Shown here in pieces: positions 1-64,000 of a stretch of 64,000 nt of DNA. Source of the stretch: an uncultured Pelagibacteraceae bacterium. GTDB taxonomy: Bacteria > Pseudomonadota > Alphaproteobacteria > Pelagibacterales > Pelagibacteraceae. Position 1 is the stretch's first letter. The number at the start of each line of letters is the position of its first letter. The notes under the pieces were generated by a model. It was not told where the DNA came from and ran no database searches. It saw only the letters and a program-made list of their open reading frames with translations. A program made the translations under genes and the position numbers. The stretch is taken from the NCBI GenBank assembly GCA_902515205.1, contig CABXTU010000003.1, forward strand, positions 1-64,000, written 5' to 3'.

Positions 1-1
1 T

Positions 2-943
2 GTTTTAGCTCTTACATGGAATATTCAAGGTGGAGAAATGGGCTACAACACCTTTGGGAATATATTATTTTATGGATTGGGAATGTATTTATGCGCCTCA
101 GTTCAAGTGGGTATGTTCTTTCCTTTAGCTGAATGGACTGAAAGTGGTGGAGAAAAAACTTTTATACATACTCCAGTTCAATTTTTTCAAGGAATGGCAG
201 TTGGATTAATAGTAGCAGCGGCGGTGCCAACAATTGTTGCTGGACTAATAGGTTATGCAATTTTAGGATTAAGAGGTCATTATTTTGCAATTTGCACTTT
301 AGGTTTAGGAGTTGCTGCAGGTGAAATTTCTGGAGGTATAGAAATTATTGGAGCAGGACAAGGTTTTACGACACCCCCATTTCCTGATGTTGGAGGTTTA
401 GAGGCAAGAGGAGAATTCTTTTACTTACTTAGTTTTGGTGCACTTGTATTAACATTCATTGCAGTAAGATCAATTTACTCTACAAGATTTAAATTAATTT
501 TAAATGCAATCAGAGACAATGAAGATAAAGCAGAAGCAATGGGCATTCAAACTATGAAATACAAAATTATAGGTTGGATGATATCTGCATTCTTTTGTGG
601 ATTAGCTGGAGGAATTATGGGTGGTCTAGTTGGTTATATAGACTCTACAGATGTTGCATTTGACGGAAGAGAGATGGGAGTATTCATGGTTTTAATGGCG
701 ATCTTAGGAGGCAAAGGAACTTTATGGGGACCGGTTATTGGAGCTACAGTTTTTCATATTTTTAAGGAAGGTTTCTGGACATTTTTTTTAGGATGGCAGT
801 ATGTTGCTTTAGGAGTTCTTATCGTAGTAATAGTAATCTATTTCCCAGAAGGAATAATGGGGTGGTTAAGGGAAAAATATCCTGAAAGATTTGGAGAAGT
901 TGTAGATGAAGCAGATAGAAAAGCCCAGGTAGAATTGAAATGA
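2..943 (+). CDS. livM: Branched-chain amino-acid ABC transporter permease (LivM family), 5' end truncated by the window
   Basis: The frame is open upstream of the listed ATG (VLALTWNIQGGEMGYNTFGN...), a LivM-type N-terminal region. Has the RDNEDKAEAMGI motif and multiple TM segments, and is followed by two ABC ATPases. Confidence 0.85.
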   Translation, partial: VLALTWNIQGGEMGYNTFGNILFYGLGMYLCASVQVGMFFPLAEWTESGGEKTFIHTPVQFFQGMAVGLIVAAAVPTIVAGLIGYAILGLRGHYFAICTLGLGVAAGEISGGIEIIGAGQGFTTPPFPDVGGLEARGEFFYLLSFGALVLTFIAVRSIYSTRFKLILNAIRDNEDKAEAMGIQTMKYKIIGWMISAFFCGLAGGIMGGLVGYIDSTDVAFDGREMGVFMVLMAILGGKGTLWGPVIGATVFHIFKEGFWTFFLGWQYVALGVLIVVIVIYFPEGIMGWLREKYPERFGEVVDEADRKAQVELK

Positions 944-1680
944 GTATTTTAGAAGTAAGCAATGTAAGTAAATCATTCGGTGGGGTTAAGGCTAATGTAG
1001 ACATTTCAATGAATGTTGAGAAAGGTAAAATTGTTGGTTTAATAGGGCCAAATGGTTCTGGTAAAACAACTCTATTTAATTCTATCGTTGGTACTTATCC
1101 TATAGATAATGGATCTATAAAATTTAATGGTAAAGAGGTTTCAGAGCTACCAGTTCCAGTAATTGCAAAACTTGGACTTTTGAGAACATTTCAACAAACC
1201 AGGATTTACGGTAAATTAAATTGTATTGAGAATATGTTAATTAGTCATAAGGGAAGTGACTCTAGCCTTTTTACAATATTTAATAAAATACCAAAAGATT
1301 TAACTGAAAAGGCCGAAAATTTATTAAGTTTTGTTGGTCTATACCAAAAAAGAAAATTAAGAGCAGGGGACTTATCTTTTGGGCAGCAAAAGTTATTAGA
1401 ACTTGCAATGGCATTAATGAACGAACCAGAAATGTTATTGTTGGATGAACCAACTGCTGGAATTAATCCGACACTAATAAATGGAATTATAGATAGATTA
1501 ATTAAAGTAAATCAAGACTTTGGCATTACTCTTTTGGTTATAGAACATAATATGAAAGTAATTATGCAATTAGCAGAAGATATTTTTTGTTTAGCCCATG
1601 GAAAAATGCTTGCTAACGGATCACCTGGTGAAATTAAAAATGATAAGCGTGTAATTGATGCTTATCTAGGAGCACAATAA
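940..1680 (+). CDS. livG: Branched-chain amino-acid ABC transporter ATP-binding protein (LivG)
   Basis: Walker A GPNGSGKTT, signature LSFGQQKLLE, Walker B LLLDEPTAG; LivG C-terminus; 4-bp overlap with the upstream permease. Confidence 0.88.
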   Translation: MSILEVSNVSKSFGGVKANVDISMNVEKGKIVGLIGPNGSGKTTLFNSIVGTYPIDNGSIKFNGKEVSELPVPVIAKLGLLRTFQQTRIYGKLNCIENMLISHKGSDSSLFTIFNKIPKDLTEKAENLLSFVGLYQKRKLRAGDLSFGQQKLLELAMALMNEPEMLLLDEPTAGINPTLINGIIDRLIKVNQDFGITLLVIEHNMKVIMQLAEDIFCLAHGKMLANGSPGEIKNDKRVIDAYLGAQ

Positions 1681-2465
1681 TGTCAAATCAATATGAAGTT
1701 TTAGGCAAAGCACCTAATGCTAGTGATTTAAAAAATTTATCTCCTAAAGATGTCCATTTAACAATTAAAAATTTGAATGCTGGATATGGAAAAATGGAAA
1801 TACTTCATAACTTTGAGCTTTTTGTTAGTAAAGCTCAATCACTATGTTTGATAGGTCCTAATGGAGCAGGTAAATCTACTATACTTCATTCTATTTACGG
1901 ATTTACGAATATTTTTTCTGGAAAAATTGAAATTGATGGAAAAGAAATTACTAACCTTTCTCCTGCAGAAAAACTTAAATCAGTTGGAATAGCTTATATT
2001 CTTCAAGACAACTCAGTGTTTCCAGATATGACCGTAGAGGAAAATTTATTAATGGGTGGATTTATAAAAGATAAAACAGAAGAGTCCTATGAGGAGGCTG
2101 AAAAAATTCTTCAAAAATATGAAAGATTAGGAAATAGAAGAAATCAACCAGCAAAGGTACTGTCAGGAGGAGAAAGAAGATTGCTAGAAATTTCTAGAGC
2201 ACTAGTTATGAAACCTTCTGTTCTATTGGTAGATGAGCCATCAATTGGGCTAGAACCTAGATATATAGATATGGTATTCGAAATTTTAAGAGATCTACAG
2301 GAAAATGAAAAAAAAACTATTATTCTTGTAGAACAAAATGCAAAAAAAGGTCTTGAGTTTGCAGACATTGGATATGTGTTAGTTTCCGGCCAAACTGCTA
2401 TTGCAGGTAAAGGTGATGATCTTTTAAATAATCCAGATGTTGGTCGCCTGTTTTTAGGTGGTTAA
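1680..2465 (+). CDS. livF: Branched-chain amino-acid ABC transporter ATP-binding protein (LivF)
   Basis: Walker A GPNGAGKST, LSGGERRLLE, LLVDEPSIGL, VEQNAKKGLEFAD; LivF-like ending GRLFLGG. Confidence 0.87.
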   Translation: MSNQYEVLGKAPNASDLKNLSPKDVHLTIKNLNAGYGKMEILHNFELFVSKAQSLCLIGPNGAGKSTILHSIYGFTNIFSGKIEIDGKEITNLSPAEKLKSVGIAYILQDNSVFPDMTVEENLLMGGFIKDKTEESYEEAEKILQKYERLGNRRNQPAKVLSGGERRLLEISRALVMKPSVLLVDEPSIGLEPRYIDMVFEILRDLQENEKKTIILVEQNAKKGLEFADIGYVLVSGQTAIAGKGDDLLNNPDVGRLFLGG

Positions 2466-3169
2466 TGATTGATAAAAAATATTTTTTCAAAGGTTTTAAA
2501 TCAATAAAAGGTGTAGGAAGTCCCGCTATAGCATTAGGTGCAAGTTTTATTGCAATTGGTGCTCTCCTTAAAAATTTAGGTTTTTCAATTCAGGAAAGTG
2601 TTTTTTCTACATTTCTAACCTATGCATTACCTGGATCGTTGGTGATGGCTGAGTCAATGTTGATTGGAGCTTCTCTAATAAATATCTTTATAGCAGTGTG
2701 GCTGGTCAATGCGAGATTATATCCAATGACTGTAGCTTTAATGCCATTATTAATCCATGAAAATCAACCAAGGTGGAAATACTATTTATCATGTCATTTT
2801 ATAGCTGTGTCTTCATGGCTTATAATGAAAGATAACTACGAAAATATTGAAAAAGAAAACAGAATAGATTTTTGGATTGGTATTGGAATTGCGACATGGT
2901 CTGTAGCAATTTTTTCAACATTTATTGGTTATATTGTTTCTGATTTTTTGAATAAAGATCTACTTATCGGCTTAGCAATTGTTAACCCAATTTATTTTAT
3001 ATGTATGATGTTAGGAGCAATGAAAACAATACAAATAAGTTTATCTATAGTTTTGGGTACAATCTTAGGACCAGCTTTTTATTTCTTGTCTCCCGAGTGG
3101 TGTATTTTGTTTGGAGGATTTACAGCTGGCACTATTGCCTTTTTATTTGGAGAAATAAATGGCAAGTAG
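2465..3169 (+). CDS. azlC: AzlC family branched-chain amino-acid permease
   Basis: AzlC-like multi-TM protein (YALPGSLVMAESML..., WLVNARLYPMTVALMPLL), overlapping an AzlD-size gene. Confidence 0.75.
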   Translation: MIDKKYFFKGFKSIKGVGSPAIALGASFIAIGALLKNLGFSIQESVFSTFLTYALPGSLVMAESMLIGASLINIFIAVWLVNARLYPMTVALMPLLIHENQPRWKYYLSCHFIAVSSWLIMKDNYENIEKENRIDFWIGIGIATWSVAIFSTFIGYIVSDFLNKDLLIGLAIVNPIYFICMMLGAMKTIQISLSIVLGTILGPAFYFLSPEWCILFGGFTAGTIAFLFGEINGK

Positions 3170-3482
3170 CATATTAATTGTAATTATTGTTACTTCTTTG
3201 GCAACTTATTTATCAAGATTTTTGGGTGTTGTGAGTGCAGAAAAAATCAAAGAAACATCTAAAATGTTTAGATGGTTTAACTGTCTTGCATATTCAACAC
3301 TAGCAGCTTTAATCGCACGAATAGTAATTTTTCCCTCAGGAGCTTTATCCGAAGTAGATTATATGATTAGATTTATTGTAGTAATTTTATCTATTGCTAT
3401 TTTTTATTTGACTAAAAAGAATTTGGTTTACCCTACACTTTTCTCTGCTATCATGTTATCATTTTTAATTACTTATTTATGA
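3159..3482 (+). CDS. azlD: AzlD family branched-chain amino-acid transport protein
   Basis: 107-aa membrane protein (TYLSRFLGVVSAEKI), overlapping the azlC end. Confidence 0.7.
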   Translation: MASSILIVIIVTSLATYLSRFLGVVSAEKIKETSKMFRWFNCLAYSTLAALIARIVIFPSGALSEVDYMIRFIVVILSIAIFYLTKKNLVYPTLFSAIMLSFLITYL

Positions 3483-4393
3483 TCGAAACTATTGATGGAT
3501 TTGAAATTTCATTTAACAAATTATCTTCAAGGATAATTGATATAAAAATAAAGAATGAAACAATTGAAAAATTAATTTTTCCTTTTAAAAAATTTGACTT
3601 AACTGCTATTGAATACAAACCATTTACTAGGTTTACAATTGCAAAAAGTTTGGATGATTTAAGTCAAAATAAACTTAGTATTTTATTAAATAAAATTATC
3701 AGGGATAGAAAATTTGGTTGTTTCATAATTAGTCCAGAAAATAAAAACGCAAATATCAATGATATTTTTTTGATTAAATTATCAACAGCAATTTCTTATT
3801 TGATAGGTAATCCCAATCACGATTCTATGACAGGAAAATATTATGCAAGATTTCACGTAAAGCATGAAGATAAAAGTGATTCGTATTTAAGGAAAGCTTA
3901 TATAAATATGGATCTTCATACTGATGGGACATATGTAAAAGAAGTTACTGATTGGCTTTTAATGACGAAAATTGAGGAAAAAAATGTTGAGGGTGGAGAA
4001 ACAGCAATGTTGCACCTGGATGATTGGGAGTATTGCGATGAATTATTTAACGACCCAGTAGGAAAAGAAAACTTTTTATGGTCTTCCCCAAAAAGTAAAA
4101 ATGTAGAATATAAAGTTAAACATCCAGTATTTTCAAAGGATGAGAGTGGTAAACCTCAAATTTCTTATATAGATCAGTTTCCAGAACCAAAAAATATGTC
4201 TCAAGGAAATTTTTTGCAAAAATTATCTGATTGTTTAGAGGAGAGTAAAAACAAAATAATTACTAAATTACCAGTAGGTTCAGCTATTGTTGCTAATAAT
4301 TATTTTTGGCTTCATGGAAGAAAGCCTTTTTCAGTGAATAAAAAGCTGAGTCGAGAATTACTAAGAATTAGGGGAAAATTCTTTAATAATTAA
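3479..4393 (+). CDS. CsiD/GlaH-like Fe(II)/2-oxoglutarate-dependent oxygenase (glutarate 2-hydroxylase family)
   Basis: Motifs DLHTDGTYVKEVTDWLLMTKIEEKNVEGGETAMLHLDDW and distal NNYFWLHGRKPF...RELLRIRG match CsiD/GlaH. Confidence 0.8.
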   Translation: MIETIDGFEISFNKLSSRIIDIKIKNETIEKLIFPFKKFDLTAIEYKPFTRFTIAKSLDDLSQNKLSILLNKIIRDRKFGCFIISPENKNANINDIFLIKLSTAISYLIGNPNHDSMTGKYYARFHVKHEDKSDSYLRKAYINMDLHTDGTYVKEVTDWLLMTKIEEKNVEGGETAMLHLDDWEYCDELFNDPVGKENFLWSSPKSKNVEYKVKHPVFSKDESGKPQISYIDQFPEPKNMSQGNFLQKLSDCLEESKNKIITKLPVGSAIVANNYFWLHGRKPFSVNKKLSRELLRIRGKFFNN

Positions 4394-4542
4394 TACTCTC
4401 TACTCAAAGTTGAAAATTAATTAACTATGTAAATGTCTCAAAAAAAGGTTTATTTTATTGACTAAAAGTGTTGTTTTTTTACCACTATTTATATGAATCT
4501 ATGTAAACAGTCATCTCTTCAGTTTACTTTAGTTGGTTAATG

Positions 4543-4548
4543 TATACT
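4543..4548 (+). promoter_or_regulatory. Candidate -10 element (TATACT) for the outer-membrane protein gene
   Basis: TATACT lies 43 nt upstream of the ATG in the 199-bp intergenic region; no convincing -35. Confidence 0.35.
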
Positions 4549-4591
4549 TATTTGATTAATATTAATATTAATAAAAATAAGGATTATAATC

Positions 4592-5248
4592 ATGAGAAAA
4601 TTAATCGTAACTGCGATTTTAACTCTGTTCTCTTTTACCTCTGCTAATGCAGATTTAGGAGTAAACGTTGGTATCTCAGGCCAAATGGGTTTGTTTGCAG
4701 CTACAGCTACTGAGAAAAATACTCTAGATGTAGGTACCGAAACTAACTCTGATTCTGAATTTCTTGCATTGGGTTGGGGCTCAGTATTTATCGAAAAAAC
4801 ACTCGGAAGAGCGTTTATCGGTATTGACTATGTGCCTGCAGCTTTAGAAACAGAAACAAAAGAAGACACTAAGTTTGACTCAACGTCTGTAGAAAATAGA
4901 GCAGAAGTAGAGAATACAATTCAAGTTGATTTCGAAGATCTTACAACTTATTACTTAGGCTTTAACATAACAGATAATTTTTACGCTAAAGCTGGTGTGA
5001 TGAGTGTTGATATCATAACTAATGAAAATTTAGGAACTGGTTCTACTTATGGAGACACTGACACTGAAGGAACGTTAATAGGTTTAGGTTATAGTGCTAC
5101 ATCAGATGCTGGAGTTTTTTTCAGGTTTGAAGGTAACTATATGGAATTTGATGGTGCGTCATTAGACTCTTCTACTGGTGTTGCTAAAATTTCATTAGAT
5201 AGTTTAGATGGTGTATCTGGTAAATTATCTTTAGGTAAAACATTCTAA
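4592..5248 (+). CDS. Putative outer-membrane beta-barrel protein
   Basis: N-terminal signal peptide MRKLIVTAILTLFSFTSANA, amphipathic strand pattern, C-terminal ...KLSLGKTF ending in Phe; preceded by aaggatt RBS-like sequence. Confidence 0.7.
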   Translation: MRKLIVTAILTLFSFTSANADLGVNVGISGQMGLFAATATEKNTLDVGTETNSDSEFLALGWGSVFIEKTLGRAFIGIDYVPAALETETKEDTKFDSTSVENRAEVENTIQVDFEDLTTYYLGFNITDNFYAKAGVMSVDIITNENLGTGSTYGDTDTEGTLIGLGYSATSDAGVFFRFEGNYMEFDGASLDSSTGVAKISLDSLDGVSGKLSLGKTF

Positions 5249-5272
5249 ATTAAATAAATTAAGTAAAATTAT

Positions 5273-5306
5273 AAAAAACCCCCTCATTTAGAGGGGGTTT
5301 TTTTTT
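5273..5306. terminator. Intrinsic terminator (13-bp stem, bidirectional-type)
   Basis: AAAAAACCCCCTC-ATTTA-GAGGGGGTTTTTTTTT: perfect stem with a 5-nt loop and T-tract directly after the OMP gene. Confidence 0.93.
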
Positions 5307-5343
5307 GTTTATATAGAAAAATTAAAGTAACATTAGTTTTTTT

Positions 5344-6111
5344 ATGAAATTAGGTTTTATAGGAACAGGTAATATTTCTTCAGATGTTGTTACAGGTATT
5401 TGTAAATCTAAAATATCGTTTAATAAGATAATATTATCACCAAGGAACAAAAAAAAATCTCAAAACTTAAAAAAAAAATTTAAAAAAATTCATATTGCAA
5501 AGACAAACCAAGAAGTAGTAGATAAATCTGATTGGGTATTTATTGGAGTTTTACCTGAAGTTGGCAATGAGATATTACCAAAGCTAAAATTTCGATCAAA
5601 ACAAACAGTTATAAGTTTTATCTCTACGATTGATTTTTCAAAGTTAAAAAAAAATTTAAAAAAAAAAACAAATATTGTTAGAGCTATTCCAATGCCGCCA
5701 ATTGCTATGGGAAAAGGACCAGTAATAATTTTCCCTCCTAATAAAAAAGTAAAGTCTTTTTTTAATAAAATTGGAGAAGTTATAGAGATTAAAAGTGAAA
5801 AATTATCTCAAAATTTTTGGTCTATTTCTGGTACGATGGCATCTTTCTATGAAATGTTAAAAATATTATCAGATTGGTTAGTCAAAAAAAAAATAAAAAG
5901 AAAACAAGCCCAAAATTATACAACTTCTCTTTATTCTGCTTTAGCTACTTTAGCTGCAGAAAATTCAAAAAGAGATTTTAGGCAATTTGTTATTAATTCT
6001 CAAACTCCAGGAGGTTTAAATTGGCAGGGTGTTAATGAGTTAAGAAAAGTTGGGTATTTTAAATCTTTAGAAAAATCAATTAATAATATTTTAAAAAGAT
6101 TGAACAAATAG
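5344..6111 (+). CDS. Pyrroline-5-carboxylate reductase-like protein (ProC family)
   Basis: N-terminal Rossmann motif LGFIGTGNISSDVVTGI, RAIPMPPIAMGKGP, C-terminal SQTPGGLNWQGVNELR. Confidence 0.75.
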   Translation: MKLGFIGTGNISSDVVTGICKSKISFNKIILSPRNKKKSQNLKKKFKKIHIAKTNQEVVDKSDWVFIGVLPEVGNEILPKLKFRSKQTVISFISTIDFSKLKKNLKKKTNIVRAIPMPPIAMGKGPVIIFPPNKKVKSFFNKIGEVIEIKSEKLSQNFWSISGTMASFYEMLKILSDWLVKKKIKRKQAQNYTTSLYSALATLAAENSKRDFRQFVINSQTPGGLNWQGVNELRKVGYFKSLEKSINNILKRLNK

Positions 6112-6114
6112 AAA

Positions 6115-6903
6115 ATGTCTGAGAACATTTTAGAAATTAACAACTTATCAAAATATTTTGGTGGTTTAGCAGCAGTCTCTGATTGTTCTTTAAAAGTAAA
6201 AAAAGGGACAATTACTGGTATCATTGGCCCTAATGGATCTGGCAAAACAACCTTGTTCAATTTAATTGCTGGTAATTTAAAATCATCAACGGGTAGCGTA
6301 ATTTTTAATAATGAAAATATCACAGATATTCCTTCTTATGAATTATTCTCAAAAGGTTTACTAAGAACTTTTCAAATAGCGCATGAGTTTACAAATTTAT
6401 CTGTTTTAGAAAATTTAATGATGGTTCCAGGTAATCAATCTGGAGAAAAATTAATGAATGCTTTGTTAAAGCCTTCATTAGTTGCAAAAGAAGAAGGTCA
6501 AATAAAAAAAAAGGCTATGGAAGTTGTTGATTTTTTAAATTTAGGTCATTTGAAAAATGAATTGGCAGGAAATTTATCTGGAGGGCAAAAAAAATTATTG
6601 GAATTAGGAAGAACGATGATGGTTGATGCTAAACTAGTTTTATTGGATGAAGTTGGTGCGGGAGTTAATAGAACTTTACTAAAAGATCTTGGAACAGCTA
6701 TAGAAAAATTAAACAAAGAAAAGGGCTATACTTTTTGTATGATAGAGCATGATATGGATTTCATAGGAAGATTGTGTGATCCAGTAATAGTTATGGCTGA
6801 AGGAGCAGTCCTTTTTGAAGGATCAGTTGAGGAAGCAAAAAAAGACGAAAAAGTGATTGAAAGTTATTTGGGTAGAGGATCAAAATTAAAGGATAATTTA
6901 TAA
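6115..6903 (+). CDS. Branched-chain amino-acid type ABC transporter ATP-binding protein (LivG-like, second system)
   Basis: GPNGSGKTT, LSGGQKKLLELGRT, LLDEVGAGVN, MIEHDMDFI. Confidence 0.87.
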   Translation: MSENILEINNLSKYFGGLAAVSDCSLKVKKGTITGIIGPNGSGKTTLFNLIAGNLKSSTGSVIFNNENITDIPSYELFSKGLLRTFQIAHEFTNLSVLENLMMVPGNQSGEKLMNALLKPSLVAKEEGQIKKKAMEVVDFLNLGHLKNELAGNLSGGQKKLLELGRTMMVDAKLVLLDEVGAGVNRTLLKDLGTAIEKLNKEKGYTFCMIEHDMDFIGRLCDPVIVMAEGAVLFEGSVEEAKKDEKVIESYLGRGSKLKDNL

Positions 6904-7610
6904 TGGCATTTTTTGAGGGTAATAACATGACTGGTGGATACGGAAGTGGTCCAGATATAATTAATTCATGTTCTGTGAATGTTGAAAAAGGTGAAATAGT
7001 TTCAATTCTTGGACCAAACGGTGCTGGAAAATCTACAGCTATGAAAGCAATGTTGGGTTTATTAAATTTAAAATCTGGATCAGTAATTATTGGTGGAAAA
7101 AATATCTCAAAGTTATCACCTCAGGATAGGGTTAAAGAAGGTATTTCATTTGTTCCTCAAACGAAAAATGTTTTTGCAGGCATGACAGTTGAGGAAAATT
7201 TAGAGATGGGAGCCTTTTTGTTAAGCAATGATTTCAAATTGGTGATAGATGAAATTTATGACTTATTTCCAATACTTAAAGAGAAAAGAAATCAATTAGT
7301 TGGTGAATTATCAGGAGGACAGAGACAGCAAGTAGCGCTTGGAAGGGCATTAATGATTAAACCGTCAGTTTTAATGCTTGATGAGCCAACCGCAGGTGTT
7401 TCACCTATAGTTATGGATGAATTATTTGATCATATAATTAAAGTTAAGAGAACTAACGTTGCAATTTTGATGGTTGAACAAAATGCTAAACAAGCATTGA
7501 ATATTTCTGATAGAGGCTATGTTTTAGTTACAGGAGAAAATCGTTATTCTGGTACTGGAAAAGAACTATTAGATGATCCAAGAGTAAGAAGCTCTTTTTT
7601 AGGTGGTTGA
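6903..7610 (+). CDS. Branched-chain amino-acid type ABC transporter ATP-binding protein (LivF-like, second system)
   Basis: GPNGAGKST, LSGGQRQQVALGRAL, LDEPTAGVSP, VEQNAKQAL. Confidence 0.87.
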   Translation: MAFFEGNNMTGGYGSGPDIINSCSVNVEKGEIVSILGPNGAGKSTAMKAMLGLLNLKSGSVIIGGKNISKLSPQDRVKEGISFVPQTKNVFAGMTVEENLEMGAFLLSNDFKLVIDEIYDLFPILKEKRNQLVGELSGGQRQQVALGRALMIKPSVLMLDEPTAGVSPIVMDELFDHIIKVKRTNVAILMVEQNAKQALNISDRGYVLVTGENRYSGTGKELLDDPRVRSSFLGG

Positions 7611-7611
7611 T

Positions 7612-8622
7612 ATGGATTTCTTAAATGCAATTATTCTTCTGTTAAATTACATTTTTGTGCCAGCTTTGACATATGGTTCCCAGTTAGCATTAGGTGCAAT
7701 TTTTGTAACTTTAATTTATGGAATTCTAAGATTTGCAAATTTTGCTACAGGAGACATGATGTCTTTTGGAACGATGTTTACAATCTTGTTTACTTGGTAT
7801 TTTCAATCTATTGGTATTAATCTTGGAGTTTTACCAACAGCTCTTTTGGCTATTCCTTTCGCCATTATTTTTATGGTTGGTTATATGCTTATTATAGATA
7901 ACTTTGTTTTTAAATATTACAGAAGCAATAAAAGTCCACCAGTTCAATTAGCAATGGTTAGTATTGGTGTGATGTTTGTTACTCAAGCTGTTGTAAGAAT
8001 AATAATAGGTCCTTCAGATAGAAGATTTTTTGATGGAGAAAAATTTATAATTAAAGCTGGAGAATTTAAAGAAATAACAGGTTTAAATGAAGGTCTTGCA
8101 ATTAAATCTACTCAACTAATTACAGTTATCGTAACAATGGCTTTAGTTTCAGCTCTTTTTTGGTTTTTAAATAAAACAAAAACAGGAAAAAGTATGAGGG
8201 CATACTCAGATAATGAAGATTTAGCATTGCTTTCAGGTATAGATCCCAAGAAGATAGTTATGATTACTTGGATTATTGCAGGGATACTAGCAACAATTGG
8301 TGGAGCTTTATATGGCCTGGATAAAAGTTTTAAACCTTTTACATATTTTAATAACATGCTCCCAATATTCGCTGCAGCTATTGTAGGTGGAATAGGTAAT
8401 CCATTTGGAGCTTTTTTAGGTGGATATGTAATTGCTTTTTCTGAAATATTATTAACTTATGCTTATAGAAAATTTTTCATGTACGTTTTGCCTGAAAGCA
8501 TGGAACCTGGTGGTTTAATTCAATTACTTTCAACTGATTATAAATTTGCAGTATCGTTTTCAATATTAGTAATCGTATTACTCTATCGACCATCAGGAAT
8601 ATTTAAAGGGAAAGTATTGTGA
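7612..8622 (+). CDS. Branched-chain amino-acid type ABC transporter permease (LivH-like, second system)
   Basis: LivH-like membrane protein (FANFATGDMMSFG, AAAIVGGIGNPFGAFLGG); start set at the second Met (MDFLNAIILL) after an 8-bp overlap. Confidence 0.85.
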   Translation: MDFLNAIILLLNYIFVPALTYGSQLALGAIFVTLIYGILRFANFATGDMMSFGTMFTILFTWYFQSIGINLGVLPTALLAIPFAIIFMVGYMLIIDNFVFKYYRSNKSPPVQLAMVSIGVMFVTQAVVRIIIGPSDRRFFDGEKFIIKAGEFKEITGLNEGLAIKSTQLITVIVTMALVSALFWFLNKTKTGKSMRAYSDNEDLALLSGIDPKKIVMITWIIAGILATIGGALYGLDKSFKPFTYFNNMLPIFAAAIVGGIGNPFGAFLGGYVIAFSEILLTYAYRKFFMYVLPESMEPGGLIQLLSTDYKFAVSFSILVIVLLYRPSGIFKGKVL

Positions 8623-9989
8623 GAAAAAATTTAAATGTAATAGCTGCTTACAGTGTAATGATGGGTTTAATTATCCTTGTAGGAATATTTCAATCCTGGA
8701 ATATTGCTTTATCAATATTTAATCTTTGCTTAATTTCAGCTGTCATGACAATGGGTGCAAATATTCAATGGGGCTATGCTGGCCTAATTAACTTTGGAAT
8801 AATGGGATATACAGCTTTAGGTGGTTTGGCAGCAGTTTTAATTTCTGTGAATCCAGTTCAAGAAGCTTGGAGTGCGGGTGGTTTAAATATTTTGTTCAGT
8901 CTCTTCCTTATTATAGGAATGGTATTAGCTGTTAGATATGTTTTAAAGAAATATGAAAAATCCAAAATAAGAACTTATATTATTGCTACAATTATTATCT
9001 TAGGAATTATCATAATACGATTTGTATCTGAGCCTGGCATTGAGGCTATTGAAGAAGTGGATCCAGCAAAAACTGGTTTTTTGGGCGGACTTGGTCTCCC
9101 AATTATTTTTTCTTGGATAGTTGGAGCTTTGTTTGCCGGTGGATTGGCATTTGTAATAGGTAAAGTTGCCTTAGGTTTAAGAGCAGATTACTTAGCGATA
9201 GCAACATTATTGATATCAGAAATTGTAATTGCAATTATTAAACATGAAGATTGGCTAACAAGAGGAGTTAAAAATGTAATTGGATTAAAACGCCCTGCAC
9301 CTTACGAGGTAAATTTACAACAAACTGACTGGTTTATAAATTTAGTTGATAAATTTAACGCAAGTAAATTAAATTTAATTCCAGATTTTGCTGAAAGACA
9401 AGCCACTCTTAATCAATTAGTAATTGAAGGATCATCAGTTTTTGTAAAACTTTGTTATTCAGGATTATTTTTAGTAGTTGTGATTATTCTTTTAATTTTT
9501 ACTCAAAAAGCTCTTTATTCTCCATGGGGAAGAATGATGAGAGCCATAAGAGATAATGAAGAAGCAGCAAACGCTATGGGTAAAAATGTTGTTAAGCAAC
9601 ATCTTCTAATATTTGTTTTAGGATCAGCTATAGTCGGGATTGCAGGTGCAATGTTAGTTACTCAAGATGGATTATTTACTCCAGGAAGTTATAGACCAAT
9701 GAGATATACTTTTCTAATCTGGGTCATGGTTATAGTTGGAGGAAGTGGAAATAATTTTGGTGCAATTCTTGGTGGTTTTGCTGTTTGGTTCTTATGGATT
9801 GAATCTGCACCAATTGGATTATATTTAGTCAATCTAACAACTGCAGGTTTAGATGATACACATTTTTTAAAAGTTCATTTAATTGAAAGTGTTCCATATT
9901 TTAGATTTTTGATGATGGGCTTAGGTTTGTTATTAATTATGAGATATAGGCCCAAAGGTATACTTCCAGAGAAAATAGAAATAAAATAA
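8619..9989 (+). CDS. Branched-chain amino-acid type ABC transporter permease (LivM-like, second system; 456 aa)
   Basis: LivM motifs (WGYAGLINFGIMGYTALG, MMRAIRDNEEAANAMG, RYRPKGILPEK); 4-bp overlap with the LivH-like gene; internal TM/hydrophilic insertion. Confidence 0.85.
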   Translation: MRKNLNVIAAYSVMMGLIILVGIFQSWNIALSIFNLCLISAVMTMGANIQWGYAGLINFGIMGYTALGGLAAVLISVNPVQEAWSAGGLNILFSLFLIIGMVLAVRYVLKKYEKSKIRTYIIATIIILGIIIIRFVSEPGIEAIEEVDPAKTGFLGGLGLPIIFSWIVGALFAGGLAFVIGKVALGLRADYLAIATLLISEIVIAIIKHEDWLTRGVKNVIGLKRPAPYEVNLQQTDWFINLVDKFNASKLNLIPDFAERQATLNQLVIEGSSVFVKLCYSGLFLVVVIILLIFTQKALYSPWGRMMRAIRDNEEAANAMGKNVVKQHLLIFVLGSAIVGIAGAMLVTQDGLFTPGSYRPMRYTFLIWVMVIVGGSGNNFGAILGGFAVWFLWIESAPIGLYLVNLTTAGLDDTHFLKVHLIESVPYFRFLMMGLGLLLIMRYRPKGILPEKIEIK

Positions 9990-9993
9990 AATT

Positions 9994-10065
9994 ATGAAAT
10001 ATATCATAACAGGTGCTGCTATAGCTTGGGCTTTATATATGGCTGATAAATATTTGTTCTTTTAA
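9994..10065 (+). CDS. Putative 23-aa membrane microprotein MKYIITGAAIAWALYMADKYLFF
   Basis: ATG 4 nt after the livM-like stop codon, one hydrophobic segment, stop codon immediately before the operon terminator; below the ORF-track length cutoff. Confidence 0.45.
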   Translation: MKYIITGAAIAWALYMADKYLFF

Positions 10066-10067
10066 AA

Positions 10068-10097
10068 AAACCCCCAACAAATAAATGCTGGGGGTTT
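10068..10097. terminator. Intrinsic terminator between convergent liv operon and substrate-binding protein gene
   Basis: AAACCCCCA...TGGGGGTTT, 9-bp stem, preceded by A-run and followed by T-rich sequence; sits between converging genes. Confidence 0.85.
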
Positions 10098-10115
10098 AAA
10101 TTTTGAGATAAAAAA

Positions 10116-11297
10116 TTATCTTTGCTTTTTAGTTTTAAATTTGCCGCCTTTAACTTCTTGTTCTAAGAAAGAACCTTCAGCTTCTCCGACATTAGTAAAG
10201 TTAACTCCAGTTGCACCTTCATAGTCAACTTTTTTACCTTTAGCTATTAAATCTAAACCTTTTTTAAGTTCACCTGGGTAGATTTTCGTTCCCGGACCAT
10301 TAGCAACATCCATGACATTTTTTGCAATTGATGCTCTATCAGCTGATCCACCTGCTTGCATTGCTAAAACAATTAAAGCAGCAGCATCGTATGACTCACC
10401 TGTGTAAGGACCCGAACTATCAATACCTGCAGCTTTTGCAACATCTCCAAATACTCCAGCACCTTTTCCAGTTGAACCTGGCATAGAGCCAAATGATTTT
10501 TTCAGATCTTTTCCAAATGCATCAACTAATGATTGACCAATCATTCCATCAGATAAAATAAATCTATCAAAAGCACCTGAGTCTAGAGATGCCTGTATGA
10601 TTCCTTTTCCACCTTGGTCAAGATAACCAATTACTGCTACAGCATCCCCACCTGCCGAAGCAAGAGTTGCCACTTCAGAGGAATAATCCGCTTTTCCATC
10701 TTCATGTGCAGTTACCGTAGTAACTTTAATACCATGAGCTTCAACAGCTGCTTTATATACATCTGCTAAACCTTTTCCATAGTCATTGTTTGTGTAAGTG
10801 ATAGCCACACTTTTAACTTTTCTATCTTTAGTAATATCAGCTAAAATTTGTCCACCCCTTGCATCTGATGGTGCAGTTCTAAAAAAATATCCTTTATCAT
10901 CAAGAGTAGTTAAACCTGGTGATGTAGCTGATGGTGAAATCATTACTACTCCATTAGGTACAGCTACATTTGAAGCTATAGCCCCAGTAACACCAGAACA
11001 GTCCGCACCCATTATAGCTGCTACACCCTGTGAAATAACTCCTTCAGCAGCTGCTGTTGCTGCTGCAGAATCTACACAAGTTGAGTCTGCTCTAATTACT
11101 GAAATTTTTTCTCCACCTAGCAAAGATCCTGAATCTGAAGCTTCTTTAAATGCTAATTCAGCTGAAGCTGCCATTGCTGGAGTTAGGGACTCGATAGGAC
11201 CAGTAAATCCTAAAATTATTCCCATTTTAACATCTGCAAAAATATTTGTCGTAAAAGTAGAAACAAGTATAAATGCAGCAATAAATAGTTTTTTCAT
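10116..11297 (-). CDS. Branched-chain amino-acid type ABC transporter periplasmic substrate-binding protein (LivJ-like)
   Basis: Signal peptide from the internal Met (MKKLFIAAFILVSTFTTNIFA), then VKMGIILGFTGPIESLTPAMAASAELAF, a LivJ-type fold; RBS-like AGAAGGA upstream of this start. Confidence 0.9.
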   Translation of the reverse strand: MKKLFIAAFILVSTFTTNIFADVKMGIILGFTGPIESLTPAMAASAELAFKEASDSGSLLGGEKISVIRADSTCVDSAAATAAAEGVISQGVAAIMGADCSGVTGAIASNVAVPNGVVMISPSATSPGLTTLDDKGYFFRTAPSDARGGQILADITKDRKVKSVAITYTNNDYGKGLADVYKAAVEAHGIKVTTVTAHEDGKADYSSEVATLASAGGDAVAVIGYLDQGGKGIIQASLDSGAFDRFILSDGMIGQSLVDAFGKDLKKSFGSMPGSTGKGAGVFGDVAKAAGIDSSGPYTGESYDAAALIVLAMQAGGSADRASIAKNVMDVANGPGTKIYPGELKKGLDLIAKGKKVDYEGATGVNFTNVGEAEGSFLEQEVKGGKFKTKKQR

Positions 11298-11443
11298 TAT
11301 TTTCCTTCTTATTGTTAACAATTTGTAAAAAAACAAATTAAATCTAATTTATTAAAAGTTTCAACAAGCAATTTATGCTGTTTATATTGAAAAAGTAATG
11401 AGACAAGTAAATTTAATACAACTATTAGTTTATATCTAGCTTA

Positions 11444-12055
11444 TTAAAAGTATTTTCTAAATTGTTCATTAATTGAAAGGATTTCTAAATCAGCCAAACC
11501 ACTTATAACGAGTTGAATTGCCACTAACAGAATAAATCCCAGCCCAATATATGCTATCCATAAATGTTTTTGAATATAATTAGCAAGATAAGTAGCCATA
11601 GCTCCAGTAAGAATTACTGAAAGTACTAAACCAAAAATCATAAAACCAAAGTTCCCTTTAGCAGCACCAACTACCCCAATGACATTATCAAAACTAATTG
11701 TAATGTCAGCAAATAAGACCTTATAAATACTTTGTATATAAGATGGTTCTTTAGATTTTTTGGTGGGTGATTTAACTTTTTTTATTTCAAAAAGATCTTT
11801 TCTTAAATCGTTGACAATCCAAATTAAAAGGAGTCCACCTAAAATTTTAATAAAATAGAATTTGAATAAATATGTAGCAAAAAGAGCGAATATAATTTTA
11901 AATATTAAAGCACCAGCCACACCCCATAAAATAATTTGTCTTCTATTTTTAGGAGCAAAATTAGCAGCTATTAAACCAATTATAATTGCATTGTCAGCTG
12001 CAAGGATGATATCTATAAAGATAATTTGAAGTAGTATGATTAATTCTTCTAACAA
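11444..12055 (-). CDS. TerC family integral membrane protein (YjbE-like)
   Basis: IIFIDIILAADNAIIIGL... and second motif FADITISFDNVIGVVGAA, typical TerC/YjbE repeats. Confidence 0.85.
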   Translation of the reverse strand: MLEELIILLQIIFIDIILAADNAIIIGLIAANFAPKNRRQIILWGVAGALIFKIIFALFATYLFKFYFIKILGGLLLIWIVNDLRKDLFEIKKVKSPTKKSKEPSYIQSIYKVLFADITISFDNVIGVVGAAKGNFGFMIFGLVLSVILTGAMATYLANYIQKHLWIAYIGLGFILLVAIQLVISGLADLEILSINEQFRKYF

Positions 12056-12144
12056 AATAGAAATATAATAATAAGTTTTTCAAAAAATTCAATCAAAAGT
12101 AGTGTAATTTTTTTTATTGATGATTAATAAATATAATACTTAAG

Positions 12145-12585
12145 TTAATTTTTAAATTTTTTTGCCTCTACAATAAACTTGTTTACCTCTTGTAGTCTTT
12201 TATTGACTAAGTTATTTTTTGGATTTGAAGCTAAAGCCTCTTGAAGATAGATTTCTGACATAATTAAATCTCCTATTTTATAATAAACTAAGCTAAGAAA
12301 ACTTAATATTTCAGGATCATTTGGGACTTCCTTATAAGCCAGAATAAAATATTTTAAAGAATCATTATAACGTTTATTAGCTTTACTTATTTTATTTTTT
12401 TTCTCTAATTTTTCTGCAATTCTTAAGGCATCTGAACCTTTAATAAAGTTACTATTTGAAGTTTTCAAAAAAGAGTGGTCATCAGCACCTCCTTTACCTT
12501 CAAACACACCTTTATTCTCGGCAGAAAAAATTTTTGTACTTAGTAAAATAAGATAAATAAAGAATACAATTTTTATAATTCTCAT
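12145..12585 (-). CDS. Secreted tetratricopeptide-repeat protein
   Basis: Signal peptide, TPR-like repeats (YNDSLKYFILAYKEVPNDPEILSFLSLVYYKIGDLIMSEIYLQEAL). Confidence 0.6.
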   Translation of the reverse strand: MRIIKIVFFIYLILLSTKIFSAENKGVFEGKGGADDHSFLKTSNSNFIKGSDALRIAEKLEKKNKISKANKRYNDSLKYFILAYKEVPNDPEILSFLSLVYYKIGDLIMSEIYLQEALASNPKNNLVNKRLQEVNKFIVEAKKFKN

Positions 12586-12608
12586 TATAAAATTAAATAA
12601 TTTTATAT

Positions 12609-13100
12609 TTAATATTTTGAAGTTTTATTTCCCTCAATGACAGCTTTCAATTCTTTATATTCCTCACAATTACAACTTTTTAGAACTTCTAATCTTTCTT
12701 TAGCTTTACCCATTCTATTAGTAGCAACATAAAGTTCACCTAAATATTCATTTATTCCATTATGTTTTGGGTCAATAGCAAGACCTTGAAGATAAAATTT
12801 TTCACCATTAGAAAAATCTCCAAGTTTTCTGGTTGTAAAGCCAAGATAATTTAGAGTATCTGCACTATTTGGTTTTTCCATATTTGATTTTACAAGAAGG
12901 TCTAAGGCTTTCTCATAACTTTTTTTAGCTTTTTTGTTATTTCCTTTTTTTTCATATTTTTTAGCTGAATTAACATGAGATACTGCTTTATCATAATTAG
13001 TCTCATTGTTACTAGAGTCACTACTACTCGATCCAGCAGAAAAACAATTGACTGTTAAAAAAAAAGAAAGGATAGATATTAAAAATATTTTGTTTATCAT
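12609..13100 (-). CDS. Secreted tetratricopeptide-repeat protein
   Basis: Signal peptide; TPR pattern (SADTLNYLGFTTRKLGDFSNGEKFYLQGLAIDPKHNGINEYLGELYVATNRMGKAKERL). Confidence 0.65.
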   Translation of the reverse strand: MINKIFLISILSFFLTVNCFSAGSSSSDSSNNETNYDKAVSHVNSAKKYEKKGNNKKAKKSYEKALDLLVKSNMEKPNSADTLNYLGFTTRKLGDFSNGEKFYLQGLAIDPKHNGINEYLGELYVATNRMGKAKERLEVLKSCNCEEYKELKAVIEGNKTSKY

Positions 13101-13873
13101 TAAATAAATTTCTCCATTTGGTTTAAAGGTTTTAAATTAAGTTTATTCTCTAACAGATTTTCTTTTATAGATTTAGCTGTAGCTAATGAACTTAGATTAT
13201 CTCCATGTATGCATATGGAGTCTATTTCACAAGGTATCTGTTTTCCACTGTGACAATTAAGAGCCTGATTTTGCACCATTTTTAAGACGTGTCTTTTTGC
13301 TTCTTCAGGATTAGTTATTAATGCATGCGGTTTTTTTCGGGAAACTAAATTACCGTCATCTTCGTAATTTCTATCTGCAAAAATTTCACAAGCAATTTTC
13401 ATATCTAGTTTTTTTGCTGCTATCTCCATTTTAGAACCAGTTGGAACAAGATAAATTAAATCTTTATCAATATCACTTATAACTTTTGCTAAAGTAGATG
13501 AAAGCTCAATATCTTCACAAGCCATATTATTTAAAGCTCCATGAGGTTTAATATGAGTGACTTTATCTCTGTGGTCTGTAGCTATTTTTTGAAGTATTTC
13601 ATATTGGTCAATTATAAGTTTTTTTATTTCTTTTGAGGATAAGTTCATTCTTTCTCTCCCAAAATTTTCTAAATCATTAAATGATGGGTGTGCCCCTATG
13701 CTAACCCCATTTTTCTTTGAAATTTCTACAACTTGATTCATTGTTTCTTTATCACCAGCATGATAACCACATGCAATATTAGCTGAATTTACTATTTCTA
13801 GTAAATCTGGATCATGCTTGTTGGAATGATGTTTAGACTTTTCACCTAAATCACAATTGATATTAATTTCCAT
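13100..13873 (-). CDS. pxpA: 5-oxoprolinase subunit A (LamB/YcsF family)
   Basis: True start likely MEININCDLGEKSKHH (Met56 of the listed ORF); NSANIACGYHAGD, GAHPSFNDLENFGRERM, HIKPHGALNN motifs; next to pxpB/pxpC. Confidence 0.92.
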   Translation of the reverse strand: MEININCDLGEKSKHHSNKHDPDLLEIVNSANIACGYHAGDKETMNQVVEISKKNGVSIGAHPSFNDLENFGRERMNLSSKEIKKLIIDQYEILQKIATDHRDKVTHIKPHGALNNMACEDIELSSTLAKVISDIDKDLIYLVPTGSKMEIAAKKLDMKIACEIFADRNYEDDGNLVSRKKPHALITNPEEAKRHVLKMVQNQALNCHSGKQIPCEIDSICIHGDNLSSLATAKSIKENLLENKLNLKPLNQMEKFI

Positions 13874-13885
13874 AGTATTAATACT
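13874..13885. promoter_or_regulatory. 12-bp perfect palindrome AGTATTAATACT in the pxpA/pxpB divergent spacer (candidate operator)
   Basis: Self-complementary 12-mer immediately upstream of the pxpA start codon. Confidence 0.4.
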
Positions 13886-13888
13886 TGA

Positions 13889-13896
13889 AGTATAAC
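13889..13896. promoter_or_regulatory. Overlapping divergent -10-like elements for pxpA (minus, TATACT, 13889-13894) and pxpB (plus, TATAAC, 13891-13896)
   Basis: Sequence AGTATAAC read on both strands; spacer between the two start codons is only 28 bp. Confidence 0.35.
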
Positions 13897-13901
13897 ATGT
13901 C

Positions 13902-14576
13902 ATGATTAAAAATATATCAAATCTTGGTGATGCAGCTTTATATTGTGACTTTGGTGATGAGGTAAGTAGAGAAATAAATTCTACAGTGATTAGATATTTT
14001 AAAAATTTAAAAAAAAAAAACATTCCAGGAATCATCAATTTAACACCCTCCTACAATAAGTTGATAGTTTCATTTGATTTAAGAGAAGTTAGTTTTATTA
14101 AGGTTAAAAAAATTGTTGAAAATTTAGATATTAGTGAGATTCCCTCAGAAATTAGCAAAAAAATTGAAATACCAGTTTGTTGTAACGATTTATTTTCATT
14201 AGATATTAAAAGATTAGAAAAAAAATTATCTTTAAATAGAGAAAAAGTTTATGAAAATTTTTTTGGTAAAGAATATTTTTGTTACATGACAGGTTTTATT
14301 GCTGGAATGCCATTTTTAGGTGATCTTGAAAAAAGTATGAGAGTCAATAGGCTAGAGACCCCAAGAGTTAAAGTTCCAAAGGGATCTGTAGGTTTGACTG
14401 AGCAATTTGCCAATATTTATACCTTCGAAAGTCCAGGAGGATGGAATATAATTGGAAATACTCCGCTAGAAATTTTTGATAGCTCAAAAATAGATGATCC
14501 AAATTTAATTTCTCCTGGTGATATAGTGACTTTTAAACAAATCTCTTTGGAAGATCATAAAAACTATAATGAGTAG
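13902..14576 (+). CDS. pxpB: 5-oxoprolinase subunit B (KipI family)
   Basis: GDAALYCDFGDEVSREINSTV, FIAGMPFLGDLEKSMRVNRLETPRVKVPKGSVGLTEQFANIYTFESPGGWNIIGNTP. Confidence 0.92.
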   Translation: MIKNISNLGDAALYCDFGDEVSREINSTVIRYFKNLKKKNIPGIINLTPSYNKLIVSFDLREVSFIKVKKIVENLDISEIPSEISKKIEIPVCCNDLFSLDIKRLEKKLSLNREKVYENFFGKEYFCYMTGFIAGMPFLGDLEKSMRVNRLETPRVKVPKGSVGLTEQFANIYTFESPGGWNIIGNTPLEIFDSSKIDDPNLISPGDIVTFKQISLEDHKNYNE

Positions 14577-15510
14577 TTTTTTTGAAATAATAAGAGGAGG
14601 AATAAATACCACATTTCAGGATAATGGTAGAAACAATCTTTATCACATTGGTATCCCATTTAGTGGGGTAATGGATAAAAGAAATTATCTTTTGGCCAAT
14701 AGTTTAGTTGGAAGTGGAATTAATAAACCCGTTATAGAATTTGCTTATCAAGGTCCTTTAATTAGATATAAAGGTAACAAGATTAACTTTGTAATTACTG
14801 GGGACGTAATATTTAAAATAAAAAAAAAAGAAAATGAAATTGATGGTAATTGTTATGAGAGTTATACAATTGAAGATGGAGATCAAATAGATGTTATATC
14901 AACTAATAAATCTGTTTACGGTTATTTAGCAATTAGTGGAGAGTTTGATATAAATTTTCAATGGGGCAGTTGTTCAATTAATACAAAGGCGTATATTGGT
15001 TCTAATAAAGGAAAAAAGCTTCAAAATAATCAAAAAATAAAGATTTTGAATGTTCACTCAAATCAAAAAAAAATATTAAACTACATTAATACAAAGGTAG
15101 AAAAAATCAGAGTGATTAAAGGAACAAATTTTAACTATTTTTCCAGTAAAGGAAAAAAAGTATTTTTTGAAAAAGAATTTACCGTTTCAAAATTATCTGA
15201 TCGTATGGGCATGCGTTTAGAGGGGCCTAATATTGAAAATGTTGTTGATACTAACATTAGATCAGAGGGATTGATAAAAGGGGTAATTCAAGTAACAGCA
15301 GAAGGCAATCCAATTATAATGTTATCAGATCATGGGACAATAGGAGGTTATCCTAAAATTGGTGTTGTAATAAGTGCAGATTATGACAAATTGGTTCAAT
15401 TACCACCCGGTTCAAAACTAAAGTTTCAAGAAATTGAATTAACAGAGGCAGAAAATTTGTTTAAAATATATGAAATTGAAACTCAGAATTTAATCTTACA
15501 ATTAAGATGA
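14569..15510 (+). CDS. pxpC: 5-oxoprolinase subunit C (KipA family)
   Basis: GINTTFQDNGRNNLYHIGIPFSGVMDKRNYLLANSLVG, SDRMGMRLEGP, EGLIKGVIQVTAEGNPIIMLSDHGTIGGYPKIGVV. Confidence 0.92.
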   Translation: MSSFFEIIRGGINTTFQDNGRNNLYHIGIPFSGVMDKRNYLLANSLVGSGINKPVIEFAYQGPLIRYKGNKINFVITGDVIFKIKKKENEIDGNCYESYTIEDGDQIDVISTNKSVYGYLAISGEFDINFQWGSCSINTKAYIGSNKGKKLQNNQKIKILNVHSNQKKILNYINTKVEKIRVIKGTNFNYFSSKGKKVFFEKEFTVSKLSDRMGMRLEGPNIENVVDTNIRSEGLIKGVIQVTAEGNPIIMLSDHGTIGGYPKIGVVISADYDKLVQLPPGSKLKFQEIELTEAENLFKIYEIETQNLILQLR

Positions 15511-16385
15511 ATATAGTAAGAAACCTACCTGGGCCATTATTAATATTTTTAGGCGCTTTAAGTTTAAGTTTTGGTGGATTAATTGTTAAATCTTTTGAAG
15601 GAGCTACTTTATGGCAAATTTTATTTTGGCGCTCTTTCTTTTTTACTTTAACTGTTTTAGCTTTCTTAATTATTAGTTACAGGAAAGAGACTTTTAAATC
15701 TTTTTACAATTCAGGATTACCAGGATTTTTGGGGGGAATAATATTATCTTTTGGTTTTTGTGGCTATGTATTTGCCATGTACAACACTACAGTTGCAAAT
15801 ACAAACTTTATAATATCTCTCCAAATACTATTTCTAGCTATATTTGGATATTTTTTTTTAAAAGAAAAAATTAATACTTTGACTCTTATTTCAATCATTT
15901 TAGCAATCAGTGGTGTTTTATTAATGGTTGGAAATTCGTTAACTCCTGGAGAATTATCTGGAAATCTTGCTGCTTTTTCAATGCCAATTTGTTTTGCAGT
16001 TTTAATTATAATAGTAAGAAAACATCCAACAGTAGATATGATTCCAGCTCAATTTATTGCTGGAGTTTGTTCTTGTTTTATAGGATTTATCCTTTCAACA
16101 AAAATAATGATTTCTACTCATGATATCTTTTTAGGATTTTTAGCTGGTTTTTTTCAAATTGGTTTTGGATTTATTTTTATCACTATTGGTGCAAGAACTA
16201 CACCATCAGCAATGGTTGGAATAATCATGCTATCCGAATCTGTGTTGGGCCCAGTTTGGGCATTTATATTTGTGAGTGAAAGACCATCAATATTTGGTTT
16301 AATTGGTGGGGCGATCATACTCTTCGCAGTATTACTTCAATTTTATTCACTTTTGATTAAGAATAAAAAAAGTGTTTCTCATTGA
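15507..16385 (+). CDS. EamA/DMT family transporter
   Basis: About 10 TM segments in two repeats, DMT signature regions; 4-bp overlap with pxpC. Confidence 0.75.
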   Translation: MNIVRNLPGPLLIFLGALSLSFGGLIVKSFEGATLWQILFWRSFFFTLTVLAFLIISYRKETFKSFYNSGLPGFLGGIILSFGFCGYVFAMYNTTVANTNFIISLQILFLAIFGYFFLKEKINTLTLISIILAISGVLLMVGNSLTPGELSGNLAAFSMPICFAVLIIIVRKHPTVDMIPAQFIAGVCSCFIGFILSTKIMISTHDIFLGFLAGFFQIGFGFIFITIGARTTPSAMVGIIMLSESVLGPVWAFIFVSERPSIFGLIGGAIILFAVLLQFYSLLIKNKKSVSH

Positions 16386-16410
16386 CATTTATAGTTACTT
16401 GTAAGATTAT
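16382..16410 (+). promoter_or_regulatory. Sigma70-type promoter for the gcv riboswitch/operon
   Basis: TTGACA (16382-16387), 17-nt spacer, GATTAT (16405-16410); predicted start lies at about the first riboswitch base. The -35 box overlaps the stop codon of the EamA gene. Confidence 0.65.
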
Positions 16411-16416
16411 TAATTT

Positions 16417-16565
16417 ACGGGAGAGACTACAGAATATCGTAGCGCCGAAGGAGCAACCACCCAGGAATCTCTCAGGCAAAAAGGACCGTAACATATTAAC
16501 TCTGGAAAGAGATTAAGTTCTCGCCGAAGGAGCAAAACTCTCAGGCAAATATACAGATGGGTATA
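16417..16565 (+). ncRNA. Tandem glycine riboswitch (gcvT element, two aptamers)
   Basis: Aptamer 1 ACGGGAGAGAC...CGCCGAAGGAGCAACC...CTCTCAGGCAAAAAGGACCGT; aptamer 2 CTCTGGAAAGAG...TCGCCGAAGGAGCAA...CTCTCAGGCAAATATACAGA; directly upstream of gcvT. Confidence 0.95.
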
Positions 16566-16575
16566 ATGAGTTAAT

Positions 16576-17673
16576 ATGGAAATAAAAGAAACATCCTTAA
16601 TAAACCTTCATAAATCAAATGGTGCAAAGCTTGTTGAGTTTGCGGGTTATAACATGCCTGTCCAATACTCAGATGGGATTATCAAAGAGCACAGGTTTAC
16701 TAGGTCAAATAGTGGTATTTTTGATGTCTCACATATGGGTCAATTATTTATTTATGGTGATGATATGTTAACAAAAGATCTTGAAAAAATTTTTCCTATA
16801 GATTTACAAAGTTTAAAGATAAATCAGAGTAAGTACTCATTTTTAATGAATAAAAATGGTGGCATCTGTGATGATCTAATCATAACTAAAATTAGTGAAG
16901 GCTATATGATTATTTTAAATGCTGCTTGTAAAATTAATGATTATAAAATTCTTAAAGAAAAATTAAATGACAGCTATAAATTAGAGCTAAAAGAAAATCT
17001 TTCTTTAGTTGCATTACAAGGACCAGGAGCTCAAAATATACTTGGAAAAGTTATACCAGAAACTACCAATCTAAAATTTATGCATGGAGGAGATTTCAGT
17101 TATAATAATTATAAACTTTATATCACTAGATCTGGATACACAGGGGAAGATGGATTTGAGATTTCAATTCCAAATGAAATAGCTGAAAATTTTACAAAAA
17201 TTTTACTTAAAAATGGATCAAAATTAATTGGTTTAGGTGCGAGGGATACATTACGTTTAGAAGCTGGACTTTGCTTATATGGAAATGACTTAGATACAGA
17301 AACCACTCCTATAGAAGCCAACTTAAAGTGGGCTATATCAAAAAAAAGAATTAACGATCAATATCCAGGATCTGAAATAATTAAAAAACAAATTCATGTT
17401 GGTGTTAAAAAATTAAGAGTTGGAATTAAGCCAGATACTAAGATTATTGCTCGAGCTAATACAAAAATATTTAATGAAGAAAATAAAAAAATTGGAAAAA
17501 TTACAAGTGGTACTTTTGGACCAAGTGTAGAATATCCAATATCGATGGGCTATGTTGATAGTAATTATTCATCAATAAATACAAAAATATTTTTAGAAAT
17601 AAGAGGAAAAAAGATTGCTGCAAATATTTGCAAGTTACCTTTTTATCAAAAAAACCACCTGAAGGAGCTATAA
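16576..17673 (+). CDS. gcvT: Glycine cleavage system aminomethyltransferase (T protein)
   Basis: GIFDVSHMGQ, GYTGEDGFEI, GLGARDTLRLEAGLCLYGNDL; upstream of gcvH and gcvP. Confidence 0.95.
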   Translation: MEIKETSLINLHKSNGAKLVEFAGYNMPVQYSDGIIKEHRFTRSNSGIFDVSHMGQLFIYGDDMLTKDLEKIFPIDLQSLKINQSKYSFLMNKNGGICDDLIITKISEGYMIILNAACKINDYKILKEKLNDSYKLELKENLSLVALQGPGAQNILGKVIPETTNLKFMHGGDFSYNNYKLYITRSGYTGEDGFEISIPNEIAENFTKILLKNGSKLIGLGARDTLRLEAGLCLYGNDLDTETTPIEANLKWAISKKRINDQYPGSEIIKKQIHVGVKKLRVGIKPDTKIIARANTKIFNEENKKIGKITSGTFGPSVEYPISMGYVDSNYSSINTKIFLEIRGKKIAANICKLPFYQKNHLKEL

Positions 17674-18054
17674 ATGTCCGAAGTTAAATTTTCGAAAGAA
17701 CACGAATGGATTACACTTGAAGGAGAGGTCGCAACTATAGGAATAACAAAACATGCAACAGAAATGTTGGGTGATATTGTTTTTGCTGAACTTCCTGAAA
17801 AAGGTTCAAATGTAGAAAAAGATAGTACAGCTGGAGTAGTTGAGTCAACGAAAGCAGCAAGCGATGTTTATACTCCTTTAAGTGGAGAAATTGTAGATAC
17901 CAATGAAAAAATCGTAGATGATCCAGCAAAAATAAACGAAGACCCTGAAGGCGCAGCATGGTTTTTTAAATTAAAATTAAAAGATATATCTGAGATGGAT
18001 AGTTTAATGAACAAAGAAGAATATGATAAGTTTGCAAAAGAAAGTGGTAGTTAA
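17674..18054 (+). CDS. gcvH: Glycine cleavage system H protein
   Basis: [18 protein letters not shown], lipoyl-Lys region [17 protein letters not shown]. Confidence 0.96.
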
Positions 18055-20913
18055 ATGTTAAAAAATGCTCAAAAAGATTTTATTCAAAGGCATATAGGTC
18101 CATCAGAAAAGGAACAAGAAATAATGCTTAAAGAGCTTGGTTATAAAAGCTTAGGTAATTTGATAGAAAATACTGTACCAGAAAAAATTTTATTTAAGGA
18201 TAGTCTAGATATTGGTGATCCAAATTCTGAATATGAAGCTTTAAGGAAACTTAAGAATATTTCGAAGAAAAATAAAGTTTTTTCAAGTTTCATAGGTATG
18301 GGTTATTATGGAACATATACACCGTACGTAATCCTTAGAAATATATTGGAAAATCCAGGTTGGTATACCTCATATACTCCATATCAACCTGAAGTAGCTC
18401 AAGGTAGATTAGAAATGTTGCTGAATTTTCAACAAATGATTATTGATTTTACTGGGATGGATATAGCAAATGCCTCACTTTTAGATGAGGCTACTGCAGC
18501 AGCAGAAGCTATGGGATTAAGTTTTAGATTATCAAAAACTGAGACAAAAAAAGTTTTTGTTTCAAAAAATTGTCATCCTCAAACTATTGAAGTTATTAAA
18601 ACAAGGGCTGAGCCATTAGGATTAGAAATAATAGTTGGTGATGAAGATAAAGATATTAATCAAAATATTATTTGTGGTATACTTCAATATCCTGGAACTT
18701 TAGGAGATATAAAAGATCCAAGCGAGGCAATTAGTAAAATTCACAAAAATAATGGTAAAGCGGTTTTGGCCTGTGATTTACTTGCTTTAGCTAAACTTAA
18801 AACACCAGCAGAATTAGGTGCTGATATTGCTATAGGTAGTTCACAGAGATTTGGAATTCCAATGGGTTATGGAGGTCCTCATGCAGCTTTTTTTGCCACA
18901 AAAGATGAATTTAAAAGATCAATGCCTGGAAGAATAGTTGGAGTTTCAGTTGATAGACACGGTAAAAAAGCTTTTAGATTAGCTCTGCAGACCAGAGAAC
19001 AACATATTAGAAGAGATAAAGCTACAAGCAATATTTGTACAGCTCAAGCTTTGCTTGCAATAGTTTCGGCAGCTTATGCAGTTTATCATGGACCAAAAGG
19101 TATTAAAAAAATTGCTGAAACAGTTTCTCAACTTACAAAAAATTTTGCAGATAAATTAAAACAATCAGGCTATGAATTATACTCTGATAAATTTTTTGAT
19201 ACTGTCACAGTAAAAACGTTAGATAAAACAAATAAAATTTATAAAAATGCTTTAGATCAAGGTGTCAATATAAGAAAAGTTAATTCTGAATTATTAGCAG
19301 TATCTTTCGATGAACGAAAAAATTTATATAGAGCAAATCAACTATTAAAAATATTTAACTGTTCAGAAACAATTAAAGAAACAATGAATGAAAGTTTATC
19401 TAATTTACCAAAAAAGTTACTTCGAAGTTCTACTTATTTAGATCATCCAGTATTTAATAGCTATCATTCTGAAACAGAAATGCTTAGATATTTAAAAAAA
19501 TTAGAGGACTCTGATATAGCTCTGAATAGAACAATGATAGCTTTAGGTTCTTGTACAATGAAATTAAATGCAGTTTCAGAAATGACACCTGTGACATGGA
19601 AAGAGTTTTCACAACCACATCCATTTTCTCCAGTCGAACAGATGGACGGTTATAGAGAACTTTTTACCGATTTAAAAAATTGGTTAAGATCAATTACAGG
19701 TTTTTCTGGTATTTCTCTTCAACCAAACGCTGGCGCTCAAGGTGAATTTGCAGGACTAATGGTAATAAGAAGATTTCATGAAAAAAATGATGAGCTAAAT
19801 CGAAATGTCTGTTTAATACCAAGTTCAGCACATGGCACTAATCCGGCAAGTGCTCAAATGGTAGGTATGAAAGTCGTTGTTATTAAATGTGATGAGCAAG
19901 GAAATGTTGATTATCAAGATTTGAAAAAGAAAGCTGATGAACACTCAGAAAATTTGGCAGCCTTGATGGTAACATATCCTTCGACTCATGGTGTTTTTGA
20001 GGAAAAAATAACAGACATTTGTAACTTAATTCATAAACACGGTGGACAGGTATATATGGATGGAGCAAATTTAAATGCTTTAGTAGGAGTAGCAAAACCT
20101 GGAAATTTTGGACCAGATGTGTGTCATATTAATTTACATAAAACTTTTTGTATTCCACATGGAGGAGGTGGTCCAGGTATGGGTCCAATAGCATGTAAAA
20201 AACATTTAGAAATATTTTTACCCAAACATTCAGTAATTAAAGATTGTGGACCAGCAACAGGAATTGGAGCAGTATCAGCCGCTCCTTGGGGAAGTTCAAG
20301 TATTTTATCAATCTCATGGATGTATATTAAAATGATGGGATCAGAGGGTTTAAAAAAAGCGTCTCAAGTCGCAATTTTAAATGCAAATTATCTTGCTCAT
20401 AAATTGAAAGATTCATTCCCAATTTTGTATAAGGGAAAAAATGGCAACGTTGCGCATGAATGTATTATAGATATAAGAAGAATAAAAAAGGAGATTGGCA
20501 TTACGGAAGAAGACATAGCAAAAAGACTTATTGATTTTGGTTATCACGCACCCACAATGTCATGGCCAGTGGCTGGGACAATGATGATTGAACCTACAGA
20601 AAGTGAAAGTTTGAATGAAATTAATAGATTTTGCCTAACTTTAAAAAAGATTAGACAAGAAATTGATAAAGTTAAGTCAGGGGATTATGATAAAGTAGAC
20701 AATCCACTTAAAAATGCGCCACATACACACGTTGAATTAAGTTCTAACAAATGGGAACATATGTATGAAAGGGAAGAAGCTGCTTATCCTTCGGAAATTT
20801 TAAAAACAGTAAAGTACTGGCCTCCAGTTGGAAGAGTAGACAATGTCTATGGAGATAAAAATTTATTTTGTACTTGTCCATCTATGGATGAATATGAGGA
20901 CTCTGCAGCATAA
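18055..20913 (+). CDS. gcvP: Glycine dehydrogenase (decarboxylating), P protein
   Basis: 952-aa P protein: FIGMGYYGTYTPYVILRNILENPGWYTSYTPYQPEVAQGRLEML; PLP-Lys region NLHKTFCIPHGGGGPGMGP. Confidence 0.97.
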   Translation: MLKNAQKDFIQRHIGPSEKEQEIMLKELGYKSLGNLIENTVPEKILFKDSLDIGDPNSEYEALRKLKNISKKNKVFSSFIGMGYYGTYTPYVILRNILENPGWYTSYTPYQPEVAQGRLEMLLNFQQMIIDFTGMDIANASLLDEATAAAEAMGLSFRLSKTETKKVFVSKNCHPQTIEVIKTRAEPLGLEIIVGDEDKDINQNIICGILQYPGTLGDIKDPSEAISKIHKNNGKAVLACDLLALAKLKTPAELGADIAIGSSQRFGIPMGYGGPHAAFFATKDEFKRSMPGRIVGVSVDRHGKKAFRLALQTREQHIRRDKATSNICTAQALLAIVSAAYAVYHGPKGIKKIAETVSQLTKNFADKLKQSGYELYSDKFFDTVTVKTLDKTNKIYKNALDQGVNIRKVNSELLAVSFDERKNLYRANQLLKIFNCSETIKETMNESLSNLPKKLLRSSTYLDHPVFNSYHSETEMLRYLKKLEDSDIALNRTMIALGSCTMKLNAVSEMTPVTWKEFSQPHPFSPVEQMDGYRELFTDLKNWLRSITGFSGISLQPNAGAQGEFAGLMVIRRFHEKNDELNRNVCLIPSSAHGTNPASAQMVGMKVVVIKCDEQGNVDYQDLKKKADEHSENLAALMVTYPSTHGVFEEKITDICNLIHKHGGQVYMDGANLNALVGVAKPGNFGPDVCHINLHKTFCIPHGGGGPGMGPIACKKHLEIFLPKHSVIKDCGPATGIGAVSAAPWGSSSILSISWMYIKMMGSEGLKKASQVAILNANYLAHKLKDSFPILYKGKNGNVAHECIIDIRRIKKEIGITEEDIAKRLIDFGYHAPTMSWPVAGTMMIEPTESESLNEINRFCLTLKKIRQEIDKVKSGDYDKVDNPLKNAPHTHVELSSNKWEHMYEREEAAYPSEILKTVKYWPPVGRVDNVYGDKNLFCTCPSMDEYEDSAA

Positions 20914-20925
20914 ATTTTTTAATAA

Positions 20926-22164
20926 ATGAAAATAGCAGTAGTCGGTTCAGGCATTTCAGGTTTAAGTGCTGCATATTATTTATCAAAAAAAAATCATGTA
21001 GATCTTTTTGAAAAAGAGGATCGTTTTGGAGGACACTCTCATACTATAGATCTTAATTTTGGACCAAAAAAAATATCAGTAGATATAGGCTTTATTGTTT
21101 TTAATTTAAAAACTTATCCAAATTTAATTAATTTTTTTAAGGAAAATAAGATTGAAATAGAAAAAAGTAATATGTCTTTTTCAGTTTCAGTTGAAAATAC
21201 AAATTTTGAATATTGTGGGAAAGGTTTAAATGGTATTTTTTCAAATAAACTAAATTTATTTAATTTTAAATTCTTGAAAATGTTTTTTGACATTATTAAT
21301 TTTTATAAAAAATGTGATGATGTAAAAAATTTTGATGAAGGAATAACTCTTGGTGAGTATTTAACTATAAATAAATTATCAAAAGAATTTATAAACTATC
21401 ATTTAATACCTATGGTTTCAGCTATTTGGTCAATGCCTCCATATGAAGCTAGCAAAATGCCTTTGAAATTCTTTTTAAAATTTTTTCAAAATCATGGCTT
21501 ATTTAAACTGAAAGATAGACCACAATGGTACACTGTCGCCAACAGAAGTAGGGCGTATGTCCAAAAAATAATCTCAAATTTGAGTGGCGAACATTTTAAA
21601 AATTATACTGTTAAAAAAATTGTAAGTAATAAGTCTGGAGTAGATCTGTATTATGGTGGAGATAGTGAATTTTTTAATTATGATAAAGTTGTATTAGCAA
21701 CACATGCCGATGAGGCTTTATCAATTATAGAAAATCCATCAAAAGATGAAAAAAAAGTATTATCAAATTTTAATTATAAAGAAAACTTTGCTTATATCCA
21801 TACGGATGAAAAAATTATGCCTAAAAATAGAAACGCTTGGTGTTCATGGAATTCTTCAATGGATAAAGATAATGTTGAAAAAAATTCAATAACTTATTGG
21901 TTAAATTTATTGCAAAATTTAAAATGTAAAGAGAATATATTTTTGACTTTAAATCCTTACTTTGAATTAGATAAATCTAAAATACTAAAAAAAGTAAGAT
22001 TCACTCATCCTTATTTTGATCAATCTGCATTAAATTATCAATCTGAGCTCAAAAATTTGCAGAATAAAAGAAATATTCTTTTTTGTGGTAGTTATTTTGG
22101 TTATGGATTTCATGAAGATGGAATAAAATCATCTATTGAAATGCTAAAAAACTTTAATGACTAG
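20926..22164 (+). CDS. FAD-dependent oxidoreductase, NAD(P)/FAD-binding amine-oxidase-like (COG2907 type)
   Basis: GSGISGLSAAYYLSKKNHVDLFEKEDRFGGHSHTID; first gene of the DUF1365/Cfa cluster. Confidence 0.85.
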   Translation: MKIAVVGSGISGLSAAYYLSKKNHVDLFEKEDRFGGHSHTIDLNFGPKKISVDIGFIVFNLKTYPNLINFFKENKIEIEKSNMSFSVSVENTNFEYCGKGLNGIFSNKLNLFNFKFLKMFFDIINFYKKCDDVKNFDEGITLGEYLTINKLSKEFINYHLIPMVSAIWSMPPYEASKMPLKFFLKFFQNHGLFKLKDRPQWYTVANRSRAYVQKIISNLSGEHFKNYTVKKIVSNKSGVDLYYGGDSEFFNYDKVVLATHADEALSIIENPSKDEKKVLSNFNYKENFAYIHTDEKIMPKNRNAWCSWNSSMDKDNVEKNSITYWLNLLQNLKCKENIFLTLNPYFELDKSKILKKVRFTHPYFDQSALNYQSELKNLQNKRNILFCGSYFGYGFHEDGIKSSIEMLKNFND

Positions 22165-22918
22165 TTCAATTTACAATGGAACTGTAATACACAAAAGATT
22201 TAAACCTAAAGAACATTTTTTTAAATATAGTGTATTTTCATTTTTAATTGATTTAGCAGAATTAAATCATCTTAATAAAAAAATAAAATTTTTTTCATAT
22301 AATAAATTTAATCTTTTAAGTTTCTATGAAAAAGACCATGGTAATAGAGATGGTTCATCTTTAATAACATGGGTTAAAAAAAATTTAGATGATAACAATA
22401 TTAACTCAGAAGATGTGAACATAAAATTATTATGTTATCCAAGAATTTTGGGGTATGTATTCAATCCATTAAGTATATTTTATATTTATGATATTTATGG
22501 GAAATTGATATGTATTTTATATGAAGTAAAAAATACCTTCGGGGAACAACACACATATATATTTAAGGTAGAGGGTGACAAAAACCTCTATCAACATAAT
22601 TGCTCAAAAAAATTTCACGTTTCTCCTTTTATAGAAATGAATTGTAAATATTTTTTTAGACTTTTAAAGCCAGGAGAAAAAATTTCTGTAATAATTGATC
22701 AATATCAAGCAGATGAAAAAATATTATATGCATCTCAGGATGGTAAAAGAGTAGATTTTAACTCAAAAGAATTAATTAAATCTTATATAAAACACCCCTT
22801 AATGACATTTAAGATAATTTCAGCGATACATTTTGAAGCGTTCAAATTATGGATAAAAGGAATTAAGTATGTAAGAAGAAAACTTAAAATAAAAAATAAT
22901 ATTACTATTGAAAATTAA
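22157..22918 (+). CDS. DUF1365 family protein
   Basis: SSIYNGTVIHKRFKPKEHFFKYSVFSFLIDLAEL..., CYPRILGYVFNPLSIFYIYD...KNTFGEQHTYIF; lies between the FAD protein and Cfa. Confidence 0.85.
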   Translation: MTSSIYNGTVIHKRFKPKEHFFKYSVFSFLIDLAELNHLNKKIKFFSYNKFNLLSFYEKDHGNRDGSSLITWVKKNLDDNNINSEDVNIKLLCYPRILGYVFNPLSIFYIYDIYGKLICILYEVKNTFGEQHTYIFKVEGDKNLYQHNCSKKFHVSPFIEMNCKYFFRLLKPGEKISVIIDQYQADEKILYASQDGKRVDFNSKELIKSYIKHPLMTFKIISAIHFEAFKLWIKGIKYVRRKLKIKNNITIEN

Positions 22919-24096
22919 TGAATCTATTTAGAATTTCAGACATAATTGTATTTAATACTTTGAAAAATATTAAATATGGTTATTTGGAAATCATTAATCA
23001 TAACGGTGATTTATTAAGATTTGGTAATCCAAACGAATTACTAAAAGCATATCTTGAGATAAAGAGACCTAATTTTACTTTTAATCTTATTAAAGGAGGG
23101 AGTGTGGGACTCGCTGAATCTTATATGAGGAATGAATTTGAAACTAAAAATTTATCTAATTTAATTGAATTAACAGCTAGAAATATTAAGCAAATTCACA
23201 AATTTTCGGGTTTGCTTGACTTATCATTTATTAATTTTTTGAAAAGAATGTTTTTTAAAAATACAAGAAATAGGAGTAAAGAAAATATAGCCAAACACTA
23301 TGATCTAGGTAACGAATTTTTTTCACTTTGGCTTGATAAAACATTAACCTATTCAAGTGCAATTTTTGATGAAAAAAATAAAGATTTAACAGATGCTCAA
23401 AATAATAAATATCAAAAATTGATAGATTTAATTAAACCCAGTTGTGGTGATAAAATTTTAGAAATTGGATGTGGCTGGGGTGGGTTTGCTGAGTATCTTG
23501 GAAAAAAATATGATGTAAAACTTGATTGTATTACAATTTCAAAGAAACAGTTTCAATATGCTAAAGAGAGAATTCATAAATGTGGCTTAAGTGAAAAAGT
23601 TAATATTGAGATTAAAGATTATAGAGATTTAAAAGATAGATATAATTCGATAGCATCGATTGAAATGATTGAAGCTGTAGGCCAAAATTATTTAGAAAGT
23701 TATTTCAGGACTATTAAAAATAATCTCTCGAATAGTGGAAAGGCTGCTATCCAAGCTATTACTATTGATGATAATTTGTTTGATAGATACAAAAATAAAG
23801 AGGATTTTATTCAAAAATATATTTTTCCAGGAGGATTCCTACCTAATAAAAATAGTATAAATAAATATGTTTCTGATAATGGTTTGACTATAAAATCATA
23901 TGAGTCTTTTGCTGATCATTATTCCAATACATTGTCAATATGGAGAAATGAGTTCAATAAAAAATGGGATCAAATTAAAAATCAAGGTTTTGATTTGACT
24001 TTTAAAAGGATGTGGGAATTTTACTTATGCTATTGTGAAGCTGGTTTTAAGTCAAAGAATATTGATTTAATACAATTTTCAATTCAAAATAAATAG
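22918..24096 (+). CDS. Cyclopropane-fatty-acyl-phospholipid synthase-like SAM methyltransferase
   Basis: ENIAKHYDLGNEFFSLWLDKTLTYSSAIF, ILEIGCGWGGFAEYLGKKYDV, IEMIEAVGQNYLESYF, YIFPGGFLPN. Confidence 0.9.
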   Translation: MNLFRISDIIVFNTLKNIKYGYLEIINHNGDLLRFGNPNELLKAYLEIKRPNFTFNLIKGGSVGLAESYMRNEFETKNLSNLIELTARNIKQIHKFSGLLDLSFINFLKRMFFKNTRNRSKENIAKHYDLGNEFFSLWLDKTLTYSSAIFDEKNKDLTDAQNNKYQKLIDLIKPSCGDKILEIGCGWGGFAEYLGKKYDVKLDCITISKKQFQYAKERIHKCGLSEKVNIEIKDYRDLKDRYNSIASIEMIEAVGQNYLESYFRTIKNNLSNSGKAAIQAITIDDNLFDRYKNKEDFIQKYIFPGGFLPNKNSINKYVSDNGLTIKSYESFADHYSNTLSIWRNEFNKKWDQIKNQGFDLTFKRMWEFYLCYCEAGFKSKNIDLIQFSIQNK

Positions 24097-24107
24097 GAAA
24101 TAAAGTT

Positions 24108-24656
24108 ATGTCAGATATGAAATTATATAAATCAATTTTATTGATAATTTGTTTAATCTTAACTACAAGTTGTTCTAAAAACAGTTCTATGAAACCAGAA
24201 GATTTTCAAAATAAAGAACCAAGATTAATCATTGAAGAGTATTTGTCTGGGAATGTTAAAGCATGGGGTGTGCTTCAGAATAGATCTGGAAAAGTTACAA
24301 GACAATTTTCTGCTAATCTCAATGGTAAGTGGGATGGTAAAGAGTTAATACTTGATGAAAAATTTAATTGGGATGATGGTGAAGTTCAAGACCGTCAATG
24401 GAAAATAACTAAAATTGATGATAATAATTACGAGGGCACTGCTGGCGATGTTGTTGGTAAAGCTAAAGGTTATTCTTATGGTCCAGCTTTTAAGTTTGAA
24501 TATGTTTTACTTGTACCAGTTAAGGGTAAAGAGATGAAAATAACATTCGATGATTGGATTTTTAAGCAAGATGATCGTGTAGCAATTAATCGAGCAACAA
24601 TGACTAAATTTGGTTTTAAGGTCGCTGAATTAACAGTAGTGTTTGTAAAAGATTAA
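24108..24656 (+). CDS. DUF3833 family lipoprotein
   Basis: Lipobox LTTSC; FSANLNGKWDGKELILDEKFNWDDGEVQDRQWKI..., in the standard Cfa neighbourhood. Confidence 0.8.
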   Translation: MSDMKLYKSILLIICLILTTSCSKNSSMKPEDFQNKEPRLIIEEYLSGNVKAWGVLQNRSGKVTRQFSANLNGKWDGKELILDEKFNWDDGEVQDRQWKITKIDDNNYEGTAGDVVGKAKGYSYGPAFKFEYVLLVPVKGKEMKITFDDWIFKQDDRVAINRATMTKFGFKVAELTVVFVKD

Positions 24657-25414
24657 TCCTTCTTTTGATGTTTTGTCATTTTTCCTATTAAACTAAAATA
24701 GATTTTGCTTGGTAAGAAATTAAGTGTCTTAAGAATTAGAGTTAAAGCTTTAGGAAAATGAATTTCAAAAACATCTTTATTTACTAAGCCATCATAAATT
24801 TTTTCAGCAGCATATTCAGTGGTTTTTAAAAAAGGCATTTTAAAATCATTTTTGTCTGTCATAGGTGTTTTTATAAAACCAGGGCTAACTAAACAAACCC
24901 GAACATTTGATTTTTTAAAATCAAAGTATAAACTTTCCGCTAAATTATTGAGAGCAGATTTTGAAGGTCCGTATCCAGTTGAGTTAGGTAATCCCCTATA
25001 TCCTGCAATAGATGAGACAATTGTTATAATTCCACTTTTTTTATTTTTAAAATATTCTTCTACTGCTTTTATGCTATTAAGTGTTCCAAAAAAATTTATT
25101 TTAAAAACATCTTCTATTTGTTCAACATCGATATTTTTTTCCTTTTTTGGATCCCATGTCCCAGTTGAAAAAAAACAAATATCAATATTTTGAAATTTAT
25201 TTTTTATTTCTTCAAAAACTTCTTTGCACTTCGATTTATCTGTGACATCAAGCGGAAATCCATAAATATTTTTGTTATTATCTGAGATCTCCTTAAGAAG
25301 AGCATCTCTTCTTGCAGAAATTGCAACATTCCAACCTTCGTTGGCAAATTTAATCGCTAAAGCTTTGCCAATGCCTGTACTTCCACCTGTTATCCAAATT
25401 GTTTTTTTATTCAT
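24653..25414 (-). CDS. SDR family oxidoreductase
   Basis: TGGSTGIGKALA, catalytic GYGPSKSAL, SSIAGYRG. Confidence 0.85.
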   Translation of the reverse strand: MNKKTIWITGGSTGIGKALAIKFANEGWNVAISARRDALLKEISDNNKNIYGFPLDVTDKSKCKEVFEEIKNKFQNIDICFFSTGTWDPKKEKNIDVEQIEDVFKINFFGTLNSIKAVEEYFKNKKSGIITIVSSIAGYRGLPNSTGYGPSKSALNNLAESLYFDFKKSNVRVCLVSPGFIKTPMTDKNDFKMPFLKTTEYAAEKIYDGLVNKDVFEIHFPKALTLILKTLNFLPSKIYFSLIGKMTKHQKKD

Positions 25415-25420
25415 TATATA

Positions 25421-25906
25421 GTGATGTATAATACTAATATGCCCAAAAATAAATTTTTATCATTTTTATTTTTTCTTATAATTACTTTTTCTGCCTCATT
25501 TATAGGGGGATTTGTCACAATTAGTTATAAAGAGCCTTGGTATTCTCAATTAATTAAATCAAATTACAATCCACCTGACTGGATTTTTGCTCCTGTATGG
25601 ACAACCTTATATTTAATGATGGCATTAGCAATTTGGATTTTTTGGAATAGTAAAAAAAGAGATATTAACACGATATACATTTATTTATTTCATATATTTT
25701 TTAATACAACTTGGAGTATTGCTTTTTTTGCTTTGCATAATATTCTACTTGCATTATTAAATTTAATTATTTTAATTAGTTTTATAATCATTCTTATTTT
25801 AAGGTTTAGACGTGTCAATTTAGTGAGTTATTATCTCATGATTCCTTATTTACTTTGGACTTCCTATGCCTTATTCCTAAACCTAAGTTTGTATATATTA
25901 AATTAA
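25421..25906 (+). CDS. TspO/MBR family protein
   Basis: SYKEPWYSQLIKSNYNPPDWIFAPVWTTLYLMMALAIW..., TspO five-TM pattern. True start may be the downstream Met at MPKNK. Confidence 0.88.
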   Translation: MMYNTNMPKNKFLSFLFFLIITFSASFIGGFVTISYKEPWYSQLIKSNYNPPDWIFAPVWTTLYLMMALAIWIFWNSKKRDINTIYIYLFHIFFNTTWSIAFFALHNILLALLNLIILISFIIILILRFRRVNLVSYYLMIPYLLWTSYALFLNLSLYILN

Positions 25907-25907
25907 A

Positions 25908-27011
25908 ATGGATGATGTTGTAATAATAGGAGGTGGAATAATTGGTACATCCACAGCATATTTTTTATCAAAAGAAGGAAGAAAAGTTAAAGTAATTGAA
26001 AGAGATCCCACCTATAAAACTGCATCTTTCCCTTTATCTCTTGGTGGTTTTAGAAGACAATTTTATCAAACAGAAAATATTCTTCTTGGAAAGTTTGCAC
26101 GAGAATTTATTTTGCAAATACCTAATTTACTTAAAACAGAGAAAAATCCAAAACCAACTGCTAGCATGGTTCCTAATGGCTATTTATTAATGTTTGGTCC
26201 AGAACATGCAGAGGAACAATATAAAGCTCTAAAAAATCATAAAAAATGTGAGGCAGGTACAAAAAATATTAAAGGATCAGAATTAAAAAACTTTTTTCCT
26301 TATATAAATAATGAGGGTATAGAAACAGCAACTTTTACTGATAATCAAAGTGAAGGATGGATTGATCCTTTTATGTTTCATGGTGCTTTAAAAAGTAAAG
26401 CAATGGAGTTAGGAGCGGTATTTGTAAAAGGTGATGTAAAATCTCTTTCAGAGATAAAAGCAAAGATAATTATTTCTGCTGCAGGATGTTGGACTAAAGA
26501 ATTACTTGAAGATATACCTGTAGAGCCACAAAAACATACTGTTTTTAAAGTAAAATGCCCAAAACATATTCCAGAAATGCCATTAATGGGTGACTTAACT
26601 TCAGGAGTTTACTGGAGACCTGAGGGAAAAGAATATCTTGCTGGGTCACCAAAGTCAGTTTTTAATGCAAAAGATCTAGAACCTGCTTGGGAAGATTTTG
26701 AAGAATTAGTATGGCCAGCTCTTGCTAAAAGAATACCGTCCTTTGAGGAACTGAAATTAACTGGTGGTTGGGCTGGATATTATGATTGTAATAGACTAGA
26801 TAATAATGCAGTAGTAGGTAAACATCCTAAATTTGATAATGTTTATCTTGCAACTGGTTTTACTGGAAGGGGGCTTATGCAAGCCCCGGGAATAGGAAGA
26901 GCTTTAACTGAATTGATTACAACGGGCGCATATCAATCAATTGATATATCAAATATGGCAGTAGAAAGAGTTTTAGGAAAAGAAGCAAGAACTGAACCTT
27001 ATGTTCTTTAA
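25908..27011 (+). CDS. FAD-dependent oxidoreductase (DAO/sarcosine-oxidase-like family)
   Basis: VVIIGGGIIGTSTAYFLSKEGRKVKVIERD, C-terminal GFTGRGLMQAPGIGRALTELITTG. Confidence 0.78.
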   Translation: MDDVVIIGGGIIGTSTAYFLSKEGRKVKVIERDPTYKTASFPLSLGGFRRQFYQTENILLGKFAREFILQIPNLLKTEKNPKPTASMVPNGYLLMFGPEHAEEQYKALKNHKKCEAGTKNIKGSELKNFFPYINNEGIETATFTDNQSEGWIDPFMFHGALKSKAMELGAVFVKGDVKSLSEIKAKIIISAAGCWTKELLEDIPVEPQKHTVFKVKCPKHIPEMPLMGDLTSGVYWRPEGKEYLAGSPKSVFNAKDLEPAWEDFEELVWPALAKRIPSFEELKLTGGWAGYYDCNRLDNNAVVGKHPKFDNVYLATGFTGRGLMQAPGIGRALTELITTGAYQSIDISNMAVERVLGKEARTEPYVL

Positions 27012-28466
27012 TTAAGTTCCGCAAAAAGTTTGATATTTTTCTTTAAGTACAGAAGGTATTTGATACTCGAAAATACCTTTTTTTTTGTTATATGGATTTT
27101 TTAAAACTTCTATAAGTTGAATGACTGGTTTAAAATTATTCTTATTAGCGGCATCAAGTGCTTCTTCCACTTTATGATTTCGAGGAATTACTGAAGGATT
27201 AAAACTTCTCATTAGTTTTAAATATTTTTCAGGGGATGAGTTATTAATCTTTAATCTTTCAAGCCATCTTAGTTTCCAATTTTTAAAATTTATATCCTCG
27301 TAATTCTTATTTTCTTGGATTTTTTCACCCATCAGATAACAAAAAGTATTTGTATAATCATTTTTTTTTTCATGCATCCAGGTAAGTAAATCTAGTATTA
27401 AAAATTTATCATTTTTATCTGTTCCGAATAAACCTAGTTTATTTTTCATCATGTTAAGCCATTTTTCCTCATATTTTTTTTCAAAAGAATTAATTATATC
27501 AGTTGCATCTTTAATTGCATGATCCTGTTTATCCTGAATTAATGGAATAAGACATTCAGCTAATCTGGCAAGGTTCCATTTTGTAATAATAGGTTGATTA
27601 CAATATGCATATCTTCCCATTTGATCTATAGAACTAAATACAGTTTTTGGATCATAATCATCCATAAAGGCACAAGGACCGTAATCAATAGTTTCACCTG
27701 AAATACTCATATTATCAGTATTCATTACTCCATGAATGAAACCAACTCTCATCCAATTTACCACAAGATCAATTTGTTTCTCTAAAACAATTTTTAAAAA
27801 ATCGGTAGCTTTATTTTTAGAATTTTCAATATTTGGAAAATGTCTCCTGATTACATAATCTAATAATGTTCTTAATTCATCTTTTTTATTTCTGGCAGCA
27901 ATATATTGAAAAGTACCAACTCTTATATGACTCGAGGCTACTCTTGTAAGTATTGCTCCTTTTAAACAATTTTCTCTAATTACATCCTCACCTGTTTTAA
28001 CTACAGCTAAACTTCTTGTTGTTGGAATATTCAAGCAATGCATTGACTCACTTATAATATATTCTCTTAACATTGGACCCAAAGCCGCTCGACCATCACC
28101 ATTTCTCGAAAAAGCAGTTTTTCCTGAGCCTTTAAATTGGATATCATATCTATTTTTATTTTTTGACAAATGTTCCCCAATCAGAACCGCTCTTCCATCC
28201 CCTAACATTGTAAAATGACCAAATTGATGACCAGCATATGCTTGAGCAATAGAATTACTGCTTTCAGGCAATTCATTGCCTGCAAATAAAGCAGATAATT
28301 TAGCCTTATCGACATTTGAAAAATTCAAATCAAGGTCTTTAGCCAAATTTTCATTCATTATTACTAATTCAGGATTTTCTACTTTAACTGGTTCAATGTT
28401 TTCCTTAAATGAATCAGGAAGTCTAGAATATGAGTTATCAAAATTCCAATTAATATTACTATTCAT
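27012..28466 (-). CDS. selO: Protein adenylyltransferase SelO (YdiU/UPF0061)
   Basis: AQAYAGHQFGHFTMLGDGRAVLIGE, IQFKGSGKTAFSRNGDGRAALGPMLREYIISE, GVMNTDNMSISGETIDYGPCAFMD. Confidence 0.92.
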   Translation of the reverse strand: MNSNINWNFDNSYSRLPDSFKENIEPVKVENPELVIMNENLAKDLDLNFSNVDKAKLSALFAGNELPESSNSIAQAYAGHQFGHFTMLGDGRAVLIGEHLSKNKNRYDIQFKGSGKTAFSRNGDGRAALGPMLREYIISESMHCLNIPTTRSLAVVKTGEDVIRENCLKGAILTRVASSHIRVGTFQYIAARNKKDELRTLLDYVIRRHFPNIENSKNKATDFLKIVLEKQIDLVVNWMRVGFIHGVMNTDNMSISGETIDYGPCAFMDDYDPKTVFSSIDQMGRYAYCNQPIITKWNLARLAECLIPLIQDKQDHAIKDATDIINSFEKKYEEKWLNMMKNKLGLFGTDKNDKFLILDLLTWMHEKKNDYTNTFCYLMGEKIQENKNYEDINFKNWKLRWLERLKINNSSPEKYLKLMRSFNPSVIPRNHKVEEALDAANKNNFKPVIQLIEVLKNPYNKKKGIFEYQIPSVLKEKYQTFCGT

Positions 28467-28472
28467 AAAATA

Positions 28473-29048
28473 TTATTTATTCCATATTTCCTTTAAAATC
28501 TCTTCTCTTTGACAAGCTTTTTTATATTTTAAATAATTTTCGAAATATACTTTATAAAAATTTTGGTGTCGAGCTTCAGCTTTGTAGAATTTTTTGAATT
28601 GTCTTGAATATGTAACAACTTTTTTATTAAACTTTTTTTCTAAATTTTTAATATCTCTTTCTATTAAGTTTTTTTCTTTATCAGTTTGATAAAATGCTAC
28701 AGATCTATAACTATAACCTTTATCACAAAATTGCCCATAAGCATCAAAAGGGTCTATATTTATCCAAAAGTTTTTAAGAAGGTCTTCGTAAGATATAATT
28801 TTTTTATCATAAATAATTTCAACAACTTCGAAATGACCTGTATTTCCATAAGTAACTTCTTTGTATGTTGGATTTTCAGTTATACCACCTGAGTATCCAG
28901 AAATAACCTCTTCAACTCCACTTAATTTTTCAAATGACTCCTCTACGCACCAAAAACAACCTCCAGCAAAATATGCTTTATTTTTTTTTGAAGCCTCTGA
29001 TGAACTAATCAAAAAAATAGATAAAAATATTATAATAAAATATTTCAT
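28473..29048 (-). CDS. msrA: Peptide-methionine (S)-S-oxide reductase, with signal peptide
   Basis: AYFAGGCFWCVEESFEKLSGVEEVISGYSGG, TYKEVTYGNTGHFEVVEI, MsrA hallmark GCFWC; N-terminal secretion signal. Confidence 0.93.
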   Translation of the reverse strand: MKYFIIIFLSIFLISSSEASKKNKAYFAGGCFWCVEESFEKLSGVEEVISGYSGGITENPTYKEVTYGNTGHFEVVEIIYDKKIISYEDLLKNFWINIDPFDAYGQFCDKGYSYRSVAFYQTDKEKNLIERDIKNLEKKFNKKVVTYSRQFKKFYKAEARHQNFYKVYFENYLKYKKACQREEILKEIWNK

Positions 29049-29088
29049 TAAATATAATATCTAAAAAAGGGTATTTGTATCTAATAGA

Positions 29089-29122
29089 TTAAAGGTAGCT
29101 ACTTTTAGTAGCATACCTTTAA
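29089..29122 (-). terminator. Hairpin downstream of the formate dehydrogenase gene (candidate terminator)
   Basis: TTAAAGGTAGCTACTTTTAGTAGCATACCTTTAA: near-perfect 14-bp stem with one bulge and a 5-nt loop; weak U-tract. Confidence 0.5.
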
Positions 29123-29138
29123 TTATATACAGTTTAAT

Positions 29139-30338
29139 TTATTTTTTCTTATATTTTGCGGCTTCTTCCGATCCACCAGTTGCAGAACCTTTACTGTAAG
29201 AGTGTGCCCCCATTCCAGCAAGCTGACCATCTTTTACAATAAGATATTGATTCCTAATTTCTTTACTTTCGAAGAAACATTCTAAAATTTCCCTTACACC
29301 ATCAGAATATCTAGCCTGTGCAGTTAAAGAGGTTCCAGAAGTATGAGGTGTCATACCATGATTAGGCATAGTTCTCCATACATGATCATTTGGTGCTGGT
29401 TGAGGAAACCATACATCACCTGCATAACCACTTAATTGACCACTTTTTAAAGCTTTAGCAATTGCATCACGATTACAAATTTTACCTCTAGCAGTATTTA
29501 CTATGTAAGCACCTTTTTTCATTTTACTTATCATGGCATCGTCAAATAAGTTTTCTGTCTCTGGGTGAAGTGGACAATTAATTGTTACAACATCGCAAAC
29601 TTTGACCATAGATTCTACAGTCTCGTGAAATGTTAAGTTAAGTTCTTTTTCAACACTTTCAGGTAATCTATGTCTATCAAAATAATGAAGATGTGTATCA
29701 AATGGTTTCATTTTTCTTAATGCGTCTAATCCAATTCTTCCAGCTGCTACAGTACCTATGTGCATACCTTCAACATCGTATGATCTTTGCACAGCATCAG
29801 CAATATTCCAACCACCGTCATTAACGATCCTGTGCTGGTTGTGATAATCTCTAACCATAGAGACAATCATCATAACGATGTGTTCAGCAACTGATCTCGA
29901 ATTACAATAAGTTACTTCCACTACATCAATTTTATTGTCCATAGCAGCTTGCAAATCAACGTGGTCAGATCCTATACCTGCTGTTATTGCCATTTTTAAA
30001 TTTTTTGCTTTGGCAATCCTCTCTTTTGTTAAATAATAAGGAAAAAAAGGTTGAGAAATAACTATATCTGCATCAACAATATGTTTATCAGCCTCACATC
30101 CATCACCATCTTTGCTATTTGTAACAACATATTCATGTCCGTTACTTTCTAAAAATTTTCTCAAACCAAGTTCACCAGAAACACATCCTAGTAATTGACC
30201 TGGTGTATAATCTCTTCCCTTTGGTGAAGGTAGTGTCATTCCATCAGGATACTTTTCTATTTTTGGAAGTTCAGATAAAGCATAGGACTTCGGCATTCCT
30301 TCTTTTGGGTCATCGTATAATATGCACAAAATTTTCAT
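29139..30338 (-). CDS. fdh: NAD-dependent formate dehydrogenase
   Basis: AITAGIGSDHVDLQAA, VVEVTYCNSRSVAEHIVMMI, CPLHPETENLFD, APNDHVWRTMPNHGMTPHTSGTSLTAQARY: single-subunit FDH motifs. Confidence 0.94.
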   Translation of the reverse strand: MKILCILYDDPKEGMPKSYALSELPKIEKYPDGMTLPSPKGRDYTPGQLLGCVSGELGLRKFLESNGHEYVVTNSKDGDGCEADKHIVDADIVISQPFFPYYLTKERIAKAKNLKMAITAGIGSDHVDLQAAMDNKIDVVEVTYCNSRSVAEHIVMMIVSMVRDYHNQHRIVNDGGWNIADAVQRSYDVEGMHIGTVAAGRIGLDALRKMKPFDTHLHYFDRHRLPESVEKELNLTFHETVESMVKVCDVVTINCPLHPETENLFDDAMISKMKKGAYIVNTARGKICNRDAIAKALKSGQLSGYAGDVWFPQPAPNDHVWRTMPNHGMTPHTSGTSLTAQARYSDGVREILECFFESKEIRNQYLIVKDGQLAGMGAHSYSKGSATGGSEEAAKYKKK

Positions 30339-30413
30339 TTTCTCTCCATGTTATTATTTTAATATTTTTTTATAAAGTGATCTAACATCATTTATATTAA
30401 GCTAGCAAACAAA

Positions 30414-30896
30414 TTATTTTAATTTAGGATAATTTTTTTTAAGAATAAATCGATTAATTAATACACCAAATATTATAACTATTATTGTCCCTGATATAAC
30501 TGGGTTAAATAGGTAGTCTGGAGAGACACTTCCTATAATTACTATTATAGGATTTCCACCAGCGGGTGGGTGGGTTACATTTAAAAATATCATTGAACCA
30601 ACTCCGAAACCGACTGCTAAAGGTATTATAATATATAATGGTAGCGGTACGAAATATAAAAAAATCATTCCTATAAAAGCAGTTAGCAGATGACCAAAGA
30701 AAATATTTTTTGGCTGTGCAAATGGGCTTTCAGGATATCCATAAAGTAAAACCATTGACGATCCAAAAGATGCAATTAAGAATAGTCCAAATTCAGTCTT
30801 GTAAGTTAAAATAGTTAAAATCCCAATTGTGACTAGAGAGAAGAGACCAGCAAAAAATGATTGTTTAATTTTATGCATAAAATTAATCTGAAACAA
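30414..30896 (-). CDS. HPP family membrane protein
   Basis: FGSSMVLLYGYPESPFAQPKNIFFGHLLTAFIG and THPPAGGNPIIVIIG, HPP motif. Confidence 0.85.
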   Translation of the reverse strand: MFQINFMHKIKQSFFAGLFSLVTIGILTILTYKTEFGLFLIASFGSSMVLLYGYPESPFAQPKNIFFGHLLTAFIGMIFLYFVPLPLYIIIPLAVGFGVGSMIFLNVTHPPAGGNPIIVIIGSVSPDYLFNPVISGTIIVIIFGVLINRFILKKNYPKLK

Positions 30897-31281
30897 TTTT
30901 TTTCATAGTTTTAAAAGGTAGTAAAATACATTCTTTACGTAAACGATTTTTTTCTTTGAATATTTTAAATAAAATTTTCCATTTTTTTTCAATAATTTCT
31001 ATATTACCATCAAAATAAAGTTTTGCGTCATCACACAACTTATCAATTTGAGATTTATGCTTGTTAACTGAAATTTTTGATAATAAATTTGCAGATGCTT
31101 GACAATAAACACATGATTTTCCCTGATATCCAAAATCAATGATCCTATTTTTTTTAATTATCAAGTTTATTTGAATTTCATCACCACATATAGGATTTTT
31201 CAATCTTGATTGGTGGGTAAAGTTTTGAATATACTTTTTATTATTGGTATCTGAAGCAATTTTAAGAATTTCTAAATCCAT
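30883..31281 (-). CDS. NifU/SufU-like iron-sulfur scaffold-type protein
   Basis: NPICGDEIQI, GKSCVYCQASANLLSK, RKECILLPFKTMKK: Cys positions of the SufU/IscU fold; 14-bp overlap with the HPP gene. Confidence 0.75.
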   Translation of the reverse strand: MDLEILKIASDTNNKKYIQNFTHQSRLKNPICGDEIQINLIIKKNRIIDFGYQGKSCVYCQASANLLSKISVNKHKSQIDKLCDDAKLYFDGNIEIIEKKWKILFKIFKEKNRLRKECILLPFKTMKKIVSD

Positions 31282-31382
31282 TCTGATTTATTATATTAGA
31301 TTATATAATATTTGAACAAAATTTTTGTATAACAAACTGATTTTAGTTGTAGTTCAAAGTAATAAGAATAAAATATTTTTAT

Positions 31383-32288
31383 ATGATAGAGATCAAAAAT
31401 GAAAAACTAGCTATACCCGCAGTTTTATTTGCAGGCATTCTTTGGTCTTTCGGTCCCTTGGTAGTTAGACACATGAATGATCCACATATGGTCCCCTGGC
31501 AATATATTTTTGGAAGGGGTTTAACTATTTTTGTAATTTTAAATTTGTATTTATATTTTGAAGAAGGGATTAATTTTTATAAGAATTATAAAAAAGTAGG
31601 TAAATCCGGACTTGTAGGTGGGATTGGATTAGGTATTGCCATGATTTCATTCATTTATTCAATAACTAATACTACTGCTGCTATTACTCTTTTATGTTTA
31701 GCAGCTATGCCTTTTTTTACAGCTTTATTGGCCTTTTTGTTTTTAAAGGAAAAAATATCATTTAATGTCTGGATCTCTATGATTATTGCTACAGCAGGGA
31801 TCATAATTATGGCTGTAGGTAATACTGAAAAGAATTCTTTAATAGGTTTTGTTTTTGGACTTACATCTTCTATAGGTTTTTCTATTTTTTCAGTGACTCT
31901 TAGATGGAGAAAAGAAACTCCAAAATTTACAACTGTTGCTGTTGCTGGCTTATTTTGTTTTATGATAGCAACAATAATGATTTTAGTTAATAAACAAACT
32001 TTTTTTGCCACTAGTTACAATAGCGCAATGTTTTCATTGCACGGAATTATAGTTTGTTTGGGTTTAATCTTATATTCTATTGGCTCAAAAGCAATCCAAG
32101 CCGCTGAATTAACATTGCTGTCTTTAACAGAAGTGATTGGAGGAATTTTTTGGGTATGGTTACCACTATTTGGTGTTAACGAAATACCATCAACAAACAC
32201 AATAATCGGAGGCTTTTTTCTTTTCGTATCGCTTTTTTATTACAGCCTGATAATGAGATGGAATAAGAGATATATTGCTTTAAATTAA
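31383..32288 (+). CDS. EamA/DMT family transporter
   Basis: Ten-TM DMT pattern with duplicated EamA repeats. Confidence 0.75.
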   Translation: MIEIKNEKLAIPAVLFAGILWSFGPLVVRHMNDPHMVPWQYIFGRGLTIFVILNLYLYFEEGINFYKNYKKVGKSGLVGGIGLGIAMISFIYSITNTTAAITLLCLAAMPFFTALLAFLFLKEKISFNVWISMIIATAGIIIMAVGNTEKNSLIGFVFGLTSSIGFSIFSVTLRWRKETPKFTTVAVAGLFCFMIATIMILVNKQTFFATSYNSAMFSLHGIIVCLGLILYSIGSKAIQAAELTLLSLTEVIGGIFWVWLPLFGVNEIPSTNTIIGGFFLFVSLFYYSLIMRWNKRYIALN

Positions 32289-32300
32289 TTTCTAAAACCA

Positions 32301-33416
32301 ATGAATAAAAATAAATTCATCGTTAATAGTTGGAATGAATGGGATCCATTAAAGCATGTAATAGTTGGAAAAGCTGATGGCACCTGTATTCCCGCCCCTG
32401 AGCCAGCTTTGGACGCAAAAGTTCCAGAAAACTCGGATATGAAAGGTCAATTTGGACCTAGAACTAAAGATACTGTTGATAAGGCAAATCAATTACTTGA
32501 TGATTTTTCAAACTTATTGGTTAAGCGTGGAATAAAGGTTGATAGACCTTCACCAATAAATTTTAATCAAACAATATCTACACCTGATTGGAAAACAAAG
32601 ACTATGTTCGGTTGTATGCCTCCAAGGGATGTATTGTTAACTGTTGGAAATGAAATTTTGGAAGCTACTATGAGTTATAGATGTAGATGGTTTGAATATC
32701 TTTGTTATCGTCCACTAATAAAAAAATATTTTGAATTAGATCCAAATATGAGACATGAGTCTGCTCCTAAACCTAGATTAACAGATGCAGATTATCGAAA
32801 AGATTACTTATCTGATAAAATTGGAATTGATAAGAGATTAAAATGGACTGATGATAAGTTTTTTGTAACTACAGAGGAAGAACCATTATTTGATGCTGCA
32901 GATGTACTCAGATTTGGGAAAGATCTTGTTGTTCAACATGGTTTTACAACAAATCTAAAAGGAATTGATTGGTTAAAACGACATTATAATGACCATAGAA
33001 TTCATACAGTTAATTTTCCAGGCGATCCTTATCCCATTCATATTGATGCTACATTTACACCAATTAAGGAGGGATTAATTATAAATAATCCTCAAAGAAA
33101 GCTTCCAAAAGAACAAAGAAGATTATTTGAAAAAAATGGATGGGATATTATCGAAGCCGCTCAACCCGCACACAACACACCCCCTCCTCTTTGTTATTCT
33201 TCAGTTTGGCTATCAATGAACGTTTTAGTTTTAGATCCAAAAACGGTTTGTGTAGAAAAAAGTGAAAAATATCAGTCAGAACAATTAGATAATCTAGGAA
33301 TGGAAGTTATTCCTGTGGATCTGAGAGACGCTTATGCATTTGGAGGAGGACTTCATTGCTGCACTGCTGATGTTCATAGAGAAGGAGATTTAAAAGATTA
33401 TTTTCCTAAGCAGTAA
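32301..33416 (+). CDS. Amidinotransferase (glycine/inosamine amidinotransferase family)
   Basis: VNSWNEWDPLKHVIVGKADG, MFGCMPPRDVLLTVGNEILEATMSYRCRWFEYLCYRPL, HIDATFTPIKEGLIINNP, catalytic-Cys region GGGLHCCTADVHREG. Confidence 0.88.
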   Translation: MNKNKFIVNSWNEWDPLKHVIVGKADGTCIPAPEPALDAKVPENSDMKGQFGPRTKDTVDKANQLLDDFSNLLVKRGIKVDRPSPINFNQTISTPDWKTKTMFGCMPPRDVLLTVGNEILEATMSYRCRWFEYLCYRPLIKKYFELDPNMRHESAPKPRLTDADYRKDYLSDKIGIDKRLKWTDDKFFVTTEEEPLFDAADVLRFGKDLVVQHGFTTNLKGIDWLKRHYNDHRIHTVNFPGDPYPIHIDATFTPIKEGLIINNPQRKLPKEQRRLFEKNGWDIIEAAQPAHNTPPPLCYSSVWLSMNVLVLDPKTVCVEKSEKYQSEQLDNLGMEVIPVDLRDAYAFGGGLHCCTADVHREGDLKDYFPKQ

Positions 33417-33420
33417 AATT

Positions 33421-34155
33421 TTAATTCTCTTTCGTTTTATTAATTTCAAATTTTTCTAAGCTTGATGAGTAGTTATTTTCTAAATCATTTTTTTGTTTAT
33501 CAAAAGATTGATTTTTTTCTAATTCTTTTTGCCTTAATTTATTTTCTTTCAAGTTTTCTCTAAATTCGATTTCTTTTTGATCTCTATCAAATTTTTCTTC
33601 CCACTCTTTAATTTTCATGTATTCTAATTGTTTACGTTTTTCATCTTCTTCTTTTGCTAATTTTAAGGCTTTATCTCTTCTTTTTTGTTCTCTTAAAACA
33701 ATATTTTTTTGTTCGTTTTCTCTTACCCTTAAATCTATTTCTTTTCTGCCTTGTGAGTCTTCTTTTAATTTGAGTTCTTTTTCTTTATTTCGTAAGTCAT
33801 TAGTAATTAGAATTAGGTTTTCATCTTTATTTATTAACCTCTCACTTTCAATTTTAAGCTGATCTTCTCTTAATTTGAGTTCTTTTTCTTTTAGTTTTAA
33901 TTCATCTTCTTTAAGTTTAAGTCTATTTTCATCTTTTTTTAATTTTTCCTCCCAAATTTTTATTTCCTTTCTTTCTTTAATTAAATCATTTTTTTCTTGT
34001 AGTTTTTTGAATTTTATTTCTTTTATTTTTTTTAATTCTTGATTTTTTTTGTAGTTTTTTAGTGCTCTACCAATTGTCTTTGTGGTTATAGTTGCTATCG
34101 TGGCTAGACTATTATGTTTTTTTTCTTTTGATCTAATTTTATTTTTTTTTCTCAT
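33421..34155 (-). CDS. Highly charged coiled-coil protein of unknown function
   Basis: Near-continuous Lys/Glu heptad-like repeats (RLKLKEDELKLKEKELKLREDQLKIESERL); basic N-terminus. Confidence 0.65.
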   Translation of the reverse strand: MRKKNKIRSKEKKHNSLATIATITTKTIGRALKNYKKNQELKKIKEIKFKKLQEKNDLIKERKEIKIWEEKLKKDENRLKLKEDELKLKEKELKLREDQLKIESERLINKDENLILITNDLRNKEKELKLKEDSQGRKEIDLRVRENEQKNIVLREQKRRDKALKLAKEEDEKRKQLEYMKIKEWEEKFDRDQKEIEFRENLKENKLRQKELEKNQSFDKQKNDLENNYSSSLEKFEINKTKEN

Positions 34156-34323
34156 TTTGTAAAAAACTATTTGAACAAAAAATTAATTAATATTCAACTT
34201 TAACTGTATAATTTTTTTCAGTCTTTACTTTGGTTTCAACCTACAAGGGATAAAATTCTTTTAATTTTACTGATTATAAATATTTTTTTTGCATTAAACT
34301 AATCAAAATATTATTAAACTTCA

Positions 34324-34959
34324 GTGAAAAAAATTAATAAATTAATAATAGCTTGTGATGGAGAGTCAGCGAGCGGAAAAAGTACTGCAGCTAAGCTTAT
34401 CTCAAAAAAGTATGGATTGGTATTATTAAATTCAGGTTTACTTTATAGATATGGAAGCAAACTAATAATAAAAAACAAACCAAAAAATATTATTTCTTTT
34501 TTAAATAATGAATTTAAAAATGTAACTTATAAAAAAATTATAAGACAAAAATTACACTCAGAAGAAATAAGTAACCATGCGGCTTTACTAGCAAAAAATT
34601 TTAGAATAAGAAAAATAATTAACAGATTTCAAAAAAAGATTATTAAAGGGAATAAAAAGATTTGTGTTGAGGGTAGAGATATTGCAAGTAAAATCCTAGC
34701 ATCAAATCCAAAATATGATTTAGCTTTTTATTTTAGATGTAACCTTAGAGTTGCTAGTTATAGAAGATGGCTTGATATTAAAAAAAAAATTCCTCTAAAA
34801 GAGGTAAGGCGCTCTCTCAATAATAGAACTCAAATGGATAAAAAAAGAAGGAATAGTCCGCTAGTAAAGGTTAAAGATGCTATCTTAATTAGGACAGATA
34901 GATTATCTAAAAAGCAAGTTTTAAAAAAAATGTCGAACTTTATAGAGTTTGAGTCCTAA
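34324..34959 (+). CDS. cmk: Cytidylate kinase (GTG start)
   Basis: IACDGESASGKSTAAKLISKKYGLVLLNSGLLYR, CVEGRDIASKI, RRWLDIKKKIPLKEVRRSLNNRTQMDKKRRNSPL. Confidence 0.85.
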   Translation: MKKINKLIIACDGESASGKSTAAKLISKKYGLVLLNSGLLYRYGSKLIIKNKPKNIISFLNNEFKNVTYKKIIRQKLHSEEISNHAALLAKNFRIRKIINRFQKKIIKGNKKICVEGRDIASKILASNPKYDLAFYFRCNLRVASYRRWLDIKKKIPLKEVRRSLNNRTQMDKKRRNSPLVKVKDAILIRTDRLSKKQVLKKMSNFIEFES

Positions 34960-36245
34960 ACTTTTTTCTCATATTCTTTATCAGATTCTTCAATTGGTTC
35001 AGTAGTAGGATTAAGCTCGATACCTGCAGGTGTAATAGTTTGAGGCATAGCAACAAACTGTGAATCTGGATTTTCTATAGTTTGCCTTATTCTCATTCTA
35101 TAAATTCCAAAAATACCTATAATCGCGTGAAAGAAAAAAAGAAAAATAAAAAATCCATTAGGGCCAACCACATCCATAAATATTGAACATAAAAATGGAC
35201 CACTTATTGCTCCTAATCCAAAAACAAATTGAAGACCTGCTCCAGCAGCTACAAATTTTTCTTTTGGAATATAATCATTAGTATGTGCTAAGATCTGAGA
35301 AAACATCGGTAAACTGCAAAAAGAGAAAAGAATTAAAAAAATATAAAACCAAGTTTTACTGGTAGCTAATCCATCAGGTAAATACATCTGTTTTGAAACC
35401 AATATTGAAATAAGAGCAAATACAGATGCACCAAATGTAGAAACAACTATTACTTTTCTCCTATCATACATATCAGATATTTTTCCAACTGGAAACTGAG
35501 AAATTGCTCCAGATATTGCTAGTAAAAAAGTTACAATGGATATCTCAAGTATCGTAAAATTCATAGATGTTGCGTAAACTGCTAATAGAGTGAATAAAGC
35601 TGCCTGTATTATCCCGTAAAAGAAAGAGCTCACCATACCAAAAGGGGATGCCTCATAAAGATTTCTCAGAGACATCGCTTTAATTTTTTTAAAAGTTGGT
35701 GGTTTTTTTTTAGTTAGCAAGATAGGGATCAATGCAACAGATGTAATTACAGAGATTAAAATAAAAGGTTGGAAATTTTCTGGGCTACTAAAATTAAGAA
35801 GAAACATTCCTGTGCCCATAGACCCATATAGTACGACCATGTATACAGATAGTACACTTCCTCTGTTTTTATTTGTTGATCTATCATTTAACCAACTTTC
35901 TGCGACAGTATAAATACAAACCATACTTATCCCAGTTAAAAGCCTTAATAAGAACCAAATAAATGGATTTATTAAAATTGAATGAATTAAAATTACTAAT
36001 GAAGCTAGTGACGCAAAAGCTGCAAAAACTCTTATGTGTCCAACTCTAGAAATAATGACTGGGATAGATGCAGCTCCTATAAAATATCCAACAAAATAAC
36101 CTGACATCATAAATCCTGTCGCAGTTAAACTAAACTCCTCTTGAATTGCTCTCACTCCTAGTAATGAACCTTGAAAACCATAGGCCATCATTAGGAAACC
36201 CATCCCTAAAAATAGTGCCCAAGAGTTTTTTAAAACTTTATTCAT
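34956..36245 (-). CDS. MFS transporter (YcaD/UhpC-like fold)
   Basis: Twelve-TM pattern; GYFVGYFIGAASIPVIISRVGHIRVFAAFA, WLNDRSTNKNRGSVLSVYM, GKISDMYDRRKVIV. Confidence 0.82.
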   Translation of the reverse strand: MNKVLKNSWALFLGMGFLMMAYGFQGSLLGVRAIQEEFSLTATGFMMSGYFVGYFIGAASIPVIISRVGHIRVFAAFASLASLVILIHSILINPFIWFLLRLLTGISMVCIYTVAESWLNDRSTNKNRGSVLSVYMVVLYGSMGTGMFLLNFSSPENFQPFILISVITSVALIPILLTKKKPPTFKKIKAMSLRNLYEASPFGMVSSFFYGIIQAALFTLLAVYATSMNFTILEISIVTFLLAISGAISQFPVGKISDMYDRRKVIVVSTFGASVFALISILVSKQMYLPDGLATSKTWFYIFLILFSFCSLPMFSQILAHTNDYIPKEKFVAAGAGLQFVFGLGAISGPFLCSIFMDVVGPNGFFIFLFFFHAIIGIFGIYRMRIRQTIENPDSQFVAMPQTITPAGIELNPTTEPIEESDKEYEKKV

Positions 36246-36303
36246 ATAAACTTGTGTAATTATTTGCCATCTATTATTAAATCAAGTCTTAATTGTGACA
36301 AGC

Positions 36304-37164
36304 TTATGAATTTTTGAGCTTTAAAAAGGAATGAACAGCTATTGTAGTGATTATAACTGCACCCCCGTATAGGGTTTCAAAACTTGGTTGTTCTTTAATT
36401 ATAAGCCAAACCCATATTGGTCCTATAATGGTTTCTAACAAAAAAAATAAATTTACTTCTGCAGCTGGTATAAATCTCGGAGCTATAGTAACAAGCACAA
36501 AAGGTATAGCGACGCATAGAATACACATCAAAGGTACGATAATGATATCTTTGTTTTCAAGGACATAACTTTCGATAAAAAATAAAGCAAAAGTTGCCAC
36601 AAATAGCTTGCCCACAACAGCGGCTGGAACTAAATTTTTTGTTTTTGCTGAACGAATGGTTACAGCTCCTATAGCAAGACCAATTGCCGTAACAAATCCT
36701 AAAATATCTCCATAGAAATTTCCTAATTTAAGGGAATCAAAAAAAATATAAAGTATTGCAATAAAAGTAATAATGATAGAAATCAATGTTTTTTTATCTG
36801 GAGGCTCCTTTAGAAAAATTGTTCCAAGAATAGCAGATAACATAGGAGCAGTAGCAATCATTACTAGGGTGTTTGCTACATTGGTATTTTGTATTGAAAT
36901 AACGAAAGTAATGTTGGTTATACTAAATGTTCCGATGTAAATGAGTCCGTGATAACCACTAGAAAAAAGAATTTTAAAAAAATTTAATTTGTAAATGATC
37001 AACATACCTAAAAAAACGGTAAAAAAGGGGATGATTCCTCTGTAAAAAACAAGCCCCCATGTGTCCATATTTGAAAGTCTAATAAATAATGAGTCAGGAG
37101 TGATAAACATTACAGCGATAAACGCAAGCAATGAACCTTTTTTTTGATCAGTTAGATTGTTCAA
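36304..37164 (-). CDS. EamA/DMT family transporter
   Basis: Ten-TM DMT/EamA pattern. Confidence 0.75.
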   Translation of the reverse strand: MNNLTDQKKGSLLAFIAVMFITPDSLFIRLSNMDTWGLVFYRGIIPFFTVFLGMLIIYKLNFFKILFSSGYHGLIYIGTFSITNITFVISIQNTNVANTLVMIATAPMLSAILGTIFLKEPPDKKTLISIIITFIAILYIFFDSLKLGNFYGDILGFVTAIGLAIGAVTIRSAKTKNLVPAAVVGKLFVATFALFFIESYVLENKDIIIVPLMCILCVAIPFVLVTIAPRFIPAAEVNLFFLLETIIGPIWVWLIIKEQPSFETLYGGAVIITTIAVHSFLKLKNS

Positions 37165-38087
37165 GCTTTAAGCTCTTTCCAAAAAGTTTTAGCTAAATTA
37201 ACTTTTGTTAGATCATAAAAAGTTTTTAAACCGGTTGGAGATGTTACATTGATGTCACCATTTAGTTTTTGATCAATAAAATCAATTCCAGCAAAAAAAA
37301 TATTCTCTTTTTTTAAATCATATGCAACCAATTTTGATATTTTTTTTTCAATACCAGTTAAATTTGTAATAGTTGGAATAGCTCCTTTACTCATATTACT
37401 TAAAAAAGACCCTTTTTTTGGAACTCTAGATATTGCACCTACTACTTTACCGTTGATAAGAAAAACTCTTTTATCACCTTTGCTTATTTTTGGTAAAAAT
37501 TTTTGACAGATTATATGGTCGTGTTTTTTTAAATATCTTTTAACGAAATTTAGATTAAACTTATTTAATAGATGAATATCATTACCTCCGTAACTATTTA
37601 TAGGCTTTAATATAACTTTACTATTTACCTTAAAAAAATTTTTTACTTCATTTAAATTTTGAGTAAAAATAGTCTTTGGCATAAATTTTTGATATTTTGC
37701 AGAGTAAAGCTTTTCTGGTACGTTTCTAATGGATTTTGGATCATTTACCACTCTTACTTTTTTCTTGATCATATCTAAAATATAAGTTGTTGAAATATAC
37801 TCCTGATTAAATGGAGGATCTTGTCTAATCAAAATGAATTTACATTTTATTAACTCTAATTTTTGTTTATGTAGAATTTTAAATTTTTTTTTTTGTCTAT
37901 AATTGAATTTTATAAAGAATCCCTCAGCTATAATCTTAGAATTAATTATAGATAAATCTTTAGGGTAATAATAAAAAATCTTATAATTTTTTTTCTGAAT
38001 TTCATTAGCTAAAAAAATACTTGTATCTGTTAATGGGTTAAGTTTTGAGAGATAATTTCCTTGGATAGCAACAATTCTATTTATCAT
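37161..38087 (-). CDS. gshB: Glutathione synthetase
   Basis: ILIRQDPPFNQEYISTTYILDMI, VNDPKSIRNVPEKLYSAKYQKFMPKTI, ILKPINSYGGNDI, GDKRVFLINGKVVGAISRVP, NVTSPTGL. Start placed at Met4. Confidence 0.92.
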   Translation of the reverse strand: MINRIVAIQGNYLSKLNPLTDTSIFLANEIQKKNYKIFYYYPKDLSIINSKIIAEGFFIKFNYRQKKKFKILHKQKLELIKCKFILIRQDPPFNQEYISTTYILDMIKKKVRVVNDPKSIRNVPEKLYSAKYQKFMPKTIFTQNLNEVKNFFKVNSKVILKPINSYGGNDIHLLNKFNLNFVKRYLKKHDHIICQKFLPKISKGDKRVFLINGKVVGAISRVPKKGSFLSNMSKGAIPTITNLTGIEKKISKLVAYDLKKENIFFAGIDFIDQKLNGDINVTSPTGLKTFYDLTKVNLAKTFWKELKA

Positions 38088-39372
38088 ATAATTCACTTAA
38101 ATCTTCATTTTTAGAAAATCTGTTCATCATATGATCTGCATTTGTAGTTCTATTATCAATTATTTTTTGCAAGTGGTTAAGAAATAAAGTTTCATTTTTT
38201 CCACTTTTATTTACTATATCTCTTTTATTGAGTCCTTCCCTTGATAAATCTAACAAGTTTGATGCCCAGTAAAAAAGATCCTTACCCATTAATTGTGTAT
38301 TAAATCCTTTCTGAGGAGCCTCTAAATAAGCATTAATTATTTTATCTTTATCCCACTTAGATATTAATTCATACACTTCATCAAGATTTCCATATATCAT
38401 TCCAACATTAAACGCAGGACCCGCACATAGACAATCCCAACCACATGTGTCCATCGATCTGAGCTCTATATATTTCTTTAATCTATTTTCAGTAAAGATG
38501 GTGCTTAAATGAATAGATAAATCACTCTCATTTGGTAAACGTTTTCCAATCTCATTAATTTTTCCATTCATAAAGTCTTTAAAGGTATATTTTTTTCCCG
38601 ATATATACCTTTCGTTATCTTGTATAAATAAAATAGGAAAATTTATTATAAATTCAGCATATTTTTCAAAATCTAATTCTTCAAAAAAAATTTTTGGTAA
38701 ACCACCTCTAGAGGTACTTTGCCAAACTTTTGATCTATAAGATAAAAATTTGCTTTGTTTTTTTTCCACAATTGAAGAATTAGCGAATAAAGCAATAATA
38801 ATAGGAACAATCGAATTAACAACTTTGAATTTTTTAACAAAATCTTTTTCAGAGTCATAATCAATATTTAGTTGAGTTCCACATGTTCTGTACATCATAT
38901 CTAGACTTAATGCCCCTCCCTCTGGCATATCTTTTGTCATTAATTTATATCGTTCTTTTGGGTTATCTGGAATTTCATCAAGTTTTGAAATCGGATCAAA
39001 TCCTGAACTTACAATATTAATGCCTATTTTTTTTGTTACTTGCCTTAACTCGAATAAATAATCTTGTGCCTCAGCACAAGCATCATGAATGTGATTTAAC
39101 TTTTCACCTGACAATTCAATTTGATTTCCTGGTTCTAAAGTAATATTTTTTCCATCTTTATTTAAAGCGATAACATTTCCTTTTTCGTAAATTGGGTTCC
39201 ACCCAAATTCTAACAAAGCTGAAAACATCTGCTTTATTTCTGAATAACTAATTCTTTTATTACTTTTATTATCAAATAAAAATTTTTCATGTTCTATGCC
39301 AATTTTGAAATTTTTCCTTTTTTTAATACCTGATTTAAAATAATTTACTATTTGTTCTTTTGATGTAATCAT
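38077..39372 (-). CDS. gshA: Glutamate-cysteine ligase (plant/alphaproteobacterial type)
   Basis: IGIEHEKFLFD, RYKLMTKDMPEGGALSLDMMYRTCGTQLNIDYDSE, IELRSMDTCGWDCLCAGPAF. Confidence 0.92.
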   Translation of the reverse strand: MITSKEQIVNYFKSGIKKRKNFKIGIEHEKFLFDNKSNKRISYSEIKQMFSALLEFGWNPIYEKGNVIALNKDGKNITLEPGNQIELSGEKLNHIHDACAEAQDYLFELRQVTKKIGINIVSSGFDPISKLDEIPDNPKERYKLMTKDMPEGGALSLDMMYRTCGTQLNIDYDSEKDFVKKFKVVNSIVPIIIALFANSSIVEKKQSKFLSYRSKVWQSTSRGGLPKIFFEELDFEKYAEFIINFPILFIQDNERYISGKKYTFKDFMNGKINEIGKRLPNESDLSIHLSTIFTENRLKKYIELRSMDTCGWDCLCAGPAFNVGMIYGNLDEVYELISKWDKDKIINAYLEAPQKGFNTQLMGKDLFYWASNLLDLSREGLNKRDIVNKSGKNETLFLNHLQKIIDNRTTNADHMMNRFSKNEDLSELYDK

Positions 39373-39402
39373 TGAATATAAAATAATACTTTATTGACAG
39401 AA

Positions 39403-39960
39403 TTAAAGTAGAGAATATGGCTTTCTAGAAAAAATTTTTTTTACCATTGGCTTAAAAAATTTTAATGGTAGTGATTTATAGTTGGGATCAAATGAATTTT
39501 GATCATATTTTTCACAAAAATTGATAGTATCTTGATAATACTTATGATCTTTATATTTCTCTCTTTTATTTCTATCTCCACCTAAATGATGTGCATAATA
39601 GTACATCTGAAATTCACCATGTTTTTCTATTATCCAGTGAGTTTTTTCTGAAACATATGGTTTTAGAATTGAAGCTGCATATTCAGAATGGTTCATAGGT
39701 GCCAGCTCATCTCCAATATCATGGAGCAAAGCTGCAACAACCATCTCTTCACTTTCTCCATTAATGTATGCTCTAGTTGCACTTTGAAGTGAATGCTCTA
39801 ATCGTGATATTTTGTAACCCTCTAATGTCCCTGTAAGATTGGACATAAAATTTAATATCCTATCTGATGTTTTGCTAGCAAAGTCCTTTTCATGTTTGTC
39901 TAAAAAAAGATAATCATCTTTAGTTCCATTTTTCATTTGGGTAAAATTTACTTTTTTCAT
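39403..39960 (-). CDS. HD-domain protein resembling PhnZ/TmpB mixed-valence di-iron oxygenases
   Basis: HSLQSATRAYINGESEEMVVAALLHDIGDELAPMNHSEYAASIL...HHLGGDRNKREKY; operon position between gshA and purF. Confidence 0.72.
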   Translation of the reverse strand: MKKVNFTQMKNGTKDDYLFLDKHEKDFASKTSDRILNFMSNLTGTLEGYKISRLEHSLQSATRAYINGESEEMVVAALLHDIGDELAPMNHSEYAASILKPYVSEKTHWIIEKHGEFQMYYYAHHLGGDRNKREKYKDHKYYQDTINFCEKYDQNSFDPNYKSLPLKFFKPMVKKIFSRKPYSLL

Positions 39961-39963
39961 TAT

Positions 39964-41445
39964 TTAATTATTTGAAGCTGAACTTAGTAAAGATAGTTGA
40001 GTTATTTTACTATCCCCTAATTCATCAATTGGCTTTACTGGATAATCTCCGGTAAAATAATGGTCTGTTAGTTGTGGGTAAGTTTCATTTCTTTTATCGA
40101 AACCAATAGCTTTATATAAACCATTGATTGATAGAAATTTTAATGATTTAGCTCCAATATATTCTCGTATTTCATCATTAGATTTGTTTGCCGCTAACAA
40201 TTCTTTTTTTGTTGGAGTATCAACTCCATAAAAATCAGGATATCTTATTTCTGGACAAGCTATCATTACATGAACTTCCTTTGCTCCTGCGTCATACAGC
40301 ATTTTCACTATTTTATGAGATGTAGTTCCTCTTACAAGTGAGTCATCAATTAGAATTATTTTTTTATTTTTAATTGTAGTTTCATTTGCATTTAATTTTA
40401 ATCGAACTCCTAAACTTCTAATTTTTTGACTTGGTTCAATAAAGGTTCTGCCAACATAATGGTTTCTTATTAGTCCATGTTCAAAATTAATATTTATTTT
40501 TTGGGAAAATCCAAGAGCAGCTGCATTTCCTGAATCCGGCACTGGTACAACTATATCAGCCTCAATATCATTCTCATTTGCAAGTTCCTTTCCTAAATTT
40601 TTCCTATGTTCATAGGCAGTTTTATTATCTAGAAGACTATCTGGTCTTGAAAAATAGATATACTCAAAAACACATGGCCTTACTTTTTTTGATGGAAATG
40701 GTTTGATACTTACTAATTCATTATTTTCTATCAAAACAATTTCTCCGTTTTCAACTTCTCTCAAAAATTTAGCTCCAATTATATCTAATGCACAAGTTTC
40801 AGATGCTAATACGTAGCTTCTGCCTAATTTACCAATTACCAAAGGTCTTATTCCGTAGGGGTCTCTTACACCTATTAAAGAAGTTTGAGTCAACATCACT
40901 AAAGCATACCCTCCTTGTATTTGAAATATAGCATCAACAACTTTATCAATCGTTTTTGGTCTTTTAGATTTAGCAATTAGCTGAACAATAGTTTCAGTAT
41001 CTGAGGTAGTATAAAAGATTGCACCTTCTTCAACCAGTTTATTTCTTAATGAAATTGAGTTTGTCAAATTTCCATTGTGCGCAACTCCAATACCACCAGC
41101 ATTTGTATCAGCAAAAAAAGGTTGAATATTTCTAAGAGTATTATTTCCAGTAGTACTATAACGATTGTGACCTATAGCATAATTACCTTTGAGATTATTA
41201 AGAACTTTTTCTTTATTGAAGTTATCACCCACTAATCCAAATCTTTTTTCTGAATAGTATTTTTTACCATCAAAAGAAACTATTCCACATCCTTCTTGAC
41301 CACGATGCTGTAAAGCATGCAGACCAAGTGCTGTTAAGGCGGAAGCATCTTTGGCATTGCTAACTCCAAATACACCACATTCTTCTTTTATCTTCGGATC
41401 AAAGTTCTTCAATTTTTTCTTTAGAGTCCCGATATGTTTTTTCAT
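39964..41445 (-). CDS. purF: Amidophosphoribosyltransferase
   Basis: EECGVFGVSNAKDASALTALGLHALQHRGQEGCGI, VVPVPDSGNAAALGFSQ, IILIDDSLVRGTTSHKIVKMLYDAGAKEVHV. Confidence 0.96.
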   Translation of the reverse strand: MKKHIGTLKKKLKNFDPKIKEECGVFGVSNAKDASALTALGLHALQHRGQEGCGIVSFDGKKYYSEKRFGLVGDNFNKEKVLNNLKGNYAIGHNRYSTTGNNTLRNIQPFFADTNAGGIGVAHNGNLTNSISLRNKLVEEGAIFYTTSDTETIVQLIAKSKRPKTIDKVVDAIFQIQGGYALVMLTQTSLIGVRDPYGIRPLVIGKLGRSYVLASETCALDIIGAKFLREVENGEIVLIENNELVSIKPFPSKKVRPCVFEYIYFSRPDSLLDNKTAYEHRKNLGKELANENDIEADIVVPVPDSGNAAALGFSQKININFEHGLIRNHYVGRTFIEPSQKIRSLGVRLKLNANETTIKNKKIILIDDSLVRGTTSHKIVKMLYDAGAKEVHVMIACPEIRYPDFYGVDTPTKKELLAANKSNDEIREYIGAKSLKFLSINGLYKAIGFDKRNETYPQLTDHYFTGDYPVKPIDELGDSKITQLSLLSSASNN

Positions 41446-41944
41446 TTGGAAATTCTTTCAGTAAATAATTACTACCTTTTTCTAAATATGGAAAGATGAA
41501 TGATTTGTTCAAATTTATTGGCCATTTATCATAATTATACACAATATGTATGCCTGAAAATAAGAATATACAAATAATATATGCTCTGACGAATCCGAAA
41601 AAGAAACCAAATATTGTATCTAAGCTACCAATTCCTGAATAACTTACGGCTTTGCTAATACCTCGGTTAACCATTAAAACCAGAAATATTACAATGATAA
41701 AAATTGTAACCCCAAGCCCGATATCTAGCACGTATTCATTATCAATTATATCTTTAAAATAAGGTTTAATTTTAGGAAAAATAATTAAAGTTATTACATA
41801 AGCTAATAACCATTTTGCTATTGATAAAATACTTAGTACAAAACCTTTTTTATAACATTTTATAAGAGAAAGCGTTGTAAATATTATATATATAAGATCA
41901 ATTACTGAAGTTGCACTATAAAAGTCTTTTAGCACTTCTAGCAT
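41399..41944 (-). CDS. cvpA: CvpA family protein
   Basis: Membrane protein with CvpA motifs (SYSGIGSLDTIFGFFFGFVRAYIIC), directly upstream of purF. Confidence 0.85.
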   Translation of the reverse strand: MLEVLKDFYSATSVIDLIYIIFTTLSLIKCYKKGFVLSILSIAKWLLAYVITLIIFPKIKPYFKDIIDNEYVLDIGLGVTIFIIVIFLVLMVNRGISKAVSYSGIGSLDTIFGFFFGFVRAYIICIFLFSGIHIVYNYDKWPINLNKSFIFPYLEKGSNYLLKEFPNEKTYRDSKEKIEEL

Positions 41945-41948
41945 TTAA

Positions 41949-44333
41949 TTATTTTCCAAATGGTTTAATTAACAATATTAAAGTAGGAAGCAATGTTAGA
42001 ACCGAAATCATTGCTAACAACATAGCTAATCCAGTAAAAATACCAAAATAAATTGTAGGAATAAATTTAGAAAGAACTAATATTGAAAAACCAAAAACAA
42101 TTGTGATTGAAGTGTTTAGAATGGCTTTGCCTACTGTTGAGTGACAAAGTTTAAGAGTTTTGTTGTAATCTTTTATATTATTAAATTCTTCTTTGAACCT
42201 ATAAATGTAGTGAATACTATTATCAACAGCAATTCCTATAGTAATTGCTGCAATAGTTATCGTCATCATATCTAATGGAATACCTAATAGCCCTATAATC
42301 CCTAAAATAAAAAAGGCAGCAATGAAATTTGGAACTACACCAATTAAAGATAACTTAATATTTCTAAAAAGTATTATAAACATTGATAATATACCAATTA
42401 TAACTAAACCCAAAGTAAGGATTTGAGATTTAAAGAGACTTTGTAATAAATTATTAAATAAGATTAATACACCAGCAAGTTTAAATTCATCACCATTAAG
42501 ACCAATTTTATTTTTCAAATCATAATTTATTTTTTTAATCAATTCATTTCTTCTTAAATTTTTTTGGGAATCTATTATTCGAAGATTGATACGCGCCTCA
42601 TTATTTTCAATTGAAATATATGGATCAATTATTTCGGTTTTAATACTCTTAGGTATTTTAGAATATAACACACCCATTTCTAGTGTTCCTAAGGGCTTAT
42701 TATTATTGAGCAGAGTTGCGACATCGATTATTGATGAAAAAGATAAAACTTTCCCAACTTCTGGTAAGTTGTCAAGATAATTATGAACTGATGCTATTCT
42801 GTCTATTTTATCTTTTGTAAACCAATATTTTTGATCATTTTGATCTTCTTCATCACCCCAATCTTCAAATTCGTCGTCCTCACTTATTATTTTTTCTTTC
42901 TTTGGAAACTTTAAAATGACCTCGAGAGGAGTGGTTCCTCCAAGCTTTTCATCTATTAGTTTCATTCCTTTATAAATCTCAGTTTTTTTACTAAAATAAT
43001 TTATAAAACTATTTTCTACTTCAAGGCGGATAATTCCGATGAAACTCAATAAGATTATTATTCCCGTTAAAGTAAAGATTGTTTTTTTATTATTTTCAGA
43101 AATTTTTGCGAAAAAAAGTGTAATTTTAGAGCTTTCATTTTTTTTTAAAGAAATATTTTCTTCCGGCATAAAATTTATCAATGTAGGGAGCAAAGTAAAT
43201 GTTATCACGAATGAAGTTATCAACCCTAAAGTCATCATCCATCCAAAATCTATGATAGGTTTTATTTCACTAAATATTAAAGATAAAAATGCAATAATTG
43301 TTGTTAGAACAGTATATAAAATTGGCCAAAACATTTTATTCGTAGTTAAAGAAATTAACTCAAAGGTATTTTTATTTGGATAATCTTCTCTAAGTTGTAA
43401 AAACCTAGTGCTCATGTGAATATTCATTGCCATTGTCAAAATTAACATTAGAGCAATAAAGTTTGAGGAAATTACCGTCACTTTCCATCCTAACAAGCCA
43501 AGTAATCCCATCATGATTACTACAGAAAAAAAACAACTACTAATTGGGGCTATTATCCAAATTAGTTTGCGGAAAACAAACCATAATGTTGCAATTATAA
43601 ACAAAAGAACTCCAATACCAAAAACAACAATATCACTTTTGATAAAAGACATCATGTCGTCAGCTATCATTGGAATACCACCTAAATGAATTTTTCCAAT
43701 ATCCTCATAACTTTTTATAACATCTCTTATTTCTAAAATATTAAGATGATTTTGTTTTTTAATTTTGTCTTTATAAATCTCTACATTTTTTTTTGATTTA
43801 TCAGTTAAATATTTTATTTCTTTGTTTTCTTTAATATTAACAATAATTCCACTTGTTTTTCCATCTTCACTAATAACAAAATTTCTAAAAACTGGGCTGC
43901 TCAAAATTTCTTTAAAACCTCTTTCTCGATCAATATCTTCATCCTTCAGAGTTTTAAAATTTTCCAATCTTTGTTGGAGTGGTTCATCAGAGCTGTTTAA
44001 TAATGGAATATCTAATAAAGTAATTACACTATGAACCCAATCTAAACTTTGAATTTTATACTTTAAGCTTAATAGATTGTTTATAGATGTATTACTGACC
44101 ATTCCTTCGTTTGGGGTATAAGTTAAAATTAGAAATTCCTTAGAACCGTATCTTTTTGATATTTCTTGCAAATATAAAAGATCAGGATCTCCTTCAATCA
44201 GCAAAGTTTCAGATGATGCATCTAGTCTAAAATTTTTAGAATGAAATCCAAAACTAAACAAAAGGATCAATAAAAAAATTAAAACTGATTTAGGGTTTTT
44301 TAGAACAATATTTTGATAGAATCGGCCAAACAT
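41949..44333 (-). CDS. MMPL/RND superfamily exporter
   Basis: Two repeats of RND/MMPL TM bundles (IALMLILTMAMNIHMSTRFL; MTITIAAITIGIAVDNSIHYIYRFKEEF). Start placed at MFGRFYQN (Met23), which removes the overlap with dnaB. Confidence 0.87.
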   Translation of the reverse strand: MFGRFYQNIVLKNPKSVLIFLLILLFSFGFHSKNFRLDASSETLLIEGDPDLLYLQEISKRYGSKEFLILTYTPNEGMVSNTSINNLLSLKYKIQSLDWVHSVITLLDIPLLNSSDEPLQQRLENFKTLKDEDIDRERGFKEILSSPVFRNFVISEDGKTSGIIVNIKENKEIKYLTDKSKKNVEIYKDKIKKQNHLNILEIRDVIKSYEDIGKIHLGGIPMIADDMMSFIKSDIVVFGIGVLLFIIATLWFVFRKLIWIIAPISSCFFSVVIMMGLLGLLGWKVTVISSNFIALMLILTMAMNIHMSTRFLQLREDYPNKNTFELISLTTNKMFWPILYTVLTTIIAFLSLIFSEIKPIIDFGWMMTLGLITSFVITFTLLPTLINFMPEENISLKKNESSKITLFFAKISENNKKTIFTLTGIIILLSFIGIIRLEVENSFINYFSKKTEIYKGMKLIDEKLGGTTPLEVILKFPKKEKIISEDDEFEDWGDEEDQNDQKYWFTKDKIDRIASVHNYLDNLPEVGKVLSFSSIIDVATLLNNNKPLGTLEMGVLYSKIPKSIKTEIIDPYISIENNEARINLRIIDSQKNLRRNELIKKINYDLKNKIGLNGDEFKLAGVLILFNNLLQSLFKSQILTLGLVIIGILSMFIILFRNIKLSLIGVVPNFIAAFFILGIIGLLGIPLDMMTITIAAITIGIAVDNSIHYIYRFKEEFNNIKDYNKTLKLCHSTVGKAILNTSITIVFGFSILVLSKFIPTIYFGIFTGLAMLLAMISVLTLLPTLILLIKPFGK

Positions 44334-44355
44334 TCTAACCCATTTATATGAGAAT

Positions 44356-45774
44356 TTAACTGATTTGAGTATCTTTAAATTTGGTAAACATCGCCTCAAA
44401 CTCTAGCATTATATTTCCTGTAGGGCCGTGTCTTTGTTTACCAATTATTATTTCTGCTAAATTTGAAACTTCATTCATTTTTACTTGCCATTCAGCATGT
44501 TCTACAGTTGCCGGTCTTGGTTCTTTTCTTTCTAAATAATAAGCTTCTCTATAAACAAACATTACGACGTCGGCATCTTGTTCAATAGATCCTGATTCCC
44601 TTAAATCAGATAATTGAGGTTTTTTATCGTCTCTTTGTTCAACTGCTCTTGATAACTGTGAAAGAGCTATTACTGGAATAGCCAATTCTTTAGCAATAGC
44701 TTTTAATCCTTGAGTTATTTCAGAAATTTCTTGAACTCTTCCATCTTTATTATTGAAAGTTCCTCTCATTAATTGAATATAGTCAACAACTATCATTTCA
44801 AGACCAAATAATCTTTTTATTCTTCGGGCACGATTACTCATTGCCGCAATACTTATTGCTGGGGTTTCATCTATATAAAGTGGAAGTTCAGAAATATTTT
44901 TAGATGTTTCTATGAATTTATCAAATTGTTCATCTGAAATTCTTCCCCTTCTTATATCATTTGATTTTATTCTTGATTGTTCGGATAAAATTCTAGTTGA
45001 TAGTTGCTCTGAAGACATTTCTAAAGAAAAAAAAGCAATTGATGATTTTTTGCCACTATCTTGTAATTTTTGTGCTGCATTAAATGCAATGTTGGTAGCT
45101 AAAGCTGTTTTACCCATTGAGGGTCTTCCAGCTATGATAATCAAGTCAGATTGATGTAGCCCTCCAAGTCTGTCATCTATATCTCTTAGCCCAGTAGGAA
45201 CTCCGACAATTCCCTCTTCATTACGGTAAGCAGCTGAGGCCATTTCAATAGTTTGTTTCATTGCATCGTCAAATTTTATTAAGGATGAATTAAAAGAGCC
45301 TTTTTCAGCAAGATCAAATAACAATCTTTCAGAATTTTCAATTATTTTTTGACCGTTAGTATTTAAATCATTTAACTTTGCAGTATCAATAGTTTGTTCA
45401 GATATTTTTATAAGCTCTCTTCTAACAAACATATCATATATAATCTTAGAATACTCTGTTGCCTGTCTTGTAGAAGTTGAAAATTTTGTAATTTTAACAA
45501 GATACTCAGGAACATTTAGATCATCCTTTTCATTTTCAAAGTAGTTTTTTAAGGTAATTGGATTTGCGAGTAAACCTTTATAGATTAAACTTTCTATAGC
45601 AGCGAAAATTTTTTGATGCATTGGGTCATAAAAATTTAAATTAGAGATAATTGTGTTTATTTCATCGAAAATTTCATTTGTTACTAATATAGATCCAATA
45701 ACCGCTTGTTCAGCTTCAATATTGTTTGGAAGTTCCTTAAATTTATCTACTAACAGACTTAGATTATTTTCCAT
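44356..45774 (-). CDS. dnaB: Replicative DNA helicase
   Basis: PNNIEAEQAVIGSIL, LIIIAGRPSMGKTALATNIA, FFSLEMSSEQLSTRIL, VVDYIQLM, LSQLSRAVEQR. Confidence 0.96.
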   Translation of the reverse strand: MENNLSLLVDKFKELPNNIEAEQAVIGSILVTNEIFDEINTIISNLNFYDPMHQKIFAAIESLIYKGLLANPITLKNYFENEKDDLNVPEYLVKITKFSTSTRQATEYSKIIYDMFVRRELIKISEQTIDTAKLNDLNTNGQKIIENSERLLFDLAEKGSFNSSLIKFDDAMKQTIEMASAAYRNEEGIVGVPTGLRDIDDRLGGLHQSDLIIIAGRPSMGKTALATNIAFNAAQKLQDSGKKSSIAFFSLEMSSEQLSTRILSEQSRIKSNDIRRGRISDEQFDKFIETSKNISELPLYIDETPAISIAAMSNRARRIKRLFGLEMIVVDYIQLMRGTFNNKDGRVQEISEITQGLKAIAKELAIPVIALSQLSRAVEQRDDKKPQLSDLRESGSIEQDADVVMFVYREAYYLERKEPRPATVEHAEWQVKMNEVSNLAEIIIGKQRHGPTGNIMLEFEAMFTKFKDTQIS

Positions 45775-45842
45775 TAAGACTAATTTATAATAAAAATGAT
45801 TAATACAAATCGGAAAAAAGAATTGGGGAAAAGATTGTATAA

Positions 45843-46301
45843 TTATTGAATAGTCTCAGCGGACTCAACGTTGATTGTTATTTCAGCATCAACTTCAGAG
45901 TGTAAAGAAATCTTTACTTTAAAACTACCTAAAGATTTTATTTCTTTTGTTGGCTGTATCATTGAAGGTTTAATCTCAATTTTATCTTTTTCATAAATTA
46001 ATTTTGAAATTTCTGTTGGTTTAACTGAACCATATAGCTCATTATTTTCGGTACTTAATTTTTTGACCTCATAAGTCTTTTTATTTATCTCTTCAGATAC
46101 TTTTTTTGCTTTTTGTTTTTTTTCGTTATCTTTTTTGTCTAAATCAGACTTAATCTTTTTAACTTCTAGAATATTTTCTTTAGAGGCATACATCGCTTTT
46201 TTATTAGCTATTAAAAAATTCCTAGCAAATCCTCTTTTAACATCTATGATTTGACCTATTAATCCTATTCTTTTTAAGTTTTCTAATAATATTACTTTCA
46301 T
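45843..46301 (-). CDS. rplI: Ribosomal protein bL9
   Basis: MKVILLENLKRIGLIGQIIDVKRGFARNFLIANKKAMYAS. Confidence 0.94.
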   Translation of the reverse strand: MKVILLENLKRIGLIGQIIDVKRGFARNFLIANKKAMYASKENILEVKKIKSDLDKKDNEKKQKAKKVSEEINKKTYEVKKLSTENNELYGSVKPTEISKLIYEKDKIEIKPSMIQPTKEIKSLGSFKVKISLHSEVDAEITINVESAETIQ

Positions 46302-46302
46302 T

Positions 46303-46575
46303 TTACAATAACGCTAAGTTTCTTGCTCTTTTAATCGAAGATGATAATTCCCTCTGTTTTTTTTGGCTTACATTTGTAATTCTTGAGGGTAAAATTTTAC
46401 CATTTTCAGACATATATTTTTTTAAAAGTTTAATATTTTTATAATCAATTTTGGGCGCTCCTTTTATTGATAATGGACAATTTTTTTTAAATTTATATTT
46501 ATTTGGTTGGAAAATACTTAATTTAGCAAAGTTACTCTGTTTTCCCTTTTTATTTCCACTTTGTCTTTTAGGCAT
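46303..46575 (-). CDS. rpsR: Ribosomal protein bS18
   Basis: [48 protein letters not shown]. Confidence 0.95.
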
Positions 46576-46577
46576 AA

Positions 46578-46931
46578 TTAGTTTTTAGTAATTTCTTTTT
46601 TTTCATTAACTATTCTTTTTGAAAAATATTCTGTTTCTAGATCAAATTTTTTAACCTTTACAGTTAAAAATCTTAAAAGTTTTTTATCTAATGACTCATT
46701 TTTTTCTAATTCTAGAATTAAATTTCCATTACCTTTAATTTTGAAATGTATATAGCTACCTTTTTTATTTTTTTTGATTATATAAGATAGGTTAAGTAAA
46801 CCCCAATTCTCAGTTTTTATGATCTCTCCATTATGTTTTTCGACAATTTTTGAGTATTTTTCAGTTAATTGTTTAACTTCACTCGGGGAAGTATCTTGTT
46901 TAGCTATAATAGTGTGCTCGTATAAATTCAT
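46578..46931 (-). CDS. rpsF: Ribosomal protein bS6
   Basis: [22 protein letters not shown]...[26 protein letters not shown]; rpsF-rpsR-rplI order. Confidence 0.95.
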
Positions 46932-47016
46932 TTAAGTTCTTTAATAAAAAGTGTGGATATACTATTATAAACCTTTAATTACAATAGTAAAAAGAGCATA
47001 AAATATTAATTTTTAT

Positions 47017-47943
47017 ATGTTTTCAGTAATTTTTCCAGGGCAAGGATCTCAAATAGTTGGTATGGGAAAAGAGTTTTATGATAAATTTGAGCTTGTTAAG
47101 ATTCTATTTAAACAAGCTGATGAAATCTTGGGATATAATTTATCCAAAATCATTTTAAATGGACCAAAAGAAGAATTAGATCTTACTTCAAATACCCAGC
47201 CAGCAATATTCTTAGTTAGTTTCTCAATCTTTAATGTGATTAAAAAAGAATTTAATATTGATTTAAATAAAGCAAAATATTTTGCAGGTCATTCAGTTGG
47301 AGAATATTCAGCACTGTCTTCTGCTGGTTTTTTAAATTTTTCAGATACTATAAAACTTCTAAAAATAAGAGGAGATGCTATGCAAAATGCAATACCAAAA
47401 GGAGAGGGTGGTATGATAGCAATTCTTGGTACGAAAGTAAGTATGATAGAGAAAATTTTAAAAGAAAATGAAAATAATTTTACAGCTCAGATAGCAAATG
47501 ATAATTGTGATGGACAGATTGTATTAAGTGGAAAAAATTTGGATTTAAATAATTTAGTGACTATTTTAAAATCGAATAATATAAAAAATATAAAATTACC
47601 TGTTAGTGGACCATTTCACTCAAATTTAATGAGTAAAGCAACTGATATAATGAAGAAAGAGATCGAAATAGTAGAATTTCATGATTCAAAAAATATCTTA
47701 ATTTCAAATGTGACCGCAGGTGAAATTTCTGATGTAAAAGAAATTAAAAAGTTGTTAGTTGATCAAATTGAAAATAGAGTAAGATGGAGAGAAAGTATAT
47801 TAAATATGATTGATAAAGGTGTAGATCATTTTATCGAAATAGGACCCGGTAAAGTATTGTCAGGTTTAGTTAAAAGAATAAATAAAAATATAAAAATTAA
47901 TACAATTAATAATGAGATTGATATAAAAGATCTGAGTATATGA
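47017..47943 (+). CDS. fabD: Malonyl-CoA:ACP S-malonyltransferase
   Basis: VIFPGQGSQIVGMGKEFY, FAGHSVGEYSAL, LPVSGPFHSNLM. Confidence 0.96.
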   Translation: MFSVIFPGQGSQIVGMGKEFYDKFELVKILFKQADEILGYNLSKIILNGPKEELDLTSNTQPAIFLVSFSIFNVIKKEFNIDLNKAKYFAGHSVGEYSALSSAGFLNFSDTIKLLKIRGDAMQNAIPKGEGGMIAILGTKVSMIEKILKENENNFTAQIANDNCDGQIVLSGKNLDLNNLVTILKSNNIKNIKLPVSGPFHSNLMSKATDIMKKEIEIVEFHDSKNILISNVTAGEISDVKEIKKLLVDQIENRVRWRESILNMIDKGVDHFIEIGPGKVLSGLVKRINKNIKINTINNEIDIKDLSI

Positions 47944-48677
47944 ATGATTTAAAGACTAAAAATATTATTGTAACAGGAGCATCTGGTGGAATAGGAAATT
48001 CAATTGTAAAAAGACTAAATGATTGTGGTGCAAAAATATTAGCCTCTGGTACTAAAATAGATAAATTGAATCAGCTTAAATCTAAATTTAATAATATTAA
48101 AATTTTAGATTTTGATATTTCCGATGAGGAAAAAATTGAAGAATTTATTGAAATTGCAACAAATGAACTTGGTGGAAATTTAGACTGTATTATTAATAAT
48201 GCGGGAATTACTAGTGATAATTTGGCAATTAGAATGAGCTTAGAAGAGTGGAAAAAAGTTATAAATATAAATTTAACATCAACATTTCTATTAAGTAAAT
48301 TTGCAATAAAGAAAATGCTAAAAAATAAATCTGGAAAAATAATTAATATCACTTCAGTTGTTAGTCATACTGGTAATTTAGGGCAATCTAATTATACTGC
48401 TTCAAAGGCTGGAATAATTGCAATGTCAAAAAGTCTTGCTTTAGAGTACGCAAAAAAAAATATAAATATTAATTGTATTTCACCGGGTTTTATTAAAACC
48501 GCAATGACTGACAAAATTGATGAAAAATATAAACAAACTATAATTTCTAAAATTCCATCTTCTAGACTGGGAGAACCAGATGATATTGCAAATGCTGTTC
48601 TTTTTTTGGCTTCAAATCAATCTAATTATATTAATGGCGAAACTTTACATGTTAATGGTGGTATGTATATGGCTTGA
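47940..48677 (+). CDS. fabG: 3-oxoacyl-ACP reductase
   Basis: IIVTGASGGIGNSIVKRL, NNAGITSDNL, NYTASKAGIIAMSKSLALEYAKKNININCISPGFIKTAMTD. Confidence 0.96.
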   Translation: MNDLKTKNIIVTGASGGIGNSIVKRLNDCGAKILASGTKIDKLNQLKSKFNNIKILDFDISDEEKIEEFIEIATNELGGNLDCIINNAGITSDNLAIRMSLEEWKKVININLTSTFLLSKFAIKKMLKNKSGKIINITSVVSHTGNLGQSNYTASKAGIIAMSKSLALEYAKKNININCISPGFIKTAMTDKIDEKYKQTIISKIPSSRLGEPDDIANAVLFLASNQSNYINGETLHVNGGMYMA

Positions 48678-48726
48678 CAAAACAGGTTTTTAAACTATTA
48701 AGAATTTAAAACAAAAAAGGATCAAT

Positions 48727-48966
48727 ATGTCAGAAGATGTTTCAAGCAAAGTAAAGAAAATAGTAGCAGATCATTTAGGAATAGATGAGGCAAAAGTAAC
48801 AGAGGAATCAAGTTTCATAGATGACTTAGGAGCAGATAGTTTAGATACAGTGGAATTAGTAATGGCTTTTGAAGAAGAGTTCGGATCTGAGATTTCTGAT
48901 AGTGAAGCTGAAAAAATTTTGACAGTAGGTGACGCTGTAAAATTTATTGAAGGTAAAGCTAATTAA
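48727..48966 (+). CDS. acpP: Acyl carrier protein
   Basis: [40 protein letters not shown]-like sequence upstream. Confidence 0.97.
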
Positions 48967-48971
48967 TTTTT

Positions 48972-49607
48972 TTGATGCCCACTGATAATGATGGGATAAT
49001 GATAGTTTTGTCTTCTCCTTCTGGAGCAGGAAAAACGACTTTAGTAAACCTTCTTTCAAAACTAGATAATTTTGAAATTTCAATTTCTCACACAACAAGA
49101 CAACCAAGAATTAATGAAGAACATAGTAAAGACTATTATTTTGTATCAGAAGAAAAATTTAAAAGATTAATAAAAAATCAAGAATTCTTAGAATACGCTA
49201 AAGTTTTCAATAATTACTACGGCACCACAAGAACTCCCGTAATAGACAATCTTAATAAGGGTAAAAATGTATTATTCGATATTGATTGGCAAGGTGCTGA
49301 TCAAATTAAAAATAAAAAATTAGATTATAAACTAATAACCTTTTTCATTTTACCTCCAAGTAAGGAAATTTTATTCGAAAGATTATCAAATAGAGATATG
49401 AAAGATAAATTAATTGTTGATGAAAGAATGAAACAGTTTGGTAGGGATGTGTTACATTGGATTAATTATGATTATGTTGTTATAAATGAAAATCTAGATA
49501 AATGTTATTCAAAAATTTATACCCTTATAGAAGCAGAGATTAAGGATGGTTCAAAAGATTATGATCTAGATTATATTAGATCTCATGTTGACAAATTAAC
49601 TACTTAA
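48972..49607 (+). CDS. gmk: Guanylate kinase
   Basis: [55 protein letters not shown]. Confidence 0.95.
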
Positions 49608-50384
49608 ACTTTCAAATTTTTTTGTTAACTTATAATATGTTTCATAATCTAGATTTTGTGGTCTTAATTTTAAATCTATACTCATTTGATTAGCTATATT
49701 TATTTGACCATTGAAAATTTTATTAAAAGGCTTTTTTATCATTTTCCTTCGATGGGCAAAAAATACTCTAGTAACTTTTTCTAAATTTCTGGGATCTTTT
49801 AATTTAAAAAATTTTTTTTTTGGAGTAAAAATTAGCAAACTGCTATCCACTTTTGGTTTAGGTGAAAAACTTTCTGGTTTTAAATCACAAATTTTTTTAA
49901 TATCTAATTTCCAATTAGATATAATTGATAATCTACCATAATTAGAGGAATTATAATTTGCAATTATTCTATCGGCTACTTCTTTTTGAAACATTAATAT
50001 AAAAATACTAAACCATATCTTTTTATCATTTAAATTTAAAATCCATTTACATAAAATTTCGGTTGAAATATTGTAAGGTAGATTTCCAAAAACTAGTAAC
50101 TGATCTTTACAAAGAGAGTTTTCGTTTATTTTTAATATATCCTCATTAATAATTTTGATTTTATCTTTGAATTTTTTTTCTAAGATAGAAGATAATTCCT
50201 TGTCCTTTTCAATAACATATATTTGTTTTGGAGATTTTTGTAAAATTGATAAAGTTAAATTGCCTGTTCCAGGACCAACTTCAAGAACTGATGATCCTTT
50301 TATATTTACAATATTTACAATTTTGTTAATAATATTTTTATCAATAAGAAAATTTTGACCCAGGCTTTTTTTAGCTTTGATCAT
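49596..50384 (-). CDS. rsmA: 16S rRNA (adenine1518/1519-N6)-dimethyltransferase
   Basis: [55 protein letters not shown]. Confidence 0.94.
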
Positions 50385-51343
50385 CTTTTTTCTAAAAATT
50401 TGATTGCTTTAATTAAGCTAAGTGGATTAGATAAGTTTTTACCTATCATTTTTTCATTTGGACCATGGTCAGGAGAAATTCTCAAAAATGGCAAACCTAA
50501 AGTAATATTAAAAGCATTATACTCAAATAATGTTTTAAAAGGTGATAGAACTTGATCATGATACATTCCTAATATCACGTCATATTTTTTTCTATTGTTT
50601 TTTAAAAAAATTGTATCAGCAGCAAAAGGACCAAAAATTTTAAAACCTAAATTTTTAAGGGAAGATACAGTTGGAATAATTATTTTTTTATCTTCATTAA
50701 ATTTAAGTATACTTTCACAATGAGGATTCAATCCTGTTAGCGCTATCTTTGGTTTAATGCCTAGATTTTTTTTGTAAAAATTATTTATCAAAATTACTTG
50801 TTTTTTTATTAAATTTTTATTAATTTTTTTTGAGATAAGCTTAACGGGCAAGTGCGTTGTTAAAGGACTTACCGATAAATTATCATTATAAATAAGCATT
50901 CCAAATTTTTTTATTTTAAAATTTTTAGCAATATATTCTGTAATTCCTAAATATTTTTTTTTTAAAAATTTGTTTTTATTTATGGGACCATTAATAAACT
51001 TATTGGTATAACCACTCTTTAAAATTTTAAAGGCTATATCGAAACAGTTTTGTATATATAAGTTTGAAAATTTAGAATTTTTATCCGCATTATTATAATC
51101 AAACTCAACATCAATTAGGTTAATAAATCTATTATTAAGCTTATAATTTTCTAAATTTTTTAAATTTAAAATTTTTACTTTTTTATTAAATCTGAGATTT
51201 TTCATTTGATTTTTTAATATTTTTGATGAACTAATTAATATTAAAGGAGTTTTAAATTTATTTTTTTTAATAGCTTTAAAAAAAATTTCAAAGAAAATAC
51301 TTTTTGGCTCTCCAGGAACAATTATTATAGGTTTAATTTTCAT
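50381..51343 (-). CDS. pdxA: 4-hydroxythreonine-4-phosphate dehydrogenase
   Basis: IIIVPGEPKSIFFEIF, FINGPINKNKF, ALTGLNPHCES, GPFAADTIFL, DVILGMYHDQVLSPFKTLFEYNAFNITLGLPFLRISPDHG. Start placed at Met11. Confidence 0.92.
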   Translation of the reverse strand: MKIKPIIIVPGEPKSIFFEIFFKAIKKNKFKTPLILISSSKILKNQMKNLRFNKKVKILNLKNLENYKLNNRFINLIDVEFDYNNADKNSKFSNLYIQNCFDIAFKILKSGYTNKFINGPINKNKFLKKKYLGITEYIAKNFKIKKFGMLIYNDNLSVSPLTTHLPVKLISKKINKNLIKKQVILINNFYKKNLGIKPKIALTGLNPHCESILKFNEDKKIIIPTVSSLKNLGFKIFGPFAADTIFLKNNRKKYDVILGMYHDQVLSPFKTLFEYNAFNITLGLPFLRISPDHGPNEKMIGKNLSNPLSLIKAIKFLEKR

Positions 51344-52262
51344 TAATATCATAATTAATTTTAGTTTTATCAAAATAAATCTTTGAGAATTGATTTAACT
51401 GTTTATTTGTCTCAAATTTAATCATCTTACTAAGTTCCTCATCTTTGTTTACTAAAACTTTTTCTGTCCGTATTTCTTTTATTTTTAATATAAGATAATC
51501 ATTACCAAGTTGAATAACATCTGTATATTCTCCTTTATCTATTTTTTTTATTTTTTCAAAAACTAACTCAGATAAATTATTTTCTTTTATCCATCCTATA
51601 TTACCTCCCATTTTTGAACTTTCTGAAATGCTATAAATATTAGCTGCATTATCAAAACCAATTTCTTTAATACTTAATTTTATATTATTAATTAGGTTAT
51701 TAATATTTTCATCTTTATTTTTTTTAAATACTATTTCAGATAATAAATATTCATTTAAAGTTTTATTTTCAAAATTTTCAATTTTTTTTAATAGTATATC
51801 TTTGTTAATTTTCACCTGATTACCATATTTTTTAAAAATAAATTCATTCCATAATATTTCAACTCGTAATTTTTTTTTTACTTCATAAAGTGAGTAGTTA
51901 TTACTTTTGGCTAAAGCATTCTTAAAACTTTCTTCATCTGCAAAATTTAATTTTTTATATAAATTCTTTAAGTATTGTTCTGCAAAAGATATTTCTTTAT
52001 CTAAATCGAAAATTTTTTCTAATTCGCTTTTTTTTATGTATTCATTGATTAAAGAATTTTTAGCTAATTTTAAAATTTTTTCGTTTTTTAGTTTTGAAAG
52101 ATTTGGATTCAAAATTTTTAAGTAATTAATTTCTTTTTCGATGTCAAAATTTGTTATTATCTCATTATTAACGGTTGCAAAAATATATACGTCTGAATTT
52201 GATACAGCCGAAGTATTGGAAAAAAATAATATAAATAATATAAAATAAATTTTCTTTAGCAT
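51333..52262 (-). CDS. surA: Periplasmic peptidyl-prolyl isomerase SurA-like
   Basis: Signal peptide, SurA N-domain-like (IFATVNNEIITNFDIEKEINYLK), parvulin-like region (SSKMGGNIGWIKENNLSELV); surA position between lptD and pdxA. Confidence 0.85.
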   Translation of the reverse strand: MLKKIYFILFILFFSNTSAVSNSDVYIFATVNNEIITNFDIEKEINYLKILNPNLSKLKNEKILKLAKNSLINEYIKKSELEKIFDLDKEISFAEQYLKNLYKKLNFADEESFKNALAKSNNYSLYEVKKKLRVEILWNEFIFKKYGNQVKINKDILLKKIENFENKTLNEYLLSEIVFKKNKDENINNLINNIKLSIKEIGFDNAANIYSISESSKMGGNIGWIKENNLSELVFEKIKKIDKGEYTDVIQLGNDYLILKIKEIRTEKVLVNKDEELSKMIKFETNKQLNQFSKIYFDKTKINYDINEN

Positions 52263-54646
52263 TAATTCTTCAAATTCGGACTACTTGTTTCGCCAATAGG
52301 AATGATAGTTAATTTTAAGAAAATGTTTTCTTCAGGCTTTACATCTCGATCATTGTAATAATCTTTATTATATTCAATTGAAGCTGACAGACAATCATTT
52401 TTGTACTGATACATCAAATTATAATACTCTGTTAAATCGGATGTTTTGTTTTCTCTAGTGGAAAATGAAATATTATTAGAATCGTTAAATTTATATTTAG
52501 TAGTATTAAGTAAATATGAATTTTGATCAAAAGTGTTGTTTTCATTTAAATAATCAAATGTTGTGACAAAATTATTAATACTTATTTCTGAAATCAAGTT
52601 TTGATAGTTTATGTCTCTGATATTATTTTTAACTGATGTATTGTATTTTAAAGAAAAATTATTATTAGGACTATAATTGATTTCTCCTAAAAAATTAGAA
52701 GTTTTTTCACCTATTTGATTATTTTTTGGTAAGTCGTAATTTTCATTAATTCTAAGATTATTAGCTATTTTAAAGCCAAACAACTCTCTGGAATTTTTTT
52801 TGTCAAAAATAGTGAAATCATTTCCATATGCCAACGAAACTCCACCTTCAATTGTATCATCAGATGCCAACCTATTTAAATCAAATATATTATTAACATC
52901 AATTCTAGTTTCGATGTTACTAATATCTTTAGTGTCATTTGGACCAACTTTTAAAGTTAGTTTAGGTTTCAAAATTTTTCGAAAATTGTTATTTTCTTTT
53001 ATCATCGGTAAAGAAGAATTAAATTGGAAGAGCCCAGACAAATAATAATTTTCATTTTTTTTAAAATTTTCAGATTTTTGAGCATCAGAGTTTACGTTTT
53101 TAACAATAAAATCATAATTATTATAAAATCCATAATTAGAAATTATTGGATTAGAATTAAAAATAAGATCGTTTATATTTGTTTTTTCAAAAATATTAGT
53201 CTGATAGTTTCTGATTAAATTATTTGAAATAAATGAAAAATTCCCATCTATATTAGTTTTATTTTCAATTTGTTTAGTTAAGCTGATCTTAGGTAGAATA
53301 TATTCGTATTTATCACTGTTATTGTTTTTAGTTAAATCTTCATAAACTATTAAGTCAGTATCTATTGAAAGACCATCTGAATTAAGACTTAAATTTAGTG
53401 AATTTTCCAAAACATCATATTCATTTATTAGTGGTGACTTTAATTTACTACCTTTTAAATAAGTATCACTTGAAGTTTTTTCAATATTTAAATCAAAACT
53501 GCTATTTTTAAAGTAATCAAAATTCAACAACTTGTTGTACTTATAAAAGAAGTGACTCTTAGAATTAATATTTCTTGCTTTATATAAGCTAAAATCACTT
53601 AAATGATTACTATCTAAATTAACTTGTCTGAATTCAGTTTGTAAAAGGAGCTTATCATCCGTGTAAAATCGAGGAGTAAATGTCATGTCTTTGTTAATTC
53701 CCATAGCATAAAAATAAGGAACACTTAAATAATTATCTGAATTAGGGGAATTTTTTATTGTCGGAATTAAAAAACCAGATCTTCTGTTAACAGATGGATC
53801 AGGATGGAAAAACTTCGGAAAATACATTACAGGAACATCGTATATCTTAAGCCATGCATTTTTATAATTTATAATTTTTTTTTCCTTGTTATGAACTATT
53901 TTTTCTGCAGATAATTGCCACGGGGGGCAACTATCATTTTTTTTGCAAGTTGTAAAAACCCCTTTAGAAATTTCTGTAGTTAAATTATCATAATTAATAG
54001 CCCTTCCTTTTAATCGAGGCTCGTTATTTTTATTAAAAGATTTATTGTTTAAATCTATAGATATGTCTTTTCCTACAAGTTTATTACTTAGAGTATTAAT
54101 ATAAGCCAATTTTGTGTAGAAGCTGTTATTATCAAAATCTTTAAAATTTGCCTCCACAATTTTAAGAATATTTTTTTTAATTTCATAATTGAATGAATTG
54201 GTATCAAACACATTACTAAATTGATCTTTTACAATAGAATGAGTGTCAGAGTTTAAAACTTTTGATTTCCAATTATAAGTAACTAAATTTGATTGGATCG
54301 ATATTTTTTTTTTATTATCAAATATTTTGATATTATTCTTAGCAGTTAATATAAATTTTTTTTGATCAAGTTCTATATCATTAAACTTTATTTCTAGATT
54401 ATCAGATTTAATAAAAGCTATACCATTGTAAGCTTTAAGAGTGTCTAAATCTTTATAATATTTGAATTCTTCAGCTTCTATTTCAAAATTTTTATCCTCT
54501 GAAATTGCTTTACCATCTTTAGCATTGATTACATTGCCCTGTTCAATGATATCAATTTTTGTAGTTTCAAAACTAAAAGGTGAAGAAATTGAAGGACTAT
54601 TAAAAAAAAAGCAAATAAGAAAAATTATAGAATATTTATTTTTCAT
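52262..54646 (-). CDS. lptD: LPS-assembly protein LptD
   Basis: OstA-like N-domain (IEAEEFKYYKDLDTLKAYNGIAFIKSDNLEIKFNDIELDQ), SAEKIVHNKEKKIINYKNAWLKIYDVPVMYFPKFFHPDPSVNRRSGFLIPTI. Confidence 0.92.
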   Translation of the reverse strand: MKNKYSIIFLICFFFNSPSISSPFSFETTKIDIIEQGNVINAKDGKAISEDKNFEIEAEEFKYYKDLDTLKAYNGIAFIKSDNLEIKFNDIELDQKKFILTAKNNIKIFDNKKKISIQSNLVTYNWKSKVLNSDTHSIVKDQFSNVFDTNSFNYEIKKNILKIVEANFKDFDNNSFYTKLAYINTLSNKLVGKDISIDLNNKSFNKNNEPRLKGRAINYDNLTTEISKGVFTTCKKNDSCPPWQLSAEKIVHNKEKKIINYKNAWLKIYDVPVMYFPKFFHPDPSVNRRSGFLIPTIKNSPNSDNYLSVPYFYAMGINKDMTFTPRFYTDDKLLLQTEFRQVNLDSNHLSDFSLYKARNINSKSHFFYKYNKLLNFDYFKNSSFDLNIEKTSSDTYLKGSKLKSPLINEYDVLENSLNLSLNSDGLSIDTDLIVYEDLTKNNNSDKYEYILPKISLTKQIENKTNIDGNFSFISNNLIRNYQTNIFEKTNINDLIFNSNPIISNYGFYNNYDFIVKNVNSDAQKSENFKKNENYYLSGLFQFNSSLPMIKENNNFRKILKPKLTLKVGPNDTKDISNIETRIDVNNIFDLNRLASDDTIEGGVSLAYGNDFTIFDKKNSRELFGFKIANNLRINENYDLPKNNQIGEKTSNFLGEINYSPNNNFSLKYNTSVKNNIRDINYQNLISEISINNFVTTFDYLNENNTFDQNSYLLNTTKYKFNDSNNISFSTRENKTSDLTEYYNLMYQYKNDCLSASIEYNKDYYNDRDVKPEENIFLKLTIIPIGETSSPNLKN

Positions 54647-55712
54647 TTACTCTAATTAAACCGATAATTGCAAATATAGAAATAAATAAAATAGGTAAGA
54701 AAATTGACATTACTATGGGAATTTTTCCGTTATTTCCAAGCGAGGTGAACATAAAATTTATATAGTAAATAATAACAGACATTAATATACCTAAAATTAT
54801 ATGGAAAAATAATGATTTATCTTTTTTAAAATTAAACATAATAATTGAAGACATAACAGTCAGTACACCATAAAAAAAAGGTGTTGAGAAAAGTTTTAAT
54901 AAGTGAATTAGAATTTCGTCAGATGAATAGCCTAAATTTTCATAGTCTTTCTTTAAATCGAAAAGCTCTAAAATATTTAAAGTAGAAATATTTGAAAATA
55001 AATTATTAATTTTTTCTTGATTAAAATTTGTTTGTATCTCAAAATTTACGACTTCATTTGTAATATTCTTATCAGTTACGATTGATTTTTGAGCTAACCA
55101 TCTTTTTTTTTCAATATTAATTTTTTCTGATTGAATTGTTTTTTCTAAATTAAAATTTTTATCAAATTTATAAATTATAACGTTTATTAAATAATTGTCC
55201 TTTATATTGGTTGCTTTAACAATAAAAGTATTCTCCTCTATTTCATCCTTCAACCATAAACCACTATCAGTAACTACCGCAAGATATTTATTATCATTTG
55301 AAAATTTATTTTTAATATCGGTATAAAAAAACTTAAGTTTTGAGGCAGCATTATAAAAAATAACCACAGTTAACAATCCCATCAATAATGATGAAAAAAA
55401 AAGAATTTTTATTATTTTTAGATTACTCATTCCATTACTTTTTAAAAGATTAAGCTCTTCTTTTTTAAAAAGATCGAAAAATAAGAATTGTGTAGCTATT
55501 AAAAAAATAAATGGAAACATTTCAAATAATGTAATAGGTGCGCTAAGAAGAGTTAAAAAATATGGAAATAAAAAATTTACATCTAAATTTTTGAAAAACG
55601 ATATTTCTTCTAAAATACTTAGAATTATTACTAAACTAAAAAAAATTATACTAATGGCAATAAATTTGTTGATAAAATTTTTTATTATATATTTTTCGTA
55701 AGTCTTAAACAT
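54636..55712 (-). CDS. lptG: LPS export ABC transporter permease LptG
   Basis: YjgP/YjgQ membrane topology; second of the lptF-lptG pair. Confidence 0.88.
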   Translation of the reverse strand: MFKTYEKYIIKNFINKFIAISIIFFSLVIILSILEEISFFKNLDVNFLFPYFLTLLSAPITLFEMFPFIFLIATQFLFFDLFKKEELNLLKSNGMSNLKIIKILFFSSLLMGLLTVVIFYNAASKLKFFYTDIKNKFSNDNKYLAVVTDSGLWLKDEIEENTFIVKATNIKDNYLINVIIYKFDKNFNLEKTIQSEKINIEKKRWLAQKSIVTDKNITNEVVNFEIQTNFNQEKINNLFSNISTLNILELFDLKKDYENLGYSSDEILIHLLKLFSTPFFYGVLTVMSSIIMFNFKKDKSLFFHIILGILMSVIIYYINFMFTSLGNNGKIPIVMSIFLPILFISIFAIIGLIRVNEK

Positions 55713-56820
55713 TTTTAATCCTAAAATAAAATAATGAATATATTAAAAAAAAACTTATCCAGGGAATTATTAAATAAAATATAGTAGCTAAATTAGAAAC
55801 TGTAGAATATCTTAAAGAGGCCTCTGACAAAATTAATACTAAAAAAGTAATAAAAAAAATTATTTTTTTATTTTTTTCATATTTTATATTATTTTTTGGA
55901 AGTACTATCAAAAAACAACAAAGTATTGCAATTAAAGGTAAATAGAGAGGTTTGTAAAAACGTTTAAATAATTCTTGAAGTATGTCATTTAAAATATTTT
56001 TTTCACATAAAAATAAATCATTATAAGGAATAATTTGATTATTAATTATTTTATAAGCACAACCGAGCAGCTCCTTAGATGGAAGCTCTTGAATCTTTGG
56101 ATTTAAAATTGTGTTAGTCGAATATTCTGCTAAATTAAAATCTATCTCATCAAACTTGAATGAATTAATTTTTTTTTTTTCTTTATCTAAAATTCTTCCG
56201 TCATATAGTCGAAAAACTTTTTGTCTGTCGTTATCTAATAAAACTCCATTTTTTGAATAAATCATTCTTGAATTAGATTTGGAAGAGTCGTCTAAAAAAA
56301 TATTAGAATATGTTCCGTTTTCATTTTTTTCATTGATAAAAATAGTCAGACCCTCAACTACATTTATAAATTTTCCTTCTTTAATTAATGATGTAAAAAA
56401 ATCTATGTTTGAATTTTTTAAATATTCTCTAGCTTTATATTGAGATAAAGGTGAAAAAAAGCCTCCAATCCAAATTTGTAAAAAAGTTAAAGCAAGAGAT
56501 AAAAAAACAACCTTATTTGCAAAATTTATTTTGCTTACTCCATAGGTCCAAAAAATTAACATTTCATTTCTATTTTCATATTCTGTAATTATATAAAATA
56601 AGGAAATAAAAAAAATAAATGGGATAATTCGATGAATAATTTTTGGAAAATTTAATAAAATATATGAAAAATATGTTTTTAAACCATGTCCATCTTGTGT
56701 GACAAAATCAAAATAGTTTACTGCTTGTAAGGTCCATACAATTAACCCTATGGTTAAACACATTAATAGGAAAAAAACTGTGGTATCTTTAGCAAATTTT
56801 AGAAATATTAATTTTTTCAT
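55705..56820 (-). CDS. lptF: LPS export ABC transporter permease LptF
   Basis: YjgP/YjgQ family (VWTLQAVNYFDFVTQDGHGLKTYFSYILLNFPKIIHRIIPFIFFI), divergent from pepA. Confidence 0.9.
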   Translation of the reverse strand: MKKLIFLKFAKDTTVFFLLMCLTIGLIVWTLQAVNYFDFVTQDGHGLKTYFSYILLNFPKIIHRIIPFIFFISLFYIITEYENRNEMLIFWTYGVSKINFANKVVFLSLALTFLQIWIGGFFSPLSQYKAREYLKNSNIDFFTSLIKEGKFINVVEGLTIFINEKNENGTYSNIFLDDSSKSNSRMIYSKNGVLLDNDRQKVFRLYDGRILDKEKKKINSFKFDEIDFNLAEYSTNTILNPKIQELPSKELLGCAYKIINNQIIPYNDLFLCEKNILNDILQELFKRFYKPLYLPLIAILCCFLIVLPKNNIKYEKNKKIIFFITFLVLILSEASLRYSTVSNLATIFYLIIPWISFFLIYSLFYFRIKNV

Positions 56821-56881
56821 TGAAAATATTAAATTTCTAAATATATAGCATTCATTTGTAACACTTTGTAATTAAAAATTT

Positions 56882-58339
56882 ATGTCTATAAAAATCAATT
56901 TTAAAAATAAAATTTCTAATAAAGCCTTGTCAAATCTTGTTTTATTCACTGATGAAAAATTTAATATTAATCTTATAAAAAGATATATCACAGGTTCGGA
57001 GTTTTCCTATATAAATGACCTAATTAAAGCCAGTGATTTAGATAAAAACCTTTTTATTTTTGAACTAAGTTCAAAAAAAAAAATAGTTTTAATTTCAATA
57101 AAAAAAAATATTAAAACTTTCGATATTGAAAATTTAGGTGCAGAATTTTATAGTCGTATTAACTATGAGAAAAGAAGCGAATATTTTATTAACACTGATA
57201 GTATAATTTATACTAATAAAAATTTCATAGAGCATTTTCTTCATGGATTGAAATTAAAATCATATGAATTTAATAAATATAAATCAAAAAAAAAAACAAA
57301 CCTACTAAATATAAATGTTTATGGAAAAAAGAATACACCCTCGGCCTATAATTTATTAAAATTTAAGGCTTTAGAAGAAGGAACTTTTTATGCAAGAGAT
57401 TTAGTTTCAGAACCAGGAAATGTTTTGCATCCTGATGAGTATACCAAAAGATTAAAATCTTTGAAGAAACACGGATTAAAGATTAAAATATATGATGAAA
57501 AAAAATTAAAAAAATTAGGTATGAATGCTTTGCTTGGAGTGGGACAGGGAAGTATCAGGGGATCTTATCTTGTAACAATTGAATGGAATGGTGTAAAAAA
57601 TAATTCTAAGCCTCTGGCTTTTGTAGGTAAAGGAGTGTGCTTTGACACTGGCGGTTATTCACTTAAACCAGCAAAATTTATGGAAGACATGACTTATGAT
57701 ATGGCTGGTTCAGCTGTTGTTGTAGGTTTAATGAAAAATTTAGCATTAAGAAAAGCAAAGATTAATGCAGTAGGTGTTGTTGGGCTTGTAGAAAACATGG
57801 TTAGTGGAAATGCTCAAAGACCTGGTGATATTGTTAAGTCATATAGTGGTAAAACTATAGAAGTATTAAATACAGATGCTGAAGGTAGATTAGTTTTAGC
57901 AGATGCTTTAACTTTTACAGAAAAAAAATTTAAACCAAAATTTATGGTTGATTTAGCAACCCTTACAGGTGCAATTATTGTATCTTTAGGTTCAGAATAT
58001 GCGGGACTTTTTTCAAATGATGATAAATTATCAAATCAATTAATTAAAGCTGGTGAAAAAGTTGAGGAAAAATTATGGAGAATGCCCTTACATAAAAACT
58101 TTGATAAGTTAATAAATTCTAAAAATGCAGATATGCAAAATATAAACTATGTTGGGGGAGCTGGCTCTACAACAGCTGCACAATTTTTACAAAGGTTTAT
58201 TTTAAATAAAACCCCATGGGCGCATTTAGACATTGCCGGAATGGCATTTTCAAAATATGGAGGAGCATTGAATTCAGGCGGTGCTACTGGTTATGGTGTA
58301 AGATTATTAAATCAATTAATTGAGGACCACTATGAGTGA
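56882..58339 (+). CDS. pepA: Leucyl aminopeptidase (M17)
   Basis: FVGKGVCFDTGGYSLKPAKFMEDMTYDMAGSAVV, NTDAEGRLVLADALTF. Confidence 0.96.
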   Translation: MSIKINFKNKISNKALSNLVLFTDEKFNINLIKRYITGSEFSYINDLIKASDLDKNLFIFELSSKKKIVLISIKKNIKTFDIENLGAEFYSRINYEKRSEYFINTDSIIYTNKNFIEHFLHGLKLKSYEFNKYKSKKKTNLLNINVYGKKNTPSAYNLLKFKALEEGTFYARDLVSEPGNVLHPDEYTKRLKSLKKHGLKIKIYDEKKLKKLGMNALLGVGQGSIRGSYLVTIEWNGVKNNSKPLAFVGKGVCFDTGGYSLKPAKFMEDMTYDMAGSAVVVGLMKNLALRKAKINAVGVVGLVENMVSGNAQRPGDIVKSYSGKTIEVLNTDAEGRLVLADALTFTEKKFKPKFMVDLATLTGAIIVSLGSEYAGLFSNDDKLSNQLIKAGEKVEEKLWRMPLHKNFDKLINSKNADMQNINYVGGAGSTTAAQFLQRFILNKTPWAHLDIAGMAFSKYGGALNSGGATGYGVRLLNQLIEDHYE

Positions 58340-58742
58340 TATTGAACGAACATTATCAATAATTAAACCTGATGCAGTCGAAAGAAATTTAGTTACTGAA
58401 ATAAAGGAAATATTTAAAAATAAAGGTTTTTTAATTATAAAAGAAAAAAAAATTCAAATAGAAAAATCTGAGGCAGAAAAATTTTATGCAATTCATGAGG
58501 CCAAACCATTTTACAACGATTTATGCGCTTATCTTTCATCAGGACCAATTGTAGTGATGGTTCTTGAAAAAGAAAATGCAGTTCTTGGTAATAGAGAACT
58601 AATGGGAGCGACTAACCCAAAGGATGCGGAAGAAGGAACAATAAGAAAAAAATATGGAATATCAATAGATAAAAATTCTGTCCATGGGTCTGATAGTGTT
58701 GAAAATGCACAGATAGAAATAGCTTTTTTTTTCAAGGATTAG
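58332..58742 (+). CDS. ndk: Nucleoside diphosphate kinase
   Basis: ERTLSIIKPDAVERN, GNRELMGATNPKDAEEGTIRKKYG, NSVHGSDSVENAQIEI. Start placed at MSDIERT (Met5). Confidence 0.96.
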   Translation: MSDIERTLSIIKPDAVERNLVTEIKEIFKNKGFLIIKEKKIQIEKSEAEKFYAIHEAKPFYNDLCAYLSSGPIVVMVLEKENAVLGNRELMGATNPKDAEEGTIRKKYGISIDKNSVHGSDSVENAQIEIAFFFKD

Positions 58743-59313
58743 TAAATAATTTTGATATAGCTTTAGGGTACAAAAGATGTTCTTGAACTAATATCTTTTT
58801 CGATAAAGTAATTGGGGTATCTTTTTTAGCAATTTTAACTCTCTTCTGTAAAATAATTTTTCCAGAGTCTAGTTTTGAGGTAACAAAATGAACTGTGCAT
58901 CCAGAAAATTTTTCTTTATTTTTAATAGCCCTGAAGTGAGTATTTAAACCTTTATATTTAGGAAGAAGAGAAGGGTGTATGTTTAAAATTTTGCCCTTAA
59001 AATTCTTAATAAAATTTTTTGAAAGGATTTTCATAAATCCTGCTAGGCAAATTAGATTAATATTATTCTTTCTTAAAAATTTAATTATTTTTTTTTCATC
59101 TTTTCTTTTATTTATAAAGTTATAAGTTTTTTTTTGTATTTTATATTTTTTTGAAAAAACAAGACCTTTTGCATTTTTATTATCTGAAATAATCAGTTTT
59201 ATAAGGATCGGAGATTTTCTTTGTAAAGAAAATTTAATTAAATTCTTTAAATTACTTCCGGTTCCGGAAATGAAAACTGCAGTTTTCAATTTATGGAGAC
59301 CAAATAATTTCAT
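58732..59313 (-). CDS. purN: Phosphoribosylglycinamide formyltransferase
   Basis: TAVFISGTGSNLKNLI, LAGFMKILS, ILNIHPSLLPKYKGLNTHFRAIKNKEKFSGCTVHFV. Confidence 0.95.
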   Translation of the reverse strand: MKLFGLHKLKTAVFISGTGSNLKNLIKFSLQRKSPILIKLIISDNKNAKGLVFSKKYKIQKKTYNFINKRKDEKKIIKFLRKNNINLICLAGFMKILSKNFIKNFKGKILNIHPSLLPKYKGLNTHFRAIKNKEKFSGCTVHFVTSKLDSGKIILQKRVKIAKKDTPITLSKKILVQEHLLYPKAISKLFTNP

Positions 59314-60322
59314 TTTTGAATCTTACTTTATTCTTATCATTAGCAATTTTTCCAATAACATAAGGTTTATAATTTTTAGGAAAATATTTTATCACTTTAT
59401 TTAAATTTTTTTTGTTAATTATTAGACAAAATCCAACTCCACAGTTAAATGTTTTTAACATTTCTTTATCTCTAATATTAAATCTTTTTAACCATTTAAA
59501 AATTTTTAAAATTTTTATTTTTTTTAAATCAATTTCTACACCTAAATTATTTGGTATAACTCTTTTAATATTATCTCCAATACCTCCACCTGTAATGTTA
59601 GCACATCCATTTAATAAATTTTTATCAATCAATTTAAGAATTTCTTTAACATAAATTTTTGTTGGTCTAATTAGCTCTTTTTTTAAAAAATTTATTTTTT
59701 TAATATTTATTTTTTTTTTATTGATTATTTCTCTTACTAGTGAATACCCATTTGAGTGTAAGCCGCTAGAAGGGACAGCTAAAACTAAATCATTTTTTTT
59801 TATTTTATTTTTATTTAATATTTTTTTTTCGTCAACAATTCCTACAGCAAAACCAGCAATATCGAATTTTCCTTTTTCATAAGTTCCTGGCATTTCGGCT
59901 GTTTCTCCTCCTACCAAACTACAGTTAGAAAGCTTACAACCATTTAAAATTCCTTTAATAATTGATTTTAATTTTGGAGGGTCAATTTTATTAATTGAAA
60001 TATAATCTAAAAAAAAAAGAGGTTTAGCACCTTGAACTATTAAATCATTTACACTCATTGCAACTAGATCTATCCCAATTGTATCATATTTATTTATCGT
60101 GTTTGCAATTTCTATTTTAGTACCGACTCCATCAGTGCATGCTACAATTTTTGGGTTTTTTATATTCTTAGGAATACTTGAGATTGATCCAAACCCACCA
60201 ATGTTATTATACATTTTTTTGCCTTTATTTTTTGTAGAAATATTAGAAATGAAATTTACAAATTTATCTGCAGCTTTTATATCAACTCCACTTTTTCTAT
60301 ATGTAAACATGGATTTATTCAT
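59291..60322 (-). CDS. purM: Phosphoribosylformylglycinamidine cyclo-ligase
   Basis: YRKSGVDIKAADKFV, CTDGVGTKIEIA, DLVAMSVNDLIVQGAKPLFFLDYI, LVGGETAEMPGTY, GLHSNGYSLVR, GGGIGDNIKRVIP. Confidence 0.96.
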   Translation of the reverse strand: MNKSMFTYRKSGVDIKAADKFVNFISNISTKNKGKKMYNNIGGFGSISSIPKNIKNPKIVACTDGVGTKIEIANTINKYDTIGIDLVAMSVNDLIVQGAKPLFFLDYISINKIDPPKLKSIIKGILNGCKLSNCSLVGGETAEMPGTYEKGKFDIAGFAVGIVDEKKILNKNKIKKNDLVLAVPSSGLHSNGYSLVREIINKKKINIKKINFLKKELIRPTKIYVKEILKLIDKNLLNGCANITGGGIGDNIKRVIPNNLGVEIDLKKIKILKIFKWLKRFNIRDKEMLKTFNCGVGFCLIINKKNLNKVIKYFPKNYKPYVIGKIANDKNKVRFKNEIIWSP

Positions 60323-60333
60323 TATTATAAAGC

Positions 60334-61413
60334 ATGATATCTAAATATAAAATTTTTCATTCAAAAAACTTATATATTTTTTTTATAATTCTATCTTTAA
60401 ATATATTTTTTTTTTCCACAGTTAAATTATATGCAAAAGGATTTGAGATAGAAAATATTGAAATTTCAAAGCCATTTGAAATAAACTTTAATAAAAATGA
60501 GATTATTGACGTTGGTTTCAAAATAGCCTTCAATGAATTGATTTCTTTAATTACCGATTCTAATGATCAAAAAAAAATTAAAAATATAAAATTAAATGAA
60601 ATTAAAAGTATGGTTGAAACCTTCTCCATTAAAGAAGAAAAGTTCATAAATGAAACTTACTATGTTAATTTAGGTGTTTTATTCAATAAAAAGAAAATTT
60701 TTAATTTTTTAGAAAATAAAAATATATTTCCATCAATACCAAACAAAAAAAAATTTTTGTTTATTCCAATTATTATTGATGAAGATAAAAAGGATCTATT
60801 AATATTTTCAAATAACCTGATTTTTTCTCAGTGGAATGACCACTATCAAAGTCATGGTTTGATAGAATATATTTTACCGACTGAGGATCTTGAGGATTTA
60901 AATATTTTAAAAAAAAAATATGATATAATTGAAAAGTATGATTTTAGAGATATTACAAATAAATATTTTTTAAATGACTCAATTATATTATTAGTCTTTA
61001 AAAATAAAGATGAAGTAAGAACTTTATCTAGAATAACAATGAATGATGAAGTTTCACTTAAAAATCAATCATTTTTGAATTTAGACTTAAACAATCTCAA
61101 TCAGACGGTAAATATAATAAATAGTTTGAAGACTAATTATGAGGATCATTGGAAAAAATCTAATAGAATTAATACTTCAATTAAATTATCTTTAAATATT
61201 CAAGTAGACACAAAAGATGATTACAAAGTATCAAAATTTGAAAAAAAACTAGGGGAAATTGATCTTATTTATGATTATTTCATAACTAAATTTAATAAAG
61301 ATAATGCCATATATGAGATTATCTTTAACGGTACAACAAATATTTTTTTAAAAACAATGGGGGAAAATGATTTTTTTTTTAATACACAAAATAAGATATG
61401 GATTTTAAAATGA
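60334..61413 (+). CDS. DUF2066-like protein
   Basis: Signal/TM N-terminus, conserved position upstream of an hda-like gene in alphaproteobacteria. Confidence 0.6.
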   Translation: MISKYKIFHSKNLYIFFIILSLNIFFFSTVKLYAKGFEIENIEISKPFEINFNKNEIIDVGFKIAFNELISLITDSNDQKKIKNIKLNEIKSMVETFSIKEEKFINETYYVNLGVLFNKKKIFNFLENKNIFPSIPNKKKFLFIPIIIDEDKKDLLIFSNNLIFSQWNDHYQSHGLIEYILPTEDLEDLNILKKKYDIIEKYDFRDITNKYFLNDSIILLVFKNKDEVRTLSRITMNDEVSLKNQSFLNLDLNNLNQTVNIINSLKTNYEDHWKKSNRINTSIKLSLNIQVDTKDDYKVSKFEKKLGEIDLIYDYFITKFNKDNAIYEIIFNGTTNIFLKTMGENDFFFNTQNKIWILK

Positions 61414-62072
61414 AAGATTTAGATCAATCAATTATTAAATTTGATCATGATGAAAATTTTAAAAATGATGATTTTCTTATTTCCAAAAGCAATATGCATG
61501 TTATGAATATTATTAATAAATGGCCAAAATGGGAAAGAAAATTTTTAAATGTTAGTGGTGAGAAATACTCTGGTAAATCTCATATTGTTAGTATTTTTTT
61601 AAAAAAATTTAAAGGAATTATATTTAATTCAAAAAAAATTGAAAATAAAGATGTTAAAAAAATTAAGATTCACCAGAATATTATAATTGAAGATGTAGAT
61701 AGTAATATTGATGAAAAATTGTTATTTTCCATTTTAAATTTAATAGAACAAGACAATAAATATTTAATAGTTACTTCAATTAGGCCAATCGTAAATATAA
61801 ATTTTCAATTAAATGATCTTAAATCAAGATTTAAAAATTTTCTTTTACAAAATATTGAAAAGCCAGATGATGAATTATTGTTTGCTTTAATTTTAAAAAA
61901 TTTATCAGATCGCCAAATAATTTTAGATAAGAAATTAGTTAATTATATAATTAAAAGAATTGACAGATCTTATGGTAAAATATTTGATTTCATATATAAA
62001 ATTGACGAAATTAGTTTAAAAAGAAAAAAATCAATAGATTTAAAACTAATTAAAGAAGCTTTAGGAGAATAA
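61398..62072 (+). CDS. hda: DnaA-related replication regulator (Hda-like P-loop protein)
   Basis: VMNIINKWPKWERKFLNVSGEKYSGKSHIVSIFLKKF: DnaA/Hda-type Walker A region; IIIEDVDSNIDEKLLFSILNLIEQ. Confidence 0.75.
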   Translation: MDFKMKDLDQSIIKFDHDENFKNDDFLISKSNMHVMNIINKWPKWERKFLNVSGEKYSGKSHIVSIFLKKFKGIIFNSKKIENKDVKKIKIHQNIIIEDVDSNIDEKLLFSILNLIEQDNKYLIVTSIRPIVNINFQLNDLKSRFKNFLLQNIEKPDDELLFALILKNLSDRQIILDKKLVNYIIKRIDRSYGKIFDFIYKIDEISLKRKKSIDLKLIKEALGE

Positions 62073-63857
62073 TTGAATAAATATAGAAGTCATAAATGTA
62101 ATGAGTTGAGACATAAAGATGTAGGAAACAAAGTACTTCTTGCAGGATGGATAAATAAGAAACGTGATCATGGTAATCTATTATTTATTGATCTTAGGGA
62201 TAATTATGGTGTTACCCAATGTATAATAGACAAAGAGAATAAAAATTTTTCTATTTTGGAAAAAATTCAGCTTGAAACTGTCATTAGAATTGAGGGAAAT
62301 GTTATAGATAGAAGCAATGACACTATAAATAAAGATCTTGATACAGGAGAAATCGAAGTTGTAATAGAAAGTTTTGATATTCTAGGTAATTGTAAAGAAC
62401 TTCCATTGCCAGTTTTCAGTGATCAAGAATATGCAGAAGAAATTAGGTTAAAATATAGATTTTTAGATTTAAGGAGAAAAAAATTACATGAAAATATTAT
62501 TTTGAGATCAAAGGTAATTTCTTTTATTAGAAACGAAATGATTAAGATGGGATTCTTGGAATTTCAAACTCCGATACTTACATCTTCAAGCCCAGAAGGC
62601 GCTAGAGATTTTCTTGTTCCAAGCAGACTAAATCCAGGAAAATTTTACGCACTACCTCAAGCACCACAACAATTTAAACAACTTGTTATGGTTTCAGGTT
62701 TTGATAAGTATTTTCAAATTGCCCCTTGTTTTAGAGATGAAGATGCAAGAGCTGATCGAAGCCCTGGTGAATTTTATCAATTAGATTTAGAAATGTCTTT
62801 TGTAGAGCAAGAAGATATTTTTGATATAGTTGAAAAATTATTAGTTAAAACATTTAAAAATTTTTCAAGTAAAAAACTAATGTTTGAGAAATTTCCAAGA
62901 ATTTCATATGCAAACTCTATGATGAAATATGGAACAGATAAACCTGACTTAAGAAATCCATTGATTATTCAAGATGTAACAGAAATTTTTTTAAGAGAAG
63001 ATGTAAAATTTGATATATTTAAAAAACTTATTAATTCTGGCTCTAAAGTAAGATGTATTATTACTAAGAATACTAAAAATAAACCTAGAAGTTTTTTTGA
63101 TAATATTGATAAATGGGCCAAGGATCAAGGAGCTTCAGGTTTAGCTTATTTTACATTTGAAAAAGAGCAAGAAATTTCAGCAAAAGGACCAGTAGGTAAG
63201 TTTTTTTCTTCTGAAGCTTTAAAAGAAATTATGAAAAAAACAAATGCCGAAAACGGGGATAGTATTTTTTTGGCATGTAGTAAGGAGGAAGAATTAAAAA
63301 AAATTACTTCTTTGGCTAGAGAAAAAATTGCCAGAGACTTAGATTTAATTGATGAAAACTTATTCGCTTTCTGTTGGATAGTAGATTACCCAATGTTTGA
63401 ATTGGATGATAAAACTAAAAAAATAGTGTTTAGTCATAATCCTTTTTCCATGCCACAGGGAAATATAAATGAAATAAACTTTAATAAACCTTTAGATATT
63501 ATCGCATATCAGTACGATATTGTTTGTAATGGCATCGAGCTATCCTCTGGCGCAATTAGAAATCATATTCCAGAATTAATGTATAAATTATTTTCTATTG
63601 CAGGGTATGATAAAAAAATAGTTGACAAAAAATTTACAGGTATGATTAATGCCCTTAGTTACGGGGCCCCACCTCATGGAGGCATAGCCCCTGGAATTGA
63701 TAGATTAATTATGCTTTTGGCAAATGAAAAAAATATAAGAGAGGTTACAATGTTTCCAATGAATCAAAATGCTCAAGACCTTATGATGAATGCACCATCT
63801 TATATAAATGAAGATCAACTAAAAGATCTAGGTTTATTTCTAAAAGTAAAAAAATAG
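62073..63857 (+). CDS. aspS: Aspartyl-tRNA synthetase (TTG start)
   Basis: AGWINKKRDHGNLLFIDLRDNYGVTQC, LRYRFLDLRR-like region, FQIAPCFRDEDARADRSPGEFYQLDLEMSF, GAPPHGGIAPGIDRLIMLLA. Confidence 0.96.
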   Translation: MNKYRSHKCNELRHKDVGNKVLLAGWINKKRDHGNLLFIDLRDNYGVTQCIIDKENKNFSILEKIQLETVIRIEGNVIDRSNDTINKDLDTGEIEVVIESFDILGNCKELPLPVFSDQEYAEEIRLKYRFLDLRRKKLHENIILRSKVISFIRNEMIKMGFLEFQTPILTSSSPEGARDFLVPSRLNPGKFYALPQAPQQFKQLVMVSGFDKYFQIAPCFRDEDARADRSPGEFYQLDLEMSFVEQEDIFDIVEKLLVKTFKNFSSKKLMFEKFPRISYANSMMKYGTDKPDLRNPLIIQDVTEIFLREDVKFDIFKKLINSGSKVRCIITKNTKNKPRSFFDNIDKWAKDQGASGLAYFTFEKEQEISAKGPVGKFFSSEALKEIMKKTNAENGDSIFLACSKEEELKKITSLAREKIARDLDLIDENLFAFCWIVDYPMFELDDKTKKIVFSHNPFSMPQGNINEINFNKPLDIIAYQYDIVCNGIELSSGAIRNHIPELMYKLFSIAGYDKKIVDKKFTGMINALSYGAPPHGGIAPGIDRLIMLLANEKNIREVTMFPMNQNAQDLMMNAPSYINEDQLKDLGLFLKVKK

Positions 63858-63858
63858 T

Positions 63859-64000
63859 TTATTTCTTTCCCTTAAGACTTATTTTTACATCAGATAAATC
63901 TACCAAATTTTTCTTATAGTTGTTTCTTACAAATCCTTTACTTGTGATATCTTTTACAATTTTTAATAATTGGTTCTGGTCATCAGAATTTTGCTCGTCA
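63859..64000 (-). CDS. C-terminal fragment of an unidentified protein running off the window
   Basis: Minus-strand open frame ending TAA: ...DEQNSDDQNQLLKIVKDITSKGFVRNNYKKNLVDLSDVKISLKGKK*. Too short to assign. Confidence 0.4.
   Translation of the reverse strand, partial: DEQNSDDQNQLLKIVKDITSKGFVRNNYKKNLVDLSDVKISLKGKK

Follow-up and report, generated by a model that had tools for sequence, protein, structure and literature searches.

A probable furan fatty acid operon behind the glycine riboswitch and gcvTHP genes of a Pelagibacteraceae genome

Which membrane lipid is made by a compact set of lipid-modifying genes in an uncultured Pelagibacteraceae bacterium, and which signal controls them, are the questions raised by the locus described here, located within a 64,000-nucleotide stretch of DNA that was analysed as a whole (the window). 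Four genes on the + strand encode a UfaD-like FAD amine oxidoreductase of 412 aa (20926-22164; Pfam PF01593/PF13450; a proposed acyl desaturase), a UfaO-like DUF1365 protein of 253 aa (22157-22918; PF07103, 3e-77; a proposed furan-forming oxygenase), a UfaM-like SAM-dependent acyl methyltransferase of the CMAS/Cfa-like type of 392 aa (22918-24096; PF02353, 2e-83) and a DUF3833 lipoprotein-like protein (24108-24656; PF12915, 3e-61). The reading frames are spaced by -8, -1 and 11 bp, and the last of them overlaps by 4 bp a convergent SDR gene on the - strand (24653-25414; PF00106), followed on the + strand by a conserved neighbour, a TspO/MBR protein gene (25421-25906; PF03073). The initial annotation had described this arrangement, and each gene was confirmed by its frame and Pfam match. 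The same order recurs at 15 further Pelagibacterales loci, with protein identities of about 50-90%, so the gene run is not a product of chance.

It is proposed with good confidence that 20926-24096 is a ufaD-ufaO-ufaM operon directing the synthesis of a phospholipid-bound furan fatty acid with a single methyl group; this confidence applies to the pathway and excludes its control by glycine. What the sequences show directly is the family of each protein, the place of the methyltransferase in the tree, its active-site residues, the gene order, the riboswitch and the lack of a ChrR match over the cut-off. The chemistry of the UfaM/UfaD/UfaO pathway is established in Rhodobacter sphaeroides and Rhodopseudomonas palustris, and RPA2571-2570-2569 (ufaD-ufaO-ufaM) of the latter were shown to be necessary and sufficient (PMC7380195). 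The window holds the same three families in one operon and in the R. palustris order, a likeness of family and order that supports the assignment. DUF1365 is the UfaO family (PMC7380195), a point missed in the initial annotation, which had suggested a furan pathway from the flavoprotein and the methyltransferase; since UfaO is present, the pathway is more complete than was then proposed.

By analogy with the characterized route, UfaM would place a methyl group on C11 of a cis-vaccenoyl (18:1) chain and shift its double bond, UfaD would desaturate the product to a methylated conjugated diene, and UfaO would insert an O2-derived oxygen with closure of the furan ring to give 9M5-FuFA or a chain-length variant. 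Cis-unsaturated chains could be supplied by FabA-family proteins, with a FabA/FabB pair found in a close relative, which lends further support. The furan lipid would be consumed in trapping singlet oxygen and radicals, fitting the needs of a sunlit aerobe; we infer its production by SAR11, its chain length and its protective role. Fish and other marine organisms contain furan fatty acids, which act as traps for radicals and singlet oxygen and whose makers are thought to be bacteria, algae and plants only (PMC11945187). Our literature search found no report of furan fatty acids in SAR11, and the literature on Pelagibacter and singlet oxygen, as judged by titles and abstracts, contained nothing on Pelagibacter lipids.

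Cyclopropane fatty acid synthases belong to the same CMAS family and, like UfaM, perform SAM chemistry on phospholipid acyl chains. The window methyltransferase matches the CMAS family in Pfam and is also hit by the NCBIfam Cfa models, with scores below their cut-offs, as might be expected of a regular cyclopropane fatty acid synthase whose FAD and DUF1365 neighbours had some unrelated function. That reading is highly improbable. In the tree, the window protein falls into one clade with the Cereibacter johrii UfaM (support 97/96; this reference is the sole full-length CMAS protein of the C. johrii genome), whereas E. coli Cfa and the second, canonical Cfa encoded elsewhere in the same SAR11 genome lie outside it. 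Cyclopropane synthases carry C139, H240 and H266 (E. coli numbering), a pattern kept in the likewise outlying Cfa proteins of E. coli (PDB 6bqc), Aquifex (7qos) and Lactobacillus (5z9o) and in the second Cfa of the SAR11 genome; the window methyltransferase has Ser-Ala-Gln (S-A-Q) at these positions, a pattern that it shares with UfaM, and position 266 is Gln in 103/103 distinct methyltransferases from UfaDO clusters. A plain cyclopropane synthase, which the initial annotation had already disfavoured, is thus rejected on tree position together with the S-A-Q residues in place of C-H-H; the presence of a canonical Cfa elsewhere in the genome also speaks against it. A grouping with true cyclopropane synthases, which the initial annotation had named as a refuting outcome, did not occur. 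The distinction between the two patterns could help to fix erroneous "cyclopropane synthase" annotations.

The UfaD-like protein shows 34% identity to C. johrii UfaD and retains every column with 95% or higher conservation across 165 homologues, C. johrii UfaD among them; the UfaO-like protein, 30% identical to C. johrii UfaO, likewise retains every column that reaches this level across 162 homologues. The AF2 model of the latter is confident (pLDDT 94.6), and its matches in the PDB are weak (best E 1.4e-3), falling on nitrobindin and FABP-like barrels; because of this weakness, the model gives no more than a hint of a barrel that binds heme or lipid. Identities to the C. johrii proteins of just 30-38% leave room for an operon that ends at or aims for another product, such as 11-methyl-12-octadecenoate only, the diene with its methyl group, or a furan acid that differs in chain length or position. 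UfaM paralogues without effect on FuFA formation are indeed known, the deletion of R. palustris RPA3082 (38% identity to UfaM) being without effect (PMC7380195). We regard such an outcome as unlikely: UfaD and UfaO retain all their near-invariant residues and co-travel through SAR11, which argues for a complete route to the furan. In R. palustris a second methyl group is added by a further enzyme, FufM; no third full-length CMAS protein, as a FufM candidate, was found in the genome of the window, which is 83% complete.

Comparison with the other known systems is consistent with the furan fatty acid assignment and brings out what is particular to SAR11. The initial annotation had taken ufaM and ufaD to be adjacent in R. 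sphaeroides; this was mistaken, as ufaM (RSP2144) is located away from ufaD (RSP1091) and ufaO (RSP1090) there, while the genes are adjacent in R. palustris (PMC7380195). As a proxy for R. sphaeroides we used Cereibacter johrii L102, which came out as nearest in a contig scan with R. sphaeroides ChrR. Its counterpart of the RSP1091-1087 ChrR-RpoE operon shares ufaD, ufaO, DUF3833 and SDR genes with SAR11, in which ufaM forms part of the operon, the MFS gene (RSP1089) is missing and the SDR gene is opposing. The DUF3833 protein agrees with RSP1088 in family and length, and the SDR corresponds to RSP1087 in the same two respects (32% identity to the 245-aa Cereibacter SDR); both accompany the furan pathway, their R. 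sphaeroides counterparts being dispensable for the product. In Halomonas sp. YLGW01, a Gammaproteobacterium compared on its published description, three consecutive ufa genes and a separate canonical cfa are found as in SAR11, and E. coli expressing its UfaM forms the 11-methyl intermediate; that description mentions no link to a glycine riboswitch (PMC12089945).

The clearest new point is regulation, with glycine-controlled genes upstream in place of the usual singlet-oxygen switch. Unlike in R. palustris, the ufa genes of SAR11 stand behind gcvTHP and a glycine riboswitch. The latter comprises, on the + strand, aptamer 1 (16408-16498; RF00504, 66.1 bits) and a shorter aptamer 2 (16501-16557; RF00504, 35.2 bits, gathering score 32), and is followed by the glycine cleavage genes gcvT, gcvH and gcvP (16576-20913, + strand), named from their translated sequences and from the riboswitch-gcvT synteny of HTCC1062 (PMC2704228). 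These are joined without gaps and are a possible start of the ufa transcript, so that the functional unit may extend upstream to include gcvTHP and the riboswitch (16408-20913). At least one RF00504 aptamer was found at 10/10 related loci scanned. SAR11 riboswitch transcripts were mapped to begin at P1 or up to 15 nt upstream (PMC5069720), and the consensus scan alone places a promoter-like site (TTGACA-17-GATTAT; 16382-16410, + strand) just upstream of the riboswitch.

Fifteen SAR11 genomes, that of the window (83% complete) included, were scanned for ChrR with TIGR02451; none had a match above its cut-off, and weak partial matches occurred in 4/15. Since ChrR is lacking at this threshold, singlet-oxygen induction of the Rhodobacter type is unlikely in SAR11. 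The ufa operon starts 12 bp after gcvTHP behind the tandem riboswitch, and thus may be expressed by read-through on a shared transcript when glycine is abundant. Glycine cleavage also feeds the one-carbon pool that supplies the methyl groups of SAM.

Streamlined genomes often pack unrelated genes side by side, and there is a considerable chance, somewhat short of even, that the ufa genes follow gcvTHP fortuitously and use a promoter of their own, the riboswitch having no control over them. A promoter-like site at 20663-20691, inside gcvP, and the published link of the riboswitch to gcvT only (PMC5069720) agree with this. However, such sites are no commoner here than in shuffled sequence; gcvP directly precedes ufaD at 16/16 loci compared, from three genera, with a gap of -1 to 14 bp; and no + strand terminator-like site was found in gcvTHP or in the gcvP-ufaD gap, which speaks against a separate ufa unit. 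That the furan pathway has been moved from singlet-oxygen to glycine control by read-through, and that SAR11 is in addition a major, hitherto overlooked producer of surface-ocean furan fatty acids, is a combined proposal that we put forward tentatively, with the balance against it. If true, a stress-lipid operon has been re-wired to a metabolite riboswitch, an antioxidant membrane lipid is coupled to one-carbon flux and the supply of glycine, and a streamlined cell gains a membrane-level defence without the usual singlet-oxygen switch.

SAR11-type bacteria rank, as a group, among the most abundant in the ocean. As judged by DUF1365, the operon is kept in 308/397 Pelagibacterales genomes despite streamlining, which supports a functional pathway, and cultured Pelagibacter strains allow direct testing of the furan lipid reading. 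A photoprotective role of the lipid is plausible by analogy with Rhodobacter. A link to light through rhodopsin (PF01036; 358/397 genomes) was considered and set aside: no association with DUF1365 was seen among the 397 genomes of the order, a comparison that says little as both are near universal. DUF1365 occurs without rhodopsin in several genomes (G040, G064, G110), and rhodopsin without DUF1365 in several f2/g10 genomes (G002, G004, G008). TspO lies outside the ufa transcription unit because the opposing SDR gene intervenes; it keeps its place nearby across SAR11, and the same proximity is seen in one further genome (L226).

The window carries ufaD-like (20926-22164), ufaO-like (22157-22918) and ufaM-like (22918-24096) genes on the + strand, in the same order as R. 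palustris RPA2571-2570-2569 (ufaD, ufaO, ufaM), which are necessary and sufficient in that organism. In R. sphaeroides, the furan fatty acid 9M5-FuFA requires UfaM (RSP2144), the flavin protein UfaD (RSP1091) and UfaO (RSP1090), a DUF1365 protein (Lemke et al., PMC7380195). The three ufa genes are likewise consecutive in Halomonas, whose UfaM generates 11-methyloctadec-12-enoate in E. coli (PMC12089945). The core frames overlap by 8 bp and 1 bp, and the DUF3833 gene (24108-24656) begins 11 bp past ufaM. Reading frames and Pfam bear out all six genes of the initial annotation, whose gene list was correct but overlooked that DUF1365 is the UfaO family (PMC7380195).

Whether the methyltransferase METHYLTRANSFERASE is UfaM or a cyclopropane synthase was addressed by a tree of 53 rows. 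It groups with UfaM, in line with the related furan pathway that the initial annotation had suggested: the SAR11 operon methyltransferases share a UfaM clade (97/96) with the C. johrii protein, the one full-length CMAS member in that genome. The Cfa of E. coli, Aquifex and Lactobacillus lie elsewhere in the tree. True Cfa has C, H and H at positions 139, 240 and 266 (E. coli numbering), where the window protein has S, A and Q; positions 139 and 266 we take to be part of the E. coli Cfa bicarbonate site. Clade placement and these residues together argue strongly against a Cfa. Across all loci, Q occupies position 266 in 103/103 distinct UfaDO-cluster methyltransferases, and 11 unlinked canonical Cfa-type proteins have C-E-H-H-I-Y; at locus L216 the one C-E-H-H-F protein is encoded by a distinct gene that lies kilobases away from ufaO. 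A second full-length CMAS protein on contig C5 of the window's own genome (28252-29043) also lies outside the UfaM clade and has C, H and H; cyclopropane as well as furan-type acyl chains may therefore be made in SAR11. In this assembly (0.99 Mb, 83% complete) no further full-length CMAS protein that might serve as FufM was seen.

Every column with at least 95% conservation is kept in the window UfaD (165 sequences) and UfaO (162 sequences). In a concatenated UfaD/UfaO tree the gcv-linked SAR11 operons group together at 100/100. Further Pelagibacterales operons, along with those of two alphaproteobacteria with small genomes, share their side of a 99/100 split, a grouping to which shared letter composition may contribute. 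The DUF1365 model (mddef20c9947d) is confident and largely beta. It weakly resembles nitrobindin and FABP-like barrels, a hint that the protein may have a pocket for heme or lipid; PDB sequences yielded no DUF1365 relatives.

DUF1365 is present in 308 of 397 Pelagibacterales genomes (126 of the 151 good ones). In 16/16 loci (the window and 15 others, from three genera) ufaD lies directly 3' of gcvP, and the DUF3833-SDR-TspO order then continues to the contig ends, with an insertion in two; five sampled loci of three other genera and a second family have ufaDOM without adjoining gcvP or DUF3833. A tandem glycine riboswitch (16408-16557) precedes gcvT, and at least one glycine aptamer occurs in 10/10 related loci scanned. 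A riboswitch-gcvT layout is also reported for HTCC1062 (PMC2704228); together with genome size and low G+C it points to Pelagibacterales (SAR11) as the source of the window. The gcvT, gcvH and gcvP genes (16576-20913) abut, and the 12 bp between gcvP and ufaD leave no room for a terminator; we infer that gcvTHP transcription may read through into ufa. A Red Sea metatranscriptome shows SAR11 expressing the riboswitch-gcvT transcript, with no further linked genes noted (PMC5069720).

FabA-family proteins occur in 11/11 genomes checked, and one relative has a FabA gene, read from translation, immediately beside a FabB-like gene; cis-unsaturated acyl chains can therefore be made, judging from gene content. 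FA_desaturase was found in only one of the 11.

In Rhodobacter, 9M5-FuFA vanishes upon singlet oxygen exposure, which is bactericidal to cells without its synthesis (PMC7380195), and the Chlamydomonas genes requiring SAK1 for singlet-oxygen induction include one DUF1365 gene and two Cfa-like genes (PMC4067076). In SAR11 the predicted ufa product would probably be protective. ChrR above the family cut-off was absent from 15 SAR11 genomes, four of which gave weak partial matches. For the CHARACTERISED lineage, named genomes were queried with R. sphaeroides ChrR (PDB 2Z2S), and C. johrii, whose ChrR is 96% identical, stood in for R. sphaeroides in sequence comparisons. Its chrR-rpoE adjoins ufaD-ufaO-MFS-DUF3833-SDR, and the last three products (401, 186 and 245 aa) agree in length with RSP1089, RSP1088 and RSP1087 (402, 186 and 245; PMC7380195). 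The window DUF3833 and SDR (24653-25414, - strand, convergent) are therefore counterparts of singlet-oxygen operon genes. Several Roseobacter-type genomes have ufaM added within a chrR-ufaD-ufaO-type cluster. Phaeobacter italicus (L165 and genome G589) has a pair of UfaM-type methyltransferases: the copy at L188 belongs to the chrR-ufa cluster, and the other (L182), encoded elsewhere, groups with Cereibacter UfaM.

Just downstream (27012-29048, - strand) are SelO, which AMPylates proteins, and MsrA, a methionine sulfoxide reductase; both families are associated with oxidative stress. SelO is also a neighbour at eight related loci, and at L214 a chrR-ufa cluster has an MsrA relative nearby. SDR and TspO (25421-25906, + strand) are divergent with 6 bp between start codons (25408-25440), which forces promoters and coding sequence to overlap; a later ATG is possible for TspO. 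The TspO association recurs outside SAR11, since a distant alphaproteobacterium (L226, G509:C82:19000-35000) has rpoE-chrR-TspO-ufaD-ufaO-DUF3833-ufaM.
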